A DNA stretch of 47,783 bases from Gemmatimonadota bacterium (GTDB taxonomy: Bacteria > Gemmatimonadota > Gemmatimonadetes > Gemmatimonadales > Gemmatimonadaceae). The position numbers were made by a program, and so were the translations under genes. Of the stretch, positions 1 through 47,783 are shown piece after piece. The stretch is taken from contig JAJPIS010000121.1 in the NCBI GenBank assembly GCA_021324635.1, positions 1-47,783 on the forward strand, given 5' to 3'. Each line of letters opens with the position of its first letter. Positions within the stretch are counted from its first letter, which is position 1. Below the pieces are notes generated by a model. It saw nothing but the letters and a program-made list of their open reading frames with translations, was not told where the DNA came from and ran no database searches.

Positions 1-132
1 AACAATGGCGGCAACAATGGCGGCAACAATGGCGGCAACAACGGGCGCAACAACGGCGGAAACAACGGCCGCAATAACGGCGGCGACAACGGCGGCGACA
101 ACGGCGGCGACAACGGCGGGGACAATGGTGGC
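1..132 (+). repeat. 12-bp tandem repeat AACAAYGGCGGC
   Basis: About eleven consecutive 12-bp units that degrade gradually (AACAATGGCGGC, AACAACGGCCGC, GACAACGGCGGC). They encode the NNGG/DNGG repeat of the truncated gene. The unit length keeps the frame, so copy-number change would alter protein length without a frameshift. Confidence 0.85.
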
Positions 133-165
133 TTCTTCTGCATCATCTTCCCGGTCTTCTGTTGA
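1..165 (+). CDS. C-terminal end of an Asn/Gly-repeat protein (truncated by window edge)
   Basis: Frame 1 is open from the window edge to a TGA at 163-165. It encodes about eleven tetrapeptides of the form NNGG (variants NNGR and DNGG), then a short hydrophobic, cysteine-containing tail, FFCIIFPVFC. The period is exactly 12 bp and substitutions are mostly conservative, so this looks like translated sequence rather than a chance frame. I do not recognise the family. It lies about 250 bp upstream of the Tad pilus genes on the same strand, so it could be a surface or pilus-associated protein, but that is guilt by association. The N-terminus is outside the window. Confidence 0.5.
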   Translation, partial: NNGGNNGGNNGGNNGRNNGGNNGRNNGGDNGGDNGGDNGGDNGGFFCIIFPVFC

Positions 166-413
166 CGCCGTGAGTTGATGCAGGGCGCCTCGGCGCAACC
201 GCCGGGCCGGATGTCGAGACGTAGTCGAGCGCGGATGGGCGCGGAACGCGTCCCGTCCTCGCGTGGAGGAGGTGTGTCGATGACCCAGCGGAGGGCGAAC
301 GCCGTGGTCGCGCAGGGCACAGCAGTGCTCGTGGCGCATCCGTGTCCGAGATCGGGGGCAGTGCCCACGACCGTCGCGCGCCCGCGGGCGCAACGCGGGG
401 CGACGGTCTCGTG

Positions 414-1013
414 ATGGTGCACGGCGTGGTGCACGGCATGGTGCACGGCATGATGCACGGCGCACCGATCTTCGCCGGGTCCGCCTGGAAGATCCTGGCG
501 GGGGCGGTCTACTTCGCCCTCCTCGCGCTCGGCGGCCTCGCCGATGCCCGCACCCGGCGCGTCCCCAATCGGCTGGTCGCGATCCTGGCGCTGGCCGGGC
601 TTGCCTTCTCCGCCCTGGCGGCCCCTGTTCCACGCGGTCTCTGGATCGGCGCGGCCGGCATGCTGGTGGGGCTCGCGATCTGGCTGCCATCCTGGCTCCT
701 GCATCTGCTCGGGGCCGGTGATGTGAAGTTCTTCGCGGCCGCCGGGGCATGGCTGGGCCCGCGCGGCGCCTTCGAGGGCGCGGTCCTCGCCGCGTTCGCG
801 GGCGGCGCGCTCGCGCTCCTCTGGATGCTGCGCTATCGCGGTCTGCGCGGCGCCGGTGTCACGCTCTGGCTCGCGAGCGTGCAGCCCTCGACTCTCGCCC
901 GCGCGGACACGGCGCACAGGCGTGCCGGCGATCCGACTCCGGCGTTGCCGTACACGGTCGCCCTCGCTGCGGGCGCCGCCCTGGCCGCCTGGTATCCGAG
1001 CCTTCTCTTCTGA
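414..1013 (+). CDS. tadV: Tad-locus prepilin peptidase (TadV/CpaA)
   Basis: Aspartyl prepilin peptidase of the A24 family. It cleaves the leader of Flp-type pilins and pseudopilins at the inner membrane. The 199-residue product is almost entirely hydrophobic. The two expected catalytic aspartates are visible: one in DARTRRVPNR after the first membrane segment, and one in the GxGD-like motif GAGDVKFF about 55 residues later. It is short, as expected for the TadV/CpaA class, with no N-methyltransferase domain. Start choice is uncertain. The ATG at 414 is preferred, but a GTG at 342 is in frame, and residues after 414 are an odd VHGM-type repeat (four GTGCACGGC-like units) that may not belong to the mature protein. 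First gene of the Tad operon. Confidence 0.85.
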   Translation: MVHGVVHGMVHGMMHGAPIFAGSAWKILAGAVYFALLALGGLADARTRRVPNRLVAILALAGLAFSALAAPVPRGLWIGAAGMLVGLAIWLPSWLLHLLGAGDVKFFAAAGAWLGPRGAFEGAVLAAFAGGALALLWMLRYRGLRGAGVTLWLASVQPSTLARADTAHRRAGDPTPALPYTVALAAGAALAAWYPSLLF

Positions 1014-1029
1014 CCGCGGAGACCTCGTC

Positions 1030-1542
1030 ATGGTGAGGATGCGGAGCAGCCTGGCCGGTCCCGACGCGCGGGGAACGGGGGGCGTGCGGCGAGCGTCCGG
1101 GTCGCACCCGACGCGGCGCTCGCGTGCGCCGTCCCGGTATTGCGCCCAGGGAATGGCACGGACCGAGGGCGGCGCGATGGTCGAGTTTGCCCTCATCCTC
1201 CCCATGCTGCTGCTGGTGATCTGGGGAATCATCGACATCAGTCGGGCGTTCGACACGCTGAGCACGCTGAATTCGGCGGTCCGCGAGGGGGCGCGCGCGG
1301 CAGCGGTGACATCGAGCCGGCCCGACACGGGCGTGACCGCGTCGGCGATCAAGACGCTCGTCGCGACGGCGTTCCAGCCGGTCGGCGCACCGTTGGACAC
1401 CTCGCAGATCACGATCACGTGGGACGGCGCCCAATCCACCGTGAGCGCCACGTACCAGTTCCAGGCGATGACCCCGCTGCGCTGGGTCCTGACCGTCTCG
1501 CGGTCGGCGGTCTTTCGCTGGGAACAAACAACCGCTCCCTGA
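1030..1542 (+). CDS. tadE: TadE-like pilus assembly pseudopilin
   Basis: TadE family protein of 170 residues. TadE/TadF/TadG proteins are minor pseudopilins with one N-terminal transmembrane helix needed for Flp pilus assembly. The signature segment EGGAMVEFALILPMLLLVIW is present, followed by DISRAFDTLSTLNSAVREGARAAA, typical of the family. The ATG at 1030 is preceded by GGAG with 8-nt spacing, which favours it over upstream starts. The first 45 residues before the membrane segment are basic and poorly conserved in character, so a later start is possible. It begins 16 nt after the prepilin peptidase and is followed 15 nt later by cpaB. Confidence 0.85.
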   Translation: MVRMRSSLAGPDARGTGGVRRASGSHPTRRSRAPSRYCAQGMARTEGGAMVEFALILPMLLLVIWGIIDISRAFDTLSTLNSAVREGARAAAVTSSRPDTGVTASAIKTLVATAFQPVGAPLDTSQITITWDGAQSTVSATYQFQAMTPLRWVLTVSRSAVFRWEQTTAP

Positions 1543-1557
1543 GCGACGGGCGTCATC

Positions 1558-2499
1558 ATGGCCGAGAAGCGATATACCAGCGTCTTCGGATTCGCGATCG
1601 TCATCGCCGTGCTCGCGACCTACGGCGTCTTTCGCACGGTCTGGAGCATCCAGCGCACCAGTCACGTCGCCACCTCGGCGGTGGTGGTCGCGAGTCGCGA
1701 CATCCCGGAAGGGCATGCCATCGATCGAGGGGACGTCCGGACGAGCGAGTGGCCCGCCCCAACCGTTCCCGCGGGGGCGTTCGCGGTCCGCGACTCGGTG
1801 CTCGGACGGGTGACGCGGATGGCCGTGTTCACCGGCGAGCCGATCATCCCGGGCCGACTCGCCCCGGTCGGCACCGGCGCCGGCATCGAGGTCAAGATCA
1901 ACCCCGGCAAGCGGGCAATGGCGATCCGCATCGATGAGGTCGCCGGCATGAGCGGCCTCATTCAGCCCAACAGTCGGGTCGATGTCCTCGTCAGCATGCG
2001 CGACGAGTCGACGCCGGGCGGCAAGCGTGTGGCCAAGCTGTTCATGGAGAACATGCGCGTCCTCTCGGTCGGCACGCAGGTGTACCGGGACGAGAATGGG
2101 AAGCCGATTCGCGCCGCCAGCGCGACGCTCGAGGTGACGCCCGAGGAGGCCGAGCGGCTGGCGATCGCCGTCGGCACAGGGAGCATCCAGCTCGTCCTCC
2201 GCGGCTACGGCGACCCGGACAGCATCAAGACGGCCGGCGCCACGTCGACCGACGTGCTGTCGCAGTTGCGGGCCGGGTCGGTCGTCGCCGTGGCGGCGGA
2301 GCCGCCGAAGCCGAAGCACGCGCCGACGAGACGGGCGGATCCACCCAGACCGGCCCCGATCGTCATCGCGCCCACGCCGCCGCCGCAGGCCGCGCAGCGT
2401 CGGAATCCCGATTCGGTGACGGTCCAGGTGTACCGCGCCGGCAAGGCATCCCAGCAACGCTTCCAGCGGTCCGACTCGACCGCGGATTCGGCCCAGTGA
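1558..2499 (+). CDS. cpaB: Flp pilus assembly protein CpaB/RcpC
   Basis: CpaB/RcpC family, 313 residues: a periplasmic, membrane-anchored component that works with the secretin. An N-terminal membrane helix (about residues 9-27) precedes an SAF-type domain with VVVASRDIPEGHAI and GEPIIPGRLAP, then a CpaB core containing PGKRAMAIRIDEVAGMSGLIQPNSRVD; this order is diagnostic. The C-terminal 70 residues are proline- and charge-rich and look disordered. The stop overlaps the GTG start of cpaC by four bases (GTGA), indicating translational coupling. Confidence 0.92.
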   Translation: MAEKRYTSVFGFAIVIAVLATYGVFRTVWSIQRTSHVATSAVVVASRDIPEGHAIDRGDVRTSEWPAPTVPAGAFAVRDSVLGRVTRMAVFTGEPIIPGRLAPVGTGAGIEVKINPGKRAMAIRIDEVAGMSGLIQPNSRVDVLVSMRDESTPGGKRVAKLFMENMRVLSVGTQVYRDENGKPIRAASATLEVTPEEAERLAIAVGTGSIQLVLRGYGDPDSIKTAGATSTDVLSQLRAGSVVAVAAEPPKPKHAPTRRADPPRPAPIVIAPTPPPQAAQRRNPDSVTVQVYRAGKASQQRFQRSDSTADSAQ

Positions 2500-3656
2500 C
2501 GACACACCGGCGCTGGGCGCTCGTCGTGGCGGCCGTGAGCGCCGCACCGGCCGTTGCCGTCGGGCAGCAGGACGTGGTCGTCCCGATCACGGTCGCGGTC
2601 GGCCAGTCGGTGCCGATCACGCTGACGCAGCCGCTCACCAAGGTGTCGGTCGCCAACCCCGATGTCGCCGACGTGGTCGTGATCAGCACGACCGAGGTCG
2701 TCATCAATGCCCGTGCACCGGGCGAGAGCGACGCCATTGTCTGGCTCCAGGACGGCGGCCGGATGCACTACCGGATGGCGGTGCGGTCGACCACGCAGCA
2801 CCGGCAGATCGTGATCAGCCTCGAGTTCGCGGAGGTCGATCGCACACTGAGCCGCGATCTGGGGCTTTCGGGGCTGTATACGGACCAGCACAACCAGGTC
2901 GGCACCGGTGCCTTCGCCGGCGGCGCCGGCTCCGCCGGGACGACACCGGCCATCCCGACGAACGACTTCCTCACCGTCCTCACCGACTTCGACACGCAGC
3001 ACCTCCTGGGGCTGCTCCAGGCGCAGGAACAGCGCGGGCGTGCGCGCAGCCTGGCCGAGCCTCGCATCATGGCGTCCGACCGGGAGCCGGCGGACTTCCT
3101 GGCGGGCGGCGAGGTGCCGGTCCCCGTCGTGCAGACGGGCGGCACCGCCGGGCCGAGCGGCGCGGCACCGATCACGATTCAGTACAAGGAGTACGGGGTC
3201 CGCCTGCATTTCGTCGCCGAGATCCTCAACGACACCCTGGTGCGGATCACGCTCCGGCCGGAGGTGTCGGCGCTGGACTTCACCAACGCGATCGTCCTCT
3301 CCGGCTTCCGGATCCCCGCTCTGACGACCCGACGGGTCGAGAGCACGGTCGACGTCCGGCGCGGCCAGAGCCTCGTTCTCTCGGGCATGTTCAACGACGT
3401 CTGGCAGCGCACCCGAACCGGCATCCCGCTGCTCCAGCACATCCCGATCCTCGGGCTGCTCTTCTCCAGCACGCAGTGGCAGCACAACCAGACGGAGCTG
3501 CTGATCGTCGTCACGCCGGTCGTCGTCGACCCGGTGCGTCCCGACGCTCGCGACCTGCTCCCGCTCGTGCCCGACACGACGCTCCCCGCACGGGAGGCCA
3601 TCCGCCCGCGCCTCCCGGAGCTGCCGGCGTCCAGCATCCGCCCGGTTCCACACTAG
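2496..3656 (+). CDS. cpaC: Tad pilus secretin (CpaC/RcpA)
   Basis: Type II/III secretion secretin that forms the outer-membrane pore for the Flp pilus. The 386-residue product has a signal peptide ending near AVAVGQQ, then an N-terminal secretin/pilus domain (VAVGQSVPITLTQPLTKVSVANPDVADV, typical of CpaC), then the C-terminal secretin domain. Visible secretin hallmarks are LRPEVSALD, a VESTVDVRRGQSLVLSGMF segment, GIPLLQHIPILGLLF and the terminal strand ELLIVVTPVVVDP. The GTG start overlaps the cpaB stop. At under 400 residues it is compact for the family, with no obvious BON domain between the two parts. Confidence 0.93.
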   Translation: MTTHRRWALVVAAVSAAPAVAVGQQDVVVPITVAVGQSVPITLTQPLTKVSVANPDVADVVVISTTEVVINARAPGESDAIVWLQDGGRMHYRMAVRSTTQHRQIVISLEFAEVDRTLSRDLGLSGLYTDQHNQVGTGAFAGGAGSAGTTPAIPTNDFLTVLTDFDTQHLLGLLQAQEQRGRARSLAEPRIMASDREPADFLAGGEVPVPVVQTGGTAGPSGAAPITIQYKEYGVRLHFVAEILNDTLVRITLRPEVSALDFTNAIVLSGFRIPALTTRRVESTVDVRRGQSLVLSGMFNDVWQRTRTGIPLLQHIPILGLLFSSTQWQHNQTELLIVVTPVVVDPVRPDARDLLPLVPDTTLPAREAIRPRLPELPASSIRPVPH

Positions 3657-3679
3657 CGCGACGACCCGGCCGCCGCTGC

Positions 3680-4876
3680 ATGCCGTACCGCGCACTGATC
3701 GTCGGGGGAGCCGCGGGATTCGATCCCACGGCGGCGGAAGTGTTACAGCGGATGGACTTCGCCGACACGGTCCTGCTCCCGAGCATCGATGACGCGCTCG
3801 CCGCCATCCCGCACGAGCGGTTCGACATTCTCGTGGTGCCGCTCTCGGACATGCACGGCGCACAGCTCGCGATGCTCGATCGGGCGCTCCGCCGTGCCGG
3901 CACGACGTTCGTCATCGGAACGGCGACCCGACCCGATCCCGAGCTGATCCTCCGGGCGCTGCGATCGGGCATCCACGAGTTCCTGCTCCTGCCGCTCGAT
4001 GCGGCGGAGTTCGGAAGCGCGGTCGAGCGCCTCCTCGCCCGCCACGAGCCACGGGCGCGAGATGGTCACGTGCTGGCGTTCTACAGCGGCAAGGGCGGGG
4101 TGGGCACGACGACGGTGGCCGTGAATGTCGCCGCCTGCCTGGCGGCACTCCACAAGCCCGGTGAGGTCGCGCTCGCCGACTTCGTCACCGGGAGCGGTGA
4201 TGTGCGACTGCACCTCAACCTGACACCGACGTACGACCGGAGCGACCTACTCCAAAAGCTCGACCAGATCGACAACGAGCTGCTCCGATCGGTGCTCACG
4301 CCGTGTGCCGACGGTCTGGGCGTGCTCCCGGGGCCGGAAGCCGGCGAGCTGGAGCCGCCGCTCGACGCGACCGCCACCCGGATCATCATCGACCAGTTCC
4401 GACAGGATCTCGCGTTCGCCGTCATCGACTGCGAGCGGCAGCTCGGCGATGGCACGCTCGCGGCGTTCGACGCGAGCGACCGGATCGTGCTCGTCACCGA
4501 GCTGACCGTCCCGTCGCTCCGATCCACCCAGCGCACGCTGGCCGTGATCCGACGCCTCGGCCAGCCCGATGCCAAGGTCGCGGTGGTGGTCAACCGGCAG
4601 CAGTCGGGGGAGGTGCTGTCCCCCGCCGACGCGCAGGAGGTGCTCCAGCGCGAGATCTTCTGGCGCATCCCGAACGACTACCGGACCGCGGCGACCGCCA
4701 TCACGAACGGCCAGCCGGCCGTTCGCCAGGATCCACGCTCCAAGCTGGCGGCGAGCTACCGCCAGATGACGGAGAAGCTCGGCAGCCCGCATCTGTCGCC
4801 GTCCCGCAATGGGCACCATGCCGGCGGCGCGGCCCGGATCGCCAAGCTCTTCGGGCGTGCCCAGAGGAGGACATAG
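3680..4876 (+). CDS. cpaE: TadZ/CpaE-type pilus localisation ATPase
   Basis: MinD/ParA-superfamily ATPase (398 residues) of the TadZ/CpaE branch, which positions the Tad machine at the cell pole. An N-terminal receiver-like domain (residues 1 to about 130) lacks an obvious phosphoacceptor set. The ATPase domain starts at [21 protein letters not shown]. As known for TadZ, the deviant Walker A keeps the signature lysine (GKGGVG) but has Thr where canonical ParA proteins have the second Lys. The start was placed at ATG 3680, just after the cpaC stop, because the sequence from [10 protein letters not shown] matches the expected beta strand; upstream codons overlap cpaC. cpaF follows 2 nt after the stop. 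Confidence 0.9.
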
Positions 4877-4878
4877 CG

Positions 4879-6318
4879 ATGGCCCTGCGCAATCCGGTCA
4901 ATGGCCGCACGCCGACCGCTGCCCCCGCCGCCCCGGAGGCGCCCCGCCCGCCAGCCTGGGTCGCCACGCCGGGTCGCGGTGGCCCGCCGGTCAGCTCCCC
5001 CGGTACTCCACCGGCGTCTCTCTATGGGCCGCGGCGCGAGGAGCCGCCCGCGCTCAGCCCGGTCGATCAGCTCAAGGTCGACCTGCACCGCCGGCTCATC
5101 GCCCGCCTCGATCTCGACGCCCTCGAGCAGATCCGGAGCGAGGCGGAGCTCGCCTCCCAGATCCGGCACGCCGTGCTCGAGTTCCTGCGTGAGGAGGCGA
5201 CGCCGCTCAGCCAGCGGGAGCGCGAGGAAATCATCGAGCAGATCGTCTACGAGGTGACAGGGCTCGGCCCGATCGAGCCGCTCTTCCGCGATCACACGAT
5301 CAGCGACATCCTCGTCAACGGCCCGCGGGAGATCTACGTGGAGCGCGCCGGCCGCCTGACCCGGGTGGCGGCGACGTTCCGGAACGATGCCCACCTGCTC
5401 GCCGTGATCGACCGGGTCGTGAGCCGCGTCGGCCGACGCGTCGACGAGGCGTCGCCGATGGTCGATGCCCGGCTGCCGGACGGGTCGCGCGTCAACGCGA
5501 TCATCCCGCCGCTCGCCATCGATGGGCCGGTGCTCTCGATCCGCCGCTTCGCGACCGACCTGGCGGCCAAGCACCTGGTGCAGAACGGCACGCTGACGGA
5601 CGAGATGATGCAGATGTTCTCCGCCTGCGTGAAGGCGCGGCTGAACATGCTCATCTCCGGCGGGACGGGCGCCGGCAAGACGACGTTCATGAACGCCCTG
5701 AGCTCCTACGTGCCGCCGACCGAGCGCATCATCACGATCGAGGATGCCGCCGAGCTCCAGCTCCAGCAGGATCACGTCGTTCGCCTCGAGACGCGGCCGC
5801 CCAACGCCGAGGGGCGGGGCGAGGTCGTCGCCCGCGACCTGGTCAAGAACGCGCTGCGCATGCGCCCGGACCGCATCATCATCGGCGAGGTCCGATCGGC
5901 CGAGGCGCTCGACATGCTCCAGGCGATGAACACGGGGCACGAGGGCTCGCTGACGACGATCCACGCCAACTCGCCTCGCGATGCGCTCTCGCGCCTCGAG
6001 ACGATGATCCTCATGGCCAACACCAACCTGCCGAACCGGGCGATGCGCGAGCAGATCTCGTCCGCCCTCCACCTCATCATCCAGGTCGCGCGCCTCAGCG
6101 ATGGCACGCGGCGGGTCACGAGCGTGGTCGAGGTCACCGGGATGGAAGGCGACGTGGTGACGACCCAGGAGATCTACCGGTACCGGCGTCAGGGCATCGC
6201 CCCCGACGGGCGGGTCCTGGGTCAGTTCGAGACGACGGGCATCCGGCCCAAGTTCCTCCAGCGGCTCCAGGTCGCCGGCGTCGGGATGCCGGACCACGCC
6301 GCGACGTCGAGTTGGTGA
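4879..6318 (+). CDS. cpaF: Tad secretion ATPase (CpaF/TadA)
   Basis: Hexameric type II/IV secretion NTPase that drives Flp pilus polymerisation at the inner membrane. It has 479 residues. A proline-rich N-terminal 60 residues precedes a helical domain and the RecA-like core. Walker [10 protein letters not shown] sits at about residues 261-269; the Asp box ([11 protein letters not shown]), Walker B region ([26 protein letters not shown]) and His box ([15 protein letters not shown]) all follow. The ATG at 4879 has a strong AGAGGAGG ribosome binding site. TadB begins one base after the stop. Confidence 0.95.
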
Positions 6319-6319
6319 G

Positions 6320-7279
6320 ATGGTGACCGCCCTCCTGATCTCCGTCTTCGCCGGGGTCGTCGCCCTGGTCGTCGTCGGCTACCATCTCGTCAACCGCCGC
6401 TGGCTGGCAACGCGCGAGGCGGCCCGGTCCCGGCTGGTGTCGGACCAGGACGGCCCGTCGGCTGCCGTTCTGATTCGGAGTGAGGAGCCGGCGAGCACGG
6501 TTCCCCTCCTCAACCGCATCCTCGCCCGACAGCAGATCACGCCGCGGCTCGCCGGCCGCCTCCGCCGTGCGGGGCTCAGTGGGCTCACCCCCGGCGCCTT
6601 CGTTCTCCTCTTCGGCGTCTGCGCGCTGCTCTTTGGCCTGGTCGGCGCCGCCGCCATCGGGTTCGTCGGTGCCACCATCGGCGCGGCGATCGGCGCCTAC
6701 ATCCCGTGGACGGCCCTGGCCTGGGCCGAGCGGCGGCGGATCGACCAGTTCGACGAGCAGTTGCCGGCCGCGATCGACATGCTCGTCAGCGCCCTCCGGA
6801 CCGGCTACTCCTTCCACGTCGCCTCGAACTTCCTCGGCCAGGAGCTCGCCCCGCCCCTGGGACCGGAGTTCGCGCGCATCTACGACGAGCAACGGCTCGG
6901 GATCGACCCGGAGACGGCGCTGCTCGGGATGCAGGAGCGGATCGGGAGCGTGGAGATGCGGATGTTCGTGACCGCGCTCCTCATCCAGCGGAAGACCGGC
7001 GGCAATCTCGGCGAGGTGCTCACCAACACGGCCGATCTCATGCGCGAGCGGATGGACGTGAAGCGGCAGCTCGACACGCTCACGGCCGAAGCGAAGTGGT
7101 CGGGGCGACTGCTGACGTTTCTGCCCGTGGTCACCTACTTCGGGCTCTCCTTCATCGCCCCGGACTTCATGCAGAATTTCACCGACTCGGTCACCGGGAA
7201 ATACCTCCTCGGCCTGTCGGCGGCCTGCGTGCTCACGGGCTACTTCATCATGATGAAGATCGCCCAGGTCGACTTCTGA
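6320..7279 (+). CDS. tadB: Tad inner-membrane platform protein TadB
   Basis: Type II secretion F-domain protein of the TadB family, 319 residues. It forms the inner-membrane platform with TadC and is acted on by the CpaF ATPase. Hydrophobic segments lie near the N-terminus, at about residues 95-135 (two helices) and at the C-terminus (ending YFIMMKIAQVDF). The conserved cytoplasmic core DEQLPAAIDMLVSALRTGYSF and the segment FVTALLIQRKTGGNLGEVL are clear T2SSF signatures. It is tightly packed between cpaF and tadC (7 nt). Confidence 0.93.
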   Translation: MVTALLISVFAGVVALVVVGYHLVNRRWLATREAARSRLVSDQDGPSAAVLIRSEEPASTVPLLNRILARQQITPRLAGRLRRAGLSGLTPGAFVLLFGVCALLFGLVGAAAIGFVGATIGAAIGAYIPWTALAWAERRRIDQFDEQLPAAIDMLVSALRTGYSFHVASNFLGQELAPPLGPEFARIYDEQRLGIDPETALLGMQERIGSVEMRMFVTALLIQRKTGGNLGEVLTNTADLMRERMDVKRQLDTLTAEAKWSGRLLTFLPVVTYFGLSFIAPDFMQNFTDSVTGKYLLGLSAACVLTGYFIMMKIAQVDF

Positions 7280-7286
7280 GGTCGCC

Positions 7287-8204
7287 ATGGTCCCCCTCTC
7301 CGTCCTCATCCTGGTCGTCGTCGGCGTGGGCGCTCTCGCGATCGCGGCCTCGGCGGCGCTCGCCGAGCAGGCGCGACGCCGCGCGGTCGGCCGTGCGGCC
7401 GGAGCGGTCCTGGCCGACGAGAGCGGCCCGAGTCTGCTGGTGGATCGACCCGGCGACGGCGACGCTCCGGTGGAGCAGCTGGTGCTCGCGATCGGCCGGG
7501 TCTGGAAGCCCGACGAGCAGACCGAGGGCAAGCTGGTGCACGCCGGGTTCGATGGGCCGTCGGCCCCCCTCGTCTACGGCGCCATTCGGGTCGCCTCGGT
7601 GGTGGCGGTGCCGCTCCTGGCGACCGTGCTCATCTCGGCGCCGACTCCGAGCGTCCGCCTGCTCGTGTTCGGTGCCGCGGGACTCGCCGGCTACATCCTC
7701 CCCGTCTATCTCCTCGAGCGTGCGGTCCGCCTGCGGCGGCAGCGCATCCTCCGGTCGCTACCCGATTGCATGGACCTGCTCGTGCTCTGTGTCGAGGCCG
7801 GATTGGGGTTCGACGCGGCCGTCCTGCGGGTCGCCAAGGAGATGCGAACGACCCATCCCGACATCGCCGGCCAGTTGCTGCTCGTGAACCGCCAGGTGAA
7901 CGCCGGCGTCAGTCGGGAGGAGGCGTTGCGCGCCGCGTACGCCCGGACGGGCGTCGAGGAGCTCCGCGTCCTCGTGCAGCATCTGATTCAGAGCGAGCGG
8001 CTCGGGACCAGCATCGCCCAGGTGCTGCGCGTGTATGGGCAGACCTTGCGCCGGAAGCGCAAGCAACTCGCCGAGCGCAAGGCGGCGACGGCGCCGCTCA
8101 AGATGACGATCCCGATGGCGGCCCTCATCCTCCCGGCGCTGTTCGTCGTGATCCTCGGACCGGCCGTGATGCAGATCTCGAAGCTCTTCCATCCGGGACG
8201 CTGA
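7287..8204 (+). CDS. tadC: Tad inner-membrane platform protein TadC
   Basis: Second T2SSF-domain platform protein of the Tad system, 305 residues. It has an N-terminal membrane helix (LSVLILVVVGVGALAIAASAAL), a central pair of helices, the core LRSLPDCMDLLVLCVEAGLGFDAAVLRVAKE, and the second signature EELRVLVQHLIQSERLGTSIAQVLR. It ends in a hydrophobic helix, ALILPALFVVILGPAVMQI. The pairing with tadB directly upstream and the PDCMDLLVLCVEAG motif identify TadC rather than another GspF relative. Confidence 0.93.
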   Translation: MVPLSVLILVVVGVGALAIAASAALAEQARRRAVGRAAGAVLADESGPSLLVDRPGDGDAPVEQLVLAIGRVWKPDEQTEGKLVHAGFDGPSAPLVYGAIRVASVVAVPLLATVLISAPTPSVRLLVFGAAGLAGYILPVYLLERAVRLRRQRILRSLPDCMDLLVLCVEAGLGFDAAVLRVAKEMRTTHPDIAGQLLLVNRQVNAGVSREEALRAAYARTGVEELRVLVQHLIQSERLGTSIAQVLRVYGQTLRRKRKQLAERKAATAPLKMTIPMAALILPALFVVILGPAVMQISKLFHPGR

Positions 8205-8207
8205 CGG

Positions 8208-9398
8208 ATGACAGGGCGCGGGCTCCGCGGACTGGGCGGGCGGTCGCCTCGCGTGCGCCACGTCTCCGGCGGGCACCTCGGCCGGGCGCGGCGGGGCGTC
8301 ACGATGATCCTCATCCTGTTCGTCACGGTCGTCATGATGGCGTTCGCGGCCATGGCCGTCGACGTGAGCCGGATGTACGCCGTGCGCAGCGAGCTTCAGC
8401 GCTCGGCCGACGCGGCCGCCCATGCCGGCGCCCTCCGCCTGATCCGCGCCGCCTACAACACCGCCGACGCCGAGGCGACCACGATCGCCGGCGCGAACCA
8501 GGTTCAGGGAGCGTCACCGACCGTCCGGTCGATCGAGTATGGAAGCTGGGATCCGGCATCGTCGACCTTCACGACCCAGTGCGTGGCCCCATGCACCGCC
8601 GCCGCGGCGGCGGGCGCGACCGCCCTCCGCGTCACCCTGACGGGCGGGTCGACGGCCCCGATCTTCGCGCAGTTCGTCGGCGGCGGTGGCTTCACGATCA
8701 CCGTGTCGGCCGTCGCCTGGATCGCGCCGACCATCGCGCAACACGACTGTAGCAAGCCGTTCTCCCTGCGCTACGAGTCGCTCACCGATCTCCTGGCATC
8801 CTTCGAGGGGCGGACCGCCGACTCCGAGCGGACGCTCGACTCGACCGACGTGGCCACGATCCGGGCCAACGGGCCCCAGCTGGCCGCCTGCTTCACGATC
8901 AATCCCACGGATCGATGCGCGCCGACGGCCCCGCCGGCCACCTACGCAGGCACCTATCAGGATGCGCAGCTCTACCCGCCGGCGACCGAGGGGACCGACC
9001 CGTTCCTGACCGAGATCGAGGAGCCCTGCGCCAGCTCCGAGACACTCGGTCCGGGGGACGTCCTGGAGCTGGACCCGCCGGCGACCGTCAAGCCGGGTGA
9101 CACGAACGGGGGGACCGATGCCTGGTGCACGCTCTACGCGCCGTATCCCTGCGCCATGAAGCTCGCCCTCTGGGACTCGGCGGCACCACCGGGCGCCGTC
9201 GCCAGCGATGGGAACACCTGCGGGGCCGGGACGTGCGTCCGCGTCCGGGCCGTGGTGCCGTTCATCGTCACGGCGGTCACGGAAGGCGGCGGCAACGTCA
9301 ACGCCGCCATCCAGGCGTATCCCACACTCGCGATCGATGAGGCGCCGGTCGGCCCGCCTCCCGCCGGCCCACTCGCCCGCGTGGTGCTCGTCAGGTGA
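8208..9398 (+). CDS. tadG: TadG-like pilus assembly protein
   Basis: TadE/G-like protein of 396 residues. A basic N-terminal stretch precedes the pseudopilin-like helix RRGVTMILILFVTVVMMAFAAMAVDVSRMYAVRSELQRSADAAAHAGA, the hallmark of the TadG N-terminal domain. The remainder is an extracytoplasmic domain with several cysteines and a DUF2134-like beginning (ATTIAGANQVQG). No clear von Willebrand A MIDAS motif is visible, so it is shorter than TadG proteins carrying that domain. It starts 3 nt after tadC, and its stop overlaps the next gene's GTG start (GTGA). Probably a minor structural or assembly component of the pilus. Confidence 0.85.
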   Translation: MTGRGLRGLGGRSPRVRHVSGGHLGRARRGVTMILILFVTVVMMAFAAMAVDVSRMYAVRSELQRSADAAAHAGALRLIRAAYNTADAEATTIAGANQVQGASPTVRSIEYGSWDPASSTFTTQCVAPCTAAAAAGATALRVTLTGGSTAPIFAQFVGGGGFTITVSAVAWIAPTIAQHDCSKPFSLRYESLTDLLASFEGRTADSERTLDSTDVATIRANGPQLAACFTINPTDRCAPTAPPATYAGTYQDAQLYPPATEGTDPFLTEIEEPCASSETLGPGDVLELDPPATVKPGDTNGGTDAWCTLYAPYPCAMKLALWDSAAPPGAVASDGNTCGAGTCVRVRAVVPFIVTAVTEGGGNVNAAIQAYPTLAIDEAPVGPPPAGPLARVVLVR

Positions 9399-10999
9399 GT
9401 CGCGTGGGTCACGTCCCGCGGCGGCCGGCGACGTGCGTCGCCGCTCCGATCGCACTGTGCGCGATCGTCGGCCTCGCGCTCGCCGGCGGCGCAACGCGGC
9501 TCGCGGCGCAGTACCCGGACGTGCCACCGCCGGTCCGGTGTCGCCCCGCCGGAGACGTTGCACCCCCGCTCGATCCGGGCGGGACTCGGCCCATTCGCGC
9601 GATCGCCATCGTGCCCTTCCAGAGCACGCTCGACCCCGCGGATTCCGCGAACACGGCGCTCGCCGAGGTATTCGCCGGCCGGCTCCGCGTCCGCCTGGCG
9701 GCGTTCGCTCCGGTAGAGCTCTGGGCGCCCGGCCGGTGGCCACGTCTCCGGTCCGCGTCCCAGGTCATGGCCGCCGGCGCGGCGGCGCACGCCCGCTTCC
9801 TGCTGCTCGGCCGCATCGACCCCGGACCGGCCGGCATCGTGGTGAGCGTCCGGCTCGCCGAGACGGCGCACGGCCTCGACGTGTGGAACGCGACATACGG
9901 TGGTGTGCTGTCGGAGATGCACGCCTACGAGACCGGTATCGCGCACGCGGTCGCGGCACACCTGACGCCGGCCGGTGAGCGCGCCGTCGCTCCTCAGCCG
10001 ACCCGCAGCGGCGCGGCGTACCTGCACTATCTGCTCGGCGCGGTGGAGCTCGAGAGCAGTGCCCGCGGCGCCGCACAACGGGCGATGACCGAGTTCTCGA
10101 CCGCCGTGCACCTGGACTCGGCGTTCGGCGGCGCATGGGCGGGACTCGCGGCGAGCGCCGCGGAGCAGCTCCAGCGCGAGGGAACGGCGTCGGCCGGCGC
10201 GGACAGCGCCACGCTCACGATCGCCGAGCACGCGGCGGTCCGCGCCCTCGCGCGCCAGCCGATGGCGTCCGAGAGCTGGCTCGCCCGCGCGGCCGTCGAT
10301 GAGATCCGGGAGCCCCGCGACTACGGCGGCGTCCTGTCGGAGTACCGCCGGGCGATCGAGCTCGATCCGTGGGCGGCCGGGCCGCACGTGCGATACGCGA
10401 CCGCACTCCTGGAGCTCGGCAGTTACGAGGCCGCCGATGAGCAGCTTCGGATCGCGCTGCGCGCGGCGCCGGGCTCGCCCGCGGCGCTCATCACGCTCGC
10501 CGGCGCGCGGCTCCGCCAGCGGCGGTATCGCGAGGCGTGTCGCGCGCTGGACCTCGCCGTCGAGAGCGATCCCCGCGCGGGAGAGGCGTACGCGCTCCGG
10601 GCCTTCGTCAGACTGCGGCTGCACGACATCCGCAGTGCCTGGGTCGACGCCGAGACAGGGCTCCGGCTGGGCGCCTGGCTGACGGCGGAGGTGGCGGCGA
10701 TCGCCACCCACGCGGCCGCACACGACACGGCCGCCGCCCGCGAGCAGTTGGCCGCGTTGCTCGTCGAGAACCCCGGCGGGCTCCGGCGCCCGACGATTCG
10801 GGAGGGCTACTATCTGGCGCTCGGGTTCGCCGCCCTCGGCCGGGACGACGATGCCGTCGATCTGCTCAACCGCATCCGCCCGCGCGGGGTCGGGCTCCGC
10901 TATGTCCTGGCCGATCCCGCCTTCGAGCATCTGCGGGGCCGCGCGCGACTCGATCAACTGGCGAACGCGCTCCGCGGCGCGGTCGCGGCCTCCTTCTGA
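9395..10999 (+). CDS. Secreted TolB-like/TPR repeat protein
   Basis: Protein of 534 residues with a signal peptide (hydrophobic stretch ending near GGATRLAAQ). An N-terminal domain (about 65-190) resembles the TolB-like domain found before TPR arrays in cyclase/CadC-type regulators: IRAIAIVPFQ, then AAHARFLLLGRID, VSVRLAETAHGLDVWNATYGG. From about residue 205 on there are repeated helix-turn-helix TPR-like units (for example EYRRAIELDPWAAGPHVRYATALLELGSYEAADEQL). It is translationally coupled to tadG, so it may play the part that the TPR lipoprotein TadD plays in other Tad loci. No lipobox is evident. The function in pilus assembly is inferred from position only. Confidence 0.7.
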   Translation: MSRVGHVPRRPATCVAAPIALCAIVGLALAGGATRLAAQYPDVPPPVRCRPAGDVAPPLDPGGTRPIRAIAIVPFQSTLDPADSANTALAEVFAGRLRVRLAAFAPVELWAPGRWPRLRSASQVMAAGAAAHARFLLLGRIDPGPAGIVVSVRLAETAHGLDVWNATYGGVLSEMHAYETGIAHAVAAHLTPAGERAVAPQPTRSGAAYLHYLLGAVELESSARGAAQRAMTEFSTAVHLDSAFGGAWAGLAASAAEQLQREGTASAGADSATLTIAEHAAVRALARQPMASESWLARAAVDEIREPRDYGGVLSEYRRAIELDPWAAGPHVRYATALLELGSYEAADEQLRIALRAAPGSPAALITLAGARLRQRRYREACRALDLAVESDPRAGEAYALRAFVRLRLHDIRSAWVDAETGLRLGAWLTAEVAAIATHAAAHDTAAAREQLAALLVENPGGLRRPTIREGYYLALGFAALGRDDDAVDLLNRIRPRGVGLRYVLADPAFEHLRGRARLDQLANALRGAVAASF

Positions 11000-11002
11000 G
11001 CG

Positions 11003-12037
11003 ATGGCGATCCCGGTCGACGCACCGGCGCCGATGTCGGTCCGCGAGCGCGCCGCCATTGCGCTGCTCATCGGCGGCGGCGCGGCCGCGCTCGCGCTCGT
11101 GGCGATGATGGCACACCCGCAGTTCGGGGCCCGCGACTTCACCTATCAGTGGCGGGCGGCCCACGCTCTGATCGAGGGGCTCGACCCGTATCGCGTGATC
11201 CGGCCCACCGGACCCTATCCGTACGAGAACTACTACTACTACCCGGTGCCGGCGGCGCTCACCGCGATGCCGTTCGTGATGCTTTCCCCGATCGCCGGCG
11301 CGGCGCTCTTCGTCGGTCTCTCGTCGGCAGCGCTCGCGTACGCCCTGACGGCCCAGGGGCGGAGCCCCCTGGTCCTCTTCCTCACACCCGCGTACCTCGT
11401 GAGCGCCGTGCTCGGGCAGATGACACCACTCCTCCTGGCGGGCGCGCTGCTGCCGGCGCTCCAGTGGTCGTTTGCCGGCAAGCCCACGATTGCGGCGGCG
11501 CTGGCCGTGGCCCGACCGTCGCGGCTCGGGCTTGCCTGTGCCGCGGCGCTCGTGGCCGCGACGCTGGTGCTCTGGCCGACCTGGCCAGCGGGGTGGCTCG
11601 ACGCGATCCGGCACACGCCGCATCACCGGGCCGCCGTCCTGCGGCCGCTCGGGTTCGTCGCGCTCGCCGGGCTCCTCCGCTGGCGTCGGCCGGAAGGGCG
11701 GCTCGTGGCCGCCCTGGCGTGTGTTCCACAGGTCTTCTTCTTCTACGACCAGCTCCCGCTCCAACTCGTCGCGCGAACCGTCCGCCAGGGGCTCACCCTT
11801 GCGGCCCTCGGCTGGATCGCGTGGGGGATCGGCTGGGGCACCTGTGTGCACCGGCCGATGTGCGTCGAATCGAGCGAGCCCTGGATCGTTCCCCTCCTGT
11901 ACCTGCCAGCGCTCGCGCTCGTGCTGCGCCGCCCGAACGAGGGGCCGGTCGCCCGCTGGGCCGACCGACTCGGCCGATCGCTGCGCGGACTCCTCAGTGC
12001 GAGTGTCTCCTCCCTTCCATCGGGTATCGGGCGATGA
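11003..12037 (+). CDS. GT87/DUF2029-like polytopic membrane protein
   Basis: Integral membrane protein of 344 residues with about eight hydrophobic segments. The N-terminal region resembles DUF2029/glycosyltransferase family 87 (GT-C, polyprenyl-mannose dependent) enzymes. After the first helix it has RDFTYQWRAAHALIEGLDPYRV, then YPVPAALTAMPFVMLSP, matching the family pattern D-F-x(3)-W/Y-x-A-A...G-x-x-P-Y followed by a tyrosine/proline-rich loop. It could glycosylate a surface protein or lipid, possibly the pilus, given that it starts 3 nt after the TPR gene. The family call is moderate and the substrate unknown. It overlaps the next gene by four bases (ATGA). Confidence 0.6.
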   Translation: MAIPVDAPAPMSVRERAAIALLIGGGAAALALVAMMAHPQFGARDFTYQWRAAHALIEGLDPYRVIRPTGPYPYENYYYYPVPAALTAMPFVMLSPIAGAALFVGLSSAALAYALTAQGRSPLVLFLTPAYLVSAVLGQMTPLLLAGALLPALQWSFAGKPTIAAALAVARPSRLGLACAAALVAATLVLWPTWPAGWLDAIRHTPHHRAAVLRPLGFVALAGLLRWRRPEGRLVAALACVPQVFFFYDQLPLQLVARTVRQGLTLAALGWIAWGIGWGTCVHRPMCVESSEPWIVPLLYLPALALVLRRPNEGPVARWADRLGRSLRGLLSASVSSLPSGIGR

Positions 12038-12630
12038 GCGTTGACGATCAGGATCTCATTCGAGGCGAACGGGTCGTCTACACCACCCATCTGCACTGGA
12101 TCGTGCTGGTGGCGCCGTTCACCTTCGCGAGTGTCCTGCTGCTCGCCGGCGTGCTGTTCATCGCACGCCCCGAGTTTCTGCGCGACCGACTCGATGATCT
12201 CACGGCCGCGGCCGCGATGCTCTTCCCCACCGCGATCCACGAGTCGGTCGTGCTGGGCTTCGCCCTGGTGCTGGTTGGCATGGTGGTGGCGGTCGCCGGG
12301 CTCTGGCAGCGCGCATCCACCGAGCTGACGGTCACCACCCGGCGGGTCACCGTGCGGACGGGCCTCGCCCTCCGACGGACACTGGAGATCCTGCTCCCGC
12401 AGGTCGAGAGCGTCGAGATCGACCAGACCCTGTGGGGCGGCGCGATGGGGTTCGGGACGGTCGTCGTCCGCGGGACCGGGGGCACGCCCGAGCCGATCGC
12501 CATGGTCGCCGACCCGTTCCGATTCCGGCGCGAGGTGCAGGGCCAGATCGAGCTCGCGCACCCGCCGAGTGCGCACGTGTCCACCGAACCGTGGGACACG
12601 GCCGACAGCCGCGCACGCGTCCCCTGGTAG
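12034..12630 (+). CDS. Membrane protein with bacterial PH domain
   Basis: A 198-residue protein with two N-terminal transmembrane helices (about 22-44 and 70-90), then a bacterial pleckstrin-homology (bPH2, YdbS/YdbT-like) domain. Diagnostic text is STELTVTTRRVTVRTGLALRRTLEILLPQVESVEIDQTLWGGAMGFGTVVVRGTGG. Such proteins are small membrane-associated accessory factors of unknown biochemical role. The ATG overlaps the TGA of the preceding gene, making this the likely last gene of the Tad-containing operon. It converges on the K+ channel gene, whose stop is 21 nt downstream on the other strand. Confidence 0.75.
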   Translation: MSVDDQDLIRGERVVYTTHLHWIVLVAPFTFASVLLLAGVLFIARPEFLRDRLDDLTAAAAMLFPTAIHESVVLGFALVLVGMVVAVAGLWQRASTELTVTTRRVTVRTGLALRRTLEILLPQVESVEIDQTLWGGAMGFGTVVVRGTGGTPEPIAMVADPFRFRREVQGQIELAHPPSAHVSTEPWDTADSRARVPW

Positions 12631-12651
12631 ACGCAGAGCTCCTGCCGTCCG

Positions 12652-13665
12652 CTACCGCACGACCTCGGGCCCGCGGGCGCGCGGCGCGCCACCCCGGCCG
12701 CTGGGCGAGGGGAGGGTTGCGGGCTCGGTACTGCTCAGGCGGCCGAGATCGATGCGCACGACGCCGTTCGGCGCCGGTGGCAGGAAGATGTTCGTGAACC
12801 GGTGGCCCCAGAGGACCTCGTCCGCCGTGTACGAGCCGCGCACGGAGACGATCTGGAAGAACGTCTCGTCCGTCCCGGAGAGGAGAATCAGGAACTCCGC
12901 CTCGGAGTCGATCAGGTCCTGCCGAGTCAGACCCCACAGGGGGCTCTGCTCGTCGATCGGGTGCACGACCGTCCAGGAGAGCGAAAAGAAGACCACCGTC
13001 GTGCGCTCGAGCGCGAGCTGCGTGAAGGTGCGGGTCCGCCCCGACGGGGTCTCCTGGAACCGCGCCAGGCTGACGGTCGCCTGCACGCCGACGATCTCGT
13101 TCCGGTGCGCGTTGGCGATCCGGAACATGAACCCCGCCCCACCGCGATACGGGGCGATCACGGCCCGGTCGCTGAAGCGGATGTGCGGGACCGGGCGCGA
13201 GAAGCGCGCGAAGATGATGCCGGTCACCAGCGCGACGCTCACCAGCCCGACGAACGCTTCGACGAGCACGATGATGTTCGACGCCGGCGTGACGGCCGTG
13301 ATCGAGCCGTACCCGATGGTCGCGAACGTCTCGACACTGAAGAAGAACGCCTGGAGGAAGCCTCCGGACCGGAACGCACCGTCCGCCTCCGCCAGCGCCC
13401 CCGGACCCGCGGCCATGTACGCGAGGGCGAAGAGGGCGTTGATCAGCAGGTAGACCCCGGCCATCGTGACGAGGAACGACGGCCAGCCCATCGTGAGGAG
13501 CAGGTGGTACGGGTTCCCCAGGAGCGCGCCGATCCGGCTCCCGCGCTGCACGTTGAACGAGCCGTCGCGGTTCATCAGGCGGCGGCTCTGCGCCGCGACG
13601 ACCGATCCGAACCCAAGATCGTTCGGGACAGCCTGCGGCGACGGGGCGGGAGCGGGAGCGGTCAT
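12652..13665 (-). CDS. Inward-rectifier potassium channel (KirBac type)
   Basis: Prokaryotic Kir channel, 337 residues. An amphipathic slide-helix region (NPYHLLLTMGWPSF) leads into TM1 and a pore helix with the K+ selectivity filter TIGYG at residues 116-120 (FFFSVETFATIGYGSITAV). TM2 (about 128-150) is followed by the C-terminal immunoglobulin-like Kir domain with ARFSRPVPHIRFSDRAVIAPYRGGAGFMFRIAN. These features match KirBac1-type channels closely. The last 25 residues are Pro/Gly/Arg-rich and probably disordered. Transcribed opposite to its neighbours, it shares a 90-bp divergent upstream region with trmFO. Confidence 0.93.
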   Translation of the reverse strand: MTAPAPAPSPQAVPNDLGFGSVVAAQSRRLMNRDGSFNVQRGSRIGALLGNPYHLLLTMGWPSFLVTMAGVYLLINALFALAYMAAGPGALAEADGAFRSGGFLQAFFFSVETFATIGYGSITAVTPASNIIVLVEAFVGLVSVALVTGIIFARFSRPVPHIRFSDRAVIAPYRGGAGFMFRIANAHRNEIVGVQATVSLARFQETPSGRTRTFTQLALERTTVVFFSLSWTVVHPIDEQSPLWGLTRQDLIDSEAEFLILLSGTDETFFQIVSVRGSYTADEVLWGHRFTNIFLPPAPNGVVRIDLGRLSSTEPATLPSPSGRGGAPRARGPEVVR

Positions 13666-13743
13666 GGCGGCCGGATGCTCAGAGGGCGGGGATCAGACCG
13701 GATACTAACCCGGAACACCCGATCCGAAATCCCGCCGCGGCTG

Positions 13744-13749
13744 TATCTT
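13744..13749 (+). promoter_or_regulatory. Possible -10 element for a leaderless trmFO transcript
   Basis: TATCTT lies exactly 6 nt upstream of the trmFO ATG and matches the TANNNT form of extended or leaderless -10 boxes. No ribosome binding site is visible between it and the ATG. The same TANNNT-N6-ATG arrangement occurs before hslV. Weak evidence on its own. Confidence 0.3.
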
Positions 13750-13755
13750 GCCCTC

Positions 13756-15168
13756 ATGCGCACGGAGCGCGTCCACATCGTCGGCGGCGGGCTGGCCGGG
13801 TGCGAGGCGGCCTGGCAGCTCGCCGAGCGCGGAATCGCCGTGACGCTCCACGAGATGCGTCCGACGCGCACGACCCCGGCACACCGCACCGATCGCCTCG
13901 CCGAGCTCGTCTGCTCCAACACCTTCAAGAGCACGGAGCCCACGAACGCCCACGGGCTGCTCAAGGCGGAGATGCGGGTGCTCGGATCGCTCGTGCTCAC
14001 CGCCGCCGATGAGGCGCGCGTTCCAGGCGGGACGGCCCTGGCGGTCGACCGCGATGCCTTCGCCGCCGCCATGACGGCGCGCGTCACCGGGCACCCACGG
14101 ATCGAGGTCGAGCGCGGCGAGGTCACGGTGATCCCCAGGCCCGGCATCGTCGCCACCGGTCCGCTCACCTCGGACGCCCTGGCCACCACCCTGCGGGATC
14201 GGCTCGATGCGGCGGGCGGCGACCGTGGCGGCGACCGTGGCGGTGACCGTCCCCGGGAAACGCTCGCCTTCTATGACGCGATCGCCCCGGTGGTCGATGT
14301 CGAGTCGCTCGACCGGGCGGTCGTCTTCCGTGCCTCGCGCTACGGCAAGGAGACGATGCCGGCGGTGCCCGACGTGCAGGCCGCGGCCGGCCCGGACGGG
14401 GCGGCCGAGGGCGCCTACCTCAACTGTCCGTTCACGCGCGAGGAATACGAGGCGTTCCTCGCCGCCCTCATCGCGGCGGATCAGCACCAGGGGCACGCGT
14501 TCGACGCGGCCCCGTACTTCGAGGGATGCCTTCCGGTCGAGGTGATGGCCTCTCGCGGACCGGATGTCCTGCGCTTCGGGCCACTCAAGCCCGTCGGCCT
14601 GGTCGACCCGCGCACGGGCCGCCGACCCTACGCGGTGGCGCAGCTTCGCCAGGAGGATCGCGCCGGCCGCATGTGGAACCTCGTCGGCTTCCAGACGCGG
14701 CTCCGCATTCCGGAGCAGCAGCGGGTCTTCCGCATGATCCCGGGGCTCGCCGCGGCGGAGTTCCTGCGGTACGGTTCGATCCACCGCAACTCGTACGTGA
14801 ACACACCGGCCGTTCTCACGCCCTACCTCGCGCTTCGCGACGATCCGCTCGTGCTGCTGGCGGGGCAGATCACGGGCGTCGAAGGCTACACCGAGAGCGC
14901 CGCGACCGGACTCATCGCCGGACTCAACCTCGCGCGCCTGCTCGACGGCGACCCGCCGCTCGTGCCGCCGCCGACGACCATGCTCGGGGCGTTGTACCGC
15001 TACCTGCGCGACGCCGACCCGCGACACTTCCAGCCGATGAACGCCAATTTCGGGTTGCTGGATGACCTCGCCGAACCGATCCGTGACAAGCGCCGGAAGC
15101 GGGAGCGCTTCGCCGAGCGTGCGCTCGAGGCGATCGAGGTGTGGCATCGCCGGCCGGTTCATGTCTGA
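13756..15168 (+). CDS. trmFO: tRNA (m5U54) methyltransferase TrmFO
   Basis: Folate/FAD-dependent methyltransferase that makes 5-methyluridine at position 54 of the tRNA T-loop (470 residues). The FAD-binding motif GGGLAGCEAAW starts at residue 10. HEMRPTRTTPAHRTD and LAELVCSNTFKS follow, with the family's catalytic-type cysteine at C53. Later motifs include LNCPFTREEYEAF, GCLPVEVMASRG, YAVAQLRQED and NANFGLLDDL, all typical of TrmFO/Gid. Residues about 154-164 are an in-frame GGDRGGDRGGD tandem repeat (12-bp DNA units) not seen in the family's core. The ATG at 13756 aligns with the usual N-terminus. It overlaps xerC by 8 bp, as in the conserved trmFO-xerC-hslVU order. Confidence 0.95.
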   Translation: MRTERVHIVGGGLAGCEAAWQLAERGIAVTLHEMRPTRTTPAHRTDRLAELVCSNTFKSTEPTNAHGLLKAEMRVLGSLVLTAADEARVPGGTALAVDRDAFAAAMTARVTGHPRIEVERGEVTVIPRPGIVATGPLTSDALATTLRDRLDAAGGDRGGDRGGDRPRETLAFYDAIAPVVDVESLDRAVVFRASRYGKETMPAVPDVQAAAGPDGAAEGAYLNCPFTREEYEAFLAALIAADQHQGHAFDAAPYFEGCLPVEVMASRGPDVLRFGPLKPVGLVDPRTGRRPYAVAQLRQEDRAGRMWNLVGFQTRLRIPEQQRVFRMIPGLAAAEFLRYGSIHRNSYVNTPAVLTPYLALRDDPLVLLAGQITGVEGYTESAATGLIAGLNLARLLDGDPPLVPPPTTMLGALYRYLRDADPRHFQPMNANFGLLDDLAEPIRDKRRKRERFAERALEAIEVWHRRPVHV

Positions 15169-16129
15169 GCGGGGCAGCGGGCCGACGGCGGCCGCCGCTG
15201 TGCTTCCGTCGGACACGGCGGTCGCCGATTTCCTGACGCACCTGGCCAAGGAGCGAGACGTCTCGCCGCACACGGTCCGTGCCTATGCGCGCGACCTGCG
15301 CGAGCTGACCGGCTACCTGTCGGACTACTACGGCGCGCATCCCTGGACGTGGCAGGGTGTCGACCGGCTCGCGGTCCGCGGATTCCTCGGTCACCTGGCC
15401 CGGCGCGGCGTGTCCAAGCGCTCGATGGCGCGCGCGCTCTCGGCGGTGCGCACGTTCTACCGCTTCCTGCACCTCACGGAGGTCGTCGACGCCAATCCCG
15501 CCCGCGCCGTCGGGACCCCGCGGCGCAGCCAGCACCTGCCGACCTACCTCGACCGCGGGCAGGCCGACCGCCTGTTCGCGGCCGCCGAGTCCGCGGCGGC
15601 CACGGGACGATTCGCCGACGTCCGCAACCTCGCCATCCTGGAGCTCTTCTACTCGACCGGCATGCGGCTGTCCGAGCTCTGCGGCCTCAATCGCGGCGAT
15701 CTCGATCTCCTGTCGCAGCAGGTCAAGGTCAGGGGGAAGGGGCGCAAGGAGCGCATCATCCCGGTCGGTGACCACGCCACCCGGGCGCTCCGTGCCTACG
15801 ATGCACGGCGCGAGGCGCTCATCGAGACCGTCGGCCGTCCGGCGGACCGGCTCGCGGTGTTCCTCAACCAGCAGGGGCGGCGCCTCAGCGTGCGCGGTGT
15901 GCAGTCCGCGATGACGCGTTGGTTCCGCGGGGTGGATGAGCGCGCCGGACTGAGCGTGCACTCGCTCCGCCATACGTTCGCCACGCACCTGCTCGACGCC
16001 GGCGCCGATCTCCGCGCGGTCCAGGAGCTCCTCGGCCACGCCTCGGTCGGCACGACCCAGGTCTACACGCACACGAGCGTCGAGCGGCTCAAGGAGGTCT
16101 ACCGCAAGGCGCACCCGCGGGCGATGTGA
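15161..16129 (+). CDS. xerC: Tyrosine recombinase XerC/XerD
   Basis: Site-specific recombinase for chromosome dimer resolution (322 residues). An N-terminal SAM-like core-binding domain (VADFLTHLAKERDVSPHTVRAYARDL) is followed by the catalytic domain. The full catalytic set is visible: R169 in STGMRLSELCGL, K193 in VRGKGRKER, H267 and R270 in HSLRHTFATHLLD, H293 in LGHAS and the nucleophile Y302 in TTQVYTHTS. The position between trmFO and hslVU matches CodV/XerC in many genomes, so I assign xerC over xerD on context. The ATG overlaps the end of trmFO. Confidence 0.93.
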   Translation: MSERGSGPTAAAAVLPSDTAVADFLTHLAKERDVSPHTVRAYARDLRELTGYLSDYYGAHPWTWQGVDRLAVRGFLGHLARRGVSKRSMARALSAVRTFYRFLHLTEVVDANPARAVGTPRRSQHLPTYLDRGQADRLFAAAESAAATGRFADVRNLAILELFYSTGMRLSELCGLNRGDLDLLSQQVKVRGKGRKERIIPVGDHATRALRAYDARREALIETVGRPADRLAVFLNQQGRRLSVRGVQSAMTRWFRGVDERAGLSVHSLRHTFATHLLDAGADLRAVQELLGHASVGTTQVYTHTSVERLKEVYRKAHPRAM

Positions 16130-16133
16130 TCGG

Positions 16134-17561
16134 ATGGTGCTGAAGACGCTGGAGCGGCGATCGAAGGCGTTCCTCATCCGTGCCCTCGGCGCGCTGACGC
16201 GGGCACGGGGCGCGGCGGACCGCCCCGACTGGGGGAGCCGGCCGCACCGCGTGCTGTACCTCCGCTACGACCGGATCGGCGACATGGTGCTGGCAACGGG
16301 CATCATCAAGGCGATCCGCGATGCGCACCCGACGGTGGCGGTCGACGTCCTGGCCTCCCCCGCCAACGCGGGCGTGCTGCGCGGGAATCCCCACGTCGAC
16401 CGCGTGCTCACGTTCGACAAGAGCCGGCCCTGGACGTACCCACGGGCGATCGTCCGGATGCGGCGCCGCCGCTACGACGCGGTGATCGACGCGATGGTGA
16501 TGGCACCGTCGTTGACGACGATGATGCTGATGTGGGCGAGCGGCGCCCGGCACCGGATCGGTGTCGGCGATCGCGGGAACGCCTACGCGTTGACGCTGCC
16601 GGTCCCCCGCGTGCGCCACGCCGAGCACTACGTGGATCACTCGGCGGCGATCCTCGCGGCCTTCGGTGTCGATCCCCAGCGGACCCGGCCCGCCAGGATC
16701 GAGCGCGCCACCGCCACGCCCGACGGCGCGAGCGGCGAGCCGACCGGTACGTGCGGCGGGTGGGGCGTCTGGCGTCCCGAGATCTATCTCGCGCCGGACG
16801 AGTGGTCCGAGGCCGAGGAGCGGTGGAGCGCGGTGCGGGTCGGCATGGGCGGCGGACGGGCCGCGATGTGGCGACTGGTCGCGAACGTGTCGGCCGGAGG
16901 GCGCTGGCGATACTGGCCCGAGTCGAGCTTCATAGCCGTGCTCTCGCGCGTCCGGGCCCGGTTTCCCGACGTCTGGCAGCTCGTCATCGGCGCCCCCGAC
17001 GACGAGGCGCGCATGCAGCGCATCGGGCGCGGTGCGGGCGTCCCGGTCGCGACGACCGCTGGGTACCGGCAGATGATGGCCCTCGTGGCGACGGCGGATT
17101 TCGTGCTCACCGCCGACACGTCGGTGACCCACATCGCGTCGGCGTTCGGCAAACCGTCGGTCGTCATGTTCGCGCGCGGCCGGGCGCCGCTCTACGGGCC
17201 CTACGGGCCGGCAGGCTGTGCCGTGGTGACGCCGGCGCTCGCCCTGGACGCCCTCCCGGTCGCTCCCGTGGCAGCGGCGGTGGAGGCCATGCTGGCGGCC
17301 GGGACGCGCGACCATTCCCTGCTCGCGAGCCGCGTTCCCGCGTTCCACCCCCGGGCGGGCGCGAGCACCAGCACCAGCAGCGCCGGCGCCAGTACCAGCA
17401 CCACCGCCGGCACCGACGTCGCGACCGCGACCCCGCCCGGTGGCCTCCCGCGGGCCGGGTCCGCCGCGCCCGCTCCGTCCTCTCCCTCGGCGCCATCCGC
17501 CCCGTCCCACCTGTCCCCGCCGCCCCCGCCGCCCCCGCCGACGCCTCCCGCGCCTGGGTGA
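16134..17561 (+). CDS. GT9 glycosyltransferase (heptosyltransferase-like)
   Basis: Glycosyltransferase family 9 protein of 475 residues, related to LPS heptosyltransferases (WaaC/WaaF/WaaQ). The N-terminal Rossmann motif is RVLYLRYDRIGDMVLATGIIKAIRDAHP. The C-terminal half has the acceptor/donor segment FVLTADTSVTHIASAFGKPSVVMFA, the classic GT9 signature. A short Trp/Gly-rich loop (about 200-215) is probably an insertion. The last 75 residues (from about 400) are a Ser/Thr repeat followed by a long proline run and look disordered. Starting 4 nt after xerC and ending 25 nt before hslV, it interrupts the usual xerC-hslV adjacency. The sugar substrate cannot be read from sequence. Confidence 0.85.
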   Translation: MVLKTLERRSKAFLIRALGALTRARGAADRPDWGSRPHRVLYLRYDRIGDMVLATGIIKAIRDAHPTVAVDVLASPANAGVLRGNPHVDRVLTFDKSRPWTYPRAIVRMRRRRYDAVIDAMVMAPSLTTMMLMWASGARHRIGVGDRGNAYALTLPVPRVRHAEHYVDHSAAILAAFGVDPQRTRPARIERATATPDGASGEPTGTCGGWGVWRPEIYLAPDEWSEAEERWSAVRVGMGGGRAAMWRLVANVSAGGRWRYWPESSFIAVLSRVRARFPDVWQLVIGAPDDEARMQRIGRGAGVPVATTAGYRQMMALVATADFVLTADTSVTHIASAFGKPSVVMFARGRAPLYGPYGPAGCAVVTPALALDALPVAPVAAAVEAMLAAGTRDHSLLASRVPAFHPRAGASTSTSSAGASTSTTAGTDVATATPPGGLPRAGSAAPAPSSPSAPSAPSHLSPPPPPPPPTPPAPG

Positions 17562-17574
17562 ACTGGCCGGCCGT

Positions 17575-17580
17575 TAGGTT
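17575..17580 (+). promoter_or_regulatory. Possible -10 element for hslV
   Basis: TAGGTT sits 6 nt upstream of the hslV ATG, fitting the same TANNNT-N6-ATG pattern seen before trmFO. No Shine-Dalgarno sequence is visible. It would allow an internal, leaderless hslVU transcript. Low confidence. Confidence 0.25.
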
Positions 17581-17586
17581 TCCGCC

Positions 17587-18144
17587 ATGATGAACGGATC
17601 GGGGATCCCAGTCTTCCGCGCCACGACCATCCTCGCGGTCCGGCGCAACGGCCAGGTCGCGCTCGGGGGCGATGGGCAGGTGACGGTCGGTGAGACGGTG
17701 ATGAAGTCCAACGCGCAGAAGGTCCGCGCGCTCCGGGGCGGGAAGCTCCTGGCCGGCTTCGCCGGGTCGGCTGCCGACGGGATCACCCTGTTCGAGAAGT
17801 TCGAGGAGAAGCTCGAGCGCTATCCCGGGAACATGCCGCGCGCGGCGGTCGAGCTCGCCAAGGACTGGCGCAGCGATCGCGTGCTGCGACGGCTGGAGGC
17901 GCTGCTCGCCGTCGTCGATCGCGAGCACGGGCTCGTGATCTCCGGGACCGGGGACATCATCGAGCCCGACGACGGGATCCTCGCGATCGGGTCGGGCGGG
18001 TCGTTCGCCCTGGCCGCCGCCCGGGCGCTCAAGGACAACACCGCTCTCTCGCCCGCCGAGATCGTCCGGAAGGGCCTCGAGATCGCGGGCGAGATCTGCA
18101 TCTACACGAATCACAACATCACCGTCCTGGAGCCGACGGCATAG
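17587..18144 (+). CDS. hslV: ATP-dependent protease subunit HslV
   Basis: Proteasome-like peptidase subunit of the HslUV (ClpQY) heat-shock protease (185 residues). The sequence [26 protein letters not shown] is diagnostic. The mature enzyme would begin at Thr13, the N-terminal nucleophile, after removal of a 12-residue propeptide, similar in length to the short leader of Bacillus ClpQ. Further landmarks are [35 protein letters not shown] and the [14 protein letters not shown] turn. It is followed 18 nt later by its ATPase partner hslU. Confidence 0.96.
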
Positions 18145-18162
18145 CCGGCGGCCCACGAGTCT

Positions 18163-19827
18163 ATGTCATCGAAGCACACCCAGCAGGCGCTCGAGAAGCT
18201 CGCGGATCTGACGCCGCGTCAGATCGTCAGCGAGCTGAATCGCTACATCGTCGGCCAGAGCGAAGCCAAGAAGGCGGTGGCGATCGCGCTCCGGAACCGC
18301 TGGCGGCGCCAGCGCGCGCCGGACGCGATCCGTGAGGAGATCTCGCCCAACAACATCATCCTCATCGGGCCGACCGGCGTCGGGAAGACGGAGATCGCCC
18401 GCCGACTCGCCAAGCTCGCCGGCGCCCCGTTCGTCAAGGTCGAGGCGTCGAAGTTCACCGAGGTCGGGTATGTCGGACGCGATGTCGAGGGCATGGTGCG
18501 CGACCTGGTCGAGAGCGCGATCGACATGGTGCGCACGGAGCGGGAGGCCGAGGTCGAGGATCTGGCGGCCGAGCGCGTCGACGACCGGCTCCTCGACCTT
18601 CTTCTGCCCGCACCGTCCGACGGCAGCGCCAACGGTGTGCGGGGCGGGGGAGCCGTCGCCGGGTCGGCGGCCGCGCCCCAGCCGGCGCACGCCGCTCAGG
18701 GGCGCGCGGCCGGCGGCGGGGCGGTGTTCGTGGTCTCCCCGCGGGGCGACGTGTCGATCGGTGGCGACTCGGGCCCCGCGGGTCCGGCTGTCGGGGCCGG
18801 CGCGGGTGGCGCGGGTGGCGCGGGCGGCGCGGGTGGGGGGGGCGGGGGGGGTGGGGGGGGATCGACGGCGTCGGCCGGCGGCGTGACGCGTGCCGGCGAC
18901 GGGGCGGGGGCGGCCGAGGATCCCGCGCAGGCCCGCTATCAGCGCACGCGCGCCAAGCTGCGCCAACTGCTCGTCGACGGGCAACTCGAGTCCCGCGAGG
19001 TCGAGGTCGAGGTCACGCACGCCGGGCCGCAGATGTGGGACATGATGCTGCCGCAGGGCGCACCGGAAGGGATGGAGAACTTCATGGAGATGCTCCAGGA
19101 GATGAGCCCGAAGCGCAAGAAGAAGCGCACGGTCAAGGTCTCCGAGGCTCGGCGCATCCTGATGGAGCAGGAGCTGGACAAGCTCATCGACCACGAGGAC
19201 GTCACGAGCGACGCCCTCGAGCGGGTCGAGAAGCTCGGCATCATCTTCCTCGACGAGATCGACAAGATCGCCGGCGAGCGCGGCCCCACCGGCGGGGGCG
19301 GGCCGGACGTCTCCCGCGAGGGGGTCCAGCGCGACCTGCTGCCGATCGTCGAGGGGTCGAACGTCCAGACCAAGTACGGAATGGTCAAGACGGACCACGT
19401 CCTGTTCATCGCCGCCGGCGCGTTCCATGTCTCCAAGCCCAGCGATCTCATCCCCGAGCTCCAGGGACGGTTCCCGATCCGCGTCGAGCTCAAGCCGCTC
19501 ACCGAGGAAGATTTCGTGCGGATCATGACGGAGCCGGAGAACGCCCTCACGAAGCAGTACGCGGCGCTGGTCGAAGCCGAGGGCGCGGCCCTGAGCTTCA
19601 CCGAGGACGGCATCAAGGAAGTCGCGCGGACGGCGGCCCAGGTCAACGAGCGGATGGAAAACATCGGCGCGCGCCGACTCCACACGGTGATGACGACGCT
19701 GCTCGAGGATGTGCTCTACGAGCTGCCCGACCGCGGCACCGATCCGATCACGGTCGACGCCGCGGCCGTCCGCGACCGCCTCCGCTCGGTGGTCGACGAC
19801 GAGGACCTCCGGAAATACATCCTGTAG
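18163..19827 (+). CDS. hslU: HslU unfoldase ATPase with enlarged I-domain
   Basis: AAA+ unfoldase of the HslUV protease. It has 554 residues against about 440-470 in typical members. Walker A GPTGVGKT is at 69-76, Walker B IIFLDEID around 360-367, and the arginine-finger/sensor region GRFPIRVELKPL follows. The C-terminus VVDDEDLRKYIL fits the tail that inserts into HslV. The excess length is one Gly/Ala-rich block at about 150-255, within the I-domain that gates substrate entry. It includes a GGA repeat, a poly-Gly run and a short hydrophobic segment, GAVFVVSPRGDVSIGGD. The I-domain resumes at YQRTRAKLRQLLVDGQLESREVEVEV. Catalytic motifs are intact, so the protein is probably active. Confidence 0.95.
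   Translation: MSSKHTQQALEKLADLTPRQIVSELNRYIVGQSEAKKAVAIALRNRWRRQRAPDAIREEISPNNIILIGPTGVGKTEIARRLAKLAGAPFVKVEASKFTEVGYVGRDVEGMVRDLVESAIDMVRTEREAEVEDLAAERVDDRLLDLLLPAPSDGSANGVRGGGAVAGSAAAPQPAHAAQGRAAGGGAVFVVSPRGDVSIGGDSGPAGPAVGAGAGGAGGAGGAGGGGGGGGGGSTASAGGVTRAGDGAGAAEDPAQARYQRTRAKLRQLLVDGQLESREVEVEVTHAGPQMWDMMLPQGAPEGMENFMEMLQEMSPKRKKKRTVKVSEARRILMEQELDKLIDHEDVTSDALERVEKLGIIFLDEIDKIAGERGPTGGGGPDVSREGVQRDLLPIVEGSNVQTKYGMVKTDHVLFIAAGAFHVSKPSDLIPELQGRFPIRVELKPLTEEDFVRIMTEPENALTKQYAALVEAEGAALSFTEDGIKEVARTAAQVNERMENIGARRLHTVMTTLLEDVLYELPDRGTDPITVDAAAVRDRLRSVVDDEDLRKYIL
18803..18862 (+). repeat. Gly-coding repeat and G-tract inside hslU
   Basis: Three to four copies of GGTGGCGCG/GGCGGCGCG lead into a nearly uninterrupted G run broken only by single C or T bases. 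It encodes the GGAGGAGG and poly-Gly part of the HslU insertion. Runs of G on the coding strand could form a quadruplex and are prone to slippage. Confidence 0.8.
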
Positions 19828-19935
19828 CACCGACATCGGTGGGCAACGCCACGCGCGGCGCATCCCATGCCGGCCGGCATCGGTGCGGGATGCCGGCCGT
19901 GCGGGGCATCACGGTCCCCCGCCGTTGCCGTGCCC

Positions 19936-20126
19936 GGTGCAGGGGCAATGCGCAACGCGCATTGCCCTGGACCATCCAAAACCGCCGTTCCGTTGGTGGC
20001 CGCGGGGCGCGGACCGCGTGCAACGCCGGGTCAGGCATTTGCGCGGGATGCCACGCGCGGCGTGACATGCCGGGCCAGGCATCGGTGCGGGATGCGCACA
20101 GCGGGCGGCATGAATGCCGCCCCTAC
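19936..20126 (+). repeat. Modular palindromic element, copy 1
   Basis: Left module: an imperfect hairpin at 19936-19973, with arms built on CAGGGGCAATGCGC and GCGCATTGCCCTGG. It is followed by CATCCAAAACCGCCGTTCCG and TGGTGGCCGCGGGGCGCGGA. Right module: GGCATCGGTGCGGGATGCG, then the perfect palindrome GGGCGGCATGAATGCCGCCC and CTACGA. The same order occurs at 21923-22073 and, inverted, at 32574-32722. Confidence 0.8.
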
Positions 20127-20190
20127 GATGCGCGCACGTCGCCACGTGCCGGTGTTGGCACCGTCATCGCGCCCGTCGTTGCCCATCCCG

Positions 20191-20340
20191 GTGCCCACAT
20201 CCCCGGTGTCCACATGCCCGGTGCCCGCATCCCCGGTGCCCACATGTCCGGTGCCCGCATCCCGGTGCCCGCATCCCGGTGCCCGCATCCCGGTGCCCGC
20301 ATCCCGGTGCCCGCATCCCGGTGCCCGCATCCCGGTGCCC
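20191..20340 (+). repeat. 14-bp minisatellite GTGCCCGCATCCCG
   Basis: Six perfect 14-bp units run from 20251 to 20334, with a partial seventh. They are preceded by four or five degenerate 15-bp versions (for example GTGCCCACATCCCCG). It lies in the spacer between the two palindromic elements and looks like local expansion of their spacer sequence. Confidence 0.9.
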
Positions 20341-20387
20341 ACGTGGCGCGATTGGCGCCGCGGTCCCGCCCCGCCGTGGCCGTTCCC

Positions 20388-20446
20388 GGTGCCAGGGGCA
20401 ATCGCGTCGCGATTGCCCCTGGCACCATCCAATAAACCCCGTTCCT
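20388..20446 (+). repeat. Modular palindromic element, copy 2 (left module only)
   Basis: A perfect 39-nt palindrome at 20388-20426: 19-nt arms GGTGCCAGGGGCAATCGCG and its complement around a single T. It is followed by ATCCAATAAACCCCGTTCC. The right module is absent and argF begins instead, with the GTG at 20455. The hairpin would fall in the argF 5' leader if transcription starts upstream. Confidence 0.85.
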
Positions 20447-20454
20447 TTCATCCC

Positions 20455-21375
20455 GTGCCGCCCCGCCACTTTCTCGCGATCCCGGACCTGTCGCGCGCCG
20501 AGCTGACGGCCCTGCTCGACCTCGCCGAGCGCATGCGCCGGCGGGTGTACGACCGCAAGCCGCTCGCCGGCCGCTCGCTGGCGATGATCTTCATGAAGTC
20601 GTCGACCCGGACGCGCGTGTCGTTCGAGGTCGGCGTCTGGCAGCTCGGCGGGCACGCCCTCTTCCTCTCCCCCCGGGACTGCCAGCTCGGGCGCGGTGAG
20701 CCGATCGCGGACACCGCGCGCGTGCTCTCACGCTACGTGGACGGCATCATGATCCGGACCTTCGCGCAGGCCGACGTCGAGGAGCTGGCGCGCTACGCCT
20801 CGGTGCCGGTGATCAACGGGCTGACCGACCTCCTCCATCCGTGCCAGGTGCTCGCCGATGTGCTGACGGTGCGGCAGGCCTTCGGGACGCTGGAAGGGAA
20901 AGCGGTCGCCTGGGTCGGCGACGGCAACAACGTCGCCAACTCGTGGATCAACGCCGCCTTCCGCTTCGGCTTCCCCCTCACGCTCGCCTGCCCCGACGGC
21001 TACGAGCCGGACCCGGCGATCCTCGCCCGAGCGCAACGGGAAGGGTCGGCGCCGGTGCGCGTCGTGCGGGACCCGGGCGAGGCGGTTGCCGGCGCGCACG
21101 TGGTGACGACGGATGTCTGGGCGTCGATGGGGCAGGAGTCGGAGCAGGAGCGCCGGGCCCGGGCGTTCGCCGGCTACTGCGTCGACCGACGGCTCATGAC
21201 ACGGGCGGCGCCGGACGCCATCTTCCTCCACTGCCTGCCGGCGCATCGTGGTGAGGAGGTGAGCGCCGATGTCATCGACGGACCACAGAGCCGCGTCTGG
21301 GACGAGGCGGAGAATCGGCTCCACGTGCAGAAGGCACTCATGACCATGCTGATCGCGGTCGAGGAGAACGCATGA
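20455..21375 (+). CDS. argF: Ornithine carbamoyltransferase
   Basis: Catalyses carbamoyl phosphate plus ornithine to citrulline in arginine biosynthesis (306 residues). The carbamoyl-phosphate motif S-T-R-T-R is at residues 50-54 (MKSSTRTRVSFEVG). The second motif HPCQVLAD falls near residue 127, and the ornithine-binding/catalytic motif HCLPAHRGEEV is near the C-terminus. The STRTR form favours ornithine over N-acetylornithine carbamoyltransferases, which differ here. I chose GTG at 20455 because it gives the normal N-terminus (RHFLAIPDLSRAEL); upstream in-frame codons lie in repeat DNA. The stop overlaps the bcp start (ATGA). Arginine and peroxiredoxin functions are not obviously related. 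Confidence 0.94.
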   Translation: MPPRHFLAIPDLSRAELTALLDLAERMRRRVYDRKPLAGRSLAMIFMKSSTRTRVSFEVGVWQLGGHALFLSPRDCQLGRGEPIADTARVLSRYVDGIMIRTFAQADVEELARYASVPVINGLTDLLHPCQVLADVLTVRQAFGTLEGKAVAWVGDGNNVANSWINAAFRFGFPLTLACPDGYEPDPAILARAQREGSAPVRVVRDPGEAVAGAHVVTTDVWASMGQESEQERRARAFAGYCVDRRLMTRAAPDAIFLHCLPAHRGEEVSADVIDGPQSRVWDEAENRLHVQKALMTMLIAVEENA

Positions 21376-21857
21376 CGGAACGCGCGACGATCGTCGAGGA
21401 GGGGGAGGTAGCGCCCGATTTCACCGTCGAGACGGACGAGGGCGCGACGCTGCGCCTCTCGTCGCTCCGCGGCGCGCCTGTCGTGCTGTACTTCTACCCC
21501 AAGGACGACACGCCTGGATGCACGATCGAGGCCTGCGAGCTGCGCGACGCCTTCCCCCGGTTCGCGCACTCGCGCGCCGTGATCCTCGGCGTGAGCCCGG
21601 ACGACGTCGCATCGCACCGGAAGTTCAAGCAGAAATTCGACCTGCCGTTCACCTTGCTCGCCGACACGGATCACGCGATCGCCGAGCGCTACGGCGTCTG
21701 GGTCGAGAAATCGATGTACGGCCGGAAGTACTGGGGCGTCCAGCGGGCGACGTTCATCATCGACCCGCGCGGGACGGTGGCCAAGATCTTCCCCAAGGTC
21801 AAGCCCGAGGGCCACGCCGCCGAGGTCGAGGCCGAGATCCGGAAGCTGCGGCGCTGA
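21372..21857 (+). CDS. bcp: Thioredoxin-dependent thiol peroxidase (BCP/PrxQ)
   Basis: Peroxiredoxin of the BCP/PrxQ group (161 residues) that reduces hydrogen peroxide and organic hydroperoxides using thioredoxin. The peroxidatic cysteine C50 is in the signature YFYPKDDTPGCTIEACELRD, and the resolving-type cysteine C55 is five residues on, as in atypical two-Cys PrxQ enzymes. The rest (DTDHAIAERYGVWVEKSMYGRKYWGVQRATFIID) is standard. The ATG overlaps the argF stop, so the two are translationally coupled. Confidence 0.95.
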   Translation: MTERATIVEEGEVAPDFTVETDEGATLRLSSLRGAPVVLYFYPKDDTPGCTIEACELRDAFPRFAHSRAVILGVSPDDVASHRKFKQKFDLPFTLLADTDHAIAERYGVWVEKSMYGRKYWGVQRATFIIDPRGTVAKIFPKVKPEGHAAEVEAEIRKLRR

Positions 21858-22317
21858 GCCGCTCCGCGCGCGTCGGCGGCACGCCGCCGACCCGGTCGTT
21901 CCACGCTGCCGTTGTTGTTTCCGGTGCCAGGGGCAATCTCTTCGCGATTGCCCCTGGCACCATCCAATAAACCCCGTTCCGCTGGTGGCCGCGGGACGCG
22001 GGACCCGTACGACATGCGGGGCCAGACATCGGTGCGGGAGGCGGGCAGCGCGCGGCATGAATGCCGCCCCTACCCGGCATCGTGGCAGTGCGTTGTGTCC
22101 GCAAGCGGTCGCGATGACCGATTCCGCCGCATCACGCGAGGCGTCCGACGGCGCATCCTGTGACGGGACGGGCGGCGCGCGTGACGGTGACCCCGGGGGG
22201 CGCTCCTAGCTTGGTCTCCGTCACCGCACGCCGGCACAACTGCACGAGGCACACCCGGGTCGGCCGCCCGCAGGGTCGGCGATCCCCGGCAGGCGGCCCG
22301 AAGATGCGAGGCACGCA
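21858..22317 (+). other. Intergenic region carrying a palindromic element
   Basis: 460 bp between bcp and the minor-pilin cluster with no supported gene. The first half is copy 3 of the modular palindromic element. The second half (22080-22317) presumably holds the promoter of the pilin genes. CCTAGCTTGG near 22205 could be a -10 region, but no convincing -35 partner is seen. Confidence 0.6.
21923..22073 (+). repeat. Modular palindromic element, copy 3
   Basis: A 39-nt hairpin at 21923-21961 (16-bp arms starting GGTGCCAGGGGCAATC, 7-nt loop). It is followed by ATCCAATAAACCCCGTTCC, GCTGGTGGCCGCGGGACGCG, CATCGGTGCGGGAGGCG and the palindrome GCGGCATGAATGCCGC at 22053-22068, then CCCTAC. It is the most complete plus-strand copy and shows the module order clearly. 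Confidence 0.85.
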
Positions 22318-22929
22318 ATGCGAGCACTCCGGACTCTCCCCATCACGGAACATCGCGGCGCGACGCGACAGGGCTTTTCCCTGATCGAGATGCTCATCGT
22401 CGTCACGCTGGTGGCGATCGTCACCGCGATGGTCATGCCCAAGGTCAACTACGTCGCCTACCGCGTCGACGTCGGCGCGCGCAGCTTCCGCGCCGCCCTC
22501 CAGCGCGCGCAGGCGTACGCCGTCAGCTCGCAGCACAACATGCTGGTGGCGGTCGACGCGGCGAACGCCCGCCTGTACGTGGTGGAGGACGTCAACAACA
22601 ACCTGACCGCCGATCCGGGCGAGCGGGTGACGACGGTCGCGCTCCAGGACGGCGTGGTCTTCGGGACCCCCACGAGCACGTGGGCGGGGGCCCCGGTCCC
22701 GACCGGCCCGATCACCGCGCCGACCCTGACGACGATCAGCATCAACGGCGCCTCGCTGCCGGGCTTCGTCTTCCGCTGCGACGGCGCGGCCAGCTCCGAT
22801 GTCCAGCTCTACGTCACCTCGAAGCGCGGGCTCGCCACCGATTTCCGTGGCGTGAACGTCACGCAAGCGACCGGCCGCGCCGATTGGTTCAAGGACCAGG
22901 GGGGCCCGTGGGTACTCGCCGGCTTCTGA
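22318..22929 (+). CDS. GspH/FimT-type minor pseudopilin
   Basis: Type IV pilin-like protein of 203 residues. The prepilin motif is RQG/FSLIEML, with the predicted cleavage after Gly19 and the invariant Glu at mature position 5 (E24). The N-terminal helix VVTLVAIVTAMVMPKVNYVAYRVDVGARSFRAALQRAQAYAV is typical of GspH/FimT. A globular domain with an Asn/Asp loop (VEDVNNNLTADPGERV) follows. It is first of four consecutive pilin-like genes and would be processed by a prepilin peptidase, either the one at 414 or another elsewhere in the genome. Confidence 0.85.
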   Translation: MRALRTLPITEHRGATRQGFSLIEMLIVVTLVAIVTAMVMPKVNYVAYRVDVGARSFRAALQRAQAYAVSSQHNMLVAVDAANARLYVVEDVNNNLTADPGERVTTVALQDGVVFGTPTSTWAGAPVPTGPITAPTLTTISINGASLPGFVFRCDGAASSDVQLYVTSKRGLATDFRGVNVTQATGRADWFKDQGGPWVLAGF

Positions 22930-22955
22930 CCACGCCCGGCGCCGCGCGCCGGGAT

Positions 22956-23366
22956 ATGCGCCCGGACATGCCGCTGAACGTGCGCCGGGGCATGCGCTCG
23001 GGCATGACGCTGATCGAGACGCTGATCGCGGTCGCGATCCTGGGCACCGCGCTCATCGGGCTCGGGGACTTCATGGGCCACTTCGCCCACGCCACCAAGG
23101 TCTCGGCCCTCCAGCAGCGTGCGCTCGACCTGGCGTCGGACCGCATCGACGCCATCAAGCACAGCCCGGACTACACCACCATCGACACGATGGCCACGAC
23201 CGAGACGATCACGGCCGATTCGGCCAGCTATCAACGGCAGACGCTCGTCCGACACATCGGCGGTGGCGCGATGGACACGCTCGACTATCGCGTGGTCACG
23301 GTCGCCGTCACCATGCCCGGCATCGCCGCGCCGGTGCGCAAGACCACCATCATCGCCTCCTTCTGA
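22956..23366 (+). CDS. PilV-like minor pseudopilin
   Basis: Small (about 136 residues) pseudopilin with the motif RSG/MTLIETLIAVAILGTALIGLGDF; cleavage is predicted after Gly16 and Glu is at mature position 5. Met at +1 with LIETL is usual for PilV/GspI-type proteins. The start is uncertain: ATG at 22956, ATG at 22968 and a GTG at 22908 (overlapping the previous gene, with a purine-rich AGGGGGG close upstream) are all in frame. Its stop TGA shares its final A with the ATG of the PilW-like gene. Confidence 0.75.
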   Translation: MRPDMPLNVRRGMRSGMTLIETLIAVAILGTALIGLGDFMGHFAHATKVSALQQRALDLASDRIDAIKHSPDYTTIDTMATTETITADSASYQRQTLVRHIGGGAMDTLDYRVVTVAVTMPGIAAPVRKTTIIASF

Positions 23367-24757
23367 TGCTCGGCGCCTCCGCACTTTCGCCCCTGCCCGC
23401 CACGCCCCGGACGGCGCCCGACGCCGCGTGGGCCGACCGTGCCGTGCACCTGCGCGGCCGCCCGCACCCGGCGCTCACGCCGGCCGGGTGCGGTGCCCCG
23501 ACCGTCTACTGGCCCTCCGAGCCGAGCGCCCCGCGGCTCGCCGCCGGCCGATCGGTCCCGCTCCCCGCGCCGGTGGCGGCCGTCGAGGCGGCGACCAGAC
23601 CGGCGCACGCACCCGGCACGGCCGGGCCGGCGCGCCGCGCGTTCACGCTCGTCGAGATCATGGTCGCGATGACGATGCTGACGATCATCGGCGCCGCCGC
23701 CCTCGGGTTCTTCGTCCGCCAGACCCGGGCCGTCACGGCGACGGCCGGCCGCCTCGATGCGCAGCAGAACGTGAGCTTCGCGCTCGACGCCATCGACCAC
23801 GACGTCCGGGTCGCCGGCGTCGGGCTGGGGCTCCGGCAGCCGATGGTGATCGAGGCGCATCCCTACGCCCTGACGTTCAACGCCGACCTGGTGACGCGCG
23901 ATACCGCGAGCGTCACCGCCGCGAGCTATTACGACCCGAGCGTGCCGGACTCGCTCGCCCTGGCGCTCGTTCCCGCGCATCGGATCACGCTGCCGTACTC
24001 GGGCGTTGGGTACCCGGACAGCACGTACGTCCAGACCACCGGACTCCTGAGCAACGCCGAGACGATCTCTTTCTGGCTGACGCCCGACTCGACCACGGCG
24101 CGGCCCGACGACTATCTGCTGCTCCGCCGGATCAACAGCGCGGCGCCGACGGTCGTCGCCCGCGGTCTCATCTTCCCCGGCGGGGCGCCCGCGTTCCGGT
24201 ACTACATCCCCGGCCCGACCGTCAACTCGCGTGTCGAGATCACCGCGCCGACGCTCCCGCTCTACTTCCGCGAGGGAGCGGTGGGATCCGACACGATGCT
24301 CGCCAAGATCGCCGAGGTCCGCGTGCAGCTCGAGGCGGTCTACCAGGACCCGCGCGGGAACGATGTGTACCGGAGCGTCAACGAGTACATCCCGCTCCTC
24401 AACGCCGGCCTGCTCCACACCGCGGCCTGCGGTGCACCGCCGCAGGCGCCGACCTCCCTCACGGTGACCGCCTGGCCATCGGGGGACAGCATCGGCGTCG
24501 CCTGGCCCGCATCCGCCGACGAGACGGGCGGCGAGAAGGATGTGAAGAGCTACTCGGTCTACCGCCGCGCCGGCTCGACCGGCTCCTGGGGCACCCCGAT
24601 CTACACCACACCGGCCGCCGGCACGACCACCTACGGGTGGGAGGACAGGACCGTCCCGCTCGTCCAGCCGTACCAGTACGCCGTGGTCGCCCGTGACTGC
24701 ACGCCGGCCCTCTCGACGCTCACGCCGGCGGCCGGCACGGTGACCGCCAACCCGTGA
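23366..24757 (+). CDS. PilW-like pseudopilin with C-terminal fibronectin-III-like domain
   Basis: 463 residues. The pilin motif RRA/FTLVEIMVAMTMLTIIGAAALGFF is present, with F93 as predicted mature residue 1 and Glu at +5. Two oddities are visible. The leader from the coupled ATG is 92 residues long and Ala/Pro-rich, and residue -1 is Ala rather than the near-invariant Gly. A later start (for example GTG at 23573) would shorten the leader to 23 residues. After the pilin domain (YYDPSVPDSLALALVPAHRITL and so on), residues from about 352 form a fibronectin type III-like module (PTSLTVTAWPSGDSIGVAW ... YQYAVVARD). PilW-type proteins help initiate or tip pilus fibres. Confidence 0.75.
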   Translation: MLGASALSPLPATPRTAPDAAWADRAVHLRGRPHPALTPAGCGAPTVYWPSEPSAPRLAAGRSVPLPAPVAAVEAATRPAHAPGTAGPARRAFTLVEIMVAMTMLTIIGAAALGFFVRQTRAVTATAGRLDAQQNVSFALDAIDHDVRVAGVGLGLRQPMVIEAHPYALTFNADLVTRDTASVTAASYYDPSVPDSLALALVPAHRITLPYSGVGYPDSTYVQTTGLLSNAETISFWLTPDSTTARPDDYLLLRRINSAAPTVVARGLIFPGGAPAFRYYIPGPTVNSRVEITAPTLPLYFREGAVGSDTMLAKIAEVRVQLEAVYQDPRGNDVYRSVNEYIPLLNAGLLHTAACGAPPQAPTSLTVTAWPSGDSIGVAWPASADETGGEKDVKSYSVYRRAGSTGSWGTPIYTTPAAGTTTYGWEDRTVPLVQPYQYAVVARDCTPALSTLTPAAGTVTANP

Positions 24758-24787
24758 TGCATCCTCACGCCCCCCTCCCCCCTCCCC

Positions 24788-26962
24788 ATGCGCCCATTCC
24801 GTTCATCCAGACGCTCGCCGACCCGACCCGCCGGGTGCGCGTACGCACTCGCGCACGCATCCGCGCGCCCGAGTGCGCGCCGCGGGTCGGCCGTCTTCGT
24901 CGTGATGATCATGACGGTCGCGCTCGCCGCGCTCGCGGGGTCGGCGGTGCTGCTCACCTCGGGTGCGCGTCTCGTCTCCAACTACCACAATCAGGAGCGT
25001 GACCTGCGCTACGGGGGGGAGGCGGCGCTCCAGGATGGGATCAGCGATCTCACGAACAATCCCTACGTGCTGCCGGACAGCGGCTACGTCCAGATCGCCA
25101 GCAACGCGCAGCTCGTGGCCGCGGACGCCGCGCCGGTCCCCGGGGTCGTCTACGATCTCTTCGCCGGCCCGACCGGCGCGGCCTCGCAGCAGCGCGGCCG
25201 CTTCGTGACGCTGGTCGCGATCGCCAAGGATACCACCCGCAAGCGGCAATTCGTGCGGCGCGTGGAGCTCAATCAGGAGACGTTCGCGCGCTTCGCCTAC
25301 TTCTCGGTGACCGAGAATGGGATCTGCTTCGGCTCCAACGACCGCCTCAACGGGCCGGTGTTCTCCGACGACGTGATCACGACGTGCGGCTCGCCCCAGA
25401 AGGCCGACTTCATGGACTCGGTGTGGACGCCGCAGACCTTCGTGAACGGCAATCCGGGGGCCGACACGCTCTACAAGGGCTGGACGAAGGTCGCCAAGCC
25501 GCTCCAGCTCCCGAGCACGGCCAAGCTGGCGGGGCTCTACCCGATCGCGGCCGCGTCGCAGACCGAGTTCTTCACGCCCAACACGGCGGCCGACTCGCTC
25601 TCGGTGGTCAAGTCCCGCCTCGAGTTCGATGCGTACGATCTCAACGCCGACGGTGACAGCACGCAGGCCGGCGAAGGGTTCGTGAAGTTCTACCAGGTGG
25701 ACGAGGCCACCAAGTCGCTCGTCCCGCCGCCCGCCGGCACCTGGACGGCCGCGCAGCGCGACTCGGTCGCGAGCAGCTACCTCCGCTCGGGCCTCACGCG
25801 CCAGCACGACGGCAACAACTGCGGCGAGTTCCGCGAGGTCCGCAACGACGCCGGCACGCTGGAGTGGGAGTTCTTCCCGATGGCGGTGCACCGGACGACG
25901 TGGTACAAGACGATCGTCGCCGACGCGACGGGCGCCGGGGTCCCGGCCGCCGTCTCGGCCGCCAACGCCCTCGAGGCGACGGGCGCGCACCCGCAGGCGG
26001 ACACGGTCTCCCTCACCTGGGTCGCCAAGCACCCGGCGCGCAACGGCGATCCCTCGCACCCGCCACGCTGCTACGCGGGCGGCGACCCGCATCTGGTGGC
26101 GATCGAACGGGACACCTCGGCGGCGGCGCCGCTGCGCGACACCGGCTACTGGGCCCCCGCGGGCTGGACGTACGGCCGGCGCGGTGGCACCGACACGACG
26201 TTCACCGGCGGCGATCCGCTCGACCCCGGGCACCCGACGCGTATGGGACACTGGCAGCGCTGGCCCGGCGCGACCCCGGCGGCGTTCACGCCGGCGTTCA
26301 AGGCCGCCCATCCCGATTGGGCCTACCTCTTCCCGATCGACAAGACGTACAACTCGACGTTCCGCGGCGTGGTCGCCGTGCACGGGTCGGTCGGCGTCAG
26401 CGGGAACGTGCAGGGCCACATCACGATGTACTCGGACGGCAGCATCGGCGTCGTCGACAACCTGCGGCTCACCAACGACGCCGACACGGCCTGCCAGCAC
26501 CTCATGGGGATGGTCGCCGGGCGCTACATCCTCCCGATGGACAACGGCATCAACGTCCCGGCGGGCGACAATACGACGCGCCTCAACATGCGTGGCGGGT
26601 CGAGCGACCTGTGGGTCGAGTCGACGGTCTTTGCGCTCCAGTCGTGGGGCGTCGAGGGTCTCGTGCCGGATCCGGGCACGCTCTTCGTCCCGCTCCAGCA
26701 GCCGTGCAGCGGGCAGAACTACGCCCGCGGCTGCCTCTTCGTTCAGGGGAGCATCATCCAGGACGCCCGCCACACGGTGAACGGCGGCAACGGCACCACG
26801 ACCGGCTTCGGCTACGCCAAGCGCTACAACTACGACAACTGCTCGGTCGTCAACCCGCTCCCGTTCTTCCCGACGACGGGGCGCTTCACCATCAACGACT
26901 ACTACGAGAGCGACCCCGTCCACTTCAGCGTCGCTGCCCTCTTCGCGGCCCTCAAACCCTAG
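24788..26962 (+). CDS. Large PilX-like pilus assembly protein
   Basis: 724 residues with a basic N-terminal 35 residues, then one membrane helix, RGSAVFVVMIMTVALAALAGSAVLLTSG, and ARLVSNYHNQERDLRYGGEAALQDGI. This arrangement resembles the PilX/PilX_N family that follows PilV and PilW in minor-pilin operons. Known PilX proteins are mostly under 250 residues, so this is a greatly extended form. The extracellular part is Asn/Asp/Gly-rich with several cysteines and a segment like a beta-solenoid or bactofilin-style repeat (GVVAVHGSVGVSGNVQGHITMYSDGSIGVVDNLRLTND). I assign it to pilus assembly on gene order. It converges on the DUF4384-like gene; the two stop codons share the palindrome CTAG. Confidence 0.65.
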   Translation: MRPFRSSRRSPTRPAGCAYALAHASARPSARRGSAVFVVMIMTVALAALAGSAVLLTSGARLVSNYHNQERDLRYGGEAALQDGISDLTNNPYVLPDSGYVQIASNAQLVAADAAPVPGVVYDLFAGPTGAASQQRGRFVTLVAIAKDTTRKRQFVRRVELNQETFARFAYFSVTENGICFGSNDRLNGPVFSDDVITTCGSPQKADFMDSVWTPQTFVNGNPGADTLYKGWTKVAKPLQLPSTAKLAGLYPIAAASQTEFFTPNTAADSLSVVKSRLEFDAYDLNADGDSTQAGEGFVKFYQVDEATKSLVPPPAGTWTAAQRDSVASSYLRSGLTRQHDGNNCGEFREVRNDAGTLEWEFFPMAVHRTTWYKTIVADATGAGVPAAVSAANALEATGAHPQADTVSLTWVAKHPARNGDPSHPPRCYAGGDPHLVAIERDTSAAAPLRDTGYWAPAGWTYGRRGGTDTTFTGGDPLDPGHPTRMGHWQRWPGATPAAFTPAFKAAHPDWAYLFPIDKTYNSTFRGVVAVHGSVGVSGNVQGHITMYSDGSIGVVDNLRLTNDADTACQHLMGMVAGRYILPMDNGINVPAGDNTTRLNMRGGSSDLWVESTVFALQSWGVEGLVPDPGTLFVPLQQPCSGQNYARGCLFVQGSIIQDARHTVNGGNGTTTGFGYAKRYNYDNCSVVNPLPFFPTTGRFTINDYYESDPVHFSVAALFAALKP

Positions 26963-28044
26963 ACCCCGCGCGGCCCGTGCCCGTCGCCGTGTGACTCGCC
27001 GTGCGGCTCGCTGTGCGACTCGCCGTGTGACTCACCGTGTGACTCCCCGCGCCCGGCATCGCCGTGCGCGGGGCGCGGCGGCCGCGGCTCGGGTCTCGGG
27101 GCGTCGTGGCCCCCGGCCGGCGGCGGCGCGGGCGGCGAGTCACCACCCGCCCTCGGCGCGCGCCGTCCGCTCGCCGCGGGCCCGACGAGGATGACGCCAC
27201 TGCCCGCGCCCCGGCTCCCGATGACCGCCGCGCCCGCCGCTCGGTCGTAGTACGGCCCGGGCCACCGCGGCCAGAGCCACCACGGACCACCCGGCCACTG
27301 CCACGGCCCTGGCCACCACGGACCCACGGGGCCGAGGCTCGGCGGCTCGGGGGGCGCGGGCGGCGCGGGCGCGGCGGGCGGGGGAGGGGCCGAATCGATC
27401 CCGGGCATCGAGGCGACGGCGGATGTCTCGACGCCGGCGGATCGGTCGATGGCGAAGCGCACGATGTCGTAATCGAAGCGACCCGTCGCCAGTGTCTCGA
27501 CGAAGGTCGTCAGCGCGGTCTCGATGTGGGCGGCGCCGGCGCCGCCGGATTCCGCGCCGCCGGCGATGCGCGGCACGACTCGGTAGTCCCAGTGCCCGTT
27601 GACGGCGATCGGGTCGACGGCGAACGGCCGCGCGGAGATGGCGGCGTACCAGGTCCCGCTGCCGCTCGAGTCCTCGACGGTGAACGCGTCGGCCGAGCCG
27701 CGTTGGCGCACGGCGATGTCGGTGTCGCCGGGCACCGGCTCCGGCCGCTCGGGCGGGTCGAGCGGATAGGCGACGTCGACGTGCCCGTCCGGCTGCGCGT
27801 AGAGCACCAGCAAGTACCCGGCGCGGCCGACGTGGACGCGCACATGCCCATGGGCGCCCGGCGCGTACCGCGACCGGTCGAGGTAGAGCCGCACCGGCAC
27901 GTCGGGCGCGGCTGCGGGCGCGGCTGCGGGCGCGGCCGCGGGCGCGGCCGCGGGCGCGGCTGCGGGCGCGACGTGCCGTCCCCCGGGCCCGCCCACAGCG
28001 CCGAGCCCGGCGGCGATCGCGGTCACGACCGGCAGGATGGACAT
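26959..28044 (-). CDS. Secreted DUF4384-like protein with Trp/Pro- and His-rich tail
   Basis: 361 residues with a signal peptide (MSILPVVTAIAAGLGAVG). A repeat of PAAA units (12-bp DNA repeat) links it to a beta-rich domain, VRLYLDRSRYAPGAHGHVRVHVGRAGYLLVLYAQPDGHVDVAYPLDPP, which resembles DUF4384. The domain extends to about residue 210. After a proline-rich linker comes a striking stretch of W, P, G and Y (near PWWPGPWQWPGG). The C-terminal 30 residues repeat ESHG/EPHG units and hold many histidines. I prefer the ATG at 28044, since it starts directly with the signal peptide and has CCGGAG 7 nt upstream. Last of the sigma/anti-sigma gene set on this strand. Confidence 0.65.
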   Translation of the reverse strand: MSILPVVTAIAAGLGAVGGPGGRHVAPAAAPAAAPAAAPAAAPAAAPDVPVRLYLDRSRYAPGAHGHVRVHVGRAGYLLVLYAQPDGHVDVAYPLDPPERPEPVPGDTDIAVRQRGSADAFTVEDSSGSGTWYAAISARPFAVDPIAVNGHWDYRVVPRIAGGAESGGAGAAHIETALTTFVETLATGRFDYDIVRFAIDRSAGVETSAVASMPGIDSAPPPPAAPAPPAPPEPPSLGPVGPWWPGPWQWPGGPWWLWPRWPGPYYDRAAGAAVIGSRGAGSGVILVGPAASGRRAPRAGGDSPPAPPPAGGHDAPRPEPRPPRPAHGDAGRGESHGESHGESHSEPHGESHGDGHGPRGV

Positions 28045-28130
28045 GCGCGACTCCGGGCGACGTGTGCCCTGTCCTACCCCGAGCCGGCGGCCGTGAGCCA
28101 CCGCGAGCGCGGGCCGGCCGGTCGCGCGGT

Positions 28131-28182
28131 TGTGGGGGGAGGTGGGGGGGGTGGGGGGGTGGGGAGTGGGGGGTGGGGGGTG
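28131..28182 (+). repeat. G-rich tract between anti-sigma and DUF4384-like genes
   Basis: A run of G blocks separated by single T or A bases (GGGGGGAGGTGGGGGGGGTG and onward) fills the 150-bp gap between two minus-strand genes. For their transcription the G-rich strand is the template. It meets the simple G-quadruplex pattern several times over. Confidence 0.8.
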
Positions 28183-28194
28183 CCGTCCTGCGGG

Positions 28195-29214
28195 CTACCG
28201 GCCGGCGAGCGGGATCACGTACACGCCGTCGGGTCCCGGAGGCGATCCGGTCACGATGGTGGTGCCGCCCTCGCCCGACCGCTCGAACACCGCCCGGCCG
28301 GACACCCGCACGACCACGTTGGGGACATCGCGCGCCGGCGGGAGCGTGACGTCGTAGCTGAGCCCGGACGCCGCCGTCCCGCGATTGTCGATCACGATCG
28401 TGTCGCGTCCGACTGTGTAGTCGGCGCCGTCGCCGCTCGCGAGGACAGAGAGGTGCGGGTCGGTCCCGGCCCGTACCCGGATCACTCCCGACGGCTGCGC
28501 GCCGCGGAACAGCACGGCGACACGCACGTTGCTCCCCGCGCCACCCGTCGGCACGACGGCGACCCCGCGCGGGGCGGCTGCCACGAGCGATCCTCCGGTG
28601 CCGCCGGCCGTGCCCGCCGGCGTGGGGCGGTCGGCGGCATGCCGTCCGCCGAGCACCTGCGCGACGAATCGGCGCACCGGGGAGCGCGGGACGGCTGCCG
28701 CCGCGACCGCGGCTCCGACGGCGAGCAGGATCGCCCCGCGCCGCACGGCCGAGGTTCCGCGCCTGCCGCCGCCTCCCTCTCCGCTCACACTGCGGCCTCT
28801 CCACCCGCTCGGCCAGCGGCCGGCCGGACCCCGGACGCCGCTCGACCGACCCTTGCCATCCAGCGCCCGCGCGCCGACCCCGCCGACCCCGCCGACCCCG
28901 CCGACCCCGCCGACCCCGCCGACCCCGCCGACCCCGCCGACCCCGATCGTCCGATCCGGGTGCGCGTCCACCCGGGCGGGGTCGCGCGCCGCGGACTGGG
29001 CGGCGCGGGCGCGGATCGATGCCAGATCGGCGGCCGCCACGGGCCGGTCCAGTAGCCGCAGCCACTCGCCCGTTTCGGCGTCGGCGGTCCGTGCGGATTC
29101 GAGTGCCGCCGCGCAGGCCGCGCACGCGGCCGCGTGGGCCCGTGCCGCCGCTCCGCGGTCCCCGCCGCCCGCCGGGTCGAGCGCGGCACCCAGCTCCGCG
29201 TCAGTGAGATGCAT
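28195..29214 (-). CDS. Zinc-finger anti-sigma factor, membrane-anchored
   Basis: 339 residues. The N-terminal domain MHLTDAELGAALDP...ARAHAAACAACAAALES has the HxxxCxxC pattern of zf-HC2 anti-sigma domains, which hold the sigma factor in the cytoplasm. A long repeat of VGG (eight 9-bp DNA units) follows near residue 95. A single transmembrane helix (RRGAILLAVGAAVAAAAVP) and a periplasmic beta-rich domain come next, ending YDVTLPPARDVPNVVVRVSGRAVF. The ATG at 29214 overlaps the end of the sigma-factor gene by 14 bp, the usual coupling of an ECF sigma/anti-sigma pair. The periplasmic ligand is unknown. Confidence 0.8.
   Translation of the reverse strand: MHLTDAELGAALDPAGGGDRGAAARAHAAACAACAAALESARTADAETGEWLRLLDRPVAAADLASIRARAAQSAARDPARVDAHPDRTIGVGGVGGVGGVGGVGGVGGVGGVGARALDGKGRSSGVRGPAGRWPSGWRGRSVSGEGGGGRRGTSAVRRGAILLAVGAAVAAAAVPRSPVRRFVAQVLGGRHAADRPTPAGTAGGTGGSLVAAAPRGVAVVPTGGAGSNVRVAVLFRGAQPSGVIRVRAGTDPHLSVLASGDGADYTVGRDTIVIDNRGTAASGLSYDVTLPPARDVPNVVVRVSGRAVFERSGEGGTTIVTGSPPGPDGVYVIPLAGR
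28873..28944 (+). repeat. 9-bp tandem repeat GCCGACCCC inside the anti-sigma gene
   Basis: Eight perfect 9-bp units. On the coding (minus) strand they encode a VGG repeat between the zinc-finger domain and the membrane helix. In-frame copy-number change would lengthen or shorten that linker. Confidence 0.9.
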
Positions 29215-29857
29215 CGACCGACTCCGGGCTCGCCAGGTGCGCTCCTCGTCCTGTCCCTGCGCCGCTCCCGCCGCCGCTCCCGCCGCCGCTCCCGCCGCCG
29301 GCCCGCTCGTCCGCGTCGCCGGCCACCGCCTGCCGAAAGGCCCGCGTCGCGCGCACGAGCAGGGTCCCGACGCTCCCTTCGGCGACGCCGATGCTGTGCG
29401 CGAGCTCGCGATAGCTGTAGCCCTCGTGCCGCAGGAGCAGCAACTGGCGGTCGCGGAGCGGCAGGGCATCGAGCGCCGCCCGCACTCGCGTCCGGGTCTC
29501 GCTCGACACCAGCTCGGCGTCCGCGCGCGGCGGCTCACCCGGTGCCGGCGCGTCGCCGGCGCGTCGCGTCACCAGCTCTGTCCGGCGCCGCCGTTGGCGC
29601 CGGTCATCCCGGAACAGATTCGTCGCCACTGTCGTGAGCCATGCCTGAGGATCGTCGGGCAAGGCGCCGCGTCGATACAACCGCACGAAGGTCTCCTGTG
29701 CCAGATCGGCCGCCGCGTCGGGATCGTCCGTCAATCGGACGAGGTACCGGACGAGTGACCGGAACCGCGCATGGAAGAGGGCGGCCACCGCGTCCGCGAA
29801 CGCGCCATCCGTGGGGCCGTCACCGCGCAACGGGCCTCCGTCTCCGTCTTCCCGCAC
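29201..29857 (-). CDS. ECF-type RNA polymerase sigma factor
   Basis: Sigma-70 family, extracytoplasmic-function type, about 218 residues. Region 2 is ALFHARFRSLVRYLVRLTDDPDAAADLAQETFVRLYRR. Region 4 is LDALPLRDRQLLLLRHEGYSYRELAHSIGVAEGSVGTLLVRATRAFR, a clear helix-turn-helix for -35 recognition. The C-terminus is a GGGS repeat encoded by 12-bp DNA units. There is no ATG close to region 2 in frame. GTG at 29857 (VREDGDGG) is the best start, although further upstream starts remain possible. It begins 39 nt after the TonB receptor gene ends and is coupled to the anti-sigma gene. Confidence 0.85.
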   Translation of the reverse strand: MREDGDGGPLRGDGPTDGAFADAVAALFHARFRSLVRYLVRLTDDPDAAADLAQETFVRLYRRGALPDDPQAWLTTVATNLFRDDRRQRRRRTELVTRRAGDAPAPGEPPRADAELVSSETRTRVRAALDALPLRDRQLLLLRHEGYSYRELAHSIGVAEGSVGTLLVRATRAFRQAVAGDADERAGGGSGGGSGGGSGAGTGRGAHLASPESVDASH

Positions 29858-29895
29858 CCATGATGAGCGGCTGAGCGCCGCCGCGTGTGACAGCG

Positions 29896-32592
29896 CTAGT
29901 ACGCCCAGCTCACCCCGAGCATGACACTCCGGGGGAGGAGCGTGATGGCACGCGTCGGCATGCCCGACGGTCCGGGGACAAATCCGGCGACGTTCGCGTG
30001 GTCGAAGACGTTGGCCACGGTCAGGTACGTGCCCAGCCGGCCGCCACCCGTCCCGACGGGCCACTGCCGGATCAACTCGAGGTCGACGCGAAGGTAGGGT
30101 GGGAGATGGTCGGTCGCGGCCCAGGACGCGATCGTGTGGTCACCGCCGGGGGCGGGGCTGGGTGTCGGGGTGGGGCTGGGCGTCGGAGTCGGGGTGGTGA
30201 CCGGGCCCGGCGTCGGAGGGGGCGTGGGGGAGGGCGTCCCGCTCTCGTCGTACTCGTGCCCGATCCCGCTCCCCGGCATCGTCGGCAGCCGCTGCCCGGT
30301 CGCCGCCCACCCGGCGAGGCGGAGCTGCGTCGCGCGCTCGATCCGGACCGACGCCGCGGCCGTCACCGTCTGGCCCAGCTCCGAGGCGGGGTGGTAGGCC
30401 ACGCCTTCGATCGATTCCACCGTGCTCCCGAGGCCGTAGGCCGCCTGCCAGGTGAGCGGGCCGGCCGCTCCGTCCAGCTCCGCCGCGAATCCGCTCACGC
30501 GCGCCGACGCGACGGAGAAGTCCCGGGTGGCGAACAGTTGGTCGCCGTACCGATCCGCCATCGCGAGCCCGGACAACCGCCGCGCGTAGCCGTCGACCGT
30601 CAGACGCGCGGCACCGCCGAGTCGGGCCGTGACCCCGACGGTCGCGGCGTCGCTCTGCGCCACCGGGACGCCGCCGACCCCGGCGGCGACCGGCAGATCG
30701 ATCCCGAGCTGCGCCCCGATCGGCGAGCACATGTTTCGCAGCGACTGCACGAACTGATGCGTGCGCGCCAGCCCGGCGGTCGCGATCACGCCGGGCGCCA
30801 GCCGCAACGACGCCGTGAGGCGCGGCTCCAGCCGGGCCGTCGTGCCGGCCAGCGCGCTCGCGCGGAGCCCCGGCGTGATGCTCCACCCGCTGTCGCCCGT
30901 GCCACCACTCCAGCGGCGCTCGGCGAAGGCCGCGAGCACGACAGGCGAGGCCGCGAGGTGGAGCGGCGCGGCACTGGCCGCCGCCGGTCCGTATTCCCCT
31001 CCGGTCGCGGCCGCGCCCGCGCCCGGGCTTCCCGCCGTCTGCGCCGCCGATGCCGCCGGCACGGGCGCCAGCGCCGTCCCGACGTCGACCTGGTACCGCA
31101 CGCGCATCGCATCGACGCTCACGCCGGCCGTCATCTCCGACGCCTTCCCCCACCAGAGCTGCGTGCTCGCCTCCGCCTGCCGCACGCCGTTGTCGAGCGT
31201 CGTGAGCGCTGGCAGCGCCAGCGATGGCGTCGACGATGGGGCCGACCCGACCGCTGCGCCGGGCACCGCTCCGGTCGTCCACGCGCCCGGCCCGGCCGCC
31301 GAGCGTGCGCTCTCCCGCGTGCCGAAGTCGGCGCCGGCCAGGTGCGACTCGAGCCGCGCGGTGGGCGAGACCACCTGGTCCCAGACGAGGCCGATCGTCG
31401 CCGTGTGCCAGGGGACCCGTTGCCCGCTCAGCGCGCCGCCGGTCGCCAGCACATCGGCCGGCGCCGCGTCGTCGGCGCTCCCGATCGCGACGACGCGGAG
31501 CGTCGAGCGGCCGGTCGCCAGGGTCGCGGTGGCGATGCCGTCATCCCAGCGGTCGCGCAGCGGTCCGTGATCGCCCGTGAGCGTGGGAATCGCGCCGTCG
31601 CTGTGGCGGGCGGCGACCATGACGCTCCCGACGGCGCCGCCGAGGAGGAACGGGCTCCCCGCGAGCGCCCGTGCGGCGCCGGGTCCCGTCCCGGTGGTGA
31701 ACGCGCGGCCGGTGGCCAGCGGCTCACGCGTCTGGATGTCGAGCACTCCGGCCAGACGGTCGCCGAGGGCGGCGGGCATCGCGCCGTCGTAGAGCGTGAC
31801 AGTCCCGACGGCGTCGGGGTCGATCGCGCCGAGCGCGTCGCCGGCGTGCACGGGGCTCCAGACGGGGAGCCCGTCGACGCGGACCTGCAGCTGGTCGGCG
31901 CCGCTGCCGCGGTCGGTTGCCGTCGGCCAGTCCGGCCGCATCCCGACGTGCGGGTCGCCGGCGAGGAGCCGCAGGACATCGGGCTCCCCGGTCGCCGTCG
32001 CCGCGTCGGCCGCGTCGCCGCGCCACTGCCAGCTGTCCACCCCGCCCGCCGCGCCGGCCGCCGGTCCGGTGTGAGTCCCGCCGGCCGCCGTCACGTGGAC
32101 GGAATCGAGGACCGCGAGCGACGGCGCGAGCGACACCATCTGGGCGGGCGACAGCGTGAAGTCGACCCGGACGGCGCCGTGCGCCGGCAGTGCGACCTGG
32201 AGCACCAGCGTGTCGAAGCCGGCCCGGGTGACGCGGACGTCGGCGAGGCCGGGGCCGAGCCCGGTGAGCACGTACCGGCCGGTGCTATCCGACCAGGTGG
32301 CCCGGGCGCCCCCGGCCGTCGCGTCGATGGCGACCCGGGCGTCGGCGAGCCCCGCGCGCACGGCGCCGCTCTGCACCGTCCCGTACAGTGTGCCCGGCGC
32401 CGTCGTATCCGGCGCCACGGCATTGGTGTCCGCCCGGCCCACGACGGTATGGGTGTCGGATCGACCCGCGTCGGCGACCGCCATCGCGTGCGCCGAGGGG
32501 CCCGCGAGCGCGACCAGTACCAGCGCCGCGGTCGCCGCGCGCGCGATGCGATCCGCGCGCCCCCCCCGCGTCGTCGTAGGGGCGGCATTCAT
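29896..32592 (-). CDS. TonB-dependent outer-membrane receptor with regulatory-like N-domain
   Basis: 898 residues. A signal peptide (ATAALVLVALAGPSAHA) precedes a carboxypeptidase-regulatory-like beta domain, LYGTVQSGAVRAGLADARVAIDA...WSDSTGRYVLTGLGPGLADVRVTRAGFDTLVLQ. A plug-like region follows (LQVRVDGLPVWSP...GALGAIDPDAVGTVTLYDGAMPAALGDRLAGVLDIQTRE), then a beta-barrel ending in SVMLGVSWAY, with the typical aromatic C-terminus. A Pro/Thr repeat of about 30 residues interrupts the barrel near residues 780-820. The only sensible start, ATG at 32592, lies inside palindromic element copy 4. No TonB box was identified. Directly upstream of the sigma factor on the same strand, so it may be part of the same transcript or signal chain. 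Confidence 0.8.
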   Translation of the reverse strand: MNAAPTTTRGGRADRIARAATAALVLVALAGPSAHAMAVADAGRSDTHTVVGRADTNAVAPDTTAPGTLYGTVQSGAVRAGLADARVAIDATAGGARATWSDSTGRYVLTGLGPGLADVRVTRAGFDTLVLQVALPAHGAVRVDFTLSPAQMVSLAPSLAVLDSVHVTAAGGTHTGPAAGAAGGVDSWQWRGDAADAATATGEPDVLRLLAGDPHVGMRPDWPTATDRGSGADQLQVRVDGLPVWSPVHAGDALGAIDPDAVGTVTLYDGAMPAALGDRLAGVLDIQTREPLATGRAFTTGTGPGAARALAGSPFLLGGAVGSVMVAARHSDGAIPTLTGDHGPLRDRWDDGIATATLATGRSTLRVVAIGSADDAAPADVLATGGALSGQRVPWHTATIGLVWDQVVSPTARLESHLAGADFGTRESARSAAGPGAWTTGAVPGAAVGSAPSSTPSLALPALTTLDNGVRQAEASTQLWWGKASEMTAGVSVDAMRVRYQVDVGTALAPVPAASAAQTAGSPGAGAAATGGEYGPAAASAAPLHLAASPVVLAAFAERRWSGGTGDSGWSITPGLRASALAGTTARLEPRLTASLRLAPGVIATAGLARTHQFVQSLRNMCSPIGAQLGIDLPVAAGVGGVPVAQSDAATVGVTARLGGAARLTVDGYARRLSGLAMADRYGDQLFATRDFSVASARVSGFAAELDGAAGPLTWQAAYGLGSTVESIEGVAYHPASELGQTVTAAASVRIERATQLRLAGWAATGQRLPTMPGSGIGHEYDESGTPSPTPPPTPGPVTTPTPTPSPTPTPSPAPGGDHTIASWAATDHLPPYLRVDLELIRQWPVGTGGGRLGTYLTVANVFDHANVAGFVPGPSGMPTRAITLLPRSVMLGVSWAY

Positions 32593-32722
32593 GCCGCCCG
32601 CGACTCGCATCCCACACGGATGCCCGGCCCGGCATTTCGTCCCCCGCATCCCGCGGACGCCAAAGGAACGGGATTTTTTGGATGGTACCAGGGGCAATCG
32701 CTCCGCGATTGCCCCTGGTACC
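32574..32722 (-). repeat. Modular palindromic element, copy 4 (inverted)
   Basis: Read on the minus strand: a 39-nt hairpin (32722-32684) with arms GGTACCAGGGGCAATCG and its complement, then ATCCAAAAAATCCCGTTCC, a GCGTCCGCGGGATGCG-like box, GGCATCCGTGTGGGATGCG, and the palindrome GGGCGGCATGAATGCCGCCC with CTACGA. The ATGAATGCCGCCCCTACG part provides the first codons of the TonB receptor. Confidence 0.85.
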
Positions 32723-32862
32723 GCGACCGGCACCGACCGGGCGGGATGGTGGGCCCGTCGTGGCGGTGCGGGCGCGCGTGTGGGGGCGTGGATGCCCGCG
32801 GCGCCGGGAACGACGGGCGGGATGATGGTGTCGTGGGCGCCGGCCAACGTGCGCGCCCCGTC

Positions 32863-32965
32863 GTAGGGGCGGCATTCATGCCGCCCGCGACCCGCATCCC
32901 GCACCGATGCCGTTCGGCATTCATGCCGCCCGCGACCCGCATCCCGCACCGATGCCGGGCGGCAT
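32863..32965 (-). repeat. Two extra right-module palindromes of the dispersed element
   Basis: GTAGGGGCGGCATTCATGCCGCCCGCGACCCGCATCCCGCACCGATGCC-type sequence occurs at 32863-32909. A near copy lacking the first bases is at 32911-32954, so the unit is tandemly duplicated. A third degenerate palindrome (GGGCGGCATGCAGGCCGCCC) closes the array. Confidence 0.8.
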
Positions 32966-33103
32966 GCAGGCCGCCCACCGGTCTGCGCACCGGGGTGCGC
33001 ATCGCGACGCGTCAGGGAACCGTCAACCAGGTGCCGCCGAGATGCCATGTCCGCCGTGGTCGTCGTTGCGTTGTCGATCCGTCGTCGACACGTCGCTCGC
33101 CCC

Positions 33104-33250
33104 GCACCCGCGCTTCGCACCCGCGCTTCGCACCCGCGCTTCGCACCCGCGCTTCGCACCCGCGCCCCGCACCCGCACCCCGCACGCGCACCCCGCACGC
33201 GCGCCCCGCACGCGCGCCCCGCACGCGCGCCCCGCACGCGCACGTCGCAC
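33104..33250 (+). repeat. 13-bp minisatellite in intergenic DNA
   Basis: Four units of CGCACCCGCGCTT pass into about seven units of the related CGCGCCCCGCACG with a 13-bp period. No coding constraint is needed to explain it, since 13 is not a multiple of three and no supported gene covers it. Confidence 0.85.
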
Positions 33251-33717
33251 GGGCGCCACTCACGCCCGCTGCCAGAGATACCCCGCTCGCCGGCGAAGTA
33301 GTCCCCGCCTGTATGGACGGAAACGCATCGCGGGCGGGGGCGCCAGGGGCGACTGGACGTGCAGGGCGCGCGCCACGCGGTCTGGCACACATTCCTGCCA
33401 CGGGGGCGGGGCGGGCCGCGGTGAGGCCCGGGGACGGCCACCGTGCCAGACAGGGTGACGGCTCCGTGCCGGCCGCCGTGACGGCTCCCTGCCCGCCGCC
33501 GTGATGCCCACCGTCCCGGCCGCGGTGAGGGCACCGTGTTGGCCGCGCCCCGCCGTGGCCGCCAGCGGCGGGCGCCCCGGGGCGGCCGTGGCGCTTACCC
33601 CGCCCCTCTAGACATTCGCCCCAAAGTGGATGCCCCGACCGGGCGGAGGTGCGACGTTGAGGTCGCGACGGCGGGGAAGCCGTCCCGGCAGCAACCTTTC
33701 GCTCATGGAGTGATACT

Positions 33718-34116
33718 GTGCGCTCACGGTTCAGAGGTCTCGCGCTCGCGGCAACGGCGGTGGCAGTCGCCACGGCAGCCGCGTGCAGCAGCAGCACGAG
33801 TCCCAACGGTGGTGGTGGCGGCGGCACCGGCGGCCACGCCACGACGATCGTCGCCAGCTCGACGACCAGCGGTGGCTCGTACGGCGGCGGCGGCAACTAC
33901 TTCTTCAACCCGACGCCCGATACGGTCGCGGTCGGATCGACGGTGAGCTGGCAGTTCGGCAGCGTCGGCCACAACGTGATCTTCCAGACCGCGGGCGCGC
34001 CGGCCAACATCTCGGTGACCAGCAACAGCACGGTCTCCCGGACGTTCCCGACCGCCGGCACGTACAACTACACCTGCACGATCCACGGCTTCAGCGGCGT
34101 GCTCGTCGTGAAGTGA
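33718..34116 (+). CDS. Plastocyanin/azurin-like (cupredoxin) lipoprotein
   Basis: 132 residues. A lipoprotein signal peptide ends at a lipobox-like AAAC (about residue 23), followed by a Ser/Gly-rich tether. The cupredoxin fold is marked by NYFFNPTPDTVAVGSTVSWQF, GHNVIFQ (first His ligand) and YNYTCTIHGFSGVLVV (Cys and second His ligands in C-x2-H). The axial methionine usually a few residues after that His is absent; Phe occupies the nearest position. The GTG start at 33718 has GGAG about 8 nt upstream. It would act as a small periplasmic or surface electron carrier or copper-binding protein. It stands alone between divergent and co-directional loci. Confidence 0.8.
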   Translation: MRSRFRGLALAATAVAVATAAACSSSTSPNGGGGGGTGGHATTIVASSTTSGGSYGGGGNYFFNPTPDTVAVGSTVSWQFGSVGHNVIFQTAGAPANISVTSNSTVSRTFPTAGTYNYTCTIHGFSGVLVVK

Positions 34117-34425
34117 TGCGACGGGCGCGCCCCGTCGGCCGCTCGCGGCCGCGGACGGTCGCGCCCTGACCATCGTCCCCCCCGCACCGGCACCCGACCG
34201 CCCGTCGCGCATCCCGCGACGGCCGAGGGTGCCGTGCCGGCGGGCGCACATCGTTCCTCCGGCCGCCGCGCCCGCGGATCGCTTCCGCTCGGCCCCGCTC
34301 GGCCCCGCTCGGCCCCCTCGGCCCCCTCGGGCGCACCCAGTCCCTCCACCGCCGCCCCTCCTCCGCGGCGCGTCCCACAATTCGGGACTGTGTACCCGGT
34401 TGCCACGCGCGCCGTGTGTTTTTCA

Positions 34426-34454
34426 TTGCGCGACGGTTTGGGAATGGCTATATG
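34426..34454 (+). promoter_or_regulatory. Candidate promoter for susC locus
   Basis: TTGCGC at 34426-34431 and TATATG at 34449-34454 are separated by 17 bp, matching four of six consensus bases in each hexamer. It lies in the only relatively A/T-rich stretch upstream of the receptor gene. The predicted start of transcription near 34461 would leave a leader of about 170 nt. Confidence 0.45.
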
Positions 34455-34477
34455 CATACCGCTGCATGGCACTGCAT
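34453..34477 (+). promoter_or_regulatory. Three TGCAT motifs phased by 10 bp
   Basis: TGCAT begins at 34453, 34463 and 34473, exactly one helical turn apart, overlapping the -10 element and the predicted transcription start. Phased identical pentamers suggest a regulator binding site, but no known regulator is matched. Confidence 0.35.
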
Positions 34478-34485
34478 GCCTGCAG

Positions 34486-34513
34486 GACGTGTCGTGACGG
34501 GTCACGACACGTC
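34486..34513 (+). promoter_or_regulatory. 12-bp inverted repeat (operator or leader hairpin)
   Basis: GACGTGTCGTGA, a CGGG loop, then TCACGACACGTC: perfect 12-bp arms. It lies about 25 bp after the predicted transcription start and 118 bp before the SusC start codon. It could be a dimeric-repressor operator or an RNA hairpin. No U-tract follows, so it is not a typical terminator. Confidence 0.5.
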
Positions 34514-34630
34514 GTCGCATGTCATGCCGCCACGCCGCTGAGCCGTACCCGGCCGGCCCGTCCTCCGGAGGCGCCGGGCGGTACGGCCGCGCCGACATCT
34601 CAGGCCGCCATCGCCACCGGGAGGGACCTC

Positions 34631-37627
34631 GTGCCACGCCGCATCTGTCTGAACGCCGCGCTCGGAGTCGTGTGCGTCATCGCGTCGCTCGCCGGACCCA
34701 CCTCGGCGCACGCCCAGGGGCGAACGGTGACCGGCAAGGTCACCGACGCCGAGAGCGGGGAGCCGCTCCCCGCCGTCACCGTCCTCATCAAGGGCACCCT
34801 CCGGGGGACGAGCACGCGGCCCAACGGCACGTATACCATCGCCCTGCCGCCCGGACCGGCGACGCTCACCTTCCGCCGGATCGGCTACAAGGCGGCCGAC
34901 CACCCCCTGACCGCCGACGCGACGAGCGGCGATGTCGCCCTCGCGCGCGACATCCTCCGGCTCGAGGAGAACATCGTCACCGGCCAGGCGACGAGCGTCA
35001 GCCGACAGTCGGCGGCCAACGCCGTCGCGACCGTCGATGCGCAGCAGATCACGCACGTCGCCGCCCAGACGCCGGAGCTCGCGCTCCAGGGGAAGATCGC
35101 CGGCGCCGACATTCAGGAGAACTCCGGCGCGCCCGGCGGCGGGATGCAGGTCCGCCTCCGCGGCACGTCGACGATCATCGGCAACAGCGACCCGCTCTAC
35201 GTCGTCGACGGCGTCATCATCAGCAACGCCAACGTCGCCTCGGGCACCAACGCCATCACGGCCGCGACGAGCGTCAGCCTGGCCCAGGGCGGCGGCATCT
35301 CCTCCAACGAGGACAACGCGTCCAACCGGCTGGCCGACCTCGACCCGAACGACATCGAGAACATCGAGGTCCTCAAGGGCGCGTCGGCCTCCGCGATCTA
35401 CGGCTCCAAGGCGTCGAACGGCGTCGTGCTCATCACCACCAAGCGCGGACAGGCGGGCGCACCGGAGTTCCGGCTGGGCCAGAAGTTCGGCGCGAGCTAC
35501 GACTCGCGCGAGCTCGGCTCGCGCGCCTTCGACTCGGCCTCCGCCGTCTCGACGTGGGGACCCAACGCCGCCCCCTTCTTCGCCGGCGGCACGGCGCGGA
35601 CGTACGACCACGAGTCACAGCTGGCCGGCCGGTCGCCTCTCTCCTACCAGACGACCGCCAGCCTGACGGGCGGCAGCGACGCCACCCGCTACTACGGCTC
35701 CGGGATCGTCGAGCACGACGGCGGCATCATCCAGAACACGTTCTTCGACAAGAAGGGGATCACGCTCAATCTGAACGAGACGCTCAGCCCGCGCGTCGAG
35801 CTGGGATTCGGGTCGTCGTACTCCAACACCGGAGACGGCCGCGGACTCACCAACAACGACAACACGACCACCAGCTTCTACACGGCACTCCCGGCCACGC
35901 CGAGCTTCGTCAACCTCCAGCAGCGCCCCGACGGCTCCTGGCCCCTCAACCCGTTCGCGCCCAGCAACCCGCTCCAGACGGCTGCCCTGCTCACGAACAT
36001 CGAGGGCGTCAATCGCTTCATCGGCTCCGGGCGCGGCACGCTCCACCTCATCACCACCGACCGCAACACGCTCAACTTCCTGGTGAACGGCGGGGTCGAC
36101 TACTTCAACCAGCTCAACTCACTCTACTCGCCGCCCACGCTCCAGTACGAGCAGCTCTACGGCACGCTGGGCCAGAGCGTCCTCTCCAACACCGAGAACC
36201 TGTTCAGCAACATCAACGCGAACCTGGTCCACACCTACACGGCGCGCGGCGCCGCCTTCACGGCCACCTCGCAGATCGGCGTCCAGCAGGAGACGCGCTA
36301 CCTGAATACCGGCCGCACGCTCGCCCGCGTGCTGAGCCCGGGACTGTCGAACATCGACCGCGGTACCCAGACGTCGGTCGAGCAGGTCCGGCAGAACATC
36401 GTCGACAAGGGGATCTTCGCCCAGGAGGAGTTCCAGACGCTGAGCCAGCGCCTCCTGATCACCGTCGGCGGCCGGGCCGATCAGAGCAGCGACAACAGCA
36501 GCCCGACGCGGCTCTACTTCTACCCGAAGGCGTCGGCCTCCTTCCGGCTCGCCAACGGGATCGCGTTCATCGACAACGTGAAGCTCCGTGCCGCGTTCGG
36601 GGAATCGGGCAACGAGCCGCTCTACGGGCAGAAGTTCGGTGAGCTCAACGCCGCCAACTACGCCGGGCTCCCCACCGCCCAGATCCAGGGCTCGATCGCC
36701 GCCCAGAATCTCCGCCCGGAGCGGACGGGCGAGTTCGAGGGGGGCTTCGACCTCACGATGTTCCGCGGCAAGGCGACGCTGGGGGTCACGGGCTACCAGA
36801 AGAACATCTCCGACCTGCTCCTCCAGCGGGGACTCCCGGGCTCGAGCGGCTTCATCCAGGAGTTCCTGAACGGCGGCCGCATGCGGACGCGCGGGATCGA
36901 GATCGAGAGCCAGCTCGCGCCGATCCAGCAGCGCGACATGCAGTGGACGATCAACGCCAACTTCTCCAAGGACGCGAGCCTGGTCACCGCGCTCCCGGTC
37001 GCGCCGTTCACACCGGCCGGGTTCCCGCCCGAGTTCGGCGGGTTCTTCATCCAGCAGGGCCACTCCCCGACGCAGATCGTCGGCAATGTGACGCTCCCGA
37101 GCGGCGCGGTGATCCCCACCGGCACGATCGGCGACGCCAACCCCGACTACCGGGTCGGCCTGGGCAGCAACGTCGTCTTCCACCGCGCCCACCTGTATTT
37201 CCTGTTCAACTGGCAGCACCACGGCGATGACATCAACCTGACGGAGCTGCTCTACGATCTCACGGGCAACACGGCCGATTGGGGACGGATGGTGAACACG
37301 CCCAAGGGCCCGCAGCCGCTCGGCGCCTACCGCGTCTCGACATGGCTCGGGAACTCCAACGTCTACGTGCAGGACGCGTCGTTCATCAAGCTCCGCGAGC
37401 TCCAGCTGTCGTACGATCTGCCGACATCCCTGCTGTCGCGCCTCGGCAATCGTGTCCGCTCGGCCTCGATCTCCATCGAGGGACGCAACCTCATCACCTG
37501 GACCAAGTACCAGGGACTGGACCCCGAGGTCAGCAACTTCGGCAACGAGGCGGTCGCACGGAACGTCGATGTCGCTCCCTTCCCACCCAGCCGGACGTTC
37601 TGGTTCGGCCTCAACCTGGGGTTCTGA
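34631..37627 (+). CDS. SusC/RagA-type TonB-dependent receptor
   Basis: Outer-membrane transporter of 998 residues. A signal peptide (ending TSAHAQG) precedes a carboxypeptidase-like regulatory domain with GKVTDAESGEPLPAVTVLIKGTLRGTSTRPNGTYTI, the hallmark of SusC proteins. The plug has LRGTSTIIGNSDPLYVVDGVII and the SusC-specific segment LDPNDIENIEVLKGASASAIYGSKASNGVVLITTK. The barrel ends RTFWFGLNLGF. The GTG at 34631 is preferred because GGAGGG lies about 6 nt upstream and it begins a good signal peptide. Such receptors import oligomeric nutrients (glycans, peptides) with a SusD lid, which follows 4 nt downstream. Confidence 0.95.
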   Translation: MPRRICLNAALGVVCVIASLAGPTSAHAQGRTVTGKVTDAESGEPLPAVTVLIKGTLRGTSTRPNGTYTIALPPGPATLTFRRIGYKAADHPLTADATSGDVALARDILRLEENIVTGQATSVSRQSAANAVATVDAQQITHVAAQTPELALQGKIAGADIQENSGAPGGGMQVRLRGTSTIIGNSDPLYVVDGVIISNANVASGTNAITAATSVSLAQGGGISSNEDNASNRLADLDPNDIENIEVLKGASASAIYGSKASNGVVLITTKRGQAGAPEFRLGQKFGASYDSRELGSRAFDSASAVSTWGPNAAPFFAGGTARTYDHESQLAGRSPLSYQTTASLTGGSDATRYYGSGIVEHDGGIIQNTFFDKKGITLNLNETLSPRVELGFGSSYSNTGDGRGLTNNDNTTTSFYTALPATPSFVNLQQRPDGSWPLNPFAPSNPLQTAALLTNIEGVNRFIGSGRGTLHLITTDRNTLNFLVNGGVDYFNQLNSLYSPPTLQYEQLYGTLGQSVLSNTENLFSNINANLVHTYTARGAAFTATSQIGVQQETRYLNTGRTLARVLSPGLSNIDRGTQTSVEQVRQNIVDKGIFAQEEFQTLSQRLLITVGGRADQSSDNSSPTRLYFYPKASASFRLANGIAFIDNVKLRAAFGESGNEPLYGQKFGELNAANYAGLPTAQIQGSIAAQNLRPERTGEFEGGFDLTMFRGKATLGVTGYQKNISDLLLQRGLPGSSGFIQEFLNGGRMRTRGIEIESQLAPIQQRDMQWTINANFSKDASLVTALPVAPFTPAGFPPEFGGFFIQQGHSPTQIVGNVTLPSGAVIPTGTIGDANPDYRVGLGSNVVFHRAHLYFLFNWQHHGDDINLTELLYDLTGNTADWGRMVNTPKGPQPLGAYRVSTWLGNSNVYVQDASFIKLRELQLSYDLPTSLLSRLGNRVRSASISIEGRNLITWTKYQGLDPEVSNFGNEAVARNVDVAPFPPSRTFWFGLNLGF

Positions 37628-37631
37628 CGCC

Positions 37632-39092
37632 ATGTCACTGTCGCTCGGACTCCACGCGGGGCGCGCCGGCCGGCCCACGCCCTCGACGCGCACGCCCTCG
37701 ACGCGCACGGTGAGAGCCACCGCTCTCCGGGCCGTCGCCACGCTGGCGGCCGCCGCCACCCTCGGCGCCTGCGCCAACTCGCTCGTCCCGGACCTCAACA
37801 GCACCAGCATCGGCGGGTTCCAGAGTGCGCCCACCGGCGCCGCCGCCGGCGCGATCGCGCTCGGGCTCGTGCGCGGCGCGCGCGACAACACGGCCGCCAT
37901 GGTCTGGAACGTCGGGGCTTTCGGCCGCGAAGGCTACGAGATGGGGGTCGCCCAGGGCGACCTCACGCTCTACGTCAATGGCCCGGTCAATCCGGGCACG
38001 TTCTACCTGAGCGGCGAGCTGTGGAACCAGCAGTACGCCGACATCCGGGCGGGCAACACCGTGCTCGATGCCCTGGCCCGCATCCCCGATCTCACGCCGG
38101 CACAGAAGGCGGGGATGGCGGGATTCATCCAGACGATGGAGGCGTTCGATTTCCTCCAGCTCGCGGCTACCCGCGACACGTTCGGGCTGCCCATCGCGGT
38201 CGACATCACGCCGGGCGGGGCGCCGGCGCCGATCGCCGACAAGGCGACGGTCTACCAGCACATCCTGAACCTGCTGGACTCGGGGCAGGTCAACCTCCAG
38301 AACGGCGGCGCGGCGTTCTCCTTCAGGCTCCCCGCGGGGTTCACCGGCTTCGACACGCCGCCCACGTTCCTTCGCGTCAATCGCGGGCTCCGCGCCCGCG
38401 CCGATATCCTGACGCAGAACTTCTCGAGTGCGCTCGCCGACCTCGCCGCCTCGTTCCTCGACCCGGGCCAGCCGCTCACCTTCGGGCCGAGGTTCGAGTA
38501 CAGCGCGAACTCGGGCGACGAGACCAATGTCCTCTTCAAGCCCTACTACTACGCCGCGAACTGGATCCACGACTCGGCCCAGCTCCAGGTCGACGGCCGC
38601 ACGCTCGACCAGCGCGTCCTCACGAAGCTGGTCGCGGTGGCGCCGTTCACGCTCGACAAGATCCTGGCCAACTATCAGTTCACGATGTACTCGAGCGTCA
38701 GCGCGCCGGTGCCGATGCTGCGCAACGAGGAGCTGATCCTCCTGCGGGCCGAAGCGAACCTCGGGCTCAATCAGCCGGCGGCGGCGGTCACGGACATCAA
38801 CTTCGTCCGCGCCACGTCCGGGAACCTCCCGCCGATCGCCAACCCGTACACCCCGAACCCCGCCCTGCACCAACCGCCGACGCTGCTCGACGAGCTGCTC
38901 TACGAGAAGCGGTACTCGCTCCTCTGGGAGTCCGGCAACAACTGGATCAGCATGCGCCAGTACGGGAAACTGAACGAGATCCCGAAGCAGACCGCGGGAG
39001 AGCGCATCTTCCCGGTCCTGCCGTTCCCGCTCAACGATTGCACCGCCCGCTCCCCCCAGCCGTCGGGATGCGTGACGGTGACGGGATTCTGA
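37632..39092 (+). CDS. SusD/RagB-type substrate-binding lipoprotein
   Basis: Surface lipoprotein of 486 residues that caps the SusC barrel and binds substrate. The leader ends at a lipobox-like LGAC (about residue 53). It is longer than usual because of a short Thr/Ser/Pro repeat (two 15-bp DNA units). The helical TPR-like body includes LWNQQYADIRAGNTVLDAL, MLRNEELILLRAEANLGLNQPAAAVTDINFVRA and the C-terminal LLDELLYEKRYSLLWESGNNWISMRQYGKL, all typical SusD signatures. It starts at ATG 37632, just after the susC stop. Confidence 0.93.
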   Translation: MSLSLGLHAGRAGRPTPSTRTPSTRTVRATALRAVATLAAAATLGACANSLVPDLNSTSIGGFQSAPTGAAAGAIALGLVRGARDNTAAMVWNVGAFGREGYEMGVAQGDLTLYVNGPVNPGTFYLSGELWNQQYADIRAGNTVLDALARIPDLTPAQKAGMAGFIQTMEAFDFLQLAATRDTFGLPIAVDITPGGAPAPIADKATVYQHILNLLDSGQVNLQNGGAAFSFRLPAGFTGFDTPPTFLRVNRGLRARADILTQNFSSALADLAASFLDPGQPLTFGPRFEYSANSGDETNVLFKPYYYAANWIHDSAQLQVDGRTLDQRVLTKLVAVAPFTLDKILANYQFTMYSSVSAPVPMLRNEELILLRAEANLGLNQPAAAVTDINFVRATSGNLPPIANPYTPNPALHQPPTLLDELLYEKRYSLLWESGNNWISMRQYGKLNEIPKQTAGERIFPVLPFPLNDCTARSPQPSGCVTVTGF

Positions 39093-39166
39093 GACGCGCC
39101 TGACGGACTGCTCGATCAGCTTCTGACCGCACGGGGCCCCGCCACTCGAGGGCCCGGGAGGACGCG

Positions 39167-41245
39167 ATGCGAGTCACGACGATCCCGACGCTCGGCGCCG
39201 CGCTCCTGTGCGCGACGGCGCTCGGCACCACGCCGCGCACCGCCGGCGCTCAGCCCGCCGCTCGGGCCCGAGCGCCGGCGACACCGGCGCCACCGGCGCC
39301 ACCGGCCGCGCGCGCCCCGGTGCTGTCGGCGGACCAACTGCTCTCGATCAGCTCCGTCGTCGGCGGGCGCGACGAGCCGGTGTGGCAGCCGGACGGATCA
39401 CATGTCACGTTCCTCGGCAGCTTCGGCGGGCCGCTCGGGATCTGGTCCGTCCCGGCCGCCGGCGGCCCCGCGCGCCTCCTCGTCGGCGATGTCTCGCTCA
39501 CCGGGATGGACTACACGGCCGGACAGCGGCCGATCTGGTCGCCGACGGGCGACTATGTCGCCTACGTGTCGTCCAAGGGCGGCGATGCGCCCGAGATCTG
39601 GCTCTGGTCCGCCCGGACCGGCGCCGACGTGCAGCTCACCCGGGTCGGCGGCGGCATCTACTCGATGACGTGGGCCCCCGATGGAACGCACCTCGCGTTC
39701 TCGGACGACCGCTACGGCAGTCAGGACATCTACACGGTCGCCGTGCCCGGTGGCGAGGTGGTGCGCCTCACGAGCGATCCGCACTACGAGGTCTTCCCGA
39801 CCTGGACGCCCGACAGCCGCACGGTGCTCTTCGACCGGCTCGATGACCGGTGGGTGCGCCACGACGTCATGGCCGTCCCGGCCGACGGGTCGGCGCCGCC
39901 GCGACTCGTGGTCACCGAGCCCGACTTCTTCGACTATCGCGGCGGCGCGGCGTTCGGCTATGCGCCGGTCTCACCCGACGGCAAGCAGGTCCTCTTTCGC
40001 TCGCAGCGGAGCGGCTGGCTGAACTACTGGACGGTCCCGCTCGCGGGGGGTGAGCCACGGGCCGTGGCCGCCGAGTCGGCCGAGCAGAGCGAGGGCACCT
40101 GGTCGCCCGACGGGAAGTGGATCGCCTACGTCACGAACCACGACGGGACGAAGGGGCTCACCATCGCCAGCACGGCGGGTGGCGTGCCCCGGGCGCTCGT
40201 CGCGCCGGCCGACGGCGTCGTCTCGCGCATCGCCTGGTCGCCCGACGGGAGCCGGATCAGCTACACACTGGGGAGCACGACCGCGCCGGCCGATCTCTAC
40301 GTGGTCGACGTGCGCACCGGCCGGACGACGCAGCTCACCGTCTCGATGCCGCCGGCGGTCGCGGCCGCCGGCCTGGTCACGCCGCGCAAGATCACCTACC
40401 CGAGCGCCGACGGGTTCACCATCTCGGCCTACCTCTACGAGCCGCGCGGCCTCGCCGCGGGCGCCAAGGCGCCGGGCATCATGTGGATTCACGGCGGCCC
40501 GACCGGGCAGTGGGTCGACAGCTACCAACCGCAGGTCCAGTACTTCGTGAACCGCGGCTACGCCGTGCTGCTGCCCAACATTCGCGGCAGCTCCGGCTAC
40601 GGCCGCGCCTTCGAGGATGCGAACAACGGCTGCTGGGGACACTGCGACCTCAAGGACGTCCTCGCCGGCGTCGAGTACCTCAAGCGGCAACCGTTCGTGA
40701 ACGCGAGCGCGATGGGGATCCACGGCGTGAGCTACGGCGGGTGCATGAGCATGTCGGCGATCGCCAACGCCCCGGGCGTCTTCCAGGCGGCCATCCCGGA
40801 GTCCGGCTACGGCGATTGGGTCCACTTCCACGAGTGGAACAACGAGATGCAGCACAACCAACTGCTCGCCTACGAGTTCGGGCCGCTGCCCGACAGCGAG
40901 ATCGTCTACCGGCGCAACTCGCCGATCTACAACGTCGCCCGCGTCACGACACCGACGTTCCTGATCCACGGCGTCGGGGCGACCTCTGCATGGCGCCCCG
41001 CCGAGCTGCCGGTCCCCGCCTCGCTCGACTTCGCGCGGGCGCTCGACGCCCACTACAAGCTGTTCCGGTACAAGACGTACCCGGGCGAGACGTACTACAT
41101 CACGTCGCGCGAGAACATCCGCACGAAGCTCTCCGACATGCTCGCCTTCTTCGACCAGTATCTCAAGGACGGCCTCCGCACCGCGCCGTCGGCCGCGATC
41201 ACGACGGCGGTGTCGGCCGCGGGCACCGGCGGAGGTGGACGGTGA
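39167..41245 (+). CDS. S9-family prolyl oligopeptidase-like protein, catalytic Asp/His not evident
   Basis: Secreted protein of 692 residues. A signal peptide and Ala/Pro linker (to about 50) precede a TolB/WD40-like beta-propeller with repeated PDG motifs (WAPDGTHLAFS, VSPDGKQVLF, WSPDGKWIAY, WSPDGSRISY), then an alpha/beta-hydrolase domain. The nucleophile elbow GVSYGG is intact with Ser522. Where active S9 enzymes have HGxxDxxV the sequence is LIHGVGATSAWRPAELPVP, and where GHG would supply the His it reads YPGETYYITSREN. The Asp and His are therefore not at their usual places. It may be inactive, binding only, or of altered mechanism. It lies 74 bp after SusD and overlaps the next gene by GTGA. 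Confidence 0.85.
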   Translation: MRVTTIPTLGAALLCATALGTTPRTAGAQPAARARAPATPAPPAPPAARAPVLSADQLLSISSVVGGRDEPVWQPDGSHVTFLGSFGGPLGIWSVPAAGGPARLLVGDVSLTGMDYTAGQRPIWSPTGDYVAYVSSKGGDAPEIWLWSARTGADVQLTRVGGGIYSMTWAPDGTHLAFSDDRYGSQDIYTVAVPGGEVVRLTSDPHYEVFPTWTPDSRTVLFDRLDDRWVRHDVMAVPADGSAPPRLVVTEPDFFDYRGGAAFGYAPVSPDGKQVLFRSQRSGWLNYWTVPLAGGEPRAVAAESAEQSEGTWSPDGKWIAYVTNHDGTKGLTIASTAGGVPRALVAPADGVVSRIAWSPDGSRISYTLGSTTAPADLYVVDVRTGRTTQLTVSMPPAVAAAGLVTPRKITYPSADGFTISAYLYEPRGLAAGAKAPGIMWIHGGPTGQWVDSYQPQVQYFVNRGYAVLLPNIRGSSGYGRAFEDANNGCWGHCDLKDVLAGVEYLKRQPFVNASAMGIHGVSYGGCMSMSAIANAPGVFQAAIPESGYGDWVHFHEWNNEMQHNQLLAYEFGPLPDSEIVYRRNSPIYNVARVTTPTFLIHGVGATSAWRPAELPVPASLDFARALDAHYKLFRYKTYPGETYYITSRENIRTKLSDMLAFFDQYLKDGLRTAPSAAITTAVSAAGTGGGGR

Positions 41246-43188
41246 GCGGTCCCCGGCGACGGATCACCCGGCGGCGCCCCGGACGCGCCCTGCTCGCCCT
41301 CGCCGCGATCGCGCCGCTCGGCGCGTCGCTCTCCTGCGGCGCGGGAGGCGGGGGAGGAGGGGGAGGCGGGGGAGGCGGGGGTCCGCGGTTCGAGGTGGGG
41401 TTCCCCGCCTCCCTCAGCGCCGGCCCGATCACCGGCCGCGTCTTCGTGACGCTCTACACGCGCACCGATGTCGAGCCGCGGATCGCCGCCTATCAGTCGG
41501 CACGGGTGCGCGTCGGCCGCATCCCGTTCTTCGCGACCGACGTCGACAGCCTCCGGCCGGGCGCCTGGGCGACGGTCGACACCGGCGCGGTCGGGTACCC
41601 CCTGTGGTCCCTGCGTGATCTCCCGAGCGGCGACTACTACGCGCAGGCGGTGCTCAATGTGTACACCCAGTACCACCGGGCCGACGGACACACCATCTGG
41701 GCACACCAGGACCACTGGGAGGGGCAGCGGTGGGCGTACTCCCCGGGCAATCTCGTCAGCACGCCGGTCAAAGTGCACCTCGATCCGGCGCGGGGCTTCA
41801 CGGTGCGGCTCACGCTCGACCACACACTCCCGCCGGTCACCGCGCCGGCCGACACCAGGTGGGTCAAGCACGTCACCTTCCAGAGCGCGATCCTCACGAA
41901 ATGGTGGGGGGCACCGCAGCAATTGGGGGCGATCGTCCTCCTCCCCAAGGGCTACGACGAGCATCCGGGGACGTACTATCCGGTCGTCTACCAGCAGAAC
42001 CACTTCTCGCTCGACGCGCCCTTCGGCTTCACCGACGACTCCAACCCGCCGGTCGCGTCGATGACGCCGATCCGGCTCGCCCCGGTCAACCCACGCTCGA
42101 ATGTCGAGGGCCCGCGGGCGTTCAGCGGCGGCGGCGTTCGCGAGTCGGGGTACGAGCTGTACACGTCGTGGCGGTCGGACGCGATGCCCCGGATGATCGT
42201 CGTCAGCTTCCTGCACCCGACGCCGTTCTTCGACGACTCCTACGCCGTCAACTCGGCCAACAACGGCCCGTACGGCGACGCCATCATGCAGGAGCTGATC
42301 CCGTACGTGGAGTCGCACTTCCGCATCATCCGCAAGCCGTACGCGCGCGTACTGACGGGCGGATCGACCGGCGGGTGGGAGTCGCTCGCGCTCCAGGTCT
42401 ATCACCCGGAGTTCTTCGGCGGGACGTGGACGTTCTTCCCCGATCCGATCGACTTCCGCCGCTATCAGCTGGTGGACATCTACTCCGACAGCAACGCGTT
42501 CGTGCAACCCAACGCCGCGCCGGGTGCCCCCGAGCGGATGATGCAGATGTCGCCCGAGGGACAGCCGGTGGGGTCGATGCGCGCCATCTCGCAGATGGAG
42601 CTGGCCTCGGGCACACGCGGTCGATCGGCGGCGCAGGTCGATATCTGGAACGCGGTGTACGGGCCCGTCGGCGCCGATGGCTATCCCCGGCGGCTGTTCG
42701 ATCTCCGCACCGGCGTGATCGATCGCGAGGTGGCGACGTACATGCGCGATCACGGCTACGATCTCCGCTACTACATCGCGCAGCACTGGCCGACGATCGG
42801 CCCGAAGCTGGTGGGCAAGCTCCACCTGCTGACGGGCGACATGGACGATTTCTTCCTGGCGCCTGCACTATATATGCTGCAAGACTTCCTCGACAGCACG
42901 ACGGTGCCGGCGTACGGCGGAGACTTCCGCTACGGCCGGCCGATGAAGGGCCACGGGTGGCAGCCGATGACGACGGCCAACCTGCTGCGCGAGATGGCGG
43001 CCCACATCGCCCGTGCCGCCCCGCCGGGCGAGCCGACGGCGGCCTGGCGCGGTGACCCGGCCCGGACCGGCCTCCCCGGCAACGCGCTGTTCAATCCCTG
43101 CGATCCCGCACACGGGTGCGCGTGGGGTGAGATGCGCCCCGGGCGGGGCCCGCTCGCCGTCGCCACCGGGAGCGGGGGAACCCGGTGA
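41242..43188 (+). CDS. Secreted esterase-D-like lipoprotein
   Basis: 648 residues. The leader has a lipobox-like SLSC (about residue 33), followed by a run of about 13 glycines as a surface tether. After an N-terminal beta-rich part (about 50-210), the alpha/beta-hydrolase of the putative esterase family shows LGAIVLLPKGYDEHPGTYYPVVYQQNHF, then the nucleophile motif GGSTGGWES (Ser375). A likely acid is in LTGDMDDFF and a His in MKGHGWQPMT. The family includes feruloyl and acetyl esterases; the substrate is unknown. The GTG start at 41242 overlaps the S9 gene's stop, showing coupling. Its own stop overlaps a further GTG in the frame of the next gene. Confidence 0.75.
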   Translation: MSGPRRRITRRRPGRALLALAAIAPLGASLSCGAGGGGGGGGGGGGGPRFEVGFPASLSAGPITGRVFVTLYTRTDVEPRIAAYQSARVRVGRIPFFATDVDSLRPGAWATVDTGAVGYPLWSLRDLPSGDYYAQAVLNVYTQYHRADGHTIWAHQDHWEGQRWAYSPGNLVSTPVKVHLDPARGFTVRLTLDHTLPPVTAPADTRWVKHVTFQSAILTKWWGAPQQLGAIVLLPKGYDEHPGTYYPVVYQQNHFSLDAPFGFTDDSNPPVASMTPIRLAPVNPRSNVEGPRAFSGGGVRESGYELYTSWRSDAMPRMIVVSFLHPTPFFDDSYAVNSANNGPYGDAIMQELIPYVESHFRIIRKPYARVLTGGSTGGWESLALQVYHPEFFGGTWTFFPDPIDFRRYQLVDIYSDSNAFVQPNAAPGAPERMMQMSPEGQPVGSMRAISQMELASGTRGRSAAQVDIWNAVYGPVGADGYPRRLFDLRTGVIDREVATYMRDHGYDLRYYIAQHWPTIGPKLVGKLHLLTGDMDDFFLAPALYMLQDFLDSTTVPAYGGDFRYGRPMKGHGWQPMTTANLLREMAAHIARAAPPGEPTAAWRGDPARTGLPGNALFNPCDPAHGCAWGEMRPGRGPLAVATGSGGTR

Positions 43189-43268
43189 GCGGCGCCACCC
43201 CGCCGGTCCCCGCGGGACTCGTCGATCGCACGACCATCACGCCACCACTGTCAACCGAGGGAATGCGG

Positions 43269-44708
43269 ATGCAGATCCGAACGATCGCCGGTGCCGTGGG
43301 ACTCGCCCTGAGCGCGACGCTCGCGGGCGCGCAGACCCCGGGCACTCCGGGTGGGCCGCCGGCGCCGGCCGGCGCGCTGCCGGAAAAGGTCGGCGGCAGC
43401 GCCAACATCCACCTGGTCGGCCACGTGCCGCTGGGCGGCTACTTCCGCGTCACCGACGCCGATCTGGAGCAGGAGCTGACACGCCCCTACGCCTACGTGG
43501 CCCAGTCACGTGAGCGCGCCGGCTTCTCGATCCTCGACCTCAAGGATCTCTCGAACATCAGGGTGCTCTACCGCTGGAAGATCGAGAACGTGGCGCTGCA
43601 CCGCGGGCTCGGCGGGCTGCGGGCGAAGTACTTCAAGCTCAAGGGCCGCTACTACGTGGCCGAGTGCTTTCAGTTTGCCCAGGGCACGCCGGACAATGAC
43701 CTCGGGGCGATCATCTTCGACGTCACCGGCCTCCCCGACACGAGCAAGGTCAAGGTCGTGGCGCGCATTCGCGCGCCGGAGACCCCGGGCGGGTTCCACA
43801 ACCTGTTCGCCTACAAGCACTCCGACGGACGGGTGCTGCTGTTCACGACCACGACCTCCAACGTCGCCAACATCTACGACATGGAGAAGCTCCTGGCGGG
43901 CGACAAGGATCAGGGGCTGATCGGCAAGGTGCCGGTCCCGCCCGGCAACACCCGGTCGGAGGTGCTCCCGGGCTTCGCGCCGGTGCAGATCGCCCTCCAG
44001 GGGTACCACGACTTCTATGTCGGGTACGACCCGGGTCGCGCCCAGGACAAGTTCTACGGGGCGGGCGGCGGCGGCTACTACGTGTACGACGTGACGCACC
44101 CCGAGGCACCGAAGCTCGTCACGTCGATCGTCGGCCCGGCGGGGATCGCCTGGGGGCACACCTTCACGCCGAGCCCCGACGGCAATTTCGCCGTGACGGA
44201 GACGGAGTATCAGTGGGCGCCGCTCCGCATCTTCGATCTCCGCCCGGGGCTCGAGGGGAAGGTCCCGGCGATCACGCAGCCGACCGCCGTCTGGAACGCC
44301 GACTGGAACGATCTCGCCCACAACCACGAGGTGCGGTGGCCCTATGTCTTCGTCTCGGCCTACGAGGACGGGCTCCAGATCTTCAACATGCAGGACCCGA
44401 TGCACCCCAAGGAGAAGGGGTGGTACTACACCTGCGAGTGCACGCACATGAGCGGGTACGGCGGCACGCCCGACTTCTCCGGGCAGAGCGTGTACAACGG
44501 GGCGTTCGGCGTCATGGTGCGCAACACCGATGGGCTGATCATGATCACCGACTCCAACACCGGCGCCTGGTTCTTCAAGATGGACGGCTTCACCGGCTGG
44601 AACGGCGAAGACTGGGGGATGCCGAACATCTCGAGCGCCCAGGACTGGGACCACGGCCCTCCCGGCGCCCGCCCCGCCACCCCCGCCAAGACCGCCGCCT
44701 CACCGTAG
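43269..44708 (+). CDS. Secreted LVIVD-repeat beta-propeller protein
   Basis: 479 residues with a signal peptide (MQIRTIAGAVGLALSATLAGAQ). The body is built of blade-like repeats of the LVIVD family: AGFSILDLKDLSNIRVLYRW, GAIIFDVTGLPDTSKVKVVARI, YVYDVTHPEAPKLVTSIVG and LQIFNMQDPMHPKEKGWYY. Such propellers are extracellular and of unknown activity. I chose ATG 43269 because GAGGGA lies 6 nt upstream. ATG 43263 and GTG 43185 (overlapping the esterase stop) are also in frame but would put 2 or 28 residues ahead of the signal peptide. Probably the last gene of the SusCD locus. Confidence 0.8.
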   Translation: MQIRTIAGAVGLALSATLAGAQTPGTPGGPPAPAGALPEKVGGSANIHLVGHVPLGGYFRVTDADLEQELTRPYAYVAQSRERAGFSILDLKDLSNIRVLYRWKIENVALHRGLGGLRAKYFKLKGRYYVAECFQFAQGTPDNDLGAIIFDVTGLPDTSKVKVVARIRAPETPGGFHNLFAYKHSDGRVLLFTTTTSNVANIYDMEKLLAGDKDQGLIGKVPVPPGNTRSEVLPGFAPVQIALQGYHDFYVGYDPGRAQDKFYGAGGGGYYVYDVTHPEAPKLVTSIVGPAGIAWGHTFTPSPDGNFAVTETEYQWAPLRIFDLRPGLEGKVPAITQPTAVWNADWNDLAHNHEVRWPYVFVSAYEDGLQIFNMQDPMHPKEKGWYYTCECTHMSGYGGTPDFSGQSVYNGAFGVMVRNTDGLIMITDSNTGAWFFKMDGFTGWNGEDWGMPNISSAQDWDHGPPGARPATPAKTAASP

Positions 44709-45109
44709 CGCAATCCGCCGACCCCCGCAGGTCGCACGGCGTGCGGCCCAATCGATTCTGGTCGCGGGGGGCGGCGTGTCGCACCGGCCGACGGCGCCTC
44801 GCTCGCGGCAATATGACACCGCGGTCGCTCCGTGCGGCCGCGGTGGCCGCGCAGCCCCCGACGCCCGGTGTCGTTCTCCACGACGCGCGCTGCCCGTCTG
44901 TGTCGACGCGCGACCCGCCGGGCGTCCCATTCCTTCCTCGTATCCCGCTCCACTGCGGCCGAGCTTGACAAGCGTCACGGTCGACCCATGATGCAGCCCG
45001 CCCGCGCCGACCGGCGCCGCGCCCGACGTGCCCTCCCGTCGTGCGCACCGGCCGCCGCGTGGCGCGCCGAACTTGTCGTCTCCACCGTCGCAGCTCGAGG
45101 AGGTGTCCC
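44709..45109 (+). other. Intergenic region with promoter for the SnoaL-like gene
   Basis: 401 bp with no supported gene. The only recognisable signal is a candidate promoter at 44965-44992. No terminator-like hairpin with a T run is seen after the LVIVD gene. Confidence 0.55.
44965..44992 (+). promoter_or_regulatory. Candidate promoter of the SnoaL-like gene
   Basis: A perfect -35 hexamer TTGACA (44965-44970) and CATGAT (44987-44992; four of six consensus bases) are spaced by 16 bp. It would give a leader of about 110 nt ending in the ribosome binding site GAGGAGG before the ATG. Confidence 0.45.
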
Positions 45110-45694
45110 ATGAACCACTCGGACGGCACGCCCACCTTCGCCGATCGTGAGAGCAATCAGTCGTTCCAGCCGCGGTCGCCGGCCGGGACACCACCGGCCG
45201 ACATGGCGCCGGCCACCCGCACGCCGCTCGCGGACGCGACCGGCGAGACGGCCGAGCTGGGCCGCGTGGCCGCGGCCGTCGAGAACGAGCAGTTGGTCCG
45301 CAGGCAGTTGGCCCTCTGGAACACGCGGGACTTCGACGCGATGGAGGCGGCGGCCGCCGAGGACGTGGAGGTCGTGCTCGTGCCCTTCGGCACGACGCTG
45401 CACGGCCGGCGGACGTTCCGCGATCACGGCGCCGGTTGGGCCGCGGCGTTCCCCGACGGGCGGTGCGAGATCACGCGCATCGTCGCCGACGCCACTGGCG
45501 CCGCGGTCGAGTTCATCGGGCGTGGCACCCACACTGGCCCGCTCGTCGGTCCCGCCGGCACGATCGCGCCCACGGGCCGCTCCATGGAGCTGCGGCTCTG
45601 CTACGTCTACGAGATCGACGGTGGGCAGATCCGTGGCGTCCGCGAGTACTACGACACCGGGTCGCTGATGCGCGGCCTGGGCCTCGTGACCTGA
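45110..45694 (+). CDS. SnoaL-like/NTF2-fold protein
   Basis: 194 residues. The first 50 residues are Pro/Thr/Ala-rich and look disordered. From about 60 the sequence fits the SnoaL-like polyketide-cyclase/NTF2-like fold: NEQLVRRQLALWNTRDFDAMEAAAAEDVEV, then GRRTFRDHGAGWAAAFPDGRCEITRIVADATGAAVEFIGRGTHTGPL and LRLCYVYEIDGGQIRGVREYYDTGSLMRGLGL. The family binds small hydrophobic ligands or catalyses cyclisation or hydration, and no specific reaction can be assigned. The ATG at 45110 has a GAGGAGG site 5 nt upstream. It appears to be transcribed alone. Confidence 0.75.
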   Translation: MNHSDGTPTFADRESNQSFQPRSPAGTPPADMAPATRTPLADATGETAELGRVAAAVENEQLVRRQLALWNTRDFDAMEAAAAEDVEVVLVPFGTTLHGRRTFRDHGAGWAAAFPDGRCEITRIVADATGAAVEFIGRGTHTGPLVGPAGTIAPTGRSMELRLCYVYEIDGGQIRGVREYYDTGSLMRGLGLVT

Positions 45695-45723
45695 GCGCGG
45701 GCCCCGGCGCCGACCGACCCGGC

Positions 45724-47316
45724 TCAGCCCTTGTCGCGCGCGATCGTGAGGAGGGCGGCCATCGACGGCGCGTGATGGAGCAGTTGCAGCGCACGCTGGA
45801 GCTGCGCATCGCGCCCCGCCGACCGCCGGGCGGCCGCCGAGTCGCCGAAGGCGAGCCGCGTGACCTGCGTCTCGATCGCGCGATCGATGAGCGCACCACC
45901 GCGCTCGAACAGGGGACGATCGAGGTGGACGTTGGCGTCGGCGAGCGCCTGGTAGACCTGGTCACGCCAGGCGGCCATGACGTGGAAGGCCGGCGTCACG
46001 TGGTGTGCGAGCCCGAGCGAGACGTTGTAGACGGCGATCCGGGCCGCCCCGCCGGCCGGGACGAGCGCGGCCGCGAGGCGTTGCTCGTCCGAGCTCAGCG
46101 TATCGCCCGCCACCACGACGTCGGGCACGATCCCGCCGCCGCCGTACAGGGTGCGCCCGGCGTCCGAGGTGATGGTGGGTCGGTCGGCGTGCGCATCGGC
46201 GGCCGTCCGCGGGTCCGGGAGGGTGTCGGGGTCGACGAAGTGTCCGTCGACGAACGGGCGCGCCCGATGGATCGACCGGCCGCGGGGCGTGAACCAGCGG
46301 CCGGTCGTCATCTTGACCGCCCAGCCGCCGTCGAGCGGGAACATCGTCTGGACGAGCCCCTTGCCGAAGGACGGTACGCCGACGACGGCCGCCCGGTCGT
46401 GGTCCTGGAGCGCGCCGGCGACGATCTCCGACGCCGACGCCGTGCGTCGATCCACGAGCACGACGACGGGCTCCGTCGGGGCGCTCGGCGGACCGGCGGC
46501 GTGGATGACCTCCGTCCCACTGCCGCGATCGTGCACCGAGACGATCGTCACCCCGGTCGCGAGGAAGAGATTGCTGATACCCAGCGCCTGGGTCAGCTCT
46601 CCGCCACCGTTCCCACGGAGGTCGAGCACGAACGACGTCGCGCCGCGCGCCCGCAGCGACTGGATGGCCGTGCGGACCTCCTCGGTCGCGCTCTCGTTGA
46701 AGTGCTCGATCGGGATGTAGCCGACGTCCGGCGCGAAGAGGAGCGTGTACGGCACCGACGGGACGTGAACGACCGCCCGAACCACGCGGACGCGGATCGG
46801 CGCGGCGACTCCCGGCCGCGCGGCCGTCAGCTCGACGGCGGTGCCCGGGGCGCCGATCAGGTGGTCCGACACCTGGTCGAGCGACCATCCGGCGGTCGGC
46901 GCGCCGTCGATGGCGATGATCCGGTCCCCCGGCTGGAACCCGGCGGCCGCGCCGGGCGCGCCGGCGAAGAGCGACACGATGACCATCGCGCCCCGGTGAT
47001 CCTCGATCGACATGCCCAGCCCGCCGTACCGGTCCCCGAGGCGGTTGCGGCGCATCCCGGACACTTCGCTCGGCGAGTAGAGCGCGGCGTACGGATCGTT
47101 GAGCTGACGCACCAGCCCGCGCGCCGCCCGCTCGTAGAGCGCGTCGACCGAGAGCGAGTCGACGCTCTCGCGCCAGACGGTCCGGAGCACGTTGCGGAAT
47201 AGCTCCGCCGAGTCGAACTGCCGCCGCGCGCCGGCGAGGACCGCCACGAGTGCGAGCACCACCATCGAGGCGACGGTGATGCCAAGGGCCCGACGGGCGG
47301 GGGTGAGCCGTGGCAC
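45724..47316 (-). CDS. S41 C-terminal processing protease (CtpA/Prc-like)
   Basis: 530 residues with an N-terminal membrane anchor or signal (LGITVASMVVLALVAVLAGA), then a PDZ domain (about 95-170: YGGLGMSIEDHRGAMVIVSL...AAGFQPGDRIIAIDGAPTAGW). The S41 catalytic core follows: LDLRGNGGGELTQA, Ser294 in RRTASASEIVAGAL and Lys319 in GVPSFGKGLVQ. The Ser-Lys spacing of 25 matches the Ser/Lys dyad of Tsp and CtpA. A C-terminal tail of about 130 residues, mostly helical in look, is additional. Such proteases trim or degrade periplasmic proteins. The GTG start at 47316 has AGGA about 6 nt upstream on its strand. Confidence 0.9.
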   Translation of the reverse strand: MPRLTPARRALGITVASMVVLALVAVLAGARRQFDSAELFRNVLRTVWRESVDSLSVDALYERAARGLVRQLNDPYAALYSPSEVSGMRRNRLGDRYGGLGMSIEDHRGAMVIVSLFAGAPGAAAGFQPGDRIIAIDGAPTAGWSLDQVSDHLIGAPGTAVELTAARPGVAAPIRVRVVRAVVHVPSVPYTLLFAPDVGYIPIEHFNESATEEVRTAIQSLRARGATSFVLDLRGNGGGELTQALGISNLFLATGVTIVSVHDRGSGTEVIHAAGPPSAPTEPVVVLVDRRTASASEIVAGALQDHDRAAVVGVPSFGKGLVQTMFPLDGGWAVKMTTGRWFTPRGRSIHRARPFVDGHFVDPDTLPDPRTAADAHADRPTITSDAGRTLYGGGGIVPDVVVAGDTLSSDEQRLAAALVPAGGAARIAVYNVSLGLAHHVTPAFHVMAAWRDQVYQALADANVHLDRPLFERGGALIDRAIETQVTRLAFGDSAAARRSAGRDAQLQRALQLLHHAPSMAALLTIARDKG

Positions 47317-47783
47317 GATGTCCTCGCGACCAATAAAGGGTTTGCCGCGCCTCCGACCCGCGGTCCGGCGGGCGGTGGGGGGGGGGCGGGGCGGTAAGGG
47401 GGCGTGGGTTAGACCGTTCGAGCGGTCCGGCCGTTGCCGTCCGCCCGTCGCGGTTCAGCGGTGATGCCTCTCTCCTAATACCGGCCTGTCGCGCCCTCCC
47501 GCCAGTCCCACGCCACAGGTCCCGTCCCGTCCGGCCGCGACCCCCGCCGGTCGGGGAGATGATTCTCATGGCGCTCGCAGCCCGCAGATCCAGGAGAACC
47601 ACCCGGCTCCATCGGGTGAAGACGACGGAGCCTATCGCGTCGGCTCGTTCTTTACAGACCTGGTGCACCACGCGCATACCGCGCGCGCATGGCGGGAGGC
47701 AGTTTGGGTGGCCGAGCACGAACCCTCCCATCCCTCGTGCGCGGCCTCCGCCCTCCCCCCCCTCCCCCCTCCCCCCTCCCCCC
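47317..47783 (+). other. Intergenic end of window with G- and C-rich tracts
   Basis: 467 bp with no supported gene. It has a G-rich tract at 47374-47404 (template strand for the S41 gene). The last 36 bp are a CTCCCCC/CTCCCCCC pyrimidine repeat that runs off the window. No tRNA or other structured RNA was recognised. Confidence 0.55.
47748..47783 (+). repeat. Polypyrimidine tandem repeat at window end
   Basis: Seven- to eight-base units of C runs separated by single T bases (CCCTCCCCCCCTCCCCCCTC form), continuing past the window edge. The opposite strand is a potential G-quadruplex. Confidence 0.8.

Follow-up and report, generated by a model that had tools for sequence, protein, structure and literature searches.

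The three-gene cassette formed by the TonB-dependent receptor, the ECF sigma factor and the class I anti-sigma factor of the window (the whole 47,783-nucleotide stretch analysed, contig JAJPIS010000121.1) was shown, by comparison of gene neighbourhoods, to be inherited as a unit throughout Gemmatimonadota, with either gene order. The cassette is rather likely to be a trans-envelope regulatory system in which the receptor would signal via the anti-sigma factor to the sigma factor. The initial annotation had proposed a four-gene module with a DUF4384-like protein, and the phylum-wide search showed a conserved three-gene cassette instead; judged by its neighbourhoods in related genomes, the DUF4384-like gene is a species-specific addition outside that cassette. 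Gemmatimonadota is a poorly studied phylum whose signalling biochemistry is very little known, and among the papers searched none joined Gemmatimonadetes, ECF sigma factors and TonB.

The four genes occupy 26959-32592 on the minus strand and are transcribed in the order receptor, sigma factor, anti-sigma factor, DUF4384-like protein. This confirmed the ORFs of the initial annotation, which had described four same-facing genes with short or overlapping junctions. The features are as follows.

29896..32592, minus strand: TonB-dependent receptor, 898 aa, with signal peptide, CarboxypepD_reg domain, plug and TonB-receptor barrel
29865..29892, minus strand: predicted ECF-type promoter TGTCACA-N17-GCTC, between the receptor stop and the sigma start
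29201..29857, minus strand: ECF sigma factor, 218 aa, GTG start, regions 2 and 4, GGGS tail
28195..29214, minus strand: class I (zinc-motif) anti-sigma factor with one TM helix and a periplasmic all-beta domain
26959..28044, minus strand: DUF4384-like secreted protein, a lineage-specific downstream neighbour

The receptor and sigma genes are separated by a 38-bp spacer, the sigma and anti-sigma genes overlap by 14 bp, and a 150-bp gap precedes the DUF4384-like gene, which shares its last 4 bp with the end of a convergent gene on the plus strand. No sigma-70-type promoter or terminator was found between the genes, and the predicted fold of the 150-bp gap was less stable than those of shuffled sequences. 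The gap also contains a G-run (period 7-10, 28132-28182) of possibly variable length.

Relatives of the receptor, sigma and anti-sigma genes were found to coincide in two genomes of the same genus, and likewise in several genera belonging to two families. When a profile of the anti-sigma factor alone was searched against 395 genomes of the phylum and 60 neighbourhoods were fetched around the matches, a directly adjacent, same-strand TonB receptor was present at 56 of 58 sigma and anti-sigma pairs (29 receptor-first, 26 sigma-first and one with both). The profile had been built from eight loci, and with these left out for an unbiased count the receptor was adjacent at 48 of 50 pairs, in agreement with the initial grouping of the three genes. 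Gene order tracked the sigma tree, in which the long-spacer receptor-first cassettes, including that of the window, formed one clade (SH-aLRT 98); the receptor-first order noted initially is thus a conserved, monophyletic arrangement. Apart from Gemmatimonadota MAGs, the named genomes bearing the cassette were represented by one contig labelled Candidatus Eisenbacteria and one labelled Candidatus Krumholzibacteriia (L228 and L229, both with the motif described below), and the cassettes on these two contigs may represent transfer, shared ancestry or misbinning.

The window receptor matched the Pfam families CarboxypepD_reg (E=6e-11) and Plug (E=1e-4), corresponding to an N-terminal beta-sandwich (residues 67-142) and a plug (residues 187-302) followed by the barrel. 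Its AlphaFold (AF2) model was that of a TonB-dependent transporter, matching PirA, FepA, BtuB and FpvA with E down to 5e-22, and only the small CarboxypepD_reg-type beta-sandwich stood ahead of the plug. Among 48 cassette receptors, CarboxypepD_reg was found in 44 and an STN domain (E<=0.01) in none. A CarboxypepD_reg domain ahead of the plug is shared with the SusC-like receptors of Bacteroidota, but the signalling members of that group carry STN and a FecR-type anti-sigma factor, and the cassette has neither. The window sigma factor was matched by Pfam to sigma-70 regions 2 and 4 only, followed by the GGGS tail, with no fused C-terminal regulatory domain of the ECF41 type.

The window anti-sigma factor by itself gave no Pfam match. 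It has an H27-x3-C31-x2-C34 motif and one TM helix (about 157-175), and the Hx3Cx2C motif was found in 49 of 58 anti-sigma factors, zf-HC2 in 32 of 50, and FecR or DUF4880 in none of 50. With PDB profile matches to DdvA (2e-5), RsiW and ChrR, the cassette anti-sigma factor is assigned on sequence to the zinc-type class I; its periplasmic part is a beta domain. The class I (ASDI/ZAS) systems RsiW-SigW, ChrR-SigE and DdvA share with it the helical Hx3Cx2C domain, the sigma and anti-sigma overlap and the membrane location. The cassette differs in the constant presence of a neighbouring TonB receptor and in a periplasmic beta domain outside any Pfam family. Some cassette anti-sigma factors are also without zinc ligands, as has been reported for members of class I (PMC7406223). 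A few (L044:6379-7029, L058:6548-7174, L091:1292-1915) are without the whole zinc-type helical bundle and have only a cytoplasmic segment of about 40 residues with a conserved LLxxLDxPVPP-like (ELLxxLDxPVPP) motif.

The periplasmic all-beta domain (residues about 212-337) was modelled confidently (pLDDT about 88), and its fold search returned weak putative adhesin (DUF2807/4097-like) matches (Foldseek E 0.07-0.16, VIA Z 2.2-4.6). Nothing exceeded Z 5, and the missing FecR/PupR match carries no weight. After correction for sigma distance, this domain still co-varied with the receptor (partial r 0.29-0.40, versus 0.12-0.19 for the cytoplasmic part); the effect is modest, and domain length and noise account for part of it.

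The search for a common promoter motif, proposed in the initial annotation, was successful. The bipartite motif GTCA-N18-CGTT was present upstream of 23 of 25 sigma-first cassettes, versus 5 of 245 background upstream regions. The initial motif search upstream of receptor-first cassettes yielded little, and the motif emerged there on scanning the receptor-sigma spacers: it was exact in 18 of 25 long spacers, 0 of 10 short spacers and 4 of 372 background spacers (Fisher p=5e-22), and at five of nine loci that had not been part of the training set. With the matrix from the sigma-first sites, the best match in the whole window was at 29892-29865 on the minus strand, beginning 3 bp past the stop codon of the receptor gene and 36 bp ahead of the sigma start. 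The pattern TGTCACA-N16-17-GYTC matched once in the window (0.01 expected) and ten times in the three genomes of the genus; five of these matches were at cassettes and all intergenic (one in G000, two each in G001 and G002), and the other five were inside genes. The -10 half of the window site is GCTC and not the commoner GTTC, which weighs against the regulatory reading. A conserved bipartite ECF-type promoter motif is thereby shown, as a sequence pattern, to precede the overlapping sigma and anti-sigma genes, and in the window clade it stands between receptor and sigma. A further point against that reading is that the predicted promoter of this clade is downstream of the receptor, which may therefore be outside the sigma regulon. 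In the short-spacer receptor-first cassettes, the region ahead of the receptor seems to contain a variant motif, TGTCAGAA...CGTT.

Further copies of the motif were shown to stand before partner genes next to the cassette, making these genes predicted local targets. In 13 cassettes the neighbour is a Rieske redox operon, which encodes a pair of membrane proteins, one of them DUF2214/CopD-like, together with one or two apparently Tat-exported Rieske proteins. The motif was found ahead of its first gene in seven genomes (G001, G002, G009, G033, G069, G206 and G309), and in four more cassettes the operon directly follows the anti-sigma gene; for redox operons with no cassette alongside (L093, L094, L096-L100), a motif match was found in one of seven. 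A family of secreted proteins of about 240 aa adjoins eleven other cassettes, two of these having longer, related proteins. The motif before these genes was exact for 8 of 12 copies versus 6 of 462 controls (p=2e-11), and under loose matching present for 11 of 12 versus 13 of 462. No cassette had both the redox operon and a gene of this family. The window genome yielded no relatives of the two redox membrane proteins. The redox target of its cassette has thus been lost or was never present, and loss is the likelier because both sister species have the operon. With the operon absent, the self-promoter is the only strict intergenic site left in this genome.

The redox operon itself is distributed Gemmatimonadaceae-wide (L042:10102-11806, L045:12305-14340, L094, L097 and others) and comprises an 'HRIGSY' membrane protein, the DUF2214/CopD-like 4TM protein and the Rieske protein(s), with no catalytic subunit nearby. 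The family of about 240 aa, secreted or lipoprotein and without a Pfam match (L049:5946-6677, L158, L174, L156 and others), adjoins cassettes that have no redox operon, usually with the ECF motif ahead.

In the proposed mechanism, the N-terminal zinc-type domain of the anti-sigma factor would hold the sigma factor at the inner membrane. Substrate binding or transport would cause a change at the receptor that would be relayed through the periplasm, probably by the CarboxypepD_reg domain or the plug, to the beta domain of the anti-sigma factor. The anti-sigma factor would then lose its activity, probably through regulated proteolysis, and release the sigma factor to transcribe the operon that encodes it and the neighbouring partner genes. 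FecA/FoxA-type systems signal by STN domain contact (PMC9249621, PMC11637429); the cassette has no STN-STN interface, which counts against the proposed step from receptor to anti-sigma factor. The resemblance to FecI-FecR-FecA cell-surface signalling (CSS) lies in the TonB receptor, the single-pass inner-membrane anti-sigma factor with a periplasmic domain, the ECF sigma factor, the adjacency of the genes and the local targets. The cassette differs from it in having CarboxypepD_reg in place of STN, a zinc-type class I domain with another beta domain rather than DUF4880/FecR/STN, and, in the window, the receptor first with the promoter inside the cassette. The best reading of these features is that the cassette works like cell-surface signalling yet fails two defining features of FecIRA, the STN receptor and the FecR-type anti-sigma factor. 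Because STN and FecR are absent and the receptor shows co-variation with the beta domain, the preferred reading is a CSS-like system that uses another periplasmic contact. Close to an even call, and accordingly put forward tentatively, is the broader proposal of a second, independently built trans-envelope TonB signalling, from CarboxypepD_reg (or plug) to a class I anti-sigma beta domain, without STN or FecR, phylum-wide and with exchangeable local targets. If the receptor does signal to the anti-sigma factor, TonB receptors can control sigma factors even where the STN and FecR parts considered to define such systems are missing. With its promoter motif and a regulon that is small and local, the cassette is open to direct testing, and the Rieske redox operon of Gemmatimonadota gains a likely regulator and a transport context.

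The main rival to the CSS-like reading is that the receptor is an output rather than a sensor, the anti-sigma factor sensing the envelope or redox state itself and the sigma factor controlling the receptor and partner genes. This is consistent with the absence of STN or FecR from any of about 50 pairs, with the general knowledge that membrane-bound zinc-type anti-sigma factors usually sense without a receptor, with the location of the receptor within the autoregulated operon of sigma-first cassettes, and with the redox proteins encoded by partner genes. It was deemed somewhat unlikely, however, as the promoter of the long-spacer clade excludes the receptor, which nevertheless stays adjacent, and as co-variation links the receptor to the beta domain of the anti-sigma factor. 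That the receptor merely neighbours an unrelated sigma and anti-sigma pair by chance could be imagined from the number of TonB receptors in the phylum, but is refuted, with next to no probability left to it, by the adjacency at 48 of 50 unbiased pairs and by the other ECF and anti-sigma pairs of related genomes (L087-L090), which have no receptor.

An improbable alternative is that the TGTCACA motif is served by another sigma factor of the genome, such as a true ECF41, and that the cassette sigma factor is a target and not the driver. The published ECF41 signature, TGTCACA-N16-CGTC with targets limited to neighbouring genes (PMC3426412), is nearly identical to the cassette motif TGTCACA-N16/17-G(C/T)TC, the -35 half being the same, the -10 half and spacer slightly different and the targets likewise local. 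Motif position and variants nevertheless track the cassette's own sigma clades, and both genome-wide matches in G001 fall in the cassette. ECF41 factors have a fused C-terminal regulatory domain and COE targets, whereas the cassette sigma factor is without that domain and is paired with a separate membrane anti-sigma factor.

The remaining alternative, a four-gene envelope-sensing module with the DUF4384-like protein as signal input, is largely refuted and very improbable. It would fit the same-strand position 150 bp downstream, and a DUF4384 gene was also found three genes after the anti-sigma gene in G038. However, the window and G038 are the only 2 of 29 receptor-first cassettes with such a gene downstream, and no ECF motif was found ahead of the DUF4384-like gene. 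The protein is only a weak relative of Pfam PF14326 (E=2.5e-4, 21.5 bits versus a gathering score of 27), and its closest relatives in two sister species (57% and 51% identity) are on other contigs, where both orthologues adjoin a glycosyltransferase and hpnH in a hopanoid-gene locus. The matching locus of the window genome contains no DUF4384 gene, and the gene probably moved to its present place in the window lineage. Its earlier placement as a module member does not stand, given the orthologues elsewhere, and a secreted signal input was not supported. The initial annotation had also considered that related genomes might keep sigma, anti-sigma and DUF4384 without the receptor; the outcome was the opposite, the receptor being kept and DUF4384 not. 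A shared role for DUF4384 in the cassette was rejected on the location of the sister orthologues and the missing motif. Being directly downstream, the gene may be read from the sigma self-promoter.

The in-frame repeats reported initially for each of the four genes were all confirmed with TRF.

30149-30224, minus strand: Pro/Thr repeat in a disordered barrel loop of the receptor (residues 766-832)
29260-29300, minus strand: GGGS-coding repeat at the sigma C-terminus
28872-28945, minus strand: VGG-coding 9-bp repeat, 8.2 copies, 100% identical, in the cytoplasmic linker of the anti-sigma factor
27903-27970, minus strand: PAAA-coding repeat in the DUF4384-like protein
26984-27066, minus strand: His-rich (GESH) repeat at the DUF4384-like C-terminus

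The GGGS and VGG tracts were missing from every relative aligned and are therefore private to the window species. In a background of 450 kb of the window genome (389 genes), comparable arrays were found in 14% of genes, and the period was divisible by three in 78 of 83 coding arrays versus 40 of 79 intergenic ones; from this contrast, the period of three is attributed to selection on the reading frame. Four array-bearing genes in a row occurred once in 320 four-gene windows versus 0.13 expected, but this run was picked post hoc, and the clustering exceeds chance only weakly. The repeats, once taken as a common feature of the module, are thus species-private tracts in a genome where period-3 arrays are common in genes.

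Several further elements were observed around the receptor start. The palindrome GGGCGGCATTCATGCCGCCC occurs at 32580-32599, 32867-32886 and 20103-20122, with 10 matches on both strands in 402 kb of genome sampled; as the receptor ATG (32592) is inside one copy, the start of the receptor gene seems derived from a dispersed repeat. Upstream of the receptor are a near-perfect hairpin, ACCAGGGGCAATCGC/GCGATTGCCCCTGGT (32680-32730, folding z = -5.0), and an intergenic 13-bp tandem array of 13.5 copies (33094-33269). Divergent from the receptor, a plus-strand gene at 33718-34116 encodes a plastocyanin/azurin-like cupredoxin.
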